Positions 1 to 64,000 of a stretch of 64,000 nt of DNA are shown here, piece by piece (positions within the stretch are counted from its first letter, which is position 1; each line of letters opens with the position of its first letter). The position numbers and the translations under genes are program-made. The notes beneath the pieces were generated by a model, which was given only the letters and a program-made list of their open reading frames with translations, ran no database searches and had not been told where the DNA came from. Source of the DNA: Gyromitra esculenta (taxonomy: Eukaryota; Ascomycota; Pezizomycetes; Pezizales; Discinaceae); contig JBCAML010000009.1 of NCBI GenBank assembly GCA_038503075.1, forward strand, positions 310,001 through 374,000, given 5' to 3'.

Positions 1-3000
1 ATATACACCTCCGCCTATGGCACTACCTTCTCCACCACCACCTGCAGCTTTGCCTTCTCCTCCATTTCCACCTCCACCCCCGCCTGTGGCTCTGCCCTCT
101 CCACCCCCACCGCCTGCGGCTCTGCCCTCTCCGCCTCCGCCTTCACCTCCACAACCTTCAGTTCTACCTTCTCCACCTCCACCGCCTGCGGCTCTGCCCT
201 CTCCGCCTCCGCCTTCACCTCCACAACCTTCAGTTATACCCTCTTCACCCCTACCTCCATCTTCACCTGCAGCTTTACCTTCTCCACCTCCACCCTTGGC
301 TCTGCCTCCTCCTCCACCAGCACCTCCAGTAATCGCAAAGAATGAGTTAGAGCATACGGAGAAAGTGCAACTTCCATTATCATACCCGTCCCCCTCCAGT
401 AACGAACAGGATACACATTCTCCACCACCTCCGCCTCCTACCGAGACTAGAGGAGCAGAGACACCCTCGGAGAGAAGTAGTTGGAGCCCACCTCCACAAG
501 CACCAGTAAGCCAGAGGAATGACTCTTTCTCTCCACCCAGGAGAGGCAGGAATAGTCAAGGAATAGACTATGATGACAACAACTACTACGGTTATGAGCA
601 GGAAGAAAGAAGGCGAAGTCAAACTGGAAACTTCCAAAATCCTCAGTTCCACCACTCGCCCCCGCGGCAATTCTACCAAGGAGGTGAATATATAGATCAA
701 GAGTATTATCAACCGAACTATCAACAACCCCAGATTCGCCACCCGCCCCCGCAGCAAGCGTATCAACCATCGTTCACCCCCCAGTATCGACCTGCACCAC
801 CCGCATCGCCTTTCCGCGCAAACACATTCCCACTGCAGCAATCGCTACCGCCCGTCCTGTCAACTCCCTCACCACCTATCCTCTCATCTCCCTCGCCGCC
901 TTCCCCCGAGTCTGCGAAACGGCTCATTCGTCCATCAGATATCTATGCACGGATGGCCGAAGAGCGTGAAAAAGAGCGCTTCGCTGATGAAGAGGCCAGT
1001 AAAACCTTATTAACACGTGGAAGCGTAGATTTCCAAGCTGGTGGTGTCTCCATCGGTCCCTCTGGTGGTAGACTAAGCATCGATTCTCAACGTGGACATT
1101 TATCACCTGATCTCTCACAACCCCGGGTACGGGGCAGCGAACGCATGCCCGGTCTTGGAGAAAATAGGCCAGATAGCCGCCAGGGTGATAACGCAAAAAC
1201 TCTCAGTCATAGACACAGCCGGTCTGGAAGTCGCTCTCATAGTCGTTCAAGTAGTCGTGCAGAGTCGAGGAATGGTTCGAGACCTGGTTCGAGACAGGAT
1301 TTGATTGCGAGAAGCCCAAGTCCTTATCCCCCACCAACGAGCGCATTGCCGCCGGTCCCATTGCCAGCGGTCCCTGCGAGCCCGGATAGTCCGAAATACG
1401 AGGCGAAGATTGATGAGCTGTTTGCGGAACACGAGAAGAGGCAGCGAGAGGAGAGGCAGCAGGAAGAGGAGAGAGGAGCGTCGTGGAATGATGACATTCT
1501 TGCCGGCTATGGCTCCACAGAGGAGGTTGAAAATACGCCGCAGCAACCTTATTTTCATGAAGTGCCAGTAACCCACGAGCCACAGAATACTGTGTTCAAA
1601 TCTATGGTGAGGGATGCTTTTATTACGCACGACACACTACCGACACCTATATCTCCGACTGGGGATAATTTAGCTCTCCCTGGCGTAAGCAGGGCTGACG
1701 GAATCTCTCCGATTCTCTCGCAAGGGCGTTTTGGTACCATAGCCCGGTCTGATACACTACCGATTGCTCCCCCAGCACAAATGGCACCACCGCCTCCTTT
1801 GGAGAGAAGCCGGACTGAGCGCTTGATTCGGGATGAAGCCTCTGTTATTCCATCACCTAGAAACTTACTGGGTACCGAGCGTAGTGCAGGTACTATTATG
1901 CCAAAACTCGAGACCAAGGGGTCTCATGGAGAGATCGCTGAGATCACGCCAGGTACACCAGTTGTTATTCAGAATGGTACAAATCAGAAGCCACCGATAT
2001 CGATTTCTGCGGGGAATGAAGATGGGCAGATTGGCATTGAGGGGAACGGTACTGAGGACGCGGCTGATAGAAGCCCAGAAAAGGATTATTTGGAGTTGTT
2101 TTGGGGGGAGTTAGAAGATGAGCAGACTCCAGAACCTGAGAATACCCTACCAAAGGAAGGAATGCCGTATGATCCTTCGAGTTTTGGAGTTATGGGTGCT
2201 GTCCCGGCACCACGGTTCCACGTACAACATGAAGAATCAAGACAGCAGCAGCAGCAGCAGCAATTGCCATTCAATCCATCTAGTTTTGGGGTTATGGGCT
2301 CTGCGGATGCAGCTCGATATCAGTACCAAGAGAAGGACTTACCTCAGCAGCCACAGCCACAGCAGCCTTTTGATCCAGCAAGCTTTGGAGTCATTGTTTC
2401 AGCCAATCCCTCGCAGTCTCAGCCACAACGTGCGGAACAAAAGCAATACGGACAGGGACATAAGCAACAGCAACCGCCATTCGGTCCATCCAGTTTTGGG
2501 GTTGTACATCCTGCTGATTCGCTTCAGTACCCGCCTCAATCCGACAAACAATTGCCGCAGCAACCCCAATACGAACAGCAGCAGCAACAATCGCACTTTG
2601 AGCATCAGCAACCACCTCTTGGCCATTTAGCCCCGGCTGCACATAGTGATGTGGAATCTAATCGCGACAGTGTTGGCGTATTTAATTTATATGATAGTTA
2701 CTGGACACAAGAGGCGACCCCGCCGTCGCCCCCACCACCACCCCCCCCTCCTCCACCGGCGAAGAGTCCACGAAGGCCAAGCGCACCAGATCTAACAATG
2801 TTGGTACGCTTGTCTTCACCCCCGCCCGAGTCCCCCTCGCAAAGCGTTTTACAGGGGAGAAATGTTCCTCCACCGGTTACTATTCCAGATAGGGCGGCAC
2901 CATTAGAGAGGTCGGAGATGACGCCTGCGAGTGCCTTAGAGACCCCGGACAGCGAATTCATGGAGATGATGATTGCGAGAAGGCAGTTTCTGGCAAGGAC

Positions 3001-6000
3001 CCAGACTGGGCTTTCGACGCCTAACGAGAGTGAGGAGCCGAAGGAGAGCGAAGAAGAGGTAGAAAGCGGAGGAGTTGCTATAAATGGACTAGGCCATGAT
3101 GATGTTCAGAATAAAACGGGATCTCCACAGATTCCTACTAGCTCTCAGAGTGAAGGGCTCCGGGTCATTCCTCCAACTCGGATTATCGGTCCTGAAAGTG
3201 AGGGTATGGAAGTCATTACAGGTCCTACAAAAGTCGTCCGGGAGGAACCACCAGCGAAGGAAGGTGATCAGGAAGGTGATAAGACCCCGATGCAGAGCGA
3301 GTTTGCCCGGGAGTTGGTAAACCAATTTTCTCGACCACAGACATTGATGCTGAAAGATACCATGCCGATGCCTTCTGGGCTGCTAGTTATGCCGCCTATG
3401 CCACCCAAGGAAGCGGGAGAAGAGGACGTTCCTGAAGTTGTTGATTTCAGTGTGAAGGACGAAGATACAGACGATGAAGGTGCCAAAAAGGACTTGAAGG
3501 GTACGAAGAAGGCAATCGAACCTCCGTCTGGGCCTCCTGTTAGTTTAGGCATAGAAACGAGCGTGCCAGTACAGTACATGGAAGTTCAGGAGATTGCACA
3601 ACTCCGTAGTTCAGACGATCGTGTGGCGGCATACAATCATGCCCGCAAGGCGATCGGTGATCAGCAGACTGGTCTGGGGAATTGGATCAAGTACATGATG
3701 GAGGAGAATAAGGGTACTGAGCTACTACAGCTTGCTCCTGCTGAGAAGGCGAGACCGGAGACATCTAATGGAAGGAGACATCACCATATTTTGCCGGTAG
3801 CGGGTGTATCGATTCAGCAGCAGCAACACCAACACCAACAACAGCAGCAGCAGAGTGGTGTCAGGGTAGGCCAAGGAGGTGCTAGTAACGGTAGTGCGAC
3901 TCCGACACCTAGTGTAACGACAGGAAACTCGGGGATATCGAATGCTGCACAGAACGTGACGAACGCTGCACATAATATTTCCCATGCCCCAGCCGTTGAA
4001 AAGACTGTTGATAAAGCAAGAGGATTCTTTGGTAAATTTGGCAAGAAGGTATGCGCACGTGGCAATCATTCTAAGGGGGGTTTGTGAACGAAACATCATT
4101 GACATTCTGGGGTACTATAGGTTAAAGAAGGGAAAGAAAGCTACGACCAACAGCAGCCGCAGCAGCAGAAGAGATCGGCGTCGAATATGCCTCCTACTCC
4201 TCAATCACCTGCTATTTCTGCGCATTCGCCGAATATTCCTACTGGTTTTCAAAACCAAGGGTATGGTTCGCCGGTGGGACCACCGCCACCACAACAGTTG
4301 ATGCAAGGGCAAGGGCAAGGACAAGGGCAAGGACAGCAGCCGGGCTTCCAACAACCAGGTTTCCAACCGCCTATGGGACATCATCGACAGCTTTCGCAGT
4401 CACATCAGGGGCCAGTACCACCGCAAGGGTTTCAGCATGCCCAGCAAGTCCCTATGCAAAGTCCTATTCAAGTTCAGCAACGCCAACGGTATGACACACC
4501 TTTGCAGCAGGATCGGCCAGGACAGAGTGATTTCGCACAGCGAGCACAGACGGCCCAGCAACCTCAAGTGGTAATACAGGCTGTGCAGCAATCTCCGATA
4601 GCGCCAGTACCTCCACCACCACAGCAGTCCCGGCAGCCACCCATGACTTTGGGAGATCCGGGTCAATCACATAGCAGGTCTAGTAGCAGACCTAGGTCGC
4701 AGCCGCAACCTCCACAGCTTATCATCCCGGGTCAAGAGCCGCGTCCTGTAATGCCGACAGATCCACTTCTGCAGCAAGGACCAGTCCCACAGCAGGCTGC
4801 ACCTAATCCTAGTTCATATCAGCCAGGTGGTGGCCTTGGCTTGCAAATTCAACCTCCTCCAGAGTCTGCTAGATCTTCGCCACACTCACAGCTGAGTAAA
4901 CGTAGCAGTCCAACCCCACCCACCCCTACCGGGCCCGCTTCTCCGAGCCCGCCACAACAGTCACAAAACTTCCCAAAGAGGTCTGATAGTTTGTATTCTC
5001 GATCACGATTCGGGGATTCGAACACAGCCTCTCCAACGGTTCGGAGGCCTGATAGGAGTGATTCATTGTCGAGCGAAAGGGAGCAGCAACCTAGAAATGT
5101 GAGGTCCGATTCGTTATCGGGTGTACGAGAGCAGCAGCAGAAGGATGCAAGGTCTGATTTGCTGTCACGACCCCAGCAGCCAGGATATGCTCCGGCAAAA
5201 TATGCCCCTGCGAGAGCAGACTCACTGGCTTCCGCGGCCTCTACCGTGCTTACTGATGGGTTTGTTTCTCCTGTTTCTGCACATCCACATAACACGCCTG
5301 GGGGATTTGGACCCGTATATCCTTCGCCGCCGATGCAGGAAACCCGTTATGCTGGAGAGAGACGTGGGCAAAATGCGTTTGCCCCTCGTGAAGAACATCC
5401 AACTCAACAATCGCATCAGCTGCAACAGATTTCGGCACCTATGGTGAGATCGGCTTCAGACCAACCCCCGCCAGACGTTGAAGGGGGTCATCCGCCTGGC
5501 ATTGTTAGATCGCAAACTGGTTACGTGGGACCTCACCCTGATGCTTATCAGCGAAGCGGGCAACAGCAAGGGGTTGTACCAGAGCAGCAGAATCTAAGAG
5601 GCCCTTCACAACCAATATCTCACGTGCCCGGTGGCGATGACGATGACGATGACGATCTATATGCTCCGCCTCCCCCGAAGATTCAAATGCAACAACCCTC
5701 TCCGCCTCGTGGGCACCCTAGTGTAGGGCAGCAATTTTCTCCTCAGCAGTATCAACCACCGCAGATGGGGACGGGTCCAAGTAGACATCCTGGGCACTTC
5801 CCACCTCAAGAACTCGGGAAACCGCCAGGAGATCCTAGACAATTTTCTAGTCCTGGTAGATCCGATCAAGGACCTCCTCAGATGGGCTCTTTAGGTCAAC
5901 AAACTGCCCCCAAAGGTTCTTACCAAAAGCAATTTGCACCAGGAGATCCACGAGGGCAGTATCAAGGAAATCCTCAGCAATCTGGGCATCCGAGTCTGCA

Positions 6001-8129
6001 AGCGCCAGTAGAGCAGATACCATATCAAGGACCCCCCGGTACGCAACCTACTTCATATGATCCTACTCCTCAAGGGCCACCAGAAACTAGTGTTCGACGT
6101 ACCCCTTCTGGATTAATGAAGACAATAAGTGGTGTTAGCGCGCACTCGGGTTCTACGCAATATGCTGCATCTACATCTAGTTCTCAAGAAAAGAGGCGTT
6201 CTAGCTTTTTCTCAAACTTGTCGACTAAGGTAGGTGATGCTGTGAAGGAGCCTCAGCAGCAGCAACAGATCATGAGTCCTACGATAAGACAGAGCTCAGA
6301 ATCGAATGAACCGAAGATGGTGAAGGAGAGTGGAAGAAGAACGTCATTTATGACGAGAGGTAGAAAGGATAAGGATGGTAAGAAAGATAAGGGCGAGAAG
6401 CCTGGAAAGTCTAGTCATAAGAAGGGATTCTCGATCGTGGGTTTTTATTTTTTATTCTTTATCTATTGGGACTTGATACTAATTTATCCTCTAGGATGTG
6501 TTTGGGAGAACTGGTTCCATGCTTGGGAAATTGACAAAGTCGCCATCACCCACCCCAGGCACTCAGCATCAACCTCCGTCGCAACCACCACCTCCCTCGC
6601 AGCAGCAGCAATTCCAACAGCGTCAAGGGCCACCGCAACGATTGTCTTCAGACTATAGTCAGCGACCTGGACAGCATCCAAGACCTCAAAATCAGAGTGC
6701 GTTTGTTGAAAATATGAATACGCTTCATGAAGCGCAGCGTCGACCGCCTCCAGTGGGGCTGCAGGGGCGGGGAAGCCCACCAGCGGTGTCTCCTAGGACT
6801 CGATCACCGAGCAAGCAGTTACCTCAAGCTCCGTCTTACCAGCAGCCGCCTCAACAACCGCCTCAGCAGCAATTTCCTACCCGTCAATCTTCTATGACTC
6901 AACGTCAGCAGAGACCGCAGCAACCGCAGTATGAAGCGGTTCCTATTCCAAAGGGCTATGGTCGTCTTCAGGGTGAGTATCAGGCTGGATTGGAGCAGTA
7001 TGCTTACCGACCACCTCCGCAACACCAGCCGCAGCCGCAACAGCCGCAGTCGCAACACCAGCCGCAACCACCACAACAGCCGCAGCCGCAGCTACACCCA
7101 CAATTACAGCAGCAACAGCAACAGCAACAGCATTTGCAGGGGCATAAACGAGAAATCTCGAATGCAAATTCAAGCGTTAGTGGGGGGACATCTATTGATA
7201 TTCAGCCTTCACGGGCTTCGGAAAACCATGCCTCAATAGATCACCACGACGTAAGTCCAGACCTGTCACGGCAGGGAACTCTAGCGTCGCGGACACATGA
7301 GACAACCCGTTCCTTGAGTCCTCCTATCTCTGAGGAGCCTCCTCGGTCTATGACTCCTGCTTCTGAAGCGGGCCAATTTGGGCGACAGCAATCATTCCGA
7401 GAGGGAAGTCGCCCAGGCCATCAGACTCCTCCTGTTCATTTGTCACCGAGGCCATCCCTAAAAGAAGGACAAGGGCACGAGAATCAGCGATATCAACAGC
7501 CATTGCCGCTACCGCAGTCGATTGCTCAAGTCCAAGGTGGAACCATCGAATACGAGAGAGCGCCATCACCGCGTAGTATGCCGTTACCAGTTTCACCTCC
7601 ACCTCCACATCCAGCTTTCTCTCCCCCGATTATACAGATGAGGGCTGAGACGCCTGCGAATATTATAATTGAGGAGGAGATCCAGCCTAGGGTCAAAACG
7701 CCATCTCCACCCACTCCGCCTCCTAAAGTAGAAATCGAAAGGCCAGTTGAGCATGTGAATAAGCAGAAAGGAAAAGAGATTGAATCGTCCCCTGGCTCTG
7801 GATCTTCTGGACAAATTAGCGAAGGGTCGGGTGTAAGAATTGCATCGCCTGTTCCGCCACCATCTGCATCAGCTAGTGCGTCGTCACCACCTCCACTTGT
7901 TGAAGAGAAACTGGCAACACCGAATCCGCCAGCAGCGCCGAAGCAAGAGAAGTCAGATACTGAGAAAGAGGCGGTAGATTTCTCGACGGAAAAGATTGCG
8001 GTGAACTTGGATTTATATGGGCCAAGCACGAAGAAGGGTGATGGAGAGGATAGCGAAGATGAGTATATTATGAGTTCGACGGCGTATCCAGGACAGGCTT
8101 GGGAGCCGAGTTATTACGGGTGGTCATGA
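1..8129 (+). CDS. Giant proline/glutamine-rich disordered protein, 5' partial
   Basis: The reading frame is open from base 2, so the true start lies upstream of the window. Three exons fit: ..4048, 4121-6436 and 6495-8129, with introns of 72 and 58 nt. Both introns are phase 0, and TACTAAT precedes the second acceptor. About 2,665 residues are visible and almost all look disordered: proline runs (PSPPPP) at the N-terminal side, long Gln runs, Ser/Arg-rich stretches, and a DDDDDD run near 5636-5656. Four copies of a P-x-x-P-[SA]-S-F-G-V motif lie at 2162-2515. Short basic/aromatic patches occur at exon joins (GFFGKFGKK; SIDVFGRTGSMLGKL). The C-terminus is acidic and ends GQAWEPSYYGWS. I do not recognise the family and see no catalytic domain. 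A scaffold or tether role would fit the composition, but that is a guess. Confidence 0.85.
2162..2515 (+). repeat. Four-copy PSSFGVM repeat inside the disordered protein
   Basis: Four coding copies of a motif close to P-[YFG]-[DNG]-P-[SA]-S-F-G-V-[MIV] begin near 2162, 2264, 2366 and 2474. Gln-rich linkers of about 30 residues separate them. Spacing is regular (about 102-108 nt). The motif core is conserved while the linkers drift, as expected of repeated binding motifs in a disordered chain. Confidence 0.8.
4301..4338 (+). repeat. Coding (CAAGGG/A)n tandem repeat
   Basis: Hexamer units CAAGGG or CAAGGA are repeated five to six times and encode an alternating Gln-Gly run within exon 2 of the disordered protein. 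Such tracts are prone to length change by slippage. Confidence 0.75.
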
Positions 8130-8733
8130 GTGGAGTGAGTTGGGAGAAGTCGGCAGAAGGTGTTTAAAGATATGGGTGTGGAAGTTTCGGGCAGAAGGGT
8201 TGATAAGGGAGAGTTGTGGAGTTCCTTTACGTTTACAGTGTTTTAGGATTACGAGAGTGAGTTTTGAGCGATGGCTTTAATGCCCATTATTAATGGTTGT
8301 CTTTTTTCTTGTGTCTCTATTCTTTCTTTCCTTTCTTTCAGCTTTTATGTAGCCGTCGTTCGGCTTGGTTTTGTGATACCGGATACCTTATGTCGGTAAA
8401 CCAAAAGCGGGTTAAACTTTTTAGTGTAATTTCTAAGCGGAATGATCTTTCCATTTTTCCTATTTCCTCTATGCCTGCGTTTCTCGGCGCAGAAACTACT
8501 GATTAATAGCTCAGTTTTCGTTCATCTCTTTAACATGTAGTTCTGTATCTAGTGTCCGCATCTGCTGCGCTTTCTGCAAGCTTCTTTTTGGCCATTTATC
8601 CTTGAGTTATCTTCTAAAAAATATTACAATTTCAATTATCTATTCAATACATTTTGAACGCCAGCGCTACCCCGTACTTCAGGAATCCCCCTTACAGAAA
8701 AATAAGAATATCAATTAAAAAAATACATATGCA
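8130..8733. other. Convergent 3' intergenic region
   Basis: These 604 bases separate two convergent genes and should hold both 3' UTRs. There are T-rich and CTTT-rich runs near 8300-8345 and an AATATTACAATTT-like A/T-rich stretch near 8620. I see no coding signal. Confidence 0.6.
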
Positions 8734-9705
8734 TTAGTTAAGGGCATTCAGAGCCTGAGCTAATGTGCCGCGAATCTTAGTAAACTTGCCAACCTGCTTC
8801 TCACAGTTTACAAGCAAAGTTATTGTCTCTACGTCTAGTTCAGCCTTTCTCTCAATCAGAAGCATGACAATCGCTTCCCGTTGGCGCCGATTCGCAGCGA
8901 TGCGCTTCTCAAAGGAGTATTCGCGAATCAGCTCGACTAGTGCGTAATAAAGAGCTGTGCGATTAGCTGCGTCTTGGGCGTCGATATCAACTCCTCTCTC
9001 CAGAAACAGCTGAGCCACCGCCGCCGGTTTCTGCGTTCGCTCAACCACAAAATGGAGCACCGTCCTCCCTTTATGGTCCTTGGCCGCGACATCGACGTCG
9101 TCCAAACTCCCCAACAGTACTTGCACCATTTCTAGAGTTCCATACTCCGCAGCCCAACGCAGCACTGGGTGCAGCTGTCTGTGCGATTGCGGGATGATGC
9201 TAGCCCCGTTCTCTAAAAGCAGCTTGACAACCGGTGTTCTGACCCGTCTCACTGCTAGGTCGATGGGGGTAGCTCCAGTTAGGTTCTTGAGGTTGACGTT
9301 GGCTCCCTGCTTCAGCAGTAGCTTGACAAGGTTTATATCCCCGCATGCCGCCGCCACATGAAGCGCCGATTCTCCGTTGTGGTCCGTGGTGTCTATTTTG
9401 GCTCCAGTCTCGAGCAGCAGCTTGACCATTGTTTCGTCGCCACGACGTGACGCATAGATCAGCGGTGCTGCGAATGTTGATGACAGATTGCGTGCCCACA
9501 CAAGACCTTGTTTGTGGAAAAGAGGAGCAAGGAGGAAGGCGAGGTGACGGTTAACCCTGACGAGAGAGCTAAGGTCTCTGGGGTCTAGACACTCAGCGAT
9601 CAGAAGGATTAATTCATTTGGCAAGCTGGTAAGCAGTCTAGCTGCAGACAACGGGGTGAAAAGGGTTATGATGGTATCGACGAATTTGCGGCTGAGGGAT
9701 TGCAT
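8734..9705 (-). CDS. F-box and ankyrin-repeat protein
   Basis: Single-exon gene of 323 residues. Residues about 25-65 form an F-box (LPNELILLIAECLDPRDLSS, then a conserved VNRHL), which would dock on Skp1 in an SCF ubiquitin ligase. From about residue 75 there are five to six ankyrin repeats with recognisable G-x-[ST]-A-L-H-x-A-A and V-K-L-L-L-x-x-G-A-x-[IV] signatures, for example GESALHVAAACGD. The repeats would present a substrate, which cannot be named. The family is large and variable in filamentous ascomycetes. The ATG at 9705 is chosen because the F-box begins soon after it and A/T-rich DNA lies upstream. No frame break is seen. Confidence 0.85.
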   Translation of the reverse strand: MQSLSRKFVDTIITLFTPLSAARLLTSLPNELILLIAECLDPRDLSSLVRVNRHLAFLLAPLFHKQGLVWARNLSSTFAAPLIYASRRGDETMVKLLLETGAKIDTTDHNGESALHVAAACGDINLVKLLLKQGANVNLKNLTGATPIDLAVRRVRTPVVKLLLENGASIIPQSHRQLHPVLRWAAEYGTLEMVQVLLGSLDDVDVAAKDHKGRTVLHFVVERTQKPAAVAQLFLERGVDIDAQDAANRTALYYALVELIREYSFEKRIAANRRQREAIVMLLIERKAELDVETITLLVNCEKQVGKFTKIRGTLAQALNALN

Positions 9706-11061
9706 CGGGGAGCAGGTTTTTTCTTATTTTTTTATTTTTTTATTTTTAAGGACTATTAGGAGTAAAACTAAATGTGTTAGAAAATCGATATTTATGCAGC
9801 TGTTTTGACGAGAGCAGCACTTACTGGGAATAGCCGGGCCCACGGAAGGGGTTGCTCACCTTGTTAATTCGCTCAGCCAGCGGGTGTGATTGATTGACGG
9901 GGGTTCCGTGCCAGGCAGGAGGTGCGGTGTGTGCGGCCAAGCTATCACAACAAAACGCAACTGCCCCTTTCTGGAAACCCTAACCCATAAATCACTGTTC
10001 CGTTCGACTGAAGACACGAAGCCGACAGAAGCTCGTTAAATAAATAACACGATAGGGACATTGAAATGGCAGATATCTCGTGATTATGAGTCAGTTATGC
10101 CCGGCGTGCATTAAAATTGAAAAACAATTGGTGTGCCAAGCTTAATCGGGTTTCTGATGGGGTTAGGTGCTGGATGAGAGATGCTTTAGTGTCATATGGC
10201 CATGAACGATATATGTCCCGAAAAATGTGAAGTGTAGACTACCTATATAGGAAGACTATTTGTTGAGGTACAAATCCCTTGGTTAACCAATAATTCTGCA
10301 ACTTACGCGTGATCTGAGGTTGGCAGACCCACAGATTCCAGAGGATGAATAACTGCATGTAGTGTAAAGTTCACTCCTTGATGTGCAATGTTTTCAAACT
10401 AAAGCAAATAGGAAGATTAGTTTGAAATTATTAACATTGCTTAGTCAGATTCCCCAGAACCACTATTTCCCAGTTGCCAGCTACTAATATTAGGAATGAG
10501 GCAAATCCTAATAGGCTATCCATATATTAGAAGGCATATTTTCTCCAATTAGTAGGCTTCAGCTCACCCACTTCAGTTTACGATAGGGGTTCCTTAGAAC
10601 CCCATAATACCCGACATATGTTACAGGATCCGGATAAGCGAAATAGTAATACTTAGATGCCAAGTCATATTATCCCAAAGTACAAGCCAGCAGATGATTG
10701 CGATGTGTTTGATGCGTCAAAGCCTCACTTATAATATCAAGAAACTTGGAGCTATACGGATCCCATCACTAGTATCCACGTGATTATTGAAAGTTTAGTC
10801 CCCAGTGATGAGAGGAGTGGGTGATCCTACGTCTTAGGGTCGGTATCCCTTTTGACGTAGGATTCTATCTTTCTCCAGGGTTAGGTGTCTTTCGAACGCA
10901 ACTGAACTTCATTAATTGAGCACGTGTTGAAAATGATTAGTCATAAAGCAGCTGCGTAATCTCAGCTTTGGGCTCCTGTCTTCTATTTCCAAATCATTAC
11001 CACCGAAAAATTCGCTCGAACTAGGCAATTATAAACCCTACGATAACCTGCAACATCGATA
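9706..11061. other. Intergenic region, divergent promoters, with a strong hairpin
   Basis: No coding signal in 1,356 bases. The region holds the divergent promoters of the F-box gene and the kinase-like gene. A long T/A run (TTTTTTATTTTTTTATTTTT type) lies just upstream of the F-box ATG, and a 40-nt imperfect palindrome lies at 10824-10863. CACGTG occurs near 10779 and 10921. Confidence 0.6.
10824..10863. repeat. 40-nt hairpin (10-bp outer stem plus AGGG/CCCT inner stem)
   Basis: ATCCTACGTC at 10824-10833 is the exact reverse complement of GACGTAGGAT at 10854-10863. Inside it, AGGG (10836-10839) pairs with CCCT (10847-10850) around a 7-nt loop. It lies about 200 bp upstream of the kinase-like gene. 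It may be a remnant of a small inverted-repeat element or a cruciform; no target duplication is seen. Confidence 0.6.
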
Positions 11062-12468
11062 ATGCCTTTCAAACAACCGGGTCTCGTATGGAGTCCCGGC
11101 CTCACCCACCCAGTCCCAAAATGGACCATAGAACCCAAAATCGACACTATCAGATCCCTCTTCCGGAAGCACCTCGATTTAGACGAAGATGTAAGAATCG
11201 ACGTTGAATTCTTGAGTGACGGCACTTTCAATAAGTCGTATACAATCTCGCCCGCAGATCGGGTCAAGCACTACGTTTTTCGTGTCTCACTTCCGGTGGA
11301 ACCATTCTACAAGACCGAGAGCGAGGTTGCGACACTATCATACGTTCGCTCTCACACCCTGATTCCAGTTCCACGCATATTGGGCTTTGACGCATCGTTA
11401 GAAAACGAGCTTGGTTTCGAGTGGATATTGATGGAAAAAGTAGAAGGAATCATGCTGGACGAGATTTGGAAGGGTTTATCGAAAACCATCAAGATTTCAA
11501 TAACGAAAGAGATTGCGGGATATATTTGTCAGTTACGGGAGCAGTGTCAGTTTAAGGCAATGGGGAATCTCTATCACCGGAAGGCGCTGGAGAAAATGGT
11601 GTCTCGGGATAAAATTGTCAAGATTGATGGCGACCGCGGTGCGCTCTTTGCTGTTGGCCCGATTGTATCCGCGTTTTTCTTCTCAGGTCGACGGGTTCGA
11701 ATAGCAGGAGATAGGGGCCCATTTTTCTCGGACCGTGACTACATGGAATCTCACATCCGGCTTGAGCTGGACGATATGGCTTTATTGCTAAAAAGCCAAC
11801 CCTCCGAAGACAGAGAGTCAACGCGAAATCAAAACGAAGATAATGTAGTCGAATACGATGAAGATTTAGCTCAAGACGCATCCGAGATAAGGCAATCTTG
11901 CTTTGATTTGCTTTCTCTACTTCCAAATATTCTCCAGGAGACTCCGCCCTCTATATTGAGTCCCGCTGGTCAGAAGACCTCCAACGAAAACGAAAATGCT
12001 CATAATCGCCACAGGTTCGTCTTACACCACGATGACCTCTCGCTATCAAACATCCTCGTGGACCCCAAAACCCACCGGATTACTGGTATCATCGACTGGG
12101 AGTGCGCGAGCATCCACCCTCGTTGGCAGGAGGAAACATACCCAAGGTTTCTCGCGGGACCTGACGTTGACGAAGAGCCCTCGCCTTTCCAGGACAAGGA
12201 CGAAGAGAAAGAGTTCCTTATGGAACATAAGCAGAATTTGGAAAAGATGGAACTAAGAGCGGTATTTGACCAAGTCATGGCGAATCGGATGAGCTGGGAT
12301 CGTAGTCATGGGGATATGTATTGCGATGACGACGGGTTGATGGGGATCCGGAAAAAAGAGTTTATGGAGCACCTGATGCTTGTGGAATTTTCAACTAAAG
12401 CGGTCAAACGATGGATTTCAAACCTCAAAGACGCGATTGAGCAGGGGGCGTCCGAGGAAGAGGATTGA
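11062..12468 (+). CDS. Aminoglycoside-phosphotransferase-family (APH-like) kinase
   Basis: Single-exon gene of 468 residues with a protein-kinase-like APH fold. The catalytic loop HDDLSLSN lies at residues 323-330 (D325 as the candidate base, N330 as a metal ligand). IIDWE follows, with metal-binding D345 in the usual DWE/DFE place. The N-terminal half has the family pattern: a glycine-poor nucleotide loop (SDGTFNKSY), a FRVSLP segment likely carrying a lysine-equivalent, an E-x-E-V-A helix, and WILMEKVEG as the hinge. GPFFSDRDYM precedes the catalytic lobe. This family is greatly expanded in filamentous ascomycetes and mostly uncharacterised. Antibiotic resistance should not be assumed, and the substrate is unknown. 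The neighbours give no clear context. Confidence 0.85.
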   Translation: MPFKQPGLVWSPGLTHPVPKWTIEPKIDTIRSLFRKHLDLDEDVRIDVEFLSDGTFNKSYTISPADRVKHYVFRVSLPVEPFYKTESEVATLSYVRSHTLIPVPRILGFDASLENELGFEWILMEKVEGIMLDEIWKGLSKTIKISITKEIAGYICQLREQCQFKAMGNLYHRKALEKMVSRDKIVKIDGDRGALFAVGPIVSAFFFSGRRVRIAGDRGPFFSDRDYMESHIRLELDDMALLLKSQPSEDRESTRNQNEDNVVEYDEDLAQDASEIRQSCFDLLSLLPNILQETPPSILSPAGQKTSNENENAHNRHRFVLHHDDLSLSNILVDPKTHRITGIIDWECASIHPRWQEETYPRFLAGPDVDEEPSPFQDKDEEKEFLMEHKQNLEKMELRAVFDQVMANRMSWDRSHGDMYCDDDGLMGIRKKEFMEHLMLVEFSTKAVKRWISNLKDAIEQGASEEED

Positions 12469-13860
12469 AGTTGATATTCATATATTACTGGATGATAGTG
12501 AATGTATCTTGACAAATAGCTAGTCAGCTTTGCCTAATATCACCGTGTACGTAGGCTGCGAAACAGTTAACGGCAAATATTAAGCTTTTGGGCATTGTTT
12601 GCTGTCTAGCTTATCAAGATACCGGTATGCGCTGTGAGGATTTCGGCGCGCGTCTGTACCTGCAACGTAACTTCGTTAATAATTAAGTTTACCTGTTAAC
12701 ATGGGTGTGTGCTGTCGTGCAAGCTAACCGTAGCCGTATTGATAAACCGATGATAGGGCGTGGGATGCTTCCTATCAGTTTTATTTATCTATTCAACTAA
12801 ATATACAGATCATCGGATTACCTTGTCTGAAAAGGGCTACTTCTGATGATACGTAGACTAATCTAGTAGCTAGCCTTAAATCGCTTTACTACGTTTAGCA
12901 GGGTTCTAGTGAGACCGAGATTAACCAGGGTTCCCACCTCTACCTTCCACCGTAAACCCTGTTCATTCCTTTCACTATGCTAACTTTGCCTATTTTGGGT
13001 CGTTTTGTAATGCCCTACCTAATCCTCCACGCTAAACCCTAATGCTCTCCCTCATTCAAGGATTGGAAATTCTGAGTAGGTAACGCCAAAAGGCATTTCC
13101 ACAAACTAGTCGCTGCTGTCGAGTATTTGAAAATTCCGATCTCGTCTCCATTGTGTTTATACGTATCCCAATTTCAGCCACACAGGTGGCCTACGTAGCA
13201 AAATCCACTCGTTCACACCGTGCACTAGATATCGATGCCTTTCATTAACTTATTTGTTACTCACCCTAGATCGTGCCACGTTGCCCGCTCTACTTTAGTA
13301 AGATGAGAATCAAGTTATTACACTACAAGAATCTAAAATAAAGCATACGTGGCGCGGCAGTGTAAGATGACCAGACGAGTGTGGCTCTAATATTCTCGCT
13401 ACAAAGCCTATAGCTAGGTACCAAAGAGCTAACCGTAAAATACTACTCTATATAAGACTTGTATTTATTAGACAGATGTCGCGCGCTAGGGTAAAAAGTA
13501 CCACAGCCTAATTGATAGTATAAATTTAATCATGGCGTGTCACTCGATATTCGGTGGGTGTATACAGTTTTTACTACTCTGCTGCTATGTAGCGTTATTT
13601 AATGACAATTTGATCCTAACGTATATAAGTACTAAGAATACCATATTGTGATCATATAGAATCAACTGAAGCCATAAACTTCCAAGTAAGTCATGCATTA
13701 TCACTCGTTTGATTGTATGGTAAAAGAAGTAGCTATAAATTTCTTTGAGGTATCGTACCCTGCTATCAGACGTTAATTCATAAAAGCTAAAAATTTTAGT
13801 GGAGCTCTCCCGCACAACCTTCCAACCAACCCCAATATAATAGAAGATTGTCACTTGGCA

Positions 13861-13963
13861 TTTGTCTCGAATCAGTCCCAATTAGGCTTAGATTGTTTAT
13901 GTAATTACTTCACCAAGCCATTGGTGAAGTAATTCAGAGCCCCAGAGTTTGGTTCGAGACAAA
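13861..13963. mobile_element. 103-bp MITE-like element with 11-bp TIRs and 7-bp target duplication
   Basis: TTTGTCTCGAA at 13861-13871 and TTCGAGACAAA at 13953-13963 are perfect terminal inverted repeats; they extend to 14 bp with one mismatch. CTTGGCA flanks both outer ends directly (13854-13860 and 13964-13970), as a target-site duplication should. A second perfect palindrome with 14-bp arms and a 4-nt loop sits inside (13903-13916 and 13921-13934). There is no coding capacity. The size and structure fit a non-autonomous miniature inverted-repeat transposable element. An 8-bp duplication (hAT-like) is possible if one A is assigned differently at the right end. Confidence 0.75.
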
Positions 13964-15307
13964 CTTGGCATGTCGATTGCAAAGTTAATCCCTAGTTATG
14001 AATTCCAATTTATTACTTATGCCATTTCTTGGAATTACTAATAAGTCACGAGGGTTAGATTCGAGGATTTAGGCCAAGGGCCATTTGTTTGTGAGTCGGT
14101 TGGTTGGTCAGCGCCCGAAAGTCATATATTCAATGTGCATGACAACGTTTCTAGCAAGAGAAACTAAAATTCATCCAATTAAGATCTCCTGGGCCCTATG
14201 TAACTACGTCTTCAAATTATGTTTTATGCTTTCTTATGATCAAAATGTCTCCAATAGTTTCGTTTATGAGGGATCCCTCGGCAACCGTTAATATCAGGGA
14301 GAGCATTTCGAAACCCGCCTTTTGGGATTATTTTGTAGGCGATAAATCCGTCACTATACCAATTTCAATGAGCATGATAGTCTAGTATATAGATCAATGG
14401 CATAAGATTTTTGATGTACAATCGGGGCCGGTGCGTATGATGTCATATATATATATAAGTGCCGGGACGTTGACATATATGTATATACCCTATAACACGA
14501 ATTTCATAAAAGGGGGGAGTACAAATATAGCTCTCAAATTTGGATTTCCCGAGGATTCACTCATGAAAATGGCTTCAAGCCCGTGTGTAAAAAAATTATA
14601 AAATCATTTGGGGGGGGGGGTACTGATTTTTTATACACCGGCAAGATCTAATATTTACAAAGCGAAGTTTTCACTGTACACATCACGCATTTGCCTAATG
14701 GCATCCCAAACCCACCCAAGAGGACAGTGTTAATCCCTCAGTCTCAACCAAAATCGAGCCACTTCGCATTGTGACCTACGGGGCGTTGCATCAGAAGGCG
14801 GTCTGGCTGTATGCGTGCTAGACGGATATCTCGGCTTGAAAGTACGTTTAGGTGACTGTATACAAGATTTATGATCCATTGATGGAGATAATACGTATTA
14901 TATATTAAATGGAGATGCCGATTTTCCGACTCAGTATATCGTTGTAAAATCAATGATGCGAGATATAGTGCAGCGATCACTGCATGCAGTACTGCTTACA
15001 AAGAATATTTAGATGAATGTCTAAACGGGTACATGTTTTCGTGGGGAGATGGCGCTATAAATAATCGTATCGCTATCAAATAAAGTGATTGCACAGCTTA
15101 TACTAGGAAATGAGATTTTAAGGTATGCGTACTGACAGCTGTTTTTACCAAAATTGGTGGCAAAGGTGAACCATTAAGCTAGTCACGTGAGTAAGAATTA
15201 ATCGAAATCACGCGGAACCAAGCCAGGTGATGATACAATGCCATGATGTTTCATGCTTAACTCGCCTTAATTTGGGATTTGAATACGTGTTAGCAGCCAT
15301 ATACTAT

Positions 15308-15328
15308 TGATGTGTGATGTGTGATGTG
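15308..15328. repeat. Tandem TGATGTG x3
   Basis: Three perfect 7-bp copies followed by a diverged fourth (TGACGTA). Non-coding. Confidence 0.8.
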
Positions 15329-16976
15329 TGACGTATGGTGTACTATTCAAGGGGCAAGGAAAGGGGAGTGAATCTCCCGTTGATTGTTCTATCGTCACTT
15401 ACTAGAGTAGCACACTAGAAACGTGAAACGAGCCATGTCATCGGAATGTCTGATGCAGGACCGAACTTAATGGTATCTACATGTACTAACCGATCGATGA
15501 GAAAATAATGTATAAAAAGGGAAACAAGCGTATGATCTCCTGCTTCCAGCAAAAATACCGGCAACAACATCGGTACGCCTAGTTATGTTCGACCCAGATA
15601 TAGAAATGCCACACCATCGGCAGTTTGTTTTGTTCACCGGGTTTTAAACCTTCTTGATAGTATATGCTCAACTCTCCTTCACTAGATATCTCATGTTGGC
15701 TTCCTGATCCGAGGAGTTACTATATGTCTATCTATTCATCTCGATATATAGTTTCGCAGTAGCAATGCGTGTTGAACGGGATTGGAGAATTCGTACAACA
15801 CGAGTGAGAGCCAATGATACGGATCACATTGCAGAGGGATATCACGGCACTACACACGCTGCTATTTAGAGCCAACCCAACACAAACGTTTCTTCGCATT
15901 GTGCCGGCCGATCCCCAGGCATTCGATGATGCGTTAGCAGGATCACGCCTATCGAGTTGGTAGCAAAATCGAAATATGCTATTTGTGGAATAGGTATCTC
16001 TTGGTTGATTTTTTATTTGGTGTTCTTTCGAATGAAGAAATGGCTTTATACTCGGGAGTTATCTTCAGATGTGACGCTTTTTCGGATAGTCTTTGTGTTC
16101 TATGGCTGGGTTTGAGATGAAACGCGAGTGGTATTGGAGGTTGACCTATTTGGCATATGCACGATGACATAAATTAAATATATAGTACTTCGACAGATAC
16201 ATGTATGTATAAACTATATCGTGAGTCTATAAATTTAAAGGGCGACGTCTCTCTATTTTTCCCGTCTTGTTAACGAAATGACAAGAATATAGTATGTATC
16301 CGATAAGCATGCGCGCGTGTATAACATATCTATCTATCTATCTGATGAGCATGCGCAATAGCATATTGTAGCTGGAGTTTTCTAGAGAGATTCAACCACA
16401 GATTGCCTACAGAATTCATCTAATACTATGTAGGGTACTGAGATTAAGAACCTAACACCCTAAGACAGATAGTCTAAATAGCTATATAGATCGCCTAAGT
16501 ACCATAGATCGCGCTAACCCCGCAAAATATAAGCTATGGGACGGCATAAATGCATGCTATAGGTGAAAATAATCTAGAAGTAGATGGTATTCGAATCGAG
16601 ATCTCCCTGCGGGGCATCCGGCCGAAAATGCACGGCAACTTATGAAATTACCCTTCTGATGCGCGGCCTTTTGCAAGGAAGTTTTCAAAACGATCAGTTC
16701 ACGCCTTGATAGTGTGAGAATAGAGTTTATGTTGGAGTTGGAGTGGGAAGGTACATATTTTGATTAATAAACTCACCATGCATTAGGGTCAGGTCTAATA
16801 ATTGGTAACATGGGGTTGGTGCTAGCGCTAGAAAGAGCAGTGAAATGATTAGTATTTAGAGCAGGCACATTGATGCCGGTAACTCCCGGAGTATGATCAA
16901 CAACTACACCGCGATCGATCAGGACGCTAAATAGTGATGTCTATTAACACAATACGAAGAAGCAGTTTGAACCTTG

Positions 16977-17007
16977 GCTAGGTTCTAGGCGTCGCTAGGT
17001 TCTAGGC
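16977..17007. repeat. 14-bp direct repeat
   Basis: GCTAGGTTCTAGGC occurs twice, separated by GTC. Non-coding; no inverted termini are seen around it. Confidence 0.75.
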
Positions 17008-17809
17008 ACCCGTTTGTAGGACAAAACAATTAGCATGTGTTCTACACTTTGAGGTTAAAAATAACACTTTGCTAGTGGGTAGAGTAGTAGGTTCAAGAGA
17101 CACAAGGCGAACATAAACCATGTAATCTCTTATTTTTTCCAAGTTAGGTGACTTCGTATATTTGCGGGGCAGACAACTTGGGCAAACATAAGGTTTTCGC
17201 ACATCTTTGAGTGCTGAAAGTGAAGAGAAAAAAAATAGAATTATCATACGACTTGATCGAAGCAAGTTGCAAGGCGTAGTGGCTAGGGTTAGGTCGTATG
17301 AAAAGGTGGAGAAAGAAGGCTATGTGATATTCCTCATCGTCTGCTGGGGATGGCCGGCTGCTGGCATAGCAACGGCGAGGCTGCAGATGGAGATTCTCGT
17401 AGTACTGAGACATAAGATCACGACCCTATCTAGAGGTGCACCTTGGCACAGACGCGTGTGTGGATAGCAGCCTTTTATTTTGGGTTCCTCTGCGTCAGTC
17501 GGGGCCGGAACATGGTTCGAGCAATCGCGTCTTCGAGTCGTGGGGAAAAGTCATGGTTCATACGATGGTTCACCTCGGCCGTGGATACTAGACCAGTGAT
17601 AGTCTACGCGCAGGCGGAATATTTACGAGACCAGAGGCAGTGCTACTAATCTTCGCTTTTCCGCAGCAACGGAAGCTGTCGAAATGTAGTATAAGCTTGG
17701 TTGTAGGATGAAGGCTCAGCCAGGTATCAAGTGAAGTGGCACAGGAGTGAGACATAGTTGAATTTGAAAACACACCACGATTTCTAGTAGAGCAACCACT
17801 CACGTATGG

Positions 17810-19207
17810 ATGGAGAATAATGTGGCTCGCCCTTTCCTTCTTACTGCCGGGGCAGTGATAAGCATGCTGAACTTCTTTGTGGGCGAACCAAGTGTGTTGT
17901 CAATCACTCAACTCGATTATTACCGTTTGGCACCTGGATGGGTCGGTCACGAGTTTCTTGAAGCATTGTATATTATACATTCCGAAAATCTACCACCTTG
18001 CACATACTTAAAGGCCGGAAACGGTCACCACCCCTTCGTTAATCCACCCTCGAGAAATATACTCAGAGAATTGTGCCTACATAGCCAGCCCATCCTCTTG
18101 GCTTTTCTGCGAACCTTGGCCCTTCTTCTTGGTACACCGATTATACAGCACCCGAAACAATTCTCAACGTTTATTTCCCTTGGCTTGCCAATCAGTATGT
18201 CCAAATCCAAATATCGAAGCCTCTTTGCCGATGTTATGCCACGTCGCAGCTCGAGAACAGCGAGGCATGCACCTCTGAAAAGGTCGGGCTTGGGGGCAAA
18301 CTCGATCGTCTCAGCATCTGCCTCGTCTTCATCTTCCTCTCTAGAGTCGTTGACCGCCCATCCGCCTGTCTACGCTCAGCAATTTGACGAGCGTGCCCGG
18401 AAACCGGTAAAGGTCTACCCCAAGCCCGAGGCTGATCAGGTGCTTTCTGTGACTATTCGTCTTCGAGGTGATTGTCACGGGGAGATATTGACCACAACTG
18501 CAACGTTCCAGTATGTTTTATTTTGCTCGGTTTTCTTGTTGCCCAGCATATGACCTTAATGCTGACGATTTATGTATAGCGCCTATGACGGCCTCCAGGG
18601 TCAGATCCAGGCTTGCTTGTTCAAGAATTTCGGTAAAGGCGCGGTTGGCATTGCGACACCTCGAGGCAAAGTTATCACAGAGGATTGGCAAATCTACCAA
18701 CTTGCCTACCCTGGCTTTTCATCTTCCATTTGCAATGTCGTCTACGCCCGTGAAGATCAGAAAAACCATCCAGCAATTATGGTCCGTGCATCAAAGCTTC
18801 TCCTTGAAGTGAACAAGAAGGACTTTAACTCGACCGGATCCAATATGTTCCTGTATCTTGATCCCAACAAGTCCTATTCTACAACATATATCGACCAGCA
18901 AGGACTTAGCATCGTGCCCCCAGAGGAGGCGGCCCTAAAAGAAGACCTCGCCGTTAGGAAGGGTTATTACTATAAAGATATGGAAGGTTTACCGAACTAC
19001 GACGAGATCAACCTTCTTGCCTTCGGGAGGGCGTGCTTTTCGGCCGATTGCGGATGTTGTCAGGGATGGATTCGCTCCCAAGGTAGCGGTTCGAGTCTAC
19101 GGCGCTCAGCCGAGCGAGAGAGTCCACGATGGAGAGGCATTGAATTTCAGGATTACGACGCTCTGACGCTAGCGGAGAGGAGATACTTGCTAAGAAGCAG
19201 GAATTAA
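17810..19207 (+). CDS. Unrecognised two-exon protein
   Basis: Two exons fit: 17810-18510 and 18580-19207, with a 69-nt phase-2 intron (donor GTATGT, branch-like GCTGAC, acceptor TATAG). The join reads ...TTTATF-H-AYDGLQGQIQ. The start is uncertain: the next in-frame ATG at 18197 (MSKSKYRSLFADVMPRRSSR) is a better-looking start, because the residues before it are hydrophobic and irregular. After a Ser-rich linker comes a compact region (about 18430-18990) with VTIRLRGDCHGEI, GQIQACLFKNFGKGAVGIAT and WQIYQLAYPGF. The last about 65 residues are Cys/Arg/Ser-rich, and another frame reads more like protein there (see findings). I do not recognise the family. Confidence 0.6.
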
Positions 19208-22200
19208 GCAATCGTTCCAACAATCGGCTATGGAAACGGTACTGGTAGTGCGATGAACTTTCCTTTGGTTTCTGGAATGGCGTTTCTGTGGGAGTTTTTT
19301 GTTTCTACTTTCTTTCTTCAATTCATGATCACGCTGCACCTTATTCCTCTTCTTTGTTTCTAGTCCTATGCTGCTGTATGATTGTATATATTTATGATGG
19401 TCTTTTTATGTTTTATTGTTTTATGGGCGAAGGGGATATTGTCATGATATGACTGAGGTTAAGCTCATTCCGATTTTATTTTAATAACTATTGAGTAGTG
19501 TCTGGTACTTGATAATTACGTTGTATTCAGCAATAAAATGATATTGTTTGCAATTATTGAAATAACTCTAGCTTAGGGTCCTACCACTTTGCCTCTCTTT
19601 ATAATTTACAGACTCCTCCATTGAATCAGCGTTTGTGCCTCTGGGAAAAGGAGGGTGTGTGATAGCTATTGAGAATTAGACATTTGTACAGGATCTGTAG
19701 TTTTTTCCCGAGGATTGGCGCTTCTAGAAACATCAAATCGCCTCACCCATGTAAACAAACCGCTCATTCGAAACATGTCGATGCTATTCTCTTTTACGGT
19801 AAGTAGCAATTACAACTTCGGCAGCCTTCGAAATGAGAAACTCAACCGGGTATTGAAAAAAGTGAGTACATGCATATGTGCGATGAGCTCCGGGAATGTT
19901 GAAAAAAATTTCATATAAATATCGACCCACACATTTCGTGTTTTTGGAAAAGCGACTAATTTTCTCACCGCATTTCCGGAGGCCCGAGTGCAGCTGATAA
20001 TATCGCTACGAAAACAAGCTTCATTCTCCCCTTCCTTCGGTTTCTCCCTTGCTTCAATTCATTAGACGCTTAAATTTCGTGACTAAACAACTACGAGATC
20101 AGCGACTAGCTTGATTCGCTAAATCTGCCGATTTCGTATATACGCGAGTGAGGTATTTATTTACTGTTATAGTTACTTCCAATGTATACCTAATGATTCA
20201 CGAATTGGCTGATCTAGAATTGTGAGAGGGACACATTTGAGATGTTTAGAAAATATCACGGTTGTCAGCTTTACAGAACTCTCGCGGCGCTGGTTAACAG
20301 ATTTGTCACGGTCCAGCTAGCGCCTGCCCTCCAAAAAGTGAATGGCTGCAAATCCATAGAATCCGATTGGGCGGTATAGATGTAGAAGTATCTAGATGAG
20401 AGAATTGTCGTCATAAAGAGGGGCTATTGAGAAGCATGCGTCTTCGGAAGCACGTCCAAGAAAGCCAAAGCGTGTTGTGCAATTGGATCCGTCAACTCGT
20501 ATGTATGGGGCGATGTCAACACGTACTAAAGATCTGTATAGTGGCAAAGCACTCACAGCCCCTAGATCCCTCCTCCAAGTGATTTTTATTTTTTGTTTCT
20601 GGGCGGGTATTGGCATATTTATAAGGAAACTTAGGACCGAGATGCTGCTATGTGTCTCTCGGCTTGATTCCGTTTTTGGACGCGTCGCCGATCGTGTGTA
20701 TCGCGGTCGGGGAAGAGCTTATCGGGACTTTGAAGATGGTAGCGATTGGCGAGAAAGGAGGTCCTAGTCCTCCCAGGCCTAGAATGTTGTGGATATATTC
20801 GAATACCCTGTTGTGGGAAGTATTCATGGTTTTCCTGGGGTAGTTTCCCTGACATGGTAATGTTATGTAATAGCTAGGATGTTATCTTAGTAAATTTTAA
20901 AGTATTATCGTTTGGGAAAATATCTTACTGGAGGCTTGATAGGGAACATGAATGATAGTAAGATTAAACTATTCCCATGGTGTGGGAGCATATTTTGGCC
21001 AATCATGAATAGTCACTCACCCGTATGCCACGACAGACCTGAGCTTGCGTGAATTCTTCCGTTGTGATATCAAAAGCGTTAGCCAGTGGCTTAGGAAACA
21101 AACTTCACGGCTTCGGATAAACGTTGGTAGCTAGCCTACAGTTCCGATTTAATCCAGGGTCAACCCCACCATAAATAGAGCTTCTCTATGGGTTTCCAAG
21201 GAAAAAAAATGATGTAGAGAAACTTGGCTCCTCTCGGCACTCCACGCATCACACTCAAGCTCCCTAGTGGAGGAGTTGCCAAGATCATGTAAACGGCTAT
21301 GGGGTTAACGCTATAACCCTTCATCCAATGAAGTTTAAGGTCCACCAACAATTCCATAGCCCCGGTTTTGCCATATCAGAATGGAGGGACCCTACACGGC
21401 CCGACTCCAATATCACCCTACTGAATTTTAAATAGTGATGATCAAGCTTACGAATGCTTCCCCGCCCCGGTATACGTATCAAATCATCTTGAAGCACGGT
21501 TTGACGACTATTTCGAAAAAAAACGAAATATCACAGTCAGAGCCCTTCTCAAATGCAGCTAGCTATATGGGCATTGTATATCTTGGCGCTTTAAGTGGAG
21601 GAGAGTTCTTTATATATATAGCTACTCTCTCGCGGTTGTAGGATAATTGTAATCGTCCTTCAGTGGTATTGATATTATCGGCTTGGGCGATCGGTCTAAC
21701 TCTTAGTACCGGTGCTCGTGTTCAGCTCGAGCTTCTTCGGCTCTCGTATTGAAAACTAGTAATCTTTACTTATGTGCATCTCTAGACCACTGTATACGCC
21801 TTACGCGTGCAGGTTGTGTAATCTTTAGTTTAAAATGCTAAGGTGAACTCGTTTCTTTTTCCTGATTTTTCATTGCTGGGACCTGGGGTACTATTCAAGG
21901 CACCAACGTTAACATGGATAAGTATGATAGTGAAGATTCGATGCATTCGTAATATTTATAAAGTACATATATCCTGCTAGTCATGCAATTCTGAAATACT
22001 TCTAATATTGTCAGCTCCTAATTCCATTAGAGCTGGTATTTTACCCACACACTCTCTAGTTCAGTCAAGGTGCTCTATCATTGGGGGAGTGTAAACTGTA
22101 ATTTCGAACTTTTTGTCTGCACTAAGATCTCACATGATTCTTCACTATAGATCACTGACTACAAAAAATGCTAGCCAAGAACAATAACAAAGCGTAAGAC

Positions 22201-22269
22201 CGAAATAAAGATTGTATACAGGAGTATAAACAGGATCTTTGGACTTTGTAATGAAACAAAATCCACCAT
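19208..22269. other. Gene-free region
   Basis: About 3 kb without a supported gene, upstream in map order of the mycosporine-type cluster. It contains the 3' UTR of the unrecognised gene (T-rich runs at 19290-19440) and A/T-leaning DNA. Several short open frames near 20.4-20.9 and 21.2-21.6 kb have no recognisable content. Confidence 0.5.
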
Positions 22270-23730
22270 TTAGTTGTACTCGAAGATCCGCGTGGTACTT
22301 ATATTTATCCTACTCCACTTCCTCCCTGTAAAAAGGCTCCGAACAAACAGACATGGCCAGTAAACGTGATAAAGGAACCAAAACGGAAGCGGATCCCACG
22401 TCTCAAAAGTTGCATCTTTCCAAAACAATAAATGAATCGTAAACTCCTTTAAATTAGCAAGGAAGTTCCGGAAGTCAGATATGTGGAGAAGTGGTAGAAG
22501 GAAAAGCGAGACAACGTCGTGTCCGATCCAGTAGAAGCTGCTGGTAGCGGTGGCATCAGGTATGCAAACATCGTTCGAGGGGATCCTAGAAGGGTCTAAT
22601 AGGCTGAGGTAACAATCGGCGAGTCTCTTTACATCTCCGTCGAAAAGTACAACGGAGGTATGCGTTCGTGGATTACATTCGATGGGGTAGATTTGGAGTT
22701 CTCCATCTGTGCATTCATCCTCTCGGACTATTAAGTCGAAGGACAACTGCCCTGTAACCTTCTTGCCTTCAAGACCTTTTGAATAACGCTCTGTGAATTC
22801 GAGCAACTTTTTCGAATATCTAGATTCTGCCGGAAGTGCTTTGTAGTGCATCAGCAACTCAGACGAAGGGCAGCCGACGAATGCCGTGACACGACCCTTC
22901 ACTACGACCGCGTGTGTGCAAAATTCTCTTCCCTTCACGAACTCTTGGAAAATCCAAGGCCTTTCAGCGTCTATCTCGAGCTGCGAAACCATGGCTATCG
23001 TTTCTTTCTCAGTTGGTCGTGGGTACAATGTCATATCCGCTCGAGAAACATCGTCGAGCCATACCGATTTCAAGATGTACTGCCTCGATTTTTTGCCGGC
23101 TAGAAATTCTAATGCTTCCTCGTGGCTCTTCACTAGTTTTGTTTCTGGGATCTTCAGCCTAATCGCCGCGGTTTTTTCGATAAAGTGATGCTTGTCGTGA
23201 AGGGTCTCGCATGTTTCGGGTTTGAATTGGAACACCTTGCAAGATGTTTCCCTTTCGATCTCCTGTTTTGCGAATGCGTCCTCCGTTGTCGTCGCTACCC
23301 CAGAAACACAAACCCATAAATCGACTCGTTCCTTTTTTATTATTCTTACTAGATCTCGCACATAAACTTCTTTCTCTATGGAATTTGTTGGCGTTCGAAG
23401 CTCATAGTGCTCGGAAAGTGATTTTGAGTACTTTCCGCTTGAGGGGATGCCTGCTCGCTGAAAGTCAAGGCCGATAACTCTATGGCCGGCAAGATAAAAA
23501 GTTCGGGCGAGAAATAGACCTTTGGTCATGGTGAGGGAGCTGACGAGAACGGTTTTCGGGGATGTTTCCATCGGCCGTGGTGGAGGAGGGAATAGGTATC
23601 CGTGGACGAAACATAGTGCAACGAAAGCTGTAGTTACTGGGAGAAACAAAAAGCTAAGAAATATAAGAGATATATTCTTGAAAATGTGCGTTGCGAAAGA
23701 GGCTTGGTGCTGCTGTTTTTGACGCTTCAT
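22270..23730 (-). CDS. mysC: MysC-type ATP-grasp ligase, membrane-anchored
   Basis: Single exon, 486 residues. It matches the ATP-grasp ligase of mycosporine synthesis, which joins an amino acid to 4-deoxygadusol with ATP (in cyanobacteria glycine, giving mycosporine-glycine). Visible marks in family order: an N-terminal hydrophobic helix (about 18-46) followed by PPPPRP; TVLVSSLTMTKGLFLAR-type start of the pre-grasp domain (about 60-76); YILKS (218-222, ATP-binding lysine); WIFQEFVKGREFCTHA (259-274); TGQLSFDLI (326-334); and PIECNPRTHTS (349-359), whose Glu and Asn are the metal ligands. A conserved FYWIGHD and two hydrophobic stretches lie in the C-terminal third. The length is close to the bacterial enzyme (about 460). 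It lies downstream of the cyclase gene on the same strand. The amino acid used cannot be read from sequence; fungal products suggest Gln or Ser. Confidence 0.88.
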   Translation of the reverse strand: MKRQKQQHQASFATHIFKNISLIFLSFLFLPVTTAFVALCFVHGYLFPPPPRPMETSPKTVLVSSLTMTKGLFLARTFYLAGHRVIGLDFQRAGIPSSGKYSKSLSEHYELRTPTNSIEKEVYVRDLVRIIKKERVDLWVCVSGVATTTEDAFAKQEIERETSCKVFQFKPETCETLHDKHHFIEKTAAIRLKIPETKLVKSHEEALEFLAGKKSRQYILKSVWLDDVSRADMTLYPRPTEKETIAMVSQLEIDAERPWIFQEFVKGREFCTHAVVVKGRVTAFVGCPSSELLMHYKALPAESRYSKKLLEFTERYSKGLEGKKVTGQLSFDLIVREDECTDGELQIYPIECNPRTHTSVVLFDGDVKRLADCYLSLLDPSRIPSNDVCIPDATATSSFYWIGHDVVSLFLLPLLHISDFRNFLANLKEFTIHLLFWKDATFETWDPLPFWFLYHVYWPCLFVRSLFTGRKWSRINISTTRIFEYN

Positions 23731-24600
23731 TTCTGGTAAGGGTACTGGACGGGCTGAGAGATGTGAATTCGAAGGGTGTGGAAACTACCCGCTTAAGTGT
23801 AGGGCTTTTTGCTTATCGATGTTGTGGTCCAGATCTGCTCCGTACTTAATCTCTGGTGATTGGCAGTGGTGTTTGTAACTCAAGGGTCTCTTGCATGATT
23901 TTTTAATAAAGATGGGAAGATACTGTGCTGGGAATAACTATGGGCAGTGTTCGCCCCGCGGCAGATGTTTGTTCGCTACAGCCAAGGGTTTACAATTTGG
24001 TTTGCAGAGACAATTTATTGATCCCTAGCATAGAAACCTATGGTTAAGGCCTAGGTTGCGAGACTAGACCGACATCATGATATCTTTGGGTGACAATTGC
24101 CGATCTAAAATACCTTAAAAACCATGATAGCAGCGGGAGCAGTTATTCCCCGTAATCTACGCAAGAAAGTTCAAAGTTCAGATACCAAACCTATCCGCTG
24201 ATCTACTAGTGTATGTGTGCCTACATCATGTAGCCTGAGCTTTTGGCCAATGTAGCCTTTGCAATATAGTCGAGGTATTATTATATAGCGCACAAAAATT
24301 CACATCCAATAGTATAATTGCGAGTGGTTTCAATTGAGATCGAAGCGGGCTCGTTAAAATGTATACTCAATACCATATGCATCTGTTTCTGTTTATTCTT
24401 GAGATATTGAGTGAAAAGTGTTATTGGTGTTATAATTACACGACACAACCTCTCCCATCACCTTCTCGAGCTCTGGTTGAACTGGACTTTTTCAAACAAA
24501 ACTCTCAACGAGTAAATAAAAGTAAAGGAAAAGAAAAGAAAGAAAAGAAAAAATTGAGAACAGAATTTCCAAGTTCTATGCACTAATTGTGTATCTAAGT
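23731..24600 (-). promoter_or_regulatory. Promoter of the ATP-grasp gene and 3' region of the cyclase gene
   Basis: The two genes are on the same strand with 870 bases between the cyclase stop (24601) and the ATP-grasp start (23730), so each should have its own promoter. A purine-rich AAAAGAAAAGAAAGAAAAG run lies at about 24530-24550. No further gene is seen. Confidence 0.45.
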
Positions 24601-26006
24601 TTAGTTTGGAAGTCTATTATATCCAACCAATCCGGAACCGGGGACTTCGAAACGAGTCCTCTTCGCGGCCGTCGCTGCAACGCCATCCTTGGGCTCGGAT
24701 ATGCCAGTATCACTGGCATCAACAAATGCACTAACACCTGCTCCCTGTTTGGGAAATAATTTGGCAAACTCTTTATGCATAGCCAATGCCTGGTTCATGT
24801 CCTCCACCGTAACATCATTCAGGAATACGCACTGTCCTAATGGTGCTGGAATGGCCGCACGAAGTTTCCCATCACGAGTTTTCACAATAGCATCAGTCCC
24901 TTTAGCGAGAAGGACTTCATCGAAAAGCGGATGGTCGATCGTCAACCCGGCCCTCGAGAAGAGACGGAGAATCCTGTTGTGGTCGGAAGGTGTTATCAGA
25001 CCTTTCCTCAGCGCCAGTGTCGCTGAGAAAGCCATATCCACGGAAATAGCATGGCCGTGCCGCAAAGGGATTTCGGGGGCGAGCTCAAGTGTTGGTGACC
25101 ATGTATGGCCGTATGCGATGACCCGATCAAGCCCAATTTCGTGAAGATTTGGGGTCTCGAGCTTCAGCATGACATGAATACTTCGACGGTTGATTGTGTC
25201 GGCAGCCTTTTTGAGCTCTACGCTGCTTCCATCTGCCCGACCAAATCTATGAGATATCAATTGCTCACAGTACTTATCAAGGAGCTCGAAAGTTTCCAAA
25301 TCAGCACAAGTTGAAATCTTGACGAGCTCTGCGAAGCCGTTCCGGACTTGGGATTCTGGCAGCGTTCGGAGAAAGGTGAAGTCGAGGAAAGTATGGATCG
25401 GGGCATGATAGGCACCAAGTCGATTCTTGTGCTTGCCGTGGTTGACAGCGACCTTAATAGAAACCGAAGCATCGATGAGCCCAATAACCGTAGTCGGGAT
25501 ACGAATATAATTTGTTGTTCTTCGGTAGGTTGCGCATGCAAATCTGGTAGCAATTGTTAACGTTGCTTAGGGCTAGGGCTAACTACTCATTTATAGGAGC
25601 AGCAAGGATCTGCGTTACTATCGACTTACCCAGCAACATCGGTGATAAGACCGCCCCCAACTACAAGCACGGGTTCCTTACGAATTATACCGAAATCAGT
25701 TATAGCCTCGCAGATGGATAACAGTGTTTCCATGGTCTTAGCTCGTTCTCCGATCTTCGTTTTGTGGATGGCTAGTCGAATGCCGTGGGACTGGAAATAA
25801 TGCTCCATCTGCTCCCCGTAAATTTCGCGGACATTGATGTCCGTAACGGCTAAGCATCGACCCCATTTCTTGTACATATCTGCAAGCTGGGTGTTCTCGA
25901 CAGCGAAAACACCATCGAGGAACGTGAAGTCATACGTGATCTTTTCATAACCCTCGACGTGGAAGCCAGTACTCGTCTCGGACACGGTTGCTTTGAGGTC
26001 TGACAT
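24601..26006 (-). CDS. mysA: Demethyl-4-deoxygadusol synthase-type sugar-phosphate cyclase
   Basis: Two exons: 26006-25630 and 25543-24601, with an 86-nt phase-2 intron (donor GTAAGT, acceptor CTACCAG). The product has 439 residues. It belongs to the dehydroquinate-synthase-like cyclases acting on sedoheptulose 7-phosphate with NAD+ and a metal ion. Marks: [12 protein letters not shown] (115-126, dinucleotide loop) split by the intron, then [26 protein letters not shown] (159-171); FAELVK with metal ligand E198; [10 protein letters not shown] with H272; and LRHGHA with H288/H290. Ala269 and Thr348 sit where published C7-cyclitol synthase comparisons place the DDGS-type pair (Ala/Thr) rather than the EEVS pair (Asp/His). 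The product would be demethyl-4-deoxygadusol, first step to mycosporines. It is divergent from the methyltransferase gene. Confidence 0.9.
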
Positions 26007-27803
26007 ACTTGATGGTATTTGCTACTGGAGCTGTTGAAGCTATGAGGAGACTTAGGAATGATGTTGAAGGACAACTTATTACAAGTGTTGAGTCGGTAGG
26101 TTTCGAATGAAGAGGGGGAACTGGGGGATTTAGATGTCTTATTCTATTTTGTTTTGTTGGGAAGACTTTATCGTCGGTAAAGATTACAGTACTACTTGTC
26201 TTTCGGTGACGCTGTGATAGGTTCCACCGCTATTTCTTCGGCATTTCATTATCAGCAGTCTGTAAAAAATGCATACGTCTATATATCCCGGCAATTACAA
26301 CCTCAATCTACAAGCGTTTAAGGACGCGACTAGATCCACTTAGTTTTCATTAACCTCGGGCACTAGTTTGATACTCAAGTGATATGCTGTATGGTGTGCT
26401 ATGGTGCAGGAAGTCTTAGGGGGCAAGTGTGTAAAGGTCTCCACATGTATTTTTTCACTGGATCGCCACCCCATCATCTAACAAGTACTAGTACTAGCAT
26501 CAACGTTGGTAGGTTTTTTCGAGCTTCAACGGCTTCCTGGTTGATGGTTGAGGTTCAAATTGAGAGCACACTATGTAATATGCAGTAACGTCACTCTGTG
26601 TGGCAATCTAGTGAAAAAATACATGTGGAGACCTTTACACACTTGCCCCCTAAGACTTCCTGCACTATAGATACCATCCCTTCGTCTGGATTCAGGTCCG
26701 AGGCCTGACATGCAACCTAAGCCGACTGGGTAAAAAGCAGAGCGAAGGTGTTGTGATAGTGTGCTCTTTACCAGCGCAACTAAGTTCAGGTGTGTTGTTG
26801 ATCTCACACCGTCTTCACGCTAAAAGGTCGTGAAAACCGGGAACAGATTAGGGGATGAGGTTCAGCTGATCAGCCGTGAATATGCTTGTTCGACCAGAAG
26901 TCTGTTTATTGGCAAGATATCGGTATAGCGTCACATAAATCTATGAGGTATTTAGGTCTAAGGGCTATGGGCTTCATTGCCGCTAATTTCTACTTGACAC
27001 TGTATGGACACGTCGCTGGTCCTCTCATGTCGTCAGTCTGGGTATGCAAACAAATGGTACGATAGCCGACAGGTTTGTTTCATGTAAGATTGTGTTTAGA
27101 CTCCCGATTTCATTCAAAGCAGCTGCGAGGGATTCTTGTCGGCTTGCAAACAAAAAACAAGATTTCATGCACAGAGCCGTAATACAATATATAGCTACAT
27201 CGACGATCGGGGGTTATTGGCGTAAAAACGGCCTCGGGTTTTATGATTAAGTTAGAGTTCATTTGATCCCGTACAGGCACTATCAAAATATACAACTTTT
27301 GCCTCGCTTTTGAGGAATGAGAGCCGGATCTAACGCAAGCACCATCTATATGGCAGCTCACAGTATGCGCGAGTACATATGATTGCTATTGTAAGATCTA
27401 ACTATATATCCAAGAACCATAGGAATCTCGAGCTAAAGAGCACCTGTCGCTACAACTATATGCAATTAGGCATATGTCGGAATAATTACCACACTGCCGA
27501 AAGACTACCTGAACTTAGGCCTGCTTTCATGCCCACTGCCACTAACTACTGAATCCGAACTATCGGTGACGGATCAAGCCCCAGCCCTCTATTAGAACTG
27601 TTGGCGTAGTTAAATTTACCGATTCGTGTTCGTGGCTATGGTCAGATGTCTAGTCATAATCTTGTGTAAAATGTATCTAGTGGCTGGCTACATAACTTGT
27701 GTTCTTTTGAGATGGGCCCAGTTATCTGACCACCCAATATTCTAGTTCATCAACAAGAAACAGCAACGAAGTGAGCTTGCCGTATCGCAATTACGAGAAA
27801 AAG
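26007..27803. promoter_or_regulatory. Divergent promoter region of cyclase and methyltransferase genes
   Basis: 1.8 kb between the cyclase start (26006, -) and the methyltransferase start (27804, +). It would drive both genes and is interrupted by the inverted-repeat element at 26402-26667. No coding frame is supported. The two track-length frames near 26.4-26.8 kb share a peptide only because they read the two arms of the inverted repeat. Confidence 0.5.
26402..26667. mobile_element. MITE-like element with about 68-bp inverted repeats
   Basis: 26401-26469 and 26600-26668 are inverted copies matching at 66 of 69 positions. A weaker, gapped match continues outward to 26391 and 26677. The three mismatches are all transitions (G/A or C/T), which is compatible with RIP-type mutation. 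TA lies at both ends (26400-26401 and 26668-26669), as for Tc1/mariner-type elements, but TA is its own complement, so this is not independent proof. The 130-bp interior has no coding capacity. A 12-mer AGAGCACACTAT in the interior (26563-26574) recurs inverted outside at 26756-26767. Confidence 0.7.
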
Positions 27804-28924
27804 ATGAGTAAATTCACGAGTAAAACCACGTATGCAGAGCAGCACGACGTTTACGTATGTGCCCACCTCTTATAAATCAAGCAGATAGGATATAGATACT
27901 TTTGAAAGAGGGAGACAGTAGTAATTCACAAACTAACACTGATAATACCACAGTTTGACGACGGCCGTGAAACTGAACTTCTCAAAACTATTTTCTCTCT
28001 TCCTCCCTCAAAACTCAACAATCTTCGCAATAACCCTACCAAGATTCTCGCAGCAATCGATGATTTCGCTACGAAGAAATATCTTATGAACATCGGGGAG
28101 TTGAAGGGTCAGTCATCTGCTTACCCTCGAGCATGTGTGTGTTCGAACTTAGATTGCATAAGCTATCATTTCTCTTATCATTTTATAGGATTCTGACGAG
28201 TAAATACTTGAGCCAGGAAAGCTGATAACCGACCTAATTTCTCAAACCAAGCCAACAACAATGGTCGAGCTTGGTGGCTACATTGGATACAGCACCCTCT
28301 TCTTCGCTTCTCATCTCCGCGATATGTTCCCGGACGAGGACAACATCACACGCCCAACGCCCCAATACTTCTGCCTGGAAATGAACCCACTTTTCGCAGC
28401 GATAATCATGGCTTTTGTGGATCTTGCTGGTCTCTCTGATATTGTCACGGTGGTGATCGGATCCTCTTCAGATTCTCTAAAGCGTTTACACACCGAAGGC
28501 ACTTTGAAGAAGATAGATCTGTTGTTTCTAGATCATTTTAAACCTGCCTATGTCAGTGATTTGAAGTTGTGCGAGAGTTTGGGGATGATCGTTTCCGGAA
28601 GCGTTTTAGCTGCCGATAACGTAATCAAGCCGGGTAATCCACCGTACTTGAAGTATGTGAGAATGAGTGTTGAGGGCAAGAAAAGCGCTGAGAAAAGGGC
28701 TTTGGAGGAAATGGTAAAGAAGGGTACTGTTAAGTTGCTTAATGGCGAGGTTGAGTCAATGGGAGATCCACGTTTGATATACGAAAGTAGAATGGTGAAG
28801 AGCTTTGAACCGACAGGTATTAAAGTATGTACTTCCTTCTCCTATATATGATACCCTGATAAGGCATTATGAGCTGACATTGAAATAGGACGCAGTTGAA
28901 ATCACAGTCTGCAAAGGACACTGA
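27804..28924 (+). CDS. Catechol-type SAM-dependent O-methyltransferase of the cluster
   Basis: Four exons: 27804-27854, 27954-28107, 28217-28824 and 28889-28924, giving 282 residues. The introns (99, 109 and 64 nt) have GTATGT or GTCAGT donors and restore phase exactly. The fold is the small Mg2+-dependent COMT type: FDDGRE near residues 18-23, LMNIGELKGKLITDLI, SAM motif I VELGGYIGYS (85-94), LDHFKPAY with D174 and K177, and LAADNVIKPG with D202-N203. These match the metal ligands (Asp, Asp, Asn) and catalytic Lys of catechol O-methyltransferase. The cluster position suggests it methylates demethyl-4-deoxygadusol to 4-deoxygadusol, the role of MysB. This is inferred from context and from the vicinal-oxygen substrate. 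A first-exon start of only 17 codons is typical for fungal genes; the start is moderately sure. Confidence 0.85.
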
Positions 28925-29267
28925 GTATAGAGTTTCATCCCATATTTGATCTTTCTTTGTTTCAAATGACAGCCGAGGCTTAAGCTTAGCCTACAAATTG
29001 TTTTATATAGTTTCTCTAAAATAAATTGATTCCAAGTATCCAATTGTCTAATGTTCATGAGTAAATGGAATGGTGATAATATATTATACGATGTACATAG
29101 AATAGAAGTATTCCAACGAAACAGAATATTGTTTGATTGAAGTAGGATTCGAACCTGCGTTGACTGAGTTGGTTATTTCTAACCCTGGATACTTCAATCA
29201 GCATTATCCCCTGCCCCATTTGGGCTGCAAGACCTTGTGATGTAGCTCGAGTTTTTTTTCGTAATAT
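28925..29267. other. Convergent 3' region with a tRNA-like palindrome
   Basis: 343 bases between the stops of the methyltransferase (+) and the NRPS-like gene (-). It contains the palindromic, B-box-bearing sequence described separately (29134-29200) and otherwise A/T-rich 3' UTR DNA. Confidence 0.5.
29134..29200 (-). other. tRNA-like palindromic sequence (possible tRNA relic)
   Basis: On the minus strand, GATTGAA and TTCAATC can pair as a perfect 7-bp acceptor stem. The TFIIIC B-box GGTTCGAATCC is present in the right place before the 3' acceptor strand, with a T-stem of 4/5 pairs. The middle is about 7 nt too short for a normal D arm plus anticodon arm, and no proper A box is seen on this strand. 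The outer 11 bp (TGATTGAAGTA) are perfect inverted repeats, so a tiny inverted-repeat element is an alternative. I do not call a functional tRNA. Confidence 0.35.
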
Positions 29268-32200
29268 TTACACTGTAACAAACCCACTCTGCACCCAATT
29301 CTTCCAGATTCTCTGCACATACTTCTTGTCAATCTTCCATCCCCCTCCATCCTTAAAAGTATCAGAAAGCGTTGCCGTATTCTTTACCTCAAAATTAAGG
29401 TTTGGTTTACTTTCCTGCTTGCAAGTACCCTCCTCATACTATCCAGTTAGTACATATCAGCTTTATTTCATGTCGAACTGAAACCAAAATATACGTCAAA
29501 TAAAAAATAAGAAGGTAAAGAGAACTCACATTCGCCTGCCACAGCCCCAGAAGCTTCAAGCTTGGATTCATTGGTGCAAAATCCTCAGTATCAGCCAACC
29601 TTTTGATCCATTGGCTCACCGTAACCCTATCAAAACCTGTGCCTTCGAGTTCCTGGATCCAATCCAAAATAGTGTTCCACGAAGTCGAAGTGTCTGTGTT
29701 TACGAGATGAAATACCGGATCCGCTGAATGATCTTCAGGATGAAAACTTAGTGCAATATCTAATACCGTTTTTGCTGCTATATCTACGGGGAGCCATGAA
29801 AGTTTCTGTGTGCAGTCTAATCAGTAGGAGATCAGCGATATCAAGGGCAGTAACAGGCCCTGTATTAAACCGCTAATACCTCATCTAACTCTGGGAGACA
29901 TCCCACAACGTTGACACTAGCAAACATCAGTGGCCACGCTTCGGTCTCATTCCAAATCCCGTTCACCGTATCTGCGCATAGTTGCCCAATTCTTAACACT
30001 TTCACCCTCCCTTTCAAGTTTTGGCAGACCTTCTCTGCAATCCATTTTGAACGGCCATAGCCGAGTGGGGCAGCAGAGCGTGGGTCATTAGTGAATTTTT
30101 CTTGAATAGCTGCACCAGGCTTGACATCACCAAGGACAGTGGCTGTGGATGAGCAAAAGTAGAGAAGAGATTGATGAAACGAGTTCAAAGTTAAATCTAG
30201 GAGATTTCGGATTCCTGCTTCTTTTAGCTACGAGGGGGTTGTCGAATTCTAGACACGCACCTGCAATATGATCTCTTTCAAAACTTTCAAGGGAGGCAAC
30301 AAAATTTACCGCCCATGCAGCCTTAAAGAGAAATTACCCATTAGATGTCATCAAAAGAGCTTAGGATGCTGGTAAAATACTGTAGAAACTTACATGGATA
30401 ATAGATGTAACTTCATCTCTCAATTGTCGATAGACCACATCCCCTAAGCCTAAGTCAGGCCTTCCTAACTCAGTTGCATAGACCATGACATCAGCTGCAG
30501 CCACACTCCCTTTAAGTGATGGGAGCTTTCGAGAAAGCAAACTCTCTCCAACACGGACCCGGGCATGTTCATTATCTTTGGCTCGGCAGAGGCAGATAAT
30601 CTTCTTGATCCCCTTTCTTGACTTGCACAACTGGTGAAGGATATGAGCTCCAAGCGCTCCAGTTGCGCCAGTGAGAACATGGAAAACGGTGAACAGTTAG
30701 TACCGGGACACCAGTGTAGAGTAAGTTACTTACTACAACATGTCCATCACCGTTGTTGTCATTATTTGTTCTGAATTCGTTTCCTGAGCCAAAGCTTCCA
30801 TATTTCTCAACCAAGTGAAGCATCAGATCCATCTGTTGAGCCCCTATATCTTCATTTGCCTCCTCGCCAGTAGTTATAAACCGCACAAGCCTATCACAAC
30901 TCTCAGCAACACACCCTAAGAGAAAGGCATACTCACCATCGATATCAATTCCCTTACCCTTCGACAGTCCTCTGTTCAAAGACTACGTTCAGCGGCAGCG
31001 CTTTCCCAATATCCAGACTCTATTCAAGAGTCAGCATACACTACTTAAACCCCCTTCGTTTTCTCTCAATCAACCCACGGCCTACCTTAGCTAGCCGATT
31101 TCGAATTTGTGCAGCTATAACCGAGTCTACACCAGCCGCGAATAGATCCATGTTTCCCTCAATATCTACTCTGCTGGTAATGTCTTTCACAAGATTGTAT
31201 ATAAACTTTTCCACGCCTTTCACATCTATGATTTTGATTTTTTCCCCCGCGCTAAGGCATTCGAAGGGTTGATATGCTTTGTCTATCGAATCTCGGAAAA
31301 TTTCGTTCACAGCTCCACGCATGACGGTTCCTTTACTACTTTTCGGTATTTTTACATCAACGCCCATGGTGACAACCATCTCTTCCATGATCTTCAAATG
31401 CGACTTCTCGTTCACCTCTTTCGTCAATTCTTTGAGTGTGGTGGTAGACCAATCGTGAGTCCTTTCACTTGGAAAAATTAGTACTCCTGGGAACGCTCGA
31501 CCGTTACCAAACGCTATTGCCTCAGCGATTGATTTGGATCCTTTAAATGCCTCTTCGATGACAGTAGGATCAAATTTCTTCCCGTTCGAAAGCACGATTA
31601 TGGCGTCATTGCGACCCTGGTACTTATATGCGCCTTTAATGATGGGATGTGGTGCAAAGAGGTCACCGGTTGCATAAGATCCGTCACGGCGATTTGGTTT
31701 TGCCTAGTTGAGTGATTAGTTGTGATTTAGAACTTGGGTGCGATTATACAATTTGCGGCCAACTCGGAAGGACAATGAGTTCGTATTTCCCTGAATTGTC
31801 ACTCTGCGGCTCGAAATGGAGTCCTGTGCAACTGGGCGAAACTCGAAGGTATTCCCAATCTTGGTCCATGGCAAAGTTGCGGTGGGAGGACATCAGAACT
31901 AATACATTTATCAGTTCGTGTGACCCATTGAATATCCCAAGGGATTCGTACATCCACACTCACTGCTCCCAAATCTCGAAACTAACTTAACTTCTCTTTC
32001 CACTAACTTCTTCCCTATTTCTGTCACCAGAGGCGCTCCACCAACACCTACCATGTCCATTCGAGCCATCCTCTTTAATATCCTGTCATCACCTGCACAC
32101 ACTTCTAATACATATGGCACCGCTGTCAACAGTTTTACTGGTAATGCTGCCCTGTCCGCTACCTGTAAAGCATTCAAGATATTGCCACTCGTTACGGGAA

Positions 32201-33167
32201 CTGACGGTGGATAGATCCATAGCATTGAAGACGACATTAGCGAACGCATCACATCCGCAGTGCCGCCGTGATACAACGGAGTTGTACTGAACGCTGCGGT
32301 CGGTGAATGTGGCGGGAGATATGGCAGGCGGGAGGTTGCAACTGCGTGCGAGTGCGGGATAAGCTTTGGAAGCCCAGTAGACGAGCCAGACGTGTGGTGG
32401 ATGTAAGCTGTTGTCTTGCCAGTGATTTTGCTAGGAGTTGGATATGGCTCTACCACAGACGACTGAGGAACTTGAGGAAGAGCATGACATTTGCAGGAAG
32501 TGGGCTTGCATGATTTTGCGAGGCTCTCGAGAGAAGGAGAGTAAAATATATGCGTTGATTCGGTGGTCTTGAGAAGATGCGATATCGCCCGCTGAGTACA
32601 TTGAGGCCTTGAAATGTTTTTTTTAAGCAATTCCATATAATCACGATTAGAAATATGGAGAAAGATACTAACGCAATCAATAGTACAGAATACCCAATCC
32701 TCAAAAGTGCCAAAAAGGTCATGAGTAGCTGAGCTGAACTCTGCGCCAATATTGCTACAGTGGGCGGAGATTTCATAATCGCTTCATCCGACAGAGCTGG
32801 AACGACATCATCTGAGGTCAATTGGTGTGCCAGCTTATTTGAAAAATTAAACATATCTTGGAATGCTACAAATAATCGTTACTACTACTTAAATCTTACT
32901 AATATTGATTAACTTACTATAGATGACAGAACCCCATTGCTTATCCTCCAGACAAGGAACTGGCATTCCTATTACTGGCAAATCAGGATCAGATGTTGCG
33001 CGTTCATCTAGTAACTGATTGATCGTGGTGATTTCATGTGGGTTAGCGATATTAATACACTGGGCATAGTCCAATGTTGCTACGAAATAGGACAACTGTT
33101 CTGCAAAGCCCTCCGATCTAAGATCTTCAGAGGATATTCTTGCAAGATTCTTTCGGGCTGGGTTCAT
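29268..33167 (-). CDS. NRPS-like A-T-R enzyme (carboxylate reductase type)
   Basis: Twelve exons fit: 33167-32918, 32856-32673, 32607-31952, 31898-31750, 31703-31086, 31019-30958, 30899-30734, 30678-30394, 30321-30261, 30214-29880, 29805-29530 and 29438-29268; total about 1,070 residues. Adenylation domain: HHTSGSSTGLPK (A3, about 215-226), FGSSECGFLMSSH, YATGD (D427), NGKKFDP. Thiolation domain: DLFAAGVDSV with carrier Ser607. Reductase domain: VLTGATGALGAH (696-707, NADPH loop), AAWAVNF, and YGRSK (Y863/K867). It would activate a carboxylic acid, load it on the carrier and release it as aldehyde or alcohol. The intron between exons 7 and 8 (30733-30679) ends AT, not AG, so exon 8 depends on a non-canonical or damaged site. 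The exon 6/7 border is uncertain. There is no condensation domain. Confidence 0.85.
30679..30733 (-). other. Intron with missing AG acceptor in the A-T-R gene
   Basis: The donor GTAAGT follows a phase-0 codon and TACTAAC is a perfect branch site 18 nt before the expected end. Family conservation demands that exon 8 start with the Val-Leu-Thr-Gly codons at 30678. The last two intron bases there are A-T (30680-30679). No AG lies between the donor's own and the next exon motif. The first AG that restores frame (exon start 30630) would delete 16 residues including the GATGALG loop. Confidence 0.7.
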
Positions 33168-33996
33168 TGTTGACCAAATATGAGAAAGTAAAAAAACTCG
33201 TTGAAATCAAGCTTTAGTACAGGATCCTTGAGAAAGCAGGGGAATATATTCTAATACAACTATCTACTAGGCGCTTTCATGAGTCTTCGTCATCTAACAT
33301 CATATCGTGTACAGACTACATGTGCTCTTTGAACCGGCCCAACTAGGATCTGACGCGAAGCATATAACCCTTGACAAGGAGTTCTACGGCCAAACCCAAA
33401 CAGCTTGTGCTCGAATCAAGAAGTCCACACGCGCTCGATATCGCCTCAGATGCATTACATCACGACTTTAAGAAGCAGCCTTCTGTTCATTTAGAACACT
33501 GCTCTCAACTAGAAATCCAAACCAACGCGATCTCCTCTCGCTAATGGCAGCACAGCAAAGATTCAAAGGATCATCAGTAAAGCTATAGTAGATACTCGAA
33601 AAACTCACTATCTCAGGGTACATCATCGCTACGACTAGCCCGAGTTACTCGAGAAAGCCGAGTGCTCTAACCATACAATCGTCGCGAAAATCTATCGCAT
33701 TTCATCATAGCTAAGGCCGAGAGCTATTTTAATGTTTACTCAGAGATAACCAGTGAATTTATCAAATGTCTATGGTATTTCAAATAGGTACATGTATTGT
33801 AAAAGGAAATCAAATCCCGCACATTCGGATATACGTACTTACCTAATCGAGACAAACCCCGCTAATATAAACCTCAAGTCCATCAGCTTCCAACTCCAAC
33901 CCGAACTTCACCAATCCCGCATTCTATCAATCGCAAAGGCATCAACTCATCCCATTCATCCCACTCACCCAATTACATTTAATTATCTTTTAAAAA
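33168..33996. promoter_or_regulatory. Divergent promoter of the A-T-R and aldo-keto reductase genes
   Basis: 829 bases between two divergent starts (33167 - and 33997 +). A shared promoter is consistent with co-expression. CTCA/CCATTCATCCCACTCACCC pyrimidine-rich DNA lies just before the reductase ATG. No coding signal. Confidence 0.5.
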
Positions 33997-35039
33997 ATGT
34001 CTTCAATTACTTCAAAGACCGACCCGGTCCCTCTCCCCGCCTCCAACCTTACCATCCCCCGCCTCGGCTTCGGAGTTTACCGTTCTGCACCAGAAGTATG
34101 TGTTAAATCGTGTCTTACCGCTCTCGAGCTCGGATACCGGCATATCGACACTGCCCAGTTCTATGAGAATGAAACTGAGGTTGGCCATGCTGTTCGTGAA
34201 AGTGGGTTGCCGAGGGAAGAGGTGTTTGTCACTACAAAAATCATGACTCCACTAGGAAGCGTTGAGAAGTCGCTGGAATCACTGCGGGAAAGTGTCAAGA
34301 AGGTTGGGTTGGGATATATAGATTTATTTTTGATCCATACGCCTTCTTGCGGGAAGGAGGGGCGGGAGGAATTGTGGCTGGCGTTGGAGAAACTAAAGGA
34401 GGAAGGAGGCGCAAAAAGTATTGGAGTCAGCAATTTGTGAGTTTTTTGCTCTATCTTTTTTTGTGGATTTTGGAGGGGGAAATTGACAGCTGGTGTAGTG
34501 GGGTGGCACATATGCAGCAGTTGAAGGAGTTTTCGAAGACTATTCCAGCGGTGAATCAGATTGAGGTAATAATATGCTTCTTTCAATTCTACGATTCGTA
34601 AATTTACTAAATTTACTGTATAGCTTCATCCATGGTGCCAACAGACTGAGGTTGTGAACCATTGTAAAGACGAAGGGATTGTGGTTGAGGTAAGTTCTAA
34701 TAAGCCCTGTTCTCCGCCCTATTTAGTTATTTTATTGTATTCGACTCTTCTTACACATCTCAGGCATATGCACCAATTGTCCGCGCACAAAAGAACGACG
34801 ATCCAACTCTTGTCGAGGTTGCCAAAGCGCACGGTGTCACAACTACGCAAGTCCTCATCCGCTGGTCCCTACAGCGCGGATTCGTACCTTTGCCAAAGAG
34901 CGATGATCCGAAGAGGATTAAGAGCAATGCTGACGTTTTTGGGTTCGAGCTGACGGACGAAGAGATGAAGAAAATTAATGCAAAGGGATTGCCAGGTGGC
35001 GAGGGCGCGATTTGCCCTTACCTTGCAGACTGCGAGTGA
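33997..35039 (+). CDS. Aldo-keto reductase of the cluster
   Basis: Four exons: 33997-34436, 34499-34565, 34624-34689 and 34764-35039, giving 282 residues. The three introns (62, 58 and 74 nt) restore phase, and the joins rebuild family motifs (IGVSNF-GVAHMQQLKEF; AVNQIE-LHPWCQQ; GIVVE-AYAPIVR). The catalytic tetrad of the AKR family is visible: Asp and Tyr in IDTAQFYENE, Lys in TTKIM, His in LFLIHTPS. NADPH-binding PLPKSDDPKRIKSNADVF follows near the C-terminus. The enzyme would reduce an aldehyde or ketone. Its divergent pairing with the A-T-R gene suggests it reduces the aldehyde released there. Functional proof is absent, and unrelated housekeeping use is possible. Confidence 0.88.
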
Positions 35040-36437
35040 ATTTGCAGTATGCAGAAGGGTTGTATCTTCGATTATTAGAAAGTCTAAGGGATATAAACAA
35101 TAAATCCGAAGTGTCACTAGCTTGTTGCAAAATCTTGTCATTACATACAGTCTATGAATCACAGTCTATCACTCGCTCATATACACTGCTTCTGCGGTTG
35201 GGCGAATGGACTGCAGAAAAAGAGATAACAAGAATGACCATTGCCAGAAATGAGTGATGTCACGGCATGATTCCTCAAAGTATTGGCAGATTATATTGTT
35301 GACATGGTATGTGCAAACATGTTATTGATTCGCCAACCCCAAACCTTGCCGGCGGGAAGGCGCATTTCACACGAGGACAGCTCCTGATCAGCGCCTTGAA
35401 TTTCCCTTCATATTGTTAGTGTATCCCCGGAATGAGAGAATGATGTTTCCAGGTAACCTCGGGGATATCGTGCCTTGGCTGGAGTTTGGCTGGGTGCTTG
35501 GCATGACGGACCGATCATAGAAACTAAGATATGTAGCGGAGGATAAATGTATTATGGAAATCCTCCATCCAACGCGAACTGGCTTCCGCAATCTAGCGAT
35601 ATCGTACTCAGTAGCTAGTGAGATTATGAGATTATGAGACTAGGTAGTCAGTTACAAGCAGTTTTACAGTTCAGGACATCTTCCTGCTGTGCCAACCCCA
35701 GATTACGATGTGTACCCATGTACATTCTCAAGCGCTAGCTGTACCCTAAGCCTGCCACAATCTTCGCTAGTTTATCCTAGACAGTAAAACTTAGCATTTT
35801 AATCACTACATTAGTTTCCATTAGGGCAAGGAGGACATCCGCTACTATAGCCGGTTAGCTTAGACTAGAGCACATGAACACGCTTAGGGTGTGATAAAAT
35901 AGGAAACAAGCTCGACACGAGACCACCCATGCCCCACCAAAGTTTCCAAAGAAACTAGTGCTAGCCATCCTAGGCAGGGTTGAATAGCTATTCGCCCAAC
36001 AGCACGGACCACTTTGTTTGACAGCCGAATATCAGAATAGCCTCCTGGTCACAGGGTTGACGCTGGCTAGACGCTTCACCCACACACAGTTCAATTAAGC
36101 GTATGCGCCCCATACTAGCTATACTAGTCTAGTGAGGTCGAGTGATGCTATGCACACAGCGTCATAATATCTATTAGTATGTACCCTCGTGATAACTACA
36201 ACTGCGGCCACCCCCCTACACCTCAATGACCTGCTTCATCTTGGAATTTGATTATTACTTACACAGCATTTATCAGAGATCCGAATCGTAATTCGATAAG
36301 TTACGATTTCCTCAGGGTGAGATCATCGTTTCGCGACTTTAGAGCTCCCCACCGACTGTTCGAGCTTACGAGTAGCTGCAAAGGCAGTGAGATAAGGCAG
36401 TTCTATTGGAGAAATAGAGAGCGAAGAGGGAATAGAT
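35040..36437. other. Intergenic region, right border of the cluster
   Basis: About 1.4 kb with no supported gene. It holds the 3' UTR of the aldo-keto reductase and the promoter of the battenin gene. It is A/T-leaning with many TAGC/CTAG short motifs. A small GAGATTAT duplication lies near 35621-35638. Confidence 0.5.
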
Positions 36438-38359
36438 ATGTCGATGCCGAGAAGATGGCGACAACCGGATGACGAAACTGAGATGGAGGCAGACAACTGG
36501 TGTGGGCCTGAGATGCGGCTATTCGTATCGTTCTGGCTATTTGGGACGCTGATTGCAATGCAGTTTAGGCAATTTATGATCCTTCTAGTTCTAGGGCGAG
36601 CTTTGGTGAGCTTGAGGTGAAGCTATGATAGCTAACAATTTTTGAAAGTATAGCGTCGTTATCACCGCTGCGAATGAGTAAGCTCTCATTATCACTCTGC
36701 GCTACGGTAGCTAATTTTAAACCTTCACAGCTTAGTAGCTGATCGTGCACCAACTGGTTTGATCCTATTCGCATATACCCTGCCATCGGTCCTAGTTCGT
36801 ACCCTCGTCCCGTTCATCCGTTTTCCTGACCTTAGTACCTATTTTCCTTCCTTCAACCGTGGCAGCGAGAGTACTCCTGGTCGTCTCCTCAACAGGCTAT
36901 ACAATGCGCGAGGTACTGGTGAAGAGGCAGACAAATTCTACTCCACAACACCAGATTCGTCGAGTACTATCACATCGTCATCTGAAGAGACACTCAGACC
37001 AAAGAAGAGAGATACGTTGACGAAACAGGTAAACTATCCATTAAGACTAAGCATATGTGTATTTTCTAGTTTCTGTGGGCTGCAACTGCTGGCATGGGCG
37101 GATATAGTTGGTGTGAGATTGATAGGGATCGCGATGGCGAGTTTGAGTAGTAATTTGGGAGATATGTTGGTCTCTCTTCATCATTCTAGTTAGTTGTTCA
37201 CACATTATTGACATAGTCATTAGGTCGTTCTTACAGCTTTGCTCTCATTATCCTGCGTTTTTTGGGTCTGCGTCCGCGTTCGGTGGCTACACCACTGGTG
37301 GCGGATCCGCAGGATTACTTGGGGCATTCTTATATACGTTCTGCACATCGACATTACGGATAAGCCCCAGTGCAACAATATCTACAATTGGATTATTCCC
37401 AATAATCTTACTATTCGTATACGGATTCCTACTCCCACGGCCAACAGACACAGAACAGGCCGAGGTAGCGTCAGCAGACATAGCACCAGGAGAGATAGAA
37501 CAGGAAGAAAGTATCACAGACTTACCATTATCAGCAAAACTACGAATCGTCCAACCGATGTTCTGGCCCTTCATGGCACCGTTAGCAGCATTAATGCTAA
37601 TCGAGAACACTACAGTCCAAGTCTGTCCCCACCCCTAAAGTGAACACCACGCATACTAATCATAACCTTTAGGGCATTCTCCCAACCCTTGTCTTCTACC
37701 TTCCCTTCAACCATGCTACTACCCTGCTCCCAACATTATTCAATTCGATATTCCACCTCACGCGTGATTTTTATCCCGCCTATATAACAGCATACCAATT
37801 CTCGATCTTTATCGGTCGTTCCTCCATCTCGTTTTTCCAGATACCGGCGTCGTCTGCGTCGCGATGGGCTCTGGTGGCGGTGGAAGTATTGTTGTTGACT
37901 CTGCAGATGAGTGAGAGTTTATCGACGGGGAAGGAGAATGATGCAACTGGAGTACTGTATGGGCCGCTTGTGGTACTGGTTTTAACGGTGTGTATGGGGC
38001 TTTGTGCGGGGTTGAGTTTCAGCAATACGTATTGGAGGGTTAACAATGGTGTTTTGCCGAGGGGGGTATGGGTGGCGTTGGAGAATGCGCAAAGAGGAAT
38101 TGGCGGTGATGGATATGCTAGAGTTAGGGAAATAGAGGAGACAGGTATAGGGAATTTAGATGGTGTTGCTCAAGAGCGGGGAGAAAGTGGCGAGGCAGAG
38201 AAGGAGATGGCTATGAGGGAGTTCTTGCTCAGCACTATTGCACCCCCAGATACTTTTGCGATCTTGTTGGCGAGTCTGGTGGGTATGAAAGTACAGCCCG
38301 CACTATGTAAGGCGCAGATGGCTAGAGGAAGAGGCTTGTGCAGCAAGACAAAGGGGTGA
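36438..38359 (+). CDS. BTN1: Battenin (CLN3/Btn1) family vacuolar membrane protein
   Basis: Five exons are proposed: 36438-36605, 36649-36677, 36731-37169, 37237-37620 and 37673-38359; about 568 residues. Battenin is a polytopic vacuolar/lysosomal protein of the major-facilitator-like CLN3 family that affects vacuolar pH and basic amino-acid balance. Family marks: RLFVSFWLFG (first membrane helix), YSVVITAANDLV, ILFAYTLPSVLVRTLVPF, GLQLLAWADIVGVRLIGIAMASLSS split over a conserved loop, GGYTTGGGSAGLLGAFLYT (written here in part), YPAYITAYQFSIFIGRSSIS, and near the end MREFLLSTIAPPDTF then QPALCKAQ. It is longer than usual (about 450) owing to Ser/Thr- and Glu-rich loops. The exon 1 end and the exon 3 donor (GTCTCT) are the weakest calls. 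It is a housekeeping neighbour, not an obvious cluster member. Confidence 0.85.
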
Positions 38360-40037
38360 GGTGACTATGATTTTGTGGTGTTTCTTATGGCTTGTTTTTT
38401 TTTAGTTATCCCAGGGTTTTAAGTATAATGTGACAGCGGGGCTTAGGTTTGCTTTTGAGTCAAAGAATTTTATGTCCCATGAATAAAGGTATCCAATTGC
38501 CGTAGCAGACTTCGACTTTTTTGTCTCTAGTATTTTCCATCGATGTAGGAATCTGGTGAGTGATAAACTATGGCACCTACGTTCAGTTAGCATAATGGAA
38601 TGCCCCTTCGCTCAAGGCCGTTATCCGGCCTTGAAGGGACTGAAAATGCTAAACTAATATCGACCCTAGTTCGCTTAAAACAGCGAATGGAAATCATGGT
38701 CAAGAAAATGCTCTTGCAGACAATAACCAGATCACGTGAGTGTAAGCCTCAACCACCTCAACCAGAAACCACTACCTGCAAGAGGCACAAGCACATGTAT
38801 GTCCCGGTGTCTGACGAGATGAATCATAATATCGAATTTCCATATACATATTCCATTGATCATTATATTATTTACAGAGAACAAATTCCAAACGCACGAC
38901 CCAAAAAATGAAGCTGGGTAGCGTTTTTGTAGCAAAGCTCTACAATCTTGATTCCTAAGGAAGCGATTCTCTGCCACTTCAAAGCGACGACATGAATATT
39001 GTACAATCGAAAACTCCAATTCAAGCGCGAAACTTATTCCCCAGCAAGCTGGACTTCAGAAACACAATTGCTCATACTATTGATAAGTCCCTAACGTGCT
39101 TCCTTGCGGCGGTTCTCGATCAAGCGTATTCCCCAAAGTCAGCAAGGAGGAGTTGAAATTGGCTGAGCAAGCGATTTGGTAGGTGAATTGCACTCATGTT
39201 CTCTCGGTGCAGGCACTTCAGGTGGTTGATGGGCGTAGCGAAGCCTCAGCGTAAGAACAGCGAACTCAATCCCAGCAGGGCTGTTACGCAAATACATGTA
39301 ACTTATTTCTCCCATAAGTGCAACCCTTGAAAAGAACACTACTTGACACCTACTACATACTAATAAATTTATTGTGTCATACTGCAGTGGGAATTTTTCA
39401 GTCTATAGGCATAGCATATCGAGACAAAAAATCAATCCAAGCCACAGCGAAGCCCAATCATCAAAGATCACTCGACAAGTCATTCCGGCACAAAGACATG
39501 ACAAGTCTAATTCAAAGGCTTCGGAATCTTTCTCCAGAGATTCCCACTCTGCAAACACATAACCATACCATACATGAGTTTCGTTTTCTGGCCATAGTTA
39601 TCTGCCAATAACCCTAACCCTTATCCTCCTGCAGCAACGCATGAGACAACGACAACGTAATGGGAATGCAAAACCTCAGAACACGATTCAGATCCCCAAT
39701 CACAATCACCGTGCGGATGTAGGCACAACACGACTTGAAAAAATATTCAAAAACGCCCCCTGTCTGAATCAAAATATGGTATCACAGCCCCAGTACTTGC
39801 CAGGTTTTATTGTGGCGTATCACTGATGATATCATAGCCCGAGAACATTCAATCTCAGCTGAAACCCATCATCAGTAGCTAGATCCACCAACTAAATCCA
39901 TCATTATCACTGTGCCTTTCGTCTCGAACCTCCTCCTTTTTTATACCACGCTATTATACTACACGACCTAGAGCGGTGCCCCCGACATTTCCAACTAGAG
40001 TACACTCAACGCCACGCCCCTGGCAAATACCGACGTC
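38360..40037. other. Intergenic region with a GC-rich hairpin
   Basis: 1.7 kb with no convincing gene. A GC-rich hairpin lies at 38604-38638. The short open frames at 38.6-39.8 kb have no recognisable composition. Confidence 0.5.
38604..38638. repeat. GC-rich hairpin downstream of battenin
   Basis: CAAGGCCG (38613-38620) pairs with CGGCCTTG (38626-38633) around a 5-nt loop. CCCTT (38604-38608) can pair with AAGGG (38634-38638) after a bulge. It lies about 250 bp past the battenin stop in non-coding DNA. Role unknown. Confidence 0.6.
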
Positions 40038-41602
40038 ATGATATCAATAGACCACACCCAACCACCGTCTGCCAAAGCGCCCCTCATCCTCCACGAAGCA
40101 ATATTCCCCTACATTCTCCTAGTTACAGCCCTCTCCATCCCAACCCACCGACATGTAGTCAACGCTGTGTTCCTACCACTGCTCTGGCACTCCTACTACC
40201 ACCTCGCACAAACCACTTCCCAGAGCCCTCCAGCAGCGTTCGTAATTGGCGCTTTCGTAGTCTTCCATGCATACTACTCCTTCGACCTCCTAGTCCTCCG
40301 AAATCCCCGCACAGAGTTCAACCGCACAAACAGCTACACCACCCCCACTGTCTCCCCCACCATAAAATCCCAAACTGAAGACCATGAGCCATACCCACTA
40401 AATTCCATCACCCGCCGGATAGCATGGACCTTCGACCTAGTCTGCAGCATGCGCGGCATAGGCTGGAACTGGACCATCCGTCCCATCCCACTCATCCCCA
40501 CCGACGAAGCAACATCGCTAACCTTATTCCTGCGCCGCAGACTTGTACGGCTGCTCTACATATGGATATGGCTCGATGCTACAATGTTCTGGGCGCACTA
40601 TCTAGATGCGCCGTATTTTTTGCCGGAGGGGAATGCATATTCTGACCCTTCTACCCCGCGGGAACCGGTATATGCTGGTCTGTTCGCGCATTCTTCGAAG
40701 CCGCAGGAATTTCCGGTGCCGAAGGGATTTCCGGAGATACCGGCTGGGGTAGTAGGGGTAGTATATGGGCTGCTGCTGCATACGTTTCGTAGGGTGCTAC
40801 AGGGAGCATTGATCTATACTGGTATGAATGGAGTGTATACAGAGTTTGCGATCTTCTTTGCGGCGGTGGGAGGGTTGGTGGGGCTTGGGAAGCCGGGCGG
40901 GTGGAGGCGGCGGTGGCTGAATTGGAGGAGCTGGCCGGATATATTCGGGGGGTGGAGGCAGGGGGATTGGGGGCATGGGTTAACGGGTTGGTGGGGGAAA
41001 GCGTGGCATGGGCTTTTTAAACATGTATGTTGTTATTTTCCCCTATTCTTATATGGACTCTCGGCTCATGCGGAAAATAGGTGTTTACGTCGCCGTCGAG
41101 ATATGTTATGCATACTTTCGGCATCAGCTCGGGCTCACCGGTTGCGATAGCATTGGGGCTTTTTACCCCGTTTGTTATGTCTGCCATACTACACTTTACG
41201 GGGTCCTATACTAAGTCTTCCGACGGCTGGGGGGGCGCTCGATTCTTTCTCATGCAGCCGTTGGGTATTATTATCGAGCAAGCGTTTCTCTACGTATACC
41301 GTAAGATTATGCCCGCCACTAGTGAGAAGGAGAAGGATGACATGTCCGCAACACGGAAGACACTGGAGCGGTGGGCTCCTTATTTGTGGGCGCTAGGTTG
41401 GTGCGTTCTTACGAGTAGCCCCTTTTTCGAGGATTTGAGGTATGGCGGGGTGTGGGCAATGCAACCAGTACCAATCAGTATGTGGAAGGGATTATGGGGT
41501 GTGAGGGAAGGGTGGTGGCCGTGGACGAAGAATACCGATATGGGGAGGAGGGGATGGTGGGAGTGGGATTCTAGTTTGGGGGGTTGGGGGATTCGGTTGT
41601 AG
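40038..41602 (+). CDS. MBOAT-2 / wax-synthase-domain membrane acyltransferase-like protein
   Basis: Two exons: 40038-41024 and 41081-41602, with a 56-nt phase-0 intron (GTATGT ... AATAG); 502 residues. The protein is polytopic: hydrophobic segments near residues 15-60, 70-85, 170-190 and 235-265 and several in exon 2. The wax-synthase (MBOAT_2) signature spans the splice join: GWWGKAWHGLFKH followed by VFTSPSRYV, then SAILHFTGSY with the likely catalytic His. Fungal members transfer acyl (often acetyl) groups in terpenoid and other secondary pathways, or are uncharacterised. It lies 5 kb beyond the mycosporine-type cluster with battenin between, so membership of that cluster is doubtful. Confidence 0.82.
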
Positions 41603-42396
41603 ATTAGGGGGCATATATGGCGTTTTTGTATGCGGTATTTAAGTTAAGTATTAGATCATGATCGGTTATAGTTAGCTATTAGTGATTATATTAAGACTCC
41701 GACCTAAATCTTCCCCCGAGTACGAGCCCAAGGCCTCCAGTTTAGAGAACTCGTCCTGGAGGGTACAAGATTCTCCTTAGGGTCATGTAGCTAGTGCAGC
41801 ACCCGTAGTAAAACTGAGATCTACCTCAGCACATCTGGGGCCTCTAGAACCAGCTCCACACCGATTCTCACTCGGTTCTCAGGAAGGACCAGTGAGAGGT
41901 TACCCGGCGCTCTCAGTGTGGCACGATAACTCAACTCCACGGTAAAACAGAGCAATGGTTTGATAGATATAGGAAGCGCTATTCTTTTGAGTCCGTGACC
42001 GCGAAAGGTTAATTCTTTTAAATGCGACGTTGACTAATTCCCATCCTAGGCACTCACTACCCGAGATCAGCCAAGGCTTAGATCTGATCACATGACGGGC
42101 TTGGTAGGCAACCTTTAGAGGATCTAGAACATCTCCGTCTTCGATCAAAGTGCTCAGCTCCTGGTACAGCTAGATGCTATCACGAACCGGTTTGAAATAT
42201 GGAACTGATGCCTGGAGCGAATTTGGGTGATATCAGGGCTTTAACACGACTAGCTATGGCATTTGACAGGAACTACGACTTGGTAGCACGGCCGTTTTCC
42301 TGTTTCGGATGGACTGGCCATAGGAAGTAGCAGTATCTCAAATAGTAGTACGAAGAGAATTCGCTACAGTTATGCCTGAGATTGCTGAAGATACAC

Positions 42397-42444
42397 GTGA
42401 TTGTGGTTGTGGTTGTGGTTGCGATTGCGATTGCGATCGTGACT
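42397..42444. repeat. Degenerate GTGGTT/GCGATT hexamer tract
   Basis: Eight phased hexamers: GTGATT, three GTGGTT, two GCGATT, GCGATC and GTGACT. Non-coding on the evidence here. Confidence 0.8.
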
Positions 42445-42798
42445 GACTGTGGTGGTTCTCTTGAAAGAGAAAAAAGCTCACCTGGACCACGTCTCGTGGA
42501 CTTGAGAGAAATAAGATGGAAGAGGCGTGTACATACACGTATATCAACCGAAAAAAACGAGAACCCACCGTTTCTGTGCCAGAGGTTCTAGTCTGGACGT
42601 TCATAGGGAATCTGGCAGACTAAAAGAGAAAATCGCAATCATAGATCCTCACTCGCTCGTATGTAATTGCGCTTTTGTCCCGATCCATCACCAGGGAACC
42701 TTAAATTCGCACGCTCATCTAATCTCTGACGATCTTTGAATCTCTAGCCAGGTTTGACGGCACCACTCTTTTACTTTGCCCCACTACGTCCTCATCCT

Positions 42799-42885
42799 CA
42801 TTCATCACCAACGACATCATCAGCCCTACGTCCTCAACTCCATTCATCAACCCCATTCATCACTAACGACATCATCAACCCTACG
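42799..42885. repeat. 32-bp direct repeat (30/32 identical)
   Basis: Copies at 42799-42830 and 42854-42885 share the CATTCATCAC...CCCTACG pattern with two transitions (C/T and G/A). The spacer is 23 bp and itself contains related CATTCATCAA. Lies upstream of the possible small gene at 43035. Confidence 0.75.
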
Positions 42886-43034
42886 CTTCACAGTCACGAG
42901 CTAGCAAAATGGACTTCATATGGCTACATTGCCTTCTCTCTCCTTCTTCGCCACTATTCTTCACAAAGCCTGCAACTCTCTGCAACGAACGCCCTTTTAT
43001 TCCTCCTGCAAATCTTTACTGAAGCGACCTTGTA

Positions 43035-43430
43035 ATGTCGCTTCCTCCGAACTTTATCCCCCTCGCTTCTAAAGCCCGATTCAGCATCCTTCTCAGGATG
43101 TACCGGAGGCAGCACTCCTCCGGCACTGAATTGAGGCGATTCCGCACCTCGATTCTGGCAGAGGTCTTTTGGGCCTCTGAGACCTCTCTTCCCTCCTCCG
43201 CCTCTTCTTCTTCTTCTTCCTCTTCCTCTTCTTCCTCCTCCTCTCTTTATTCCTACTCCTCCTCCGATGAAGGCGACGAGGAGTTTCTCCCGCGCCTCGG
43301 TTGGTTCAAGATTTACCGCTCGGGTTGGTGGGAAAGGTCCCAGGGCGCCCAGCGGTTCGACCCGGAATACGTCGACTACCGCTACAGCGATCTGTTGCCG
43401 GTGGTTGATGAGGATGAGGAGGAATCCTAG
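43035..43430 (+). CDS. Possible small Ser-rich protein, hypothetical
   Basis: An intact 131-codon frame with an ATG. The N-terminal half is basic (ILLRMYRRQHSSGTELRRFR), then come about 18 serines, an acidic DEGDEEF stretch, an aromatic block GWFKIYRSGWWER, and an acidic tail (VVDEDEEES). GC content is visibly above the surroundings. No family is recognised. Part of the frame (the TCT/TCC run) is simple sequence, so an accidental frame cannot be excluded. Confidence 0.4.
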   Translation: MSLPPNFIPLASKARFSILLRMYRRQHSSGTELRRFRTSILAEVFWASETSLPSSASSSSSSSSSSSSSSLYSYSSSDEGDEEFLPRLGWFKIYRSGWWERSQGAQRFDPEYVDYRYSDLLPVVDEDEEES

Positions 43431-45778
43431 GTAGGCAGACAGGTAGGTTATTCTGGTGTATGTGGAGGATTTCATTATTTAATTTGCTATTTATCGCGCG
43501 CATATAAGTCACATATACCCCCCCTTGCCCCCACTTGGTTTGTAGGCTGCTGCGTGCTACTGAGTGGGGAATTGTGGGGTGTCTTCCTTGCTTTCTTTTC
43601 CCTCCTCTTGTTACTTCGATTGTTCGCTGTTTAGTTTCTCTACTAATGGTGTCTGGTGGTCGTCTTCTGGAGTGTCTTGGGGCTAGCAGTAATGCTGAGT
43701 TGAGTCCCCACACACCATCATCTATGGAACTTTGGCATATATCCCAAATGCATCTCCATTGATTCCCCGTCCCATAGCCCACAGCGTCCCCACACACTGA
43801 TGGCCATTCCCAAACACGATGGTACTCCTCGACAGGGCTTAGCAAATGGTATTTTAATCCAATTCATTCATCAGTTAACACAATGCACGATACACGCATA
43901 CTTGAAACTAGCAACATAGCTTATGCTATCATGTTACGTACTCAATACTACATACATCCCTCTCATATCAACCACTTTACATCACCAATATTTTTTCAAT
44001 CTGTGATATTCCAACAACCTCCTAAAAAGCTTTGAGAGAGAGAGTTAAATAAAGATCTGAATGATCATCGGCGGATACAAGCCTCACTCAACAATGCTCA
44101 AACACATCGTGCCCTCTTCCTCATCGTTCCCGATCCTTCCGCCCATCCACTTTCAACATTATATCCGCACTTGACACTGTCTGCCCGCTAAAGTAACTAA
44201 ACGCCAATCACATGACCGTTATAATGGCCCGCTCGCTTACTCCAAGAAGTACCGTAACTATCTAAATTCGCTGAGAGAGTCAGCAAAGCTATGAAAAGGA
44301 TGTCTATGAAAGGCTTACATAAGAACCTTTCCTGCTTAAGATGGTCCAGGCCTTTGTGGTAGTTTTACGTATTATTTTTTCGAGCGTAGAAATGATCACG
44401 CGGAAGTATAAATGGATATATAGATGAATATCATGTAGCTGCTGTGATACGCGCTCCTCCTCCAGCCGGATAATGAACAGAATATCTCTAACAATCGACG
44501 CCTTGTCGGTACCAGATTTTGGAATTTTCTCACGTTTCGTCTTGTAGGTATGAACGGGTTTATCTCAAATCCTTCATCTCGGTTGACATTAAGAGAAGGG
44601 TATTGGCTTTCTTGTTCATAGCTATTCTACGGAAGAGTAGTAATGGATCGGTGATACGTACGTTAATTGCAAATACATAGAGAAAGCTTTTCTATCGAGT
44701 AAAATTAGTAGATCATTCAAGCAAATTCTACTCACTCCACTAGATGGCATTCGTATATTCAACCTTCTGAAATATCTCTTTTAGATAAGACCGCTGCCGA
44801 AACTAAAGACGATATCTCACGGAGAGCCCATTAGACCCCCTAAAACATATTAATAAATGCCCTTTTATTGCTCCCTTTTCATAGATATAATGCGGAAACC
44901 TGAGCCCACGAACTCATTCTTGCTGAATAACTCTTCTCGCTAATTCTTAGCGCTCCAGCGCTGATCCTAAAAATATGTTGATTGTGATTTGAAACAGACT
45001 GTGAATGACGATTCTCCAAGTAGCTGGGAGCTCGTAGCTAGTTAACGTCTAAAAGTATAGGATGCTGCAGCTGGGCTATAGCTATTATTGCCAGTATGTG
45101 GTTTACCGGCAAAGTGAGAAGAATATGCACTGTTTATAAATGTACTCCTCGTTATCGGTGTCGTTTACTACTGATAATGATTCGCAGGCCAGAGCCCTCG
45201 TAAGACCATGGTCAGTAAGATTTCTTAAGTAGCGGGAAGAAAGAAGAGAATGGTTTAGAGTTAACAAACCCTCAGAGATAAGTATTATTAACCACTTTAT
45301 TCAATGATTACTGTACTTCAATTGGAACAGTCCATGGTTAGAGGGATCCCAATCTGAAAATACGAGAGCAAACTTTCAACACACTGAGTAAACACTACGC
45401 CGTAGCTATTGGAGGAAGAGCAGTCATCGATGAGAAATGTATTGATGGTGAGGTAGAAGAGTGGAAAAGAGATTCCATGGAAAAGAGCCATTCCACGCAT
45501 CACGTGCCAGGGCCAGGGTTATCGCGCCTGATCGCGGTCGCGTGGCTGAGTAAGCCAAAACATCTTCACCCTCGAAATCAACTTCATCCCGATCTCAGCT
45601 TTGCCCGAGCTCCATTCTCCAAACCCACTTCCTCCTCCGTCTCGAACTCCGAGGAACAGTATTCCACCGCCTCAATCCTCTCTCAATTACACCGGAGCTA
45701 CCACAGCCTTCTCCACTACTCGGCGCCTCAACTCACCCATCCCGCGCGTCTCGGGCTTCATCACGGCCATAACTCACG
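43431..45778. other. Intergenic region and CTR9 promoter
   Basis: 2.3 kb without a supported gene. The last 300 bases are C/T-rich and likely the CTR9 5' UTR. A CACGTG palindrome lies at 45501-45506, close upstream. A GAGAGAGAG run lies near 44033-44043. Confidence 0.5.
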
Positions 45779-48700
45779 ATGGCTACTGCCGCAAATAGCT
45801 ATTTTAATGGCTCTCTCTCTTCTCGCCGAAATCGATTCTCCGACATCCCCCCTAGCATTGACATCCCCGTATCTGCCGGTGACGACGACGACGACGACGA
45901 GACCGCCGTGGTCGAAGTCGACCCAGACGCACTCCCAGAAGACCCGACGGAGCTGTGCACACTGCTCGAGAATGAACGCTCACCAAGACAGTTCTGGATG
46001 TATATCGCCCTGGCGTATGCGAAGCATGAGAAGGTCGATATTGCGATTGAGATCATGACGAAGTGCCTCCACGCTAGGGCGAGCGACACGGCGGAGAAAC
46101 TACCAATGTTAAATCTGTTAACGTGGCTGTATTTACAGCGAAGTCGAGAGGCTGCGAGGAATATTACTGGTGTGTATAGTGGTTCCTTATTATCTAGTGC
46201 TTCGAACGTGTGTTTCGGTTCAGCTACTAACAAGCTACAGAAGGGACAACTCTAGGACCAGAGGCGAAGACGAAGGATCATTACCTCCAACTTGCTACCC
46301 AAACCCTCAACGAGTCGTCGCGTTTAGACCCCGTTTCCGTTATCTCCACACTCGCCCGCGGCGTCTATTCCGTTTTCAAAGCCTCCGTGTCGAGCTCCAC
46401 GGAAAAGGGCCACCACCTAGACAGCGCAGCCAAGATCTTCGAAGATGCCATCCGAGCCTCACGGAGCGGAAACATGCTCGCCACCATGGGCAAAGCCCGA
46501 ATACTATACGCTCGAAAACGCTACGACAAAGCGCTCGAGTGTTACCAGGAAGTCTTATTAAAACGACCTGACATGGACCCGGATCCAAGACTAGGAATAG
46601 GCTTGTGTTTCTGGAACCTTGGTCACAAAGACGAAGCTGCAGTGGCATGGGAGCGTTCATTAGAGTTAGATCCGGAATCGAAAGTTGCACATATCCTGTT
46701 AGCATTCTACCATCTGAGCGTCACTGCATCACTATCAGAGTACGATCCAGCATTCATGGAGAACTACCGCCAGATCATCGACCACACGCAAAAAGCGTAT
46801 AAGCTGGACAAAAACTTTCCGGCAGCTTGCACGACTTTCTCAAGCCACTTTTTCTCAAAGAAGGGGTATTCGCAGTGTGAAGTTCTTGCCAAGAAGGCGA
46901 TCGAGTACGGTGACGTAGCATCAGTCACTGCAGACGGGTGGTACATGCTTGGTAGGAAATGGCACGCGGAGGGTGAATGGGAGAAGGCATTAGGATTCTA
47001 TCGACGAAGTGACAGTCTACGGGAAGGCTGGCTCCCAGCGAAGCTAGGAGTCGGGCAAGTCCAGGTCCTGATGAAAGGTTCGCTATATCACCCACTATCA
47101 TATTCTACAATTCCTAACAGCACTTAGATATCTCCTCTGCTAAATACACCTTCGAGGCTATCGTCCAAGCATATCCTAAATGCGTGGAGGCCAAGACCAT
47201 CCTTGGAACCCTCTACGCGCACGAAGTCCTCTCCGCTATCCCACGCACGGGTTTTGCCGCTTCGAAGGAGGACGTCACTCCACTCCACAAGCGCGCCATC
47301 ACCCTCCTCGAATCCGTCCGGGCCACCTGGAAACCAGAATCCAAAAAGACTGATCCCAATCGAGAAGCACTCCTCCTCACGCTCGCCCGCCTCTACGAGA
47401 ACGATCAGCCCGAGAAAGCGCTACTATGTCTACAGCAAGTGGAAGGAATTTACGCGGATCTCAAAGAAACTGATGAGGAAACCATGGTCCCACTGCAGCT
47501 CCTAAACAACATGGCAACCTTCTATTGGCACCAAGAAAAGTACGATCTCGCCCGAGAGCTCTACCAAAACGCACTAAACTCCATCCCGGAGCTAAAAGAG
47601 AAGGACGATACCGCAGATACGGATGCTCTGGCAACAACCCTCACTTACAACCTCGCACGCACTGAAGAGGCCGCCGGGAACCTAGAGGAGGCGACTAAAC
47701 ACTATGAGCAGCTCCTTGCCCGTCACGATGACTATGTCGAGGCCAACATGCGTCTCACGTATATGGCGCTACGCCGGGGCGGTGATGAGGGCCCGAAGCG
47801 TATCCAAAAACTCATGTTAACGGATGGCAACAACCTCGAAGTCCGCTCCCTCTATGGATGGTACCTCGGTAAACAGAAACGCAAAACGGCCATCAACATC
47901 GCGGAGGACCCCGAGCAGCGACACTACAAGCACTCGTTGCAGCAGCACGATAAGCATGACCGGTACTCGCTCACTGGGATGGGAAATCTATATCTACTTA
48001 CCGCTCGTGAAATGCGACGTGACACAGAGGCGGATAAGGAGAAACGACGGAAAACGTATGAGAAGGCAGTTGAGTTCTTTGATAAGGCACTGCAGCTAGA
48101 CCCGAAGAATGCGTATGCTGCGCAAGGTGTTGCGATTGCCATGGTTGAGGATCGGAAGGACCTCAAGAGCGCAGTGCAGGTGTTTGCTAAGGTCAAGGAA
48201 ACCCTGGCTAAGGATGCTCATGCATTAGTGAATCTTGGTCATTGTTTGGCCGGGTTGGAGCAGTGGGCGAGGGCGATTGAGAATGTAAGTTTTGAGCCCT
48301 TTTTTCCCCGTTTCCACTTATGCACCTCCCCTCTCCTACAAATTTATTTCTTGTACTTCGTTTCTTGCATTGAGCTTCATTTGGTGGCGTTTTTATAAGG
48401 ATGCTTGAAATGTGTTTCGTATTTTTTACGGAAGGCCCTTTTTCTAGAAGGCTTGAATAGTTGCCTCAGTTCATAGGCGATGGTTCGATTTAAACGCTGC
48501 AATTCACTGCATCCCTGTTCATACCTTAACCTTACTGGGTGGGGAAAGTCAGACCCTGAATATCTGCCGGCCTCCCTTAATCATTCGATTCGCTACTTTC
48601 CCTATAGCCTATTCGCATTCGCATATACCCTGTCACCCCTTGTCACGCTTACATGTTTATTACGAACGTTACCCTTTATACCCCTTGTCACTCATGCAGA

Positions 48701-50245
48701 TATACCCTTGCTGCATTTTTCTTTCAAGAGGGAAGCTTGAGAAATTTCTTCCCTGGTACTGACTGTGTGTGTTTTTTTAGTACGAAACGGCATTGACGAA
48801 ATTTCAACACGGCAAAGACCCTACAACACTGACCTGTCTAGGCCGTGTCTGGTTCGCAAAGGGTAAGAAAGAGAGGGAAGGCGAACCCGAGAAGTCGCTG
48901 GAGAGCTTTAAGAATGCGTTGGATTACGCGAAACGGGTAAGGCTAATGCACTCTGCCTCTGATCTACGGAAACAAGGAAAGCTGATACCATGGATGTGTG
49001 TTTTCTCTCAAGGCCCTGGCAATCGCACCGGAAAACGTCATGTTTATGTTTAATGTTGCCTTCGTACAATTCCAGATTGTGCAATTCTCTATGCAATTGC
49101 CGGAGACCCAGCGCACGCTTGAGGATCTAGAGGCGGCTGCGAAGGGACTAGATGAGGCAATTCAGTGAGTTGGACCATTATTCACCCCCCCAACCCCAAC
49201 CCCAGTCACGTTGATGTCGGTACAAAATGCTGTTACACATCAACATCTTAATATGGCTACTCTATTTTAATTTTTCGGAAATTACTATTCGGGCTTCATG
49301 GCTGACATTTACTTTCACCATAGGATGTTTTCGGACGTTGCACGTTCCAAGAACCCACCATACCCCGCGCAAGAGATTGAAGCACGATCTACCATGGGTC
49401 GTAACACACTACGGAAACAGATGGAGCGTGCCATCCAGAAGCAACGCGAATACGAGGAAAAGAACGCCACAAAGCTAGCAGAGGCACGTAAAAAGCGGAA
49501 TGAGGAAATCCGTCTGCGGGAGGAGGCCGCAGAAAAACTCAGGCGGGAAGAGGAAGAAAAGCGAAGGGCCATCGCAGAGCAGAGGAAGAAAATGCAGGAG
49601 GAAGCCCGAGAGTACGCCGAGCGGAAGAACGCCGAGGAGATGGCTAGAGATGACGCCGATTTCGACGAAAACGGTGATAAGAAGAAGAAGCGGGGTGGAG
49701 GGGGTGGCGGGGGTGGCGGCAAGTCCGGTCGTGGCGGAAGATCAAAACGGAAGCAGAAGGACGAGGTCGTCGGCTCCGACAGCGACTCTGACGGCGGCGC
49801 CCCTCCAGTTAGGGCTCGCCGGAACAGAAGTAGGAGTGCTATTACCGATGACGACGGCGAAAAACCACCCTCCAAGAAACGCAAGAAGCTTACTCGGCGA
49901 CGCGGTGCAAGCCCCACAGCAGGCGGCAAGTTCAAGTCCAACGAAGTAGTCAATAGTAGCGACGACGAGGACGAGGATACTGCCGTTGCTGCAGGCAATG
50001 CTAACGGCGCTGCAGGCGTCAACGGCGCGGAAGAGGCGAAAAAGAAAGCGCAGAGGAAAAGAAAGCCGAGGGCAGCAGTTAGTGACGATGAAGACGATGC
50101 GGACGACAATATGGACGATGAGTTATTTGGGGACGATGATGACAAGCCGAGTGCAGCGATTGCAGCTGATCCCGAACTAAGGGATGTGGATGTGGATATG
50201 CCAGACAGAGCTCCTACTCCAGGCGGCGGAGACGATGAGGATTAG
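45779..50245 (+). CDS. CTR9: Ctr9, TPR subunit of the Paf1 complex
   Basis: Six exons: 45779-46169, 46241-47077, 47128-48284, 48781-48936, 49013-49164 and 49324-50245, giving about 1,204 residues, the usual size. Ctr9 is the tetratricopeptide scaffold of the nuclear Paf1 complex, which travels with RNA polymerase II and promotes histone H2B ubiquitylation and H3K4/K36 methylation. Many TPRs are visible, for example ARILYARKRYDKALECYQEV, AAVAWERSLELDPESKVAHI, and FFDKALQLDPKNAYAAQGVA. KNPPYPAQEIEARSTMGRN ends the TPR part. A long Glu/Arg coiled coil follows, then basic and acidic low-complexity tails with a Gly run (49696-49722) and nuclear-localisation-like KKRKK. The second exon may instead start 3 nt later (AAG acceptor). 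The third intron is unusually long (496 nt). Confidence 0.92.
48285..48780 (+). other. Long (496-nt) intron of CTR9
   Basis: Donor GTAAGT and a T-tract acceptor (GTTTTTTTAG) are clear, and splicing is phase 0. The other CTR9 introns are 50-159 nt. An open frame at 48480-48740 inside it shows no protein-like signal. No snoRNA boxes were convincingly found. Confidence 0.75.
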
Positions 50246-50607
50246 ATTAGACTACCATCATCATGTGGGTAGAATCTAGTCCGTAGCGATGAGAAACACG
50301 AGGTAGTCCAATTGATGGAGGGAAGAGGGTGAGAGGGAAAAAATCAAAACTCGGGGCTGTTGTAGATTAATTTTGGCTGGCTGCTTATGTTGGTATCTGT
50401 TCGTGTTGGCGGTTATACTATCTCATATTTCCTCGAATTTTTATTTGGTTTCTTTTTTCTACGCATGTAAGTACCAACTTGGCAGGGGCAGTTGACTGTC
50501 GATTGTATTTTCTATTTTTTATGGAGCAAGTTTGTTTTTGTCTCTGAATTTACTTTTTTTCCCTCCCACGTTCTACATACTGCAACTCTACCCCGTTCCT
50601 ATCGATC

Positions 50608-50649
50608 GTGCACGTGAGATAGTACGTGCTTCACGCGTAAGTGCACGTG
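50608..50649. promoter_or_regulatory. Paired GTGCACGTG (E-box/CBF1-like) motifs
   Basis: GTGCACGTG occurs at 50608-50616 and again at 50641-50649, with TACGTG between. CACGTG is the core recognised by fungal bHLH factors such as Cbf1. Function here is inferred only. Confidence 0.4.
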
Positions 50650-51024
50650 CGCTCCCATCAACCTCCGGCTTCTGCGCGGAGCCCCTCTGATTGGTGGTAT
50701 TCTACTGTAATTCACAGATTCCTCGATTCTCGTGCCTTGTTCAACGATTGATCTGGACTAAATTACGGCATATTTTTTTTTTTCCCTCTCGCGCGGTTGC
50801 CTGCTCTAGACCTGCTGTGGCTATGCGATCAATTGTCTTTCAAGTGCAAATCCAGTCCTTCCACTCTCTTTTTTTTGTGATAGCACCGTTGTGCACATTG
50901 CTGTAATTTCGATATATATCTTGCGGTTTGTTGGTTAATCGACGAACAACAACAAAACCGTATCGTATCGGAGCATCTAGACGATTTGCTTTACGCACTT
51001 CACTTTGTCTAGACCGTGGGTCGC

Positions 51025-51059
51025 GGATTGTGGATTGTGGATTGTGGATTGTGGATTAG
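51025..51059. repeat. Tandem GGATTGT x4 plus partial copy
   Basis: Four perfect 7-bp copies followed by GGATTAG. Confidence 0.85.
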
Positions 51060-51358
51060 GGAATAAGGATCCCAAAACCCGCAGCTCGCCGAATTTCCTT
51101 GGACCGTACACTGCAGGACAGGTCTCATATTTCGCGCGCCTAACCGAAACGGAACCCCTTTCGGGGGATTCCATGGCCATCAACTTTGGAATTTCTCCAT
51201 AATCCGGAGACGACGATTCAATTCAGTTCGCAGTTCTCCGTGGTCGGCCGTCCGCGAGAAATCTCTCTATCGCGATGGGTCGTGTGTGTGTGACCCGTAC
51301 CCTTAACGCCCCTCCCCTCTCCCCCCCTGAATCTAGCCTATTCTTTTCTAGAGCAAAA

Positions 51359-51386
51359 CATCATCATCATCATCATCGACATCATA
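51359..51386. repeat. CAT microsatellite
   Basis: Six CAT units, then CGA and two more CAT units. Confidence 0.85.
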
Positions 51387-53290
51387 GATCGCACATGTAC
51401 ACCACCCCGTACATAACCTTTTTTTTCTTTCTTTCTTTCTTCCCCTCCAATCCCCTCTTAGGGTTGCCGTATGTACATATATACGTGAGGAGGAGGAGGT
51501 GAGAGGGGGTGATGGTTTTGTTCTTAGGTCATAGCGAATAAACTCTGCATACCGCGCTTCGATTCACTCGCTACCCCGTATAGAATTGAAGGAAGAAAGG
51601 AAGAAAGAAAAAAAAGGAAGATCTATCGCAGCCCGTTGGTATTTTATCGTGTCATGGAAGTCCACCTTTACGTCGATCGTCCCGAGGGGTGGGTGGTTCG
51701 CGCTTGTTTGCTTTGTCTGGGCGTGGGGTAAAAAGCGTGGCGGCCATGGGGGGGAGGAGGGGGAAAACCCACGAGGGAAAGAGAGAGAGAGAACTAAAAA
51801 AAAAAAATGAAATTAGGAAATAAAAATAAAATACAACCTTCTCTTTTGAACCTTCTGGGGGTGTCGTGGGTGGAGTAATTTGCTTTTGCGGGGGGGGGAG
51901 GGGGAGGGGAGGGTTAACCATGGTTAGAGGACGGGTATTATTACTATTATTATTCTGGGGCGAGGTTGTGTGATTGGGTGGGTGCTGGCGGGTGTGGCAG
52001 AAGGGGTGATTTGGGGAAGGGGGTTAGAAAAAGTTCAGACGAGAAATTTAATTGTTTATTAGATTAGGAGGCTTTTTTGCGTGTGCTTTCGCGGTTGGTG
52101 TTCGAAGCTCGGCAGAGCTTCTGTGGGTACGTATATTGGTGAGTTCAAGACTTTGGTATAGAACAATACACACTGCTCGGAAACCGTAAACACGGGTGAT
52201 GGGTCCGGGGTAGAGCACCCGACAGTACTTCACGAGCTGATATTATATAACTATTTTTTGTTCTATAAAGGCGGTGAGGCGCGAGGAGGGATCAAACGGG
52301 TATTCGGGCAGAGTAATCCGTAATACCATTTAAAAAAACGAGTGATAGTTTGTGAACACGTAGAATATTTTACCCCAGGCACGCCCAGAAGAGACGCACC
52401 CCGCTCGCTCGTCCCTAGTGGTTTCCGGCACTTTGGTGACGAGGGCCCCAACGAGACGCAGAGGGTTCGAGGGTCGTGCAAACACCCATAGAGCATCTAT
52501 GCATTGGTACACCGCGGGCCATGCACCACCCAACACAGACAAAAACATCTAATCATCGCCCTCGAAACCAGTCACGATCCTCCCACCGCGCAAGATGAAA
52601 CGGGACAGTAGAGCTATAATAGCTTAGAGCTACTATTCGGCGACCTGTTCGCCTGGTCCCCTCCGCCGGAGACGAATTTGGTTATTCACATCCGCTGTGG
52701 ATACTGGCGATGATGATGATGTCCGTGGAAGGTGCCGAGTATCAACATGGGTTGTGGGTTGACCGGCATACCTTCATGGGGGGGGTTGCGAGAACCTTCC
52801 GCGTTTTAAATTTATGAATAACTGTGTTTTTTTTCCCCGAATATGATGGTTATAGTAAATGTAGAATATATATGTCAGATGTAATTATTTCCCGAGGGCG
52901 TGGTAGATCCGAAGGAATGAGCGCCACCCCGCACCGGCACCTTCGGCCCGAGTAAGCTATGTTGCCTTTGGTACATGTATGTACACTACAGCCATGCAAT
53001 AGGATATTTGATATTGTATTTTGCTGCTCCGACTGGGTGTGTATGTGTCTACGTGTGGTTCTGGGGGGGGTTATTGGAAAAGCAAGGGAGATAGTTATGC
53101 GTAGGCAGGCAAGGGCCTTATCCAGTCCCTAAAACTTGATTCGTATCAAAAGTGGAGATTCCATACGTCCAATCCATTATTTATTTATTTTGGTGTTCGC
53201 CAAATCCTGTGTATGCATTCACTGCATATATCCACAGCTATATCACCAAAAAACCCCCCATCGTCACCATATTCCCGAAAAAAGCTAGGG

Positions 53291-53313
53291 TCCATCCATC
53301 CATCCATCCATCC
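53291..53313. repeat. CCAT microsatellite
   Basis: Five TCCA/CCAT tetramer units in tandem. A shorter CCATCCATCCAT run recurs near 54303. Confidence 0.85.
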
Positions 53314-56300
53314 CGAATTTACTCTAGCTAGGCGCTCTAGTACCTTACTCAGAGATCAAGATTACAAGAGAAATCTCGCGTCTATGGAACGCGGTAAACA
53401 ACAGCCAGCTCTAAAAATAAAGATAAAATACCTAGACACCAGATTTGGACGCTGGACCCTTACGCTTTGTTCCCCCCATTGCCGCATTAGGACAACCCGC
53501 AGACTAACTACATAAGTTACCACCACCACTCACCGGATATTGCTTGAGAGGGGGGAGGCCTTGCATTGGTTGCTATAGTTGTGTGGTAATAATTTAAAAT
53601 GCTTATACTGCGCGTCGTGTACTATTTATGCAACCACAAGTGGAGAGTTATAGGTAGCTACAGCTATTCGAACCTCTGTAATATGATGACTTTGTGTGTA
53701 GGGTCGGTTCGATAGTCTAGACTGCGCGGTTACAAACAAGGGGAAAGTAATTCGCTGACGTGGAAACATCTGGGCTGTGTGTGCACGTTCTGTGTACCCT
53801 GGACAGTATTAACATTGTGGAAAGGGGGAGGAGGAGTAGCGTTATATCATAACCGTGGAAACAGAATCGAGATCCCCCCGGGAGTTGACGGCATATTCCT
53901 CATTATTACTCTATACATCTATACACAAAGCAGATAGGGAGAGAGAAAGAAAAAAACAATGTTGAAGATCTCCCCCTTCGATCGTCGCAAAAGTGCCGGT
54001 ACAATTTGATATAGCGAACTCCAGGCGGATACAGCTAATTGAGATATGACTAGTTTGTCTCTGGAAGGGGAGATATCATGAACTTTTGAGTAAGGGAGAC
54101 CAGCTCGACCGTCAGTCCACATGTGGCACACAGACACACGGTGGTTCCAGATCTTCACCTGACCAAGCTGACCCCCATTCCCTCGTTAATGATGTCTAAG
54201 AAATCCGAAAGCAGACAACGCCCGAATCTGACACTTATCCTAATTGCAGTTAGAAGATCATGTTCGGATTGGGAATGACGTCAAACGTCTGAACCCCATT
54301 GAACCATCCATCCATCCCTCGAAGCTAGTGAGTTCCTGTTGCAAGCGAACAGATAAAACATTTACACACAAGAGGACATCTCGACGTGGTGTTGGGGGTT
54401 GGTGGTTGAGCTTTAGGAAATTAGATGGAGCTGCTTGGCGGCTCTTGCCTGTGGCTCGGGTTGCACATGACCAGAAAGCATCTGGCAAGGTGTGATGATC
54501 ATCTCCCCTTCGCTATACCGGATATGTAAGGCGTCTGCTCGAACAGGGTCTAGAGTTCGAAGTTCTACACACTCGAGTTTCTAACTGGGGCTTAATCACC
54601 TCACCTCCGTAAAAAGATCCTTTGGAGAGAGTATTCAAAATTCGGAGAAGCTTCAATCACCCGGCACATATGCGCGCAGGACAGAGAAAAAATGGGGTAC
54701 ATACATGCAACGGTACTTGATTTGTGAAGCCATTAACTAACGAACCTGGGCCATAACGGTGCATATGCGTGTACAAGTGAAGTCACGTTCGAAGCATGGG
54801 GTCCGTTTTCTCACGTGCATTCGCGTGTAATGTTCTTGGGCCCAGCGGAACGATGCTGTGCTTGTGGCCAGTCAAGCGATGTGATGTGTGTAGCGCGGCT
54901 TCTCGTAGCGAGTCGGAAGGGTTTGCCTGCCTATTCGCAGAGCAGAGTGCAGTACAGGCTCGCTTGCCGTGGGTGACAATCCTCGGTTATGTACCGTTAC
55001 GTCGCTCGTCGACGGTGACAGAATCGTTGCCTGTCACTGCGCTGTGCGAGAGGAGATCTCACGAGAAGACACGGGTTTGTTTCCCCTTCCTCCAGTGGGG
55101 CATTTCTTTTTTTTTTTTGTTTCGACGGCGACAGAGCCATAAATGGAGCGGACGGTCCGCTTTGGATTGTCTTGAAGCGTCCCGACAATCCTCCGATCAT
55201 CGATGGGAGGGGGTCCTCATAATTCTTTCTTTTTCTGGACAAGTCTGCTGGCAGTGTCCAGGTATCTGGGTTTGCACTTTTCGGTTGGGTTTTGTTTGCT
55301 TTTGCTGCTCTTGGAGGCTCCGAAACACGCTTGTGATTTGGTTGCTAGTTTATGTTACAGAAACCTTCTTTTTTCCCCCTACGTAGTACCTGATCGCTAT
55401 TGTCTACACACCCAAAACGGATATTCTATTTGTGCTGTTTTTTGCACCCCGGTTTTTTCTCTCAAAAGTCACTCGCGAGTCAGCACGGGTTGCCTCATCT
55501 TACTGAGTACGAGTGAAAAAAAATAAATCGAAATGGGGGGTGCCAACGGGCCGGGTAGAGCTATCGGAAAATACCGTAATCCCCTGCTAGGGACAAAAAA
55601 GGCATTTTCCCATGTCTCAAATCCGCTTTCTTACCAGGCAGAAAGAGAACGAGAGAGAAAAATAACCACGGACACACACCAGCACCGCTGTTGGATCCGG
55701 TGTCTAGGTTATCCCTGGGATTCACGCTTTACCCGTTCGCGTTTCCCTGTGGGACGGAGATGAAATAGAAGGGGCCGGAATTCGGTGAATGTACCGTTCG
55801 CTCGCCACGGCATGAAATACCTCTTGTCCACGGCTTCTCGGAATCGATATGATGTCCGCCAGCTATGTCTCTATTGGGGGTTAGCGATAAGAATGTTCAC
55901 GAAGCTGCCATGGTGTGCCGTCCCGATACTAGTTTTAATGTTTCCGGGATAAGGCTCGGGAGGCCAACAGGAGTTGTTTGTCAAGCGGCCCCGCATCGTC
56001 AATGGTCGAAGGAACCATTGGACGGTGCAAGCGGAGGGATGCATGTTCAGAGGTTTTTTTTTTCCTTGTGAGGGGGGACTCGTTAACTAGTCGTTACGTA
56101 TGTACCCTTTGGGATGCCCTGGTGAAACCATGAAGTCGCATTATTCCTTTAGGGATTAGCAAGTGTCCAGGAGGAACCAACGCCTCACAGCAGCATTGCT
56201 CGGGGGTGGCTTTCTTGCTTGTTGACGCTGACCGACCCCATCCCATTCCCATCGATCGTGAACTATCAATTGCACAGACACCTCGCAGTCATCCAGTCAG

Positions 56301-57696
56301 TCAGGCAAGCGAACGACCAGACGCGCCGAATCCCCGAAAATCTAGTTACCCATTGTTAGTTTATTGTCAAACTCTGGGGCATCCCTTGACGTGGGGAAGG
56401 GGAGAGGTTAGGGGTAATCGATAGCTCAGCCCAGCAACCCCAGCGTCGTCATTTTGCTAAATATCCCCGTAGAACTTCATACTGGGGGATCAGCAATCTA
56501 AGTAAGGGAACTAGGGAAGTTGCTCCAGGCAGGGTGGTGTCTGTCATTATCTCGTTTTTCCATTAGACTACTGTCGTGTGTGTTTTTCTGTGACATTTAT
56601 TTTCCAAGAGTTTCATGCCCATCACCATCTCACGGTTGTCGGATGATGGGAGTTTTAGTCCGAATACATGTAGTATGTTTGGACCCTTTACCAATTTGGA
56701 GGCTGTGGCTGAATCGTGAATCTTCTAGGGAGCTTCTTTGGCAGGAAACAACAGTGCGTAGACCGAGCACCTGCATATCCCGGCTGGGTGTTGAGTGCCC
56801 ACGCGGTCTCACCTCTCCGCCAAAGGAGAGTACAAACCCCGGCTGATGATGGCTGGACAGACAGACATAGCAGCGTATTCCTACATACAGCTCCTGTTTT
56901 TGATCTTGTTTTTTTCTTTTTTGATTTACCGTTTGCTGCACTTCCATCCCTCACCACCCTCGCTCATTACCTCACTGTCGATGCAGGTCAAGTCACGGTA
57001 GAAGAGAGCAGAGCAGAGAAGAGGAGAGGGAGAGTGGTGCAAAGGAAAACAAAGGCAGAGGGCAAAGGGAAGGGAAAACGAATATCTCATCCCTTCCTTT
57101 CCAGATAATCTGTCCCATCTTCCCAGTACATGCTGCGGTACCTTACATACGCACCATACATACTCCCTCTCTAACCACCTCCCTGCCTCTTTACCAATTC
57201 AAATCAACCCCCAATCTACGCCGCATAGACGTATCCTCTTTCAGTGGCTGCAGCATCTTCAGACTGTCAGGTAGAAAGAAAAAAAAAAGTTGCAACGGTC
57301 TCTCCTCGGGCTCTGATCGGCCTGCTTCGTCCAACTCCCGAACCTTGTGCTACATAACTGGCCAACCCACCCACCCCCCAGAATTATTACCGTCCCTCCG
57401 TCTGCCGTGCACTGCGCATATTGGATTTATACCCTCCCCCTCCCAAGGGATATATTCCATCTCCTTCCTTATTCTGAGGCAAGAAACATCCACAATTATC
57501 CTAATTAACCTTTGGGATACACACGCTTCCCACCTACCCACCTGCATCCACACGCCCAACGTTCAAACTGGTAGTTAATCAGAACCCAGCAGTACCACAT
57601 CCGCAACTGGCTTGACCAGGATTTGAGTCCTATCACATTCTCTACCTACTCGCGCGTCTCGGTTGTGTATGGTGGGGCCGTCATAGACAATAACAA

Positions 57697-59852
57697 ATGC
57701 ACCATCTCATAAATAAGCCTTCGCCCCGGACAAGCCCTCGCAAAGGGACGCCTGAATATCGTTCGGAAAAGACTAATATATTCAACAACAACATGGACGC
57801 AGTGTATATCTATGCCGCAGCTGGGCCTCTAGCTCATGATAGACCCAAGATGGTCAAGAGGAGGGAGTCTCGTATAAGATCGTCCTTCTTCGGAGGTCAG
57901 GCGAAGCGTGAGAGTTATGAGCTATCGTCCGACGAGATTAGCGGAATGAGGAGCCCCTCGAGATCTATGACTAGCAGTTCAGACGATAAAGAGAACAATA
58001 TGTCGTTCCTGAGTCGAAGGAAACTACGAAAGTCTTCATCACATGCTAGCCTTTCATCGATGGCATTCACATATGAAAACAGTCGACAAGAGAAAGCTGG
58101 TCGTAAGGGATTCGCAGATTTACTGCGAGGAGGAAAGACGTCACCAGCACGACCACCCACAGGTACGAAAAGGGCTTCGTTCCTTTGATTGAGCCATTTT
58201 GCTAAGATATAACAGGTCAACGCAAGTCTTCACATCAAATTAGCAAGCCATACGACTTCTTCCATGTCACTCATGGCAATTCCACACAGTTCTCTCGTAT
58301 GCAGCAGACAGATGATTGTTCGTTGGTTCGAGACTGGCACAATGTTGTACGGGATTCAACCATGCCTTCACGACGAAACACCATCAAAGGCAATGAGTCA
58401 GCAGTCGTAGTAACGCCTTCTACAGCTCTTCAGCGAACAACCTCAATTCGTTCCCGGAAACGTGCAAATTCAGAGAAGACGATATCTCCTCAGGAGTCTA
58501 TGTGGGATCTTTCACCAGGCTCACCAACTAGCTCACAGGAAGGTCAACGATATCCATTCCCTCCAACACCACCTCCACGAACTTCATCCAGGCACTGTCT
58601 TCGTAGTCTTGCAGAGAGCCCAACAGAAGAGGATGAGGATGAATGTGTCTTCCGACCAGGGCGTCAATCACGATTGTTACATGCTGTCACTACTCCAGAC
58701 GATAGCTGCTACGGCAGGAAATCGCCGGGCATTGAAAAGCTAATGAGGGATCGATTGCCAGAGGATTTTGACTCTTCCGACTCAACCCCAGGTGAATTTA
58801 AGGAATCAATGGCAGAGCTTCGTTCATCTAAATCGACACCGGATTTGCTTTCTCTACGACACAGACGCTACCTCTCTGTTGGAAGAAGGCCAATGAGCCA
58901 AATCAGTGCAGTTTCTGACACTCTCAGTGGTACCTTTGTTCCCTCGAGCCCTCGTCTTATGCCGATGTCTGCACGCCGCATGTCTCGACGAGTTTCAGTA
59001 CATATGCGTCCTGAAGGGGCTATGACCGATTCTGGTGCCTTTCTCGACTCTTGGGAAGAGGACATCGACTGGTGCTATGAAAATGAGGTAGATGCGGATT
59101 GCGAATTCGATTGGGATAGAGGTACCGGAGACGATGCTGCATATGCGGAGGAGAGCACGGATCAATTTACGCCTCTGTTTGAGTCAACACTCAATGGTGA
59201 GATGTTGAGGGTTGCTGGTGGAAGGGAAAGCTTCGTCCTCGTAGAGAAAAGGATCACTGGTGTGTTTGAAGACAAACTTCTTCTTCCACCTTCTCCTCAA
59301 CTAACTGGATTCCCGGATTCGACCATTGGAGTCGCTGATGGCGGCTTTGACGCATATGAATCGGAAAGTGAAGACATCATTTTCCGCGCGGCAACCACTG
59401 CCCGAAGACACCGATCGATCAGCTCAACTGGCTCTCTTCCGGAACTCCTTCCCGCCCGTTCCTACCGCGAAGAGCTCAATCGTGTAGCTAGACAACTTGA
59501 CGACCATATTGCGGCCCTCAACCAGGAGGCCTATTTCTTACACCCACTAACGACTAATCTTCCTGGTCCTCACTCCTTTTTCCTGGGAAACCGTGCTAGA
59601 GCCGATTCAGAAGCCACTTGTGTTACTCTCTGTTCTGATACCGACACTATTACCCCGGTTGAGACGAGCGAAATCATTACTCCTTCCAGTTCCGCCCACA
59701 ATTCTCTTCACTTTTCAAGACACATCGATGACGGGCGTACCGAGAAGGGCCTGTCATTTCCTGCAGCTGCACTTCCCGGGGTCATTGAGTTTGCCCCTGA
59801 CGGCCTGCATCACATCGTGGCCGATGAGCAAGAGTTCCTTCATTTCATCTGA
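57697..59852 (+). CDS. CRIB-type (p21-Rho-binding) regulatory protein
   Basis: Two exons: 57697-58162 and 58216-59852, with a 53-nt phase-1 intron (GTACGA ... TAACAG); 700 residues. The join creates GQRKSSHQISKPYDFFHVTH (157-175 plus G156), a CRIB-like motif. I164, S165, P167, F170, H172 and H175 match the I-S-x-P...F-x-H-x-x-H consensus; the final H-x-G is replaced by H-G. CRIB proteins bind GTP-loaded Cdc42/Rac and regulate polarity. The rest is mainly disordered and Ser-rich (SSDDKEN, SKSTPDLLSLRHRRYLS with basic phosphosite-like motifs) with an acidic middle (EEDIDWCYENEVDADCEFDW) and a helical SYREELNRVARQLDDHIAALN. No kinase domain is present. The start may instead be ATG 57793. Partners are inferred from the motif only. 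Confidence 0.75.
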
Positions 59853-62800
59853 TTGAATGACGTGTATATTTTCGTATCTCTAGATGGCGTTTATTTGTTT
59901 TTGTTTTTGTTTTTATTTTGTATCACTATTATAGAGTAGGGAAAATTGTCACCTTCCCACTACTCAAAACATCCCTTCCGTCTAGCCGGCAAACGACTCT
60001 TGCCTGTATATTTCCTAACTGTTGATTATATTCTTTCTGTTAACCTCTGGGGCGCAGCTATTCTTTCTGTTTTCATTAATTTTCTAGTGTCTATAAAACG
60101 GGGGACTTGGGGGTGTTGATTCTGGCTTTGTGTAAAATCTGTTTTATTTATTTTGTATTTTCACGGGGTCTGCATTTTTCTTTTGTCACGGTGTGTTTTT
60201 TTATTAAAAAAACGGTGGTTGCCTTGGGCTGGGCTGGGCTGGGGGGGTGTGGTTTCTGGACTTGTGTGTTTAGGAAAAGAGAAAACAAAAAAACCAAAGA
60301 AAAAAAAAGGGCAGCGTGCGTTTAACTAAACGTTACGACTTGCTTTTTAACACATTGCATTTTGTATTGCATCTCACCAGTTTTTTTCCTTTTATTTTTT
60401 TCCTATGTTAATGTTTCCCTGGGACTGGACTGGGTATTTCCTTTGTGAGGGTTGGGGATTAATCGGTTTCGCGGTCTCGCGGTTTTTTTTTTCATTTGTT
60501 ATCAGGAGGGGGGTTCTTGTCTTTTTTTGGCATTATGCGGGGGAACGGTGGGAATTGGGGGGGGTTTTTTTAGAGGGTGATGATATTTCATCTAAGGTGC
60601 GAACCTGTTTAGAAAAAAAGCTTCCTCATGCAACATGGCTGTAGGGAGGTGTGCGTATTTACATATTTGCTGTATCTTTAATCTCCTTTGTCATTTTCTA
60701 GAGAGAGTTAAAAGACTCTCGACTGTACTTAATTCGCTACATTCGTTTAAAAGAAAATGTAGTTTTACATAGGCCTAGGTTTCTCTTTAGATCACAGAAT
60801 TTACTATTGTGAGCGATTTGATCATCCTCTCACTCTCTCTCCATCTTTTGTTTGTTGATCGGATCTCTCCGGGGTGTGTGAGGGGAGGGTCTGTATCTTT
60901 TACGATTTCCATCGGTGATGCATTGCAATCAATCACGATACCGCAGGAATTTTGAAAAAAACTTGGTGAGCATGAGCACGAGCACGAGCACGAGCACGAG
61001 CATGGTTTTTTGTTGATGAACGTGATTTCTCCCAGGGCAATGGTTAATGAATATGTCGGTCTTGTCCAGCTAGTCTGCGGCATTATAACTATAGTACAGT
61101 ACAGCAGCACAGCAGTACAGTTTCTGGAAACGGGTTTGTTCTTTTTGCGTTTTAGAAAGAGGGAGGGGTGGTGGTGGGAGAGAGAGAGGGGGGAGGGGGG
61201 AGCAATAATAGATAGAGAGCATGGGTCTTGCAGCCGCCTCGGTGCCGCGGCGTTCGCAAGTATGTAGGTAGGTACGTACATACATTAGGGGTCCTGTCGA
61301 GATTCTCGAGTTGGGCCAGATCAAACAAGTCCAGTCCCCCCCTCTCCCCATATCAGCTGCCTGCAGTACTACAGTAATCGAATTTCTGCAATGGAGGAGG
61401 AGGAGGAGGAGGATAGGCGAGGCAAGGCACTGCGGGCATCTGATCCTCTGCGCATAGCGGTTTCGCCTATATGTACTGTAATATAGGATGCGTATGTAGT
61501 GTACAGATAGGACTGTACTTCTCCTCATTGTCCACCCCCCCCCCTTCACCCCTCACACCCCTCCTCCCCCCTATCAACTGCGTTTCCGAGTTACGGAAGC
61601 GAGTAGGTCTTGATAAACCGTGCTTGTGCCTGGGTAGTGCTGTGCCACTTGCAGCTGGCCGGTACCAGTGTTCCAAAACCCTGGCATGGCGTTGTTCACT
61701 AGAGTAGGTACTGCTTGGAAATAATAAAGCCCCTCATATGGATTACAGCCTAGCAGCCGAAAACACCGTTAATTCGCGTCTCTTCTTAGCTAGTTGAGAC
61801 GGATGGCGCTTTCTGAATGAAAAAAAAAGAGCCACCCTCTCATACTACAGTCGATATGACCAGCAAAAGAAGGCCGAAAAACCGTTAGATGCCAGGATGA
61901 GCGGCCCCTCAACCGGGCCGCGAAACAGTGAAGCAGTAGTGAAGCTATAGTAGGGCTAATTGTGAGTGTGTGTGCGTGTGCAGTTGACGCTGCAGTTCCT
62001 ATATGGCGATGTCACGCTCGTTGAGTAAGATGTTTGGAAGACTACGTAACGACGTAGCAAAACCCCCCCTCCTCCCCCTCCTTCACATTCCTCGTCTACT
62101 CCGCGCATGCTTGAACTGGTTTGTACACGGGTAGGCACATGTAAGCACATGTGTATGTAGAGTATTCTGCTCCACTGCGCGAGGGGGTGTACATGTATGT
62201 ATGTGTACTTCCCCCCTTGTCGTCTCCGCCCGAAGCCCAGGTTATGTCCACATTGCACAGCAAAGTCCTATTACCGTGTGTAAGCAGCAGCAGCAGCTCA
62301 GTTTCCCGGTTGCTGCAACTTGCAAGAATAGTGCTCTACGTATATGCACGCCGGCCATTGGCCCGAGGAGGTTTTTTCCTCTCGCTGCGGAGGAAAAGAA
62401 AAACAACGGAAGGCCCACGACCTGTGTTTCTACATACCTCGACCGTCATCGAGAGAGAGAGAGCGAGCGAGATAATTCCCGCACTCATGGCTTCGCTCGC
62501 GTTCGCTCTGCGCCTGCGGCACGTAGTCTAGCTAGCTAGGTAATTTACCTAAAGACGCTCTTCCTTGTCGTCTGCAATGGTCGCTAGGGCCAGGCCTAGC
62601 TACATGTACATAACTTATACAGAATAACCGGCTGTCTGGCCATGCCCCATCTGGCCGTGCTGAGGTAAGCCGGCGAGGGCAGTCGCGTTCAAAGCAGGTC
62701 TGTCGATCCGGCTCGACCAGCGATCGCCAGGGGCTCAAGATTTGTCATCCTGGCTCCCATTTAGGGATGCTGCTGGGTTGTGTTCTTTTAATCTAAGCAT

Positions 62801-64000
62801 TGTCTACTTTTACCTCTACCTCGAAAGAAAAAAAAACCCATGTCTCTATGTACTTTTATCAACACCCGGAGTTTCAAACGCTGTGATTGTTGCTGTTGTT
62901 GTGGAGAATTAGAATGTCAGTCCGACTCAGCTCAGCCCAGCCCCCAAACTTGCCGTCGGATTCGACAAAACAACGCTGTTGGAACCGACTGAAGGCGATG
63001 GGCTCTGGCATTCCTCAATCCCCCGCGGATAGATAGAGCATGATTACGAAAGATATGGGTGGGTATCTGAAAGATTAGACGTACATACATACTGCCGCAT
63101 GGCCTGCATAGCATAACTCTGATCCCCTAGGTTCACGCAGGAACCAATTCGACCGGTTGACGTTGGGAGGTCGTCGTAAACGGGAACTATGACAGATAAC
63201 TGAAGACTGTGATTCTATTTTCCACGGACCGGTTGGAAGCCCGCGATCTACAGCGGGAATAATCCGCTCGGATGTACGTAGGGTACGTACGTACGTGGTG
63301 CTGCTGCTGCTGGACCGTCCGTTCTGAGGTTCTGAAACGATTTGTCCCAACGGATGAAGAACGGAGAGAGAAAGAAAAAAAAAGATCTTCTCAACGTTAA
63401 CTGTTCCGAACGGGAAATGATAAATGGATTGGTGATAAGGGTACATGATTGACGGTAAAGAGCTATTGCGACATTTCTAATCTCGAGGCTCTTCAGGCGA
63501 GATTATAGATAGGTACATGTAGTTACAGCTGAATGGACCCGTCCGGGCAGAAGGTGGAAAAGACTTAACTCGGACTCGAACACTTGCCGTGCCGTACCCG
63601 AGGGTGGAACTGCCATGTTGTTTGTACTGGGCCCGACTTCGGGCCCCCCCCACGCTTACTGTTCTATTTATTTATTTCTTTGCAGATCTGGGGAAGATTA
63701 TCGGGGGAGTCGGGTGGTTCTTCGAGATTGGATTTGATGTTGGGATACGTACCGTACCTGCCTGCGCGATATCGTAATTCTTCCCGAAAGTGGAAAGTAT
63801 GGCAAAGACTCACCCATTCATTGGGATAAGCCTGAAGATGGAAGAATTTCTACCAATTGGCTGTTTGTGGGAATCCTGGGCAAGACTCCTTAAAATATAT
63901 CTACCGCGTGTTTCAGAGTATAGTCTGAATAATATATATTTTTTCCAAGATTACTGTCGTTGTCAGAATAAGAGGTTCTGGATTGGAGGCATGTTACGTT
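59853..64000. other. Gene-free region to the window end
   Basis: 4.1 kb after the CRIB gene. The first 800 bases are T-rich (GTTTTT repeats near 59890) and likely 3' UTR. The rest holds simple repeats, several TACATGTA palindromes (near 62192, 62602 and 63513) and short open frames without protein character. It may be the upstream region of a gene beyond the window. Confidence 0.5.
60968..61003. repeat. GAGCAC hexamer tandem repeat x6
   Basis: GAGCAT, four GAGCAC and GAGCAT in perfect register. Not within a supported gene. Confidence 0.85.

Follow-up and report, generated by a model that had tools for sequence, protein, structure and literature searches.

The window analysed here is a 64,000 nucleotide stretch of the genome of Gyromitra esculenta, a relative of morels and truffles, in which five adjacent genes encode a MysC-type ATP-grasp ligase, a cyclase of the desmethyl-4-deoxygadusol synthase (DDGS, MysA) type, an O-methyltransferase (OMT), an NRPS-like A-T-R enzyme and an aldo-keto reductase (AKR) (Table 1). 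Gene models for all five were reconstructed from the DNA, and their families were checked by Pfam, NCBIfam and, for the ligase, structural comparison; the positions given in an initial sequence-only reading were upheld. The two divergent gene pairs of that reading were also recovered, the cyclase and OMT genes lying 1797 bp and the A-T-R and AKR genes 829 bp apart from start to start, while the OMT and A-T-R genes are arranged tail to tail with 343 bp between them. The left flank is gene-poor as described, with no ORF of at least 140 aa found from 19204 to 22270, and the housekeeping gene on the right is CLN3/battenin. The cyclase gene, singled out earlier as spliced, does have one intron, but four of the five genes are spliced. 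An apparent stop at 28201, suggestive of a frameshift in the OMT gene, vanishes when the acceptor at 28216 is used.

Table 1. Features of the five-gene locus (window positions)
Feature	Position	Strand	Description
MysC-type ATP-grasp ligase	22270..23730	-	One exon, 486 aa; gene model rebuilt from DNA
DDGS/MysA cyclase	24601..26006	-	439 aa; one intron; exons 25630-26006 and 24601-25543
MITE-like element	26399..26670	.	71-nt inverted ends, 96% complementary
O-methyltransferase, MysB-like	27804..28924	+	Four exons, 282 aa; PF01596 and PF13578 (Pfam)
NRPS-like A-T-R carboxylate reductase (putative)	29268..33167	-	Twelve exons, 1070 aa; Pfam domains
A-T-R gene intron, GT..AT ends	30679..30733	-	Lacks an AG acceptor
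Aldo-keto reductase (AKR)	33997..35039	+	Four exons, 282 aa; PF00248 (Pfam)

The MITE-like inverted repeat in the DDGS/OMT promoter region is present in at least 10 copies genome-wide and is no part of the pathway. No tRNA gene was found between the OMT and A-T-R genes, an Rfam search of the window gave no match, and no glycosyltransferase that could form a glucoside was seen in ten flanking ORFs. Three upstream regions were compared for common promoter words: none of length 9 or 10 was found, and one of length 8, which is below the mean of random stretches of the window.

The cyclase scored 520 bits against PDB chain 5tpr, 252 bits against ValA and 124 bits against the best DHQS, which rules out an EEVS or a plain DHQS. 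It is 58% identical to 5tpr and shares its motif; this chain is labelled 3-dehydroquinate synthase in the PDB, and we take it to be the Anabaena DDGS. Identity to the DDGS of 24 actinobacterial loci (L004-L027) is 54-58%. Assignment of the cyclase to the DDGS family is therefore strongly supported, and it is predicted from its sequence to make desmethyl-4-deoxygadusol from sedoheptulose 7-phosphate. The ligase has an ATP-grasp fold by structural comparison, preceded at the N-terminus by two helices through which it may be membrane-anchored, and is homologous to the ligase whose gene neighbours DDGS in bacteria, where a ligase gene lies shortly downstream in 23 of 25 loci. Unlike the Gyromitra locus, none of these 25 bacterial loci gave a match to the A-T-R enzyme or AKR (E <= 1e-8; flanks of at most 10 kb, some much shorter). 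The gene models confirmed that the DDGS, OMT and ATP-grasp genes are adjacent. The same three enzymes form the mycosporine cluster of Phaffia rhodozyma, in which DDGS and OMT are also oppositely oriented and a similar DDGS signature is quoted; as described in the accessible part of PMC10057719, that cluster differs in spanning 7.9 kb without A-T-R or AKR genes, in having more introns and in belonging to a basidiomycete. A mycosporine-type core of DDGS, OMT and MysC-type ligase, as proposed at the outset, is thus strongly supported.

To the A-T-R enzyme, Pfam assigned PF00501, PF23562, PF00550 and PF07993, giving the domain order AMP-binding, PP-binding, NAD_binding_4 with motifs intact. In the homologue search 7991 candidates were scored and 1114 proteins passed E <= 0.001; 120 of these were listed, orthology not being implied for all. 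Among the matches listed, the carrier serine (Ser610) and YxxxK are present in 120/120 and His261 of motif A4 is a histidine in 119/120, with a gap in one. In amino-acid-activating domains an aspartate in motif A4 grips the free alpha-amine. A histidine in its place fits an N-substituted substrate, and is compatible with aryl or aliphatic acids as well. The AKR, read by eye, has the catalytic tetrad Asp-Tyr-Lys-His.

Two other roles for the A-T-R enzyme bear on these features. It could act before coupling, making glutaminol (or serinol) from free glutamine (or serine) together with the AKR, after which the ligase would attach the product; part of PMC10057719 does propose glutaminol as the substrate of the ATP-grasp enzyme, and amino-acid ligases are among the structural matches of the MysC-type ligase. 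As a rule, an enzyme activating a free alpha-amino acid would be expected to have Asp rather than His in A4, and we consider this order of steps improbable. The A-T-R enzyme also lies far under the cut-offs of the NCBIfam amino-acid adenylation model and the Lys2 L-aminoadipate reductase model TIGR03443 (95 bits versus 1030), a weak argument because the bacterial carboxylic acid reductase model NF041592 also stayed far under its cut-off (72 bits versus 1300). Alternatively, the enzyme could take the part of cyanobacterial MysE and attach a second amino acid, yielding an imino mycosporine-like amino acid, since both are NRPS-like and near DDGS, OMT and ATP-grasp ligase genes (PMC10057719, accessible part). 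The A-T-R enzyme, however, has a terminal reductase domain and no condensation or thioesterase domain among its Pfam matches, and the same text states that fungi produce only aminocyclohexenones, making this role highly improbable. A carboxylate reductase, working with the AKR to complete the alcohol, is a better interpretation of the enzyme than an equivalent of bacterial MysE. It has the domain order, and presumably the release chemistry, of the fungal A-T-R carboxylate reductases described in PMC9605436; in the accessible text these fall into seven clades, of which IV and VII have no characterised member. The word mycosporine does not occur in the main text of that paper.

The A-T-R gene has one intron that starts with GTAAGT but ends in AT; its ten other introns end in AG. 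This may reflect a splice defect or an assembly error, and the A-T-R gene may thus be impaired here. If it were broken in this strain by the absent splice acceptor, the pathway would halt at the mycosporine-acid, an outcome compatible with the reading of the cluster given below and judged separately from it. In its favour, no AG acceptor was found with which the nucleotide-binding motif would stay in frame, and the protein deviates at 21 of 193 strongly conserved columns (homologue median 1). The remaining exons are open, however, with introns of the GT..AG type, and over the 164 columns covered by a Morchella fragment there are 17 deviations in the window protein and 22 in the Morchella protein, with ten in common, which points to divergence of the lineage. 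Assembly error or rare splicing could also account for the intron. We regard a broken gene as rather unlikely.

Copy numbers were obtained by searching the 47.1 Mb genome. The Pfam scan, the A-T-R homologue search and this genome search used a 1068-aa model of the A-T-R protein, which differs from the final one in two residues at one junction. Besides the cyclase, one other locus of the DHQ-synthase family was found, presumably AROM; MysC had one other, distant match (26%) and the OMT none. Four loci matched the A-T-R enzyme in both its A and its R part, with one weak partial match besides, so that about 0.002 would be expected by chance within about 12 kb of the core in either direction. Chance adjacency was rejected on the basis of these copy numbers. 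A second, more distant A-T-R gene stands beside an AKR on another contig (C14). Orthology of these C14 copies to the lichen genes was rejected: all relatives tested were closer to the window genes, for A-T-R in comparison with the other copies of the genome (11/11) and for AKR in comparison with the C14 AKR (13/13).

Linkage in other fungi was counted by hand for the named species present in both of two top-120 homologue lists. Genes were scored as sharing a contig when the recorded contig sizes were exactly equal; the entry P0106, without recorded size, was excluded, and an incorrectly entered size for P0310 leaves the nine matches unaffected. As a control, five pairs of contigs differing in size by no more than 10 bases were seen, all of them short. 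Among the matches listed, A-T-R and AKR share a contig in 4/6 species, A-T-R and MysC in 3/4 (the lichens Caeruleum heppii, Candelina mexicana and Pycnora praestabilis), and MysC and AKR in 2/5 (the truffles Tuber magnatum and Choiromyces venosus). The distance between A-T-R and AKR is two locus tags in the lichen fungi Xylographa trunciseda, X. opegraphella and Circinaria calcarea and 13 in Ascochyta rabiei; that between A-T-R and MysC is 33 in Candelina mexicana. The AKR homologue of Pestalotiopsis fici, PFICI_12762, has the number next to that of PFICI_12763, a candidate orthologue of the window gene that the accessible part of PMC9605436 lists as an A-T-R enzyme. The A-T-R and AKR contigs differ in size in Paraphoma and Elasticomyces, and MysC and AKR are on different contigs in Exophiala spinifera and E. 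viscosa. Linkage in other fungi was therefore found pairwise for all three combinations, but several species do not show it and these lists, which record pairwise sharing of contigs, revealed no second genome with all five genes together. Of the five-gene mycosporine cluster first proposed, the core stands firmly, and membership of A-T-R and AKR rests on pairwise linkage in some fungi.

The locus might instead hold two separate neighbouring modules, a mycosporine core complete with its three genes and, beside it, A-T-R and AKR genes whose enzymes turn some unrelated carboxylic acid into an alcohol. Linkage to MysC is not seen in several species, the more distant A-T-R gene on C14 also adjoins an AKR, and the tight A-T-R/AKR pair of Circinaria is on a different contig from MysC, which is weak evidence because both contigs are short. 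Moreover, Phaffia reportedly needs only three genes: in baker's yeast, DDGS, OMT and ATPG alone gave a product taken to be mycosporine-glutaminol from its co-migration in HPLC (PMC10057719, accessible part), and if this is correct the pathway there can do without a cluster reductase. The contigs that MysC shares with A-T-R and with AKR, and the low chance expectation for the neighbourhood in this genome, speak against two modules, which we hold to be doubtful.

We favour the reading that the cluster combines the known three-enzyme core with a two-enzyme carboxyl-to-alcohol module and makes a mycosporine amino-alcohol, with a probability of roughly one half. DDGS would cyclise sedoheptulose 7-phosphate, the OMT would methylate the resulting cyclitol, and the 4-deoxygadusol so formed would be coupled by the MysC-type ligase to an amino acid, glutamine being a guess. 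The A-T-R enzyme would then adenylate the carboxyl of the mycosporine-amino acid, load it onto the T domain and release an aldehyde with NADPH, which the AKR would reduce to a primary alcohol, giving for example mycosporine-glutaminol. The genes, their families and motifs, the ligase fold and the pairwise linkage are observed; which substrates are used, that reduction follows coupling, which amino acid is attached and what is finally made are inferred. Counting against this reading are the three-gene result from Phaffia, the species without linkage, the unusual intron end and conserved-column deviations of the A-T-R gene, and the lack of common promoter words. Action of the A-T-R enzyme on the finished mycosporine-amino acid, as an ascomycete route with AKR to amino-alcohols (glutaminol, serinol etc.) extending from morels and truffles to lichens, is put forward more tentatively.

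Mycosporines carry an amino acid or an amino-alcohol, and Ascochyta makes a glutaminol glucoside (PMC10057719, accessible part); Aureobasidium is reported as a mycosporine producer (PMC4227064). Both genera are among the listed A-T-R homologues. NRPS-like clusters named 'myc' in Hypoxylaceae have been assigned to putative mycosporine-like compounds, but in the accessible part of PMC8403587 without a gene list, a function for the NRPS-like enzyme or an amino-alcohol proposal. Our literature search found no paper assigning reductases to the mycosporine amino-alcohol, and the accessible parts of PMC11905612, PMC7826186 and PMC9394291 offer no information about reductases in the mycosporine clusters of fungi.

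The core is already known from Phaffia, and the amino-alcohol step seems to be without assigned genes. Many fungal mycosporines, which are natural sunscreens, bear amino-alcohols, and the source of glutaminol is unexplained for the functional Phaffia cluster in the accessible part of PMC10057719. The proposed linked carboxyl-to-alcohol module provides named candidate enzymes for this step and predicts a mass change of about -14 Da from acid to alcohol. If true, it would also show what a widespread group of A-T-R reductases does in fungi.

Contig C9, which carries the window, belongs to a genome of 47.1 Mb in 23 contigs, in which the MITE-like element of the window is present in at least ten near full-length copies (window copy included; identity 87-100%). 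All five adjacent genes claimed by the sequence-only reading were reconstructed in the same interval and their families checked, in the order MysC-type ligase (-), DDGS cyclase (-), O-methyltransferase (OMT, +), NRPS-like carboxylate reductase (A-T-R, -) and aldo-keto reductase (AKR, +). The rebuilt cyclase/OMT and A-T-R/AKR pairs are divergent, as also claimed. The core in the window is a real fungal mycosporine core.

Coordinates of the cluster and of related features
Feature	Position	Remark
Five-gene cluster	window 22270-35039	
MITE-like element	window 26395-26675	inverted ends of 71 nt
Odd intron of A-T-R gene	window 30679-30733	
CLN3/battenin-like gene	window 36711-38356	right of cluster
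Second A-T-R gene with adjoining AKR (loci L030, L032, L033)	same genome (G000), contig C14:1554332-1559135	best pieces share 32-35% and 50-53% identity with the window pair

The A-T-R enzyme (1070 aa) has AMP-binding, carrier and reductase domains, and its carrier serine and YxxxK motif are kept in 120/120 homologues (best 120 of 1114); the AKR is a complete, small reductase. Among the matches listed, the nearest named relatives of both proteins are Pezizomycete: the A-T-R enzyme is closest to one from Morchella sextelata (61% identity across 75% of its length), and the AKR to those of Choiromyces (75%) and Morchella snyderi (72%). The host is accordingly a probable Pezizomycete. Neither protein had a match at any of 25 bacterial DDGS loci (E <= 1e-8; flanks up to 10 kb, several shorter).

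Mycosporines are described in the available text of PMC10057719 as bearing an amino acid or amino-alcohol, with glutaminol in some fungi. The A-T-R enzyme would release an aldehyde from the carboxyl, which the AKR would then take to the primary alcohol, a sensible route. In motif A4 the adenylation domain carries His261, present in 119 of the best 120 of 1114 homologues, with one gap. Amino-acid-activating domains have at this position an Asp that grips the free alpha-amine, and in a mycosporine-amino acid the amine is bound to the ring. Reduction after coupling of the amino acid is therefore the predicted order that fits best; His261 also suits aryl and aliphatic acids, and is thus suggestive only.

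Linkage was judged from locus tags and exact agreement of contig sizes for named species found in both lists compared; as these held only the best 120 of 1114, 2133 and 7925 matches, few species could be counted, with a bias towards close relatives. Among the matches listed, A-T-R and AKR share a contig in 4/6 species, two tags apart in Xylographa trunciseda, X. opegraphella and Circinaria calcarea and 13 in Ascochyta rabiei, and lie on contigs of unequal size in Paraphoma and Elasticomyces. A-T-R and MysC share one in 3/4 (Caeruleum heppii, Pycnora praestabilis and, 33 tags apart, Candelina mexicana; not Circinaria), and MysC and AKR in 2/5, namely Tuber magnatum and Choiromyces venosus, with no shared contig in Exophiala spinifera, E. 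viscosa or Circinaria. Separately from these contig-based counts, the listed Pestalotiopsis fici AKR homologue, PFICI_12762, adjoins in numbering PFICI_12763, one of 13 A-T-R enzymes given in the available part of PMC9605436. One MysC homologue of 743 aa (P0184, Oleoguttula sp. CCFEE 6159) also bears O-methyltransferase domains, either because OMT and MysC are fused in one gene or because the model joins two genes.

Three other loci of the genome, on C8, C14 and C10, match both A and R parts. All 11 A-T-R homologues tested (of 120 listed) scored 573-897 bits on the window gene versus 172-451 on these loci, and 13/13 AKRs tested matched the window AKR better by score than they did the C14 AKR. 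Since the C14 locus also places an A-T-R gene beside an AKR, the pairing is not confined to the window; this lends general support to the alcohol-module reading but weakens the case that the window pair must serve mycosporine.

Ten A-T-R introns are GT..AG; the odd one starts with GTAAGT, contains TACTAAC and ends in AT, and no AG acceptor was found between TACTAAC and the nucleotide-binding motif; there are homologues in which this motif is intact. Either this is an assembly error or a non-canonical junction, or the gene is impaired in the sequenced strain, which should then stop at the mycosporine acid. The protein differs at 21/193 strongly conserved columns (median homologue, 1). Over the range of the Morchella fragment (164 columns) it departs at 17 and Morchella at 22, ten being common to both; this overlap speaks for divergence of the lineage over decay of the gene, short of proof.

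In the available text of PMC10057719, the Phaffia ligase is stated to accept glutaminol and three Phaffia genes to yield mycosporine-glutaminol in yeast, as judged by HPLC co-migration; this is the strongest published point against a need for the reductases (a further Phaffia paper is PMC5103461). In the papers covered by our literature search, formation of the amino-alcohol is nowhere ascribed to an AKR or A-T-R enzyme, weak evidence of absence since most subscription papers lay outside it. The Hypoxylaceae survey, in the part available, reports mycosporine-like NRPS-like clusters in most genomes surveyed (PMC8403587). A carboxyl-to-alcohol module next to a fungal mycosporine core, newly argued here, is plausible.
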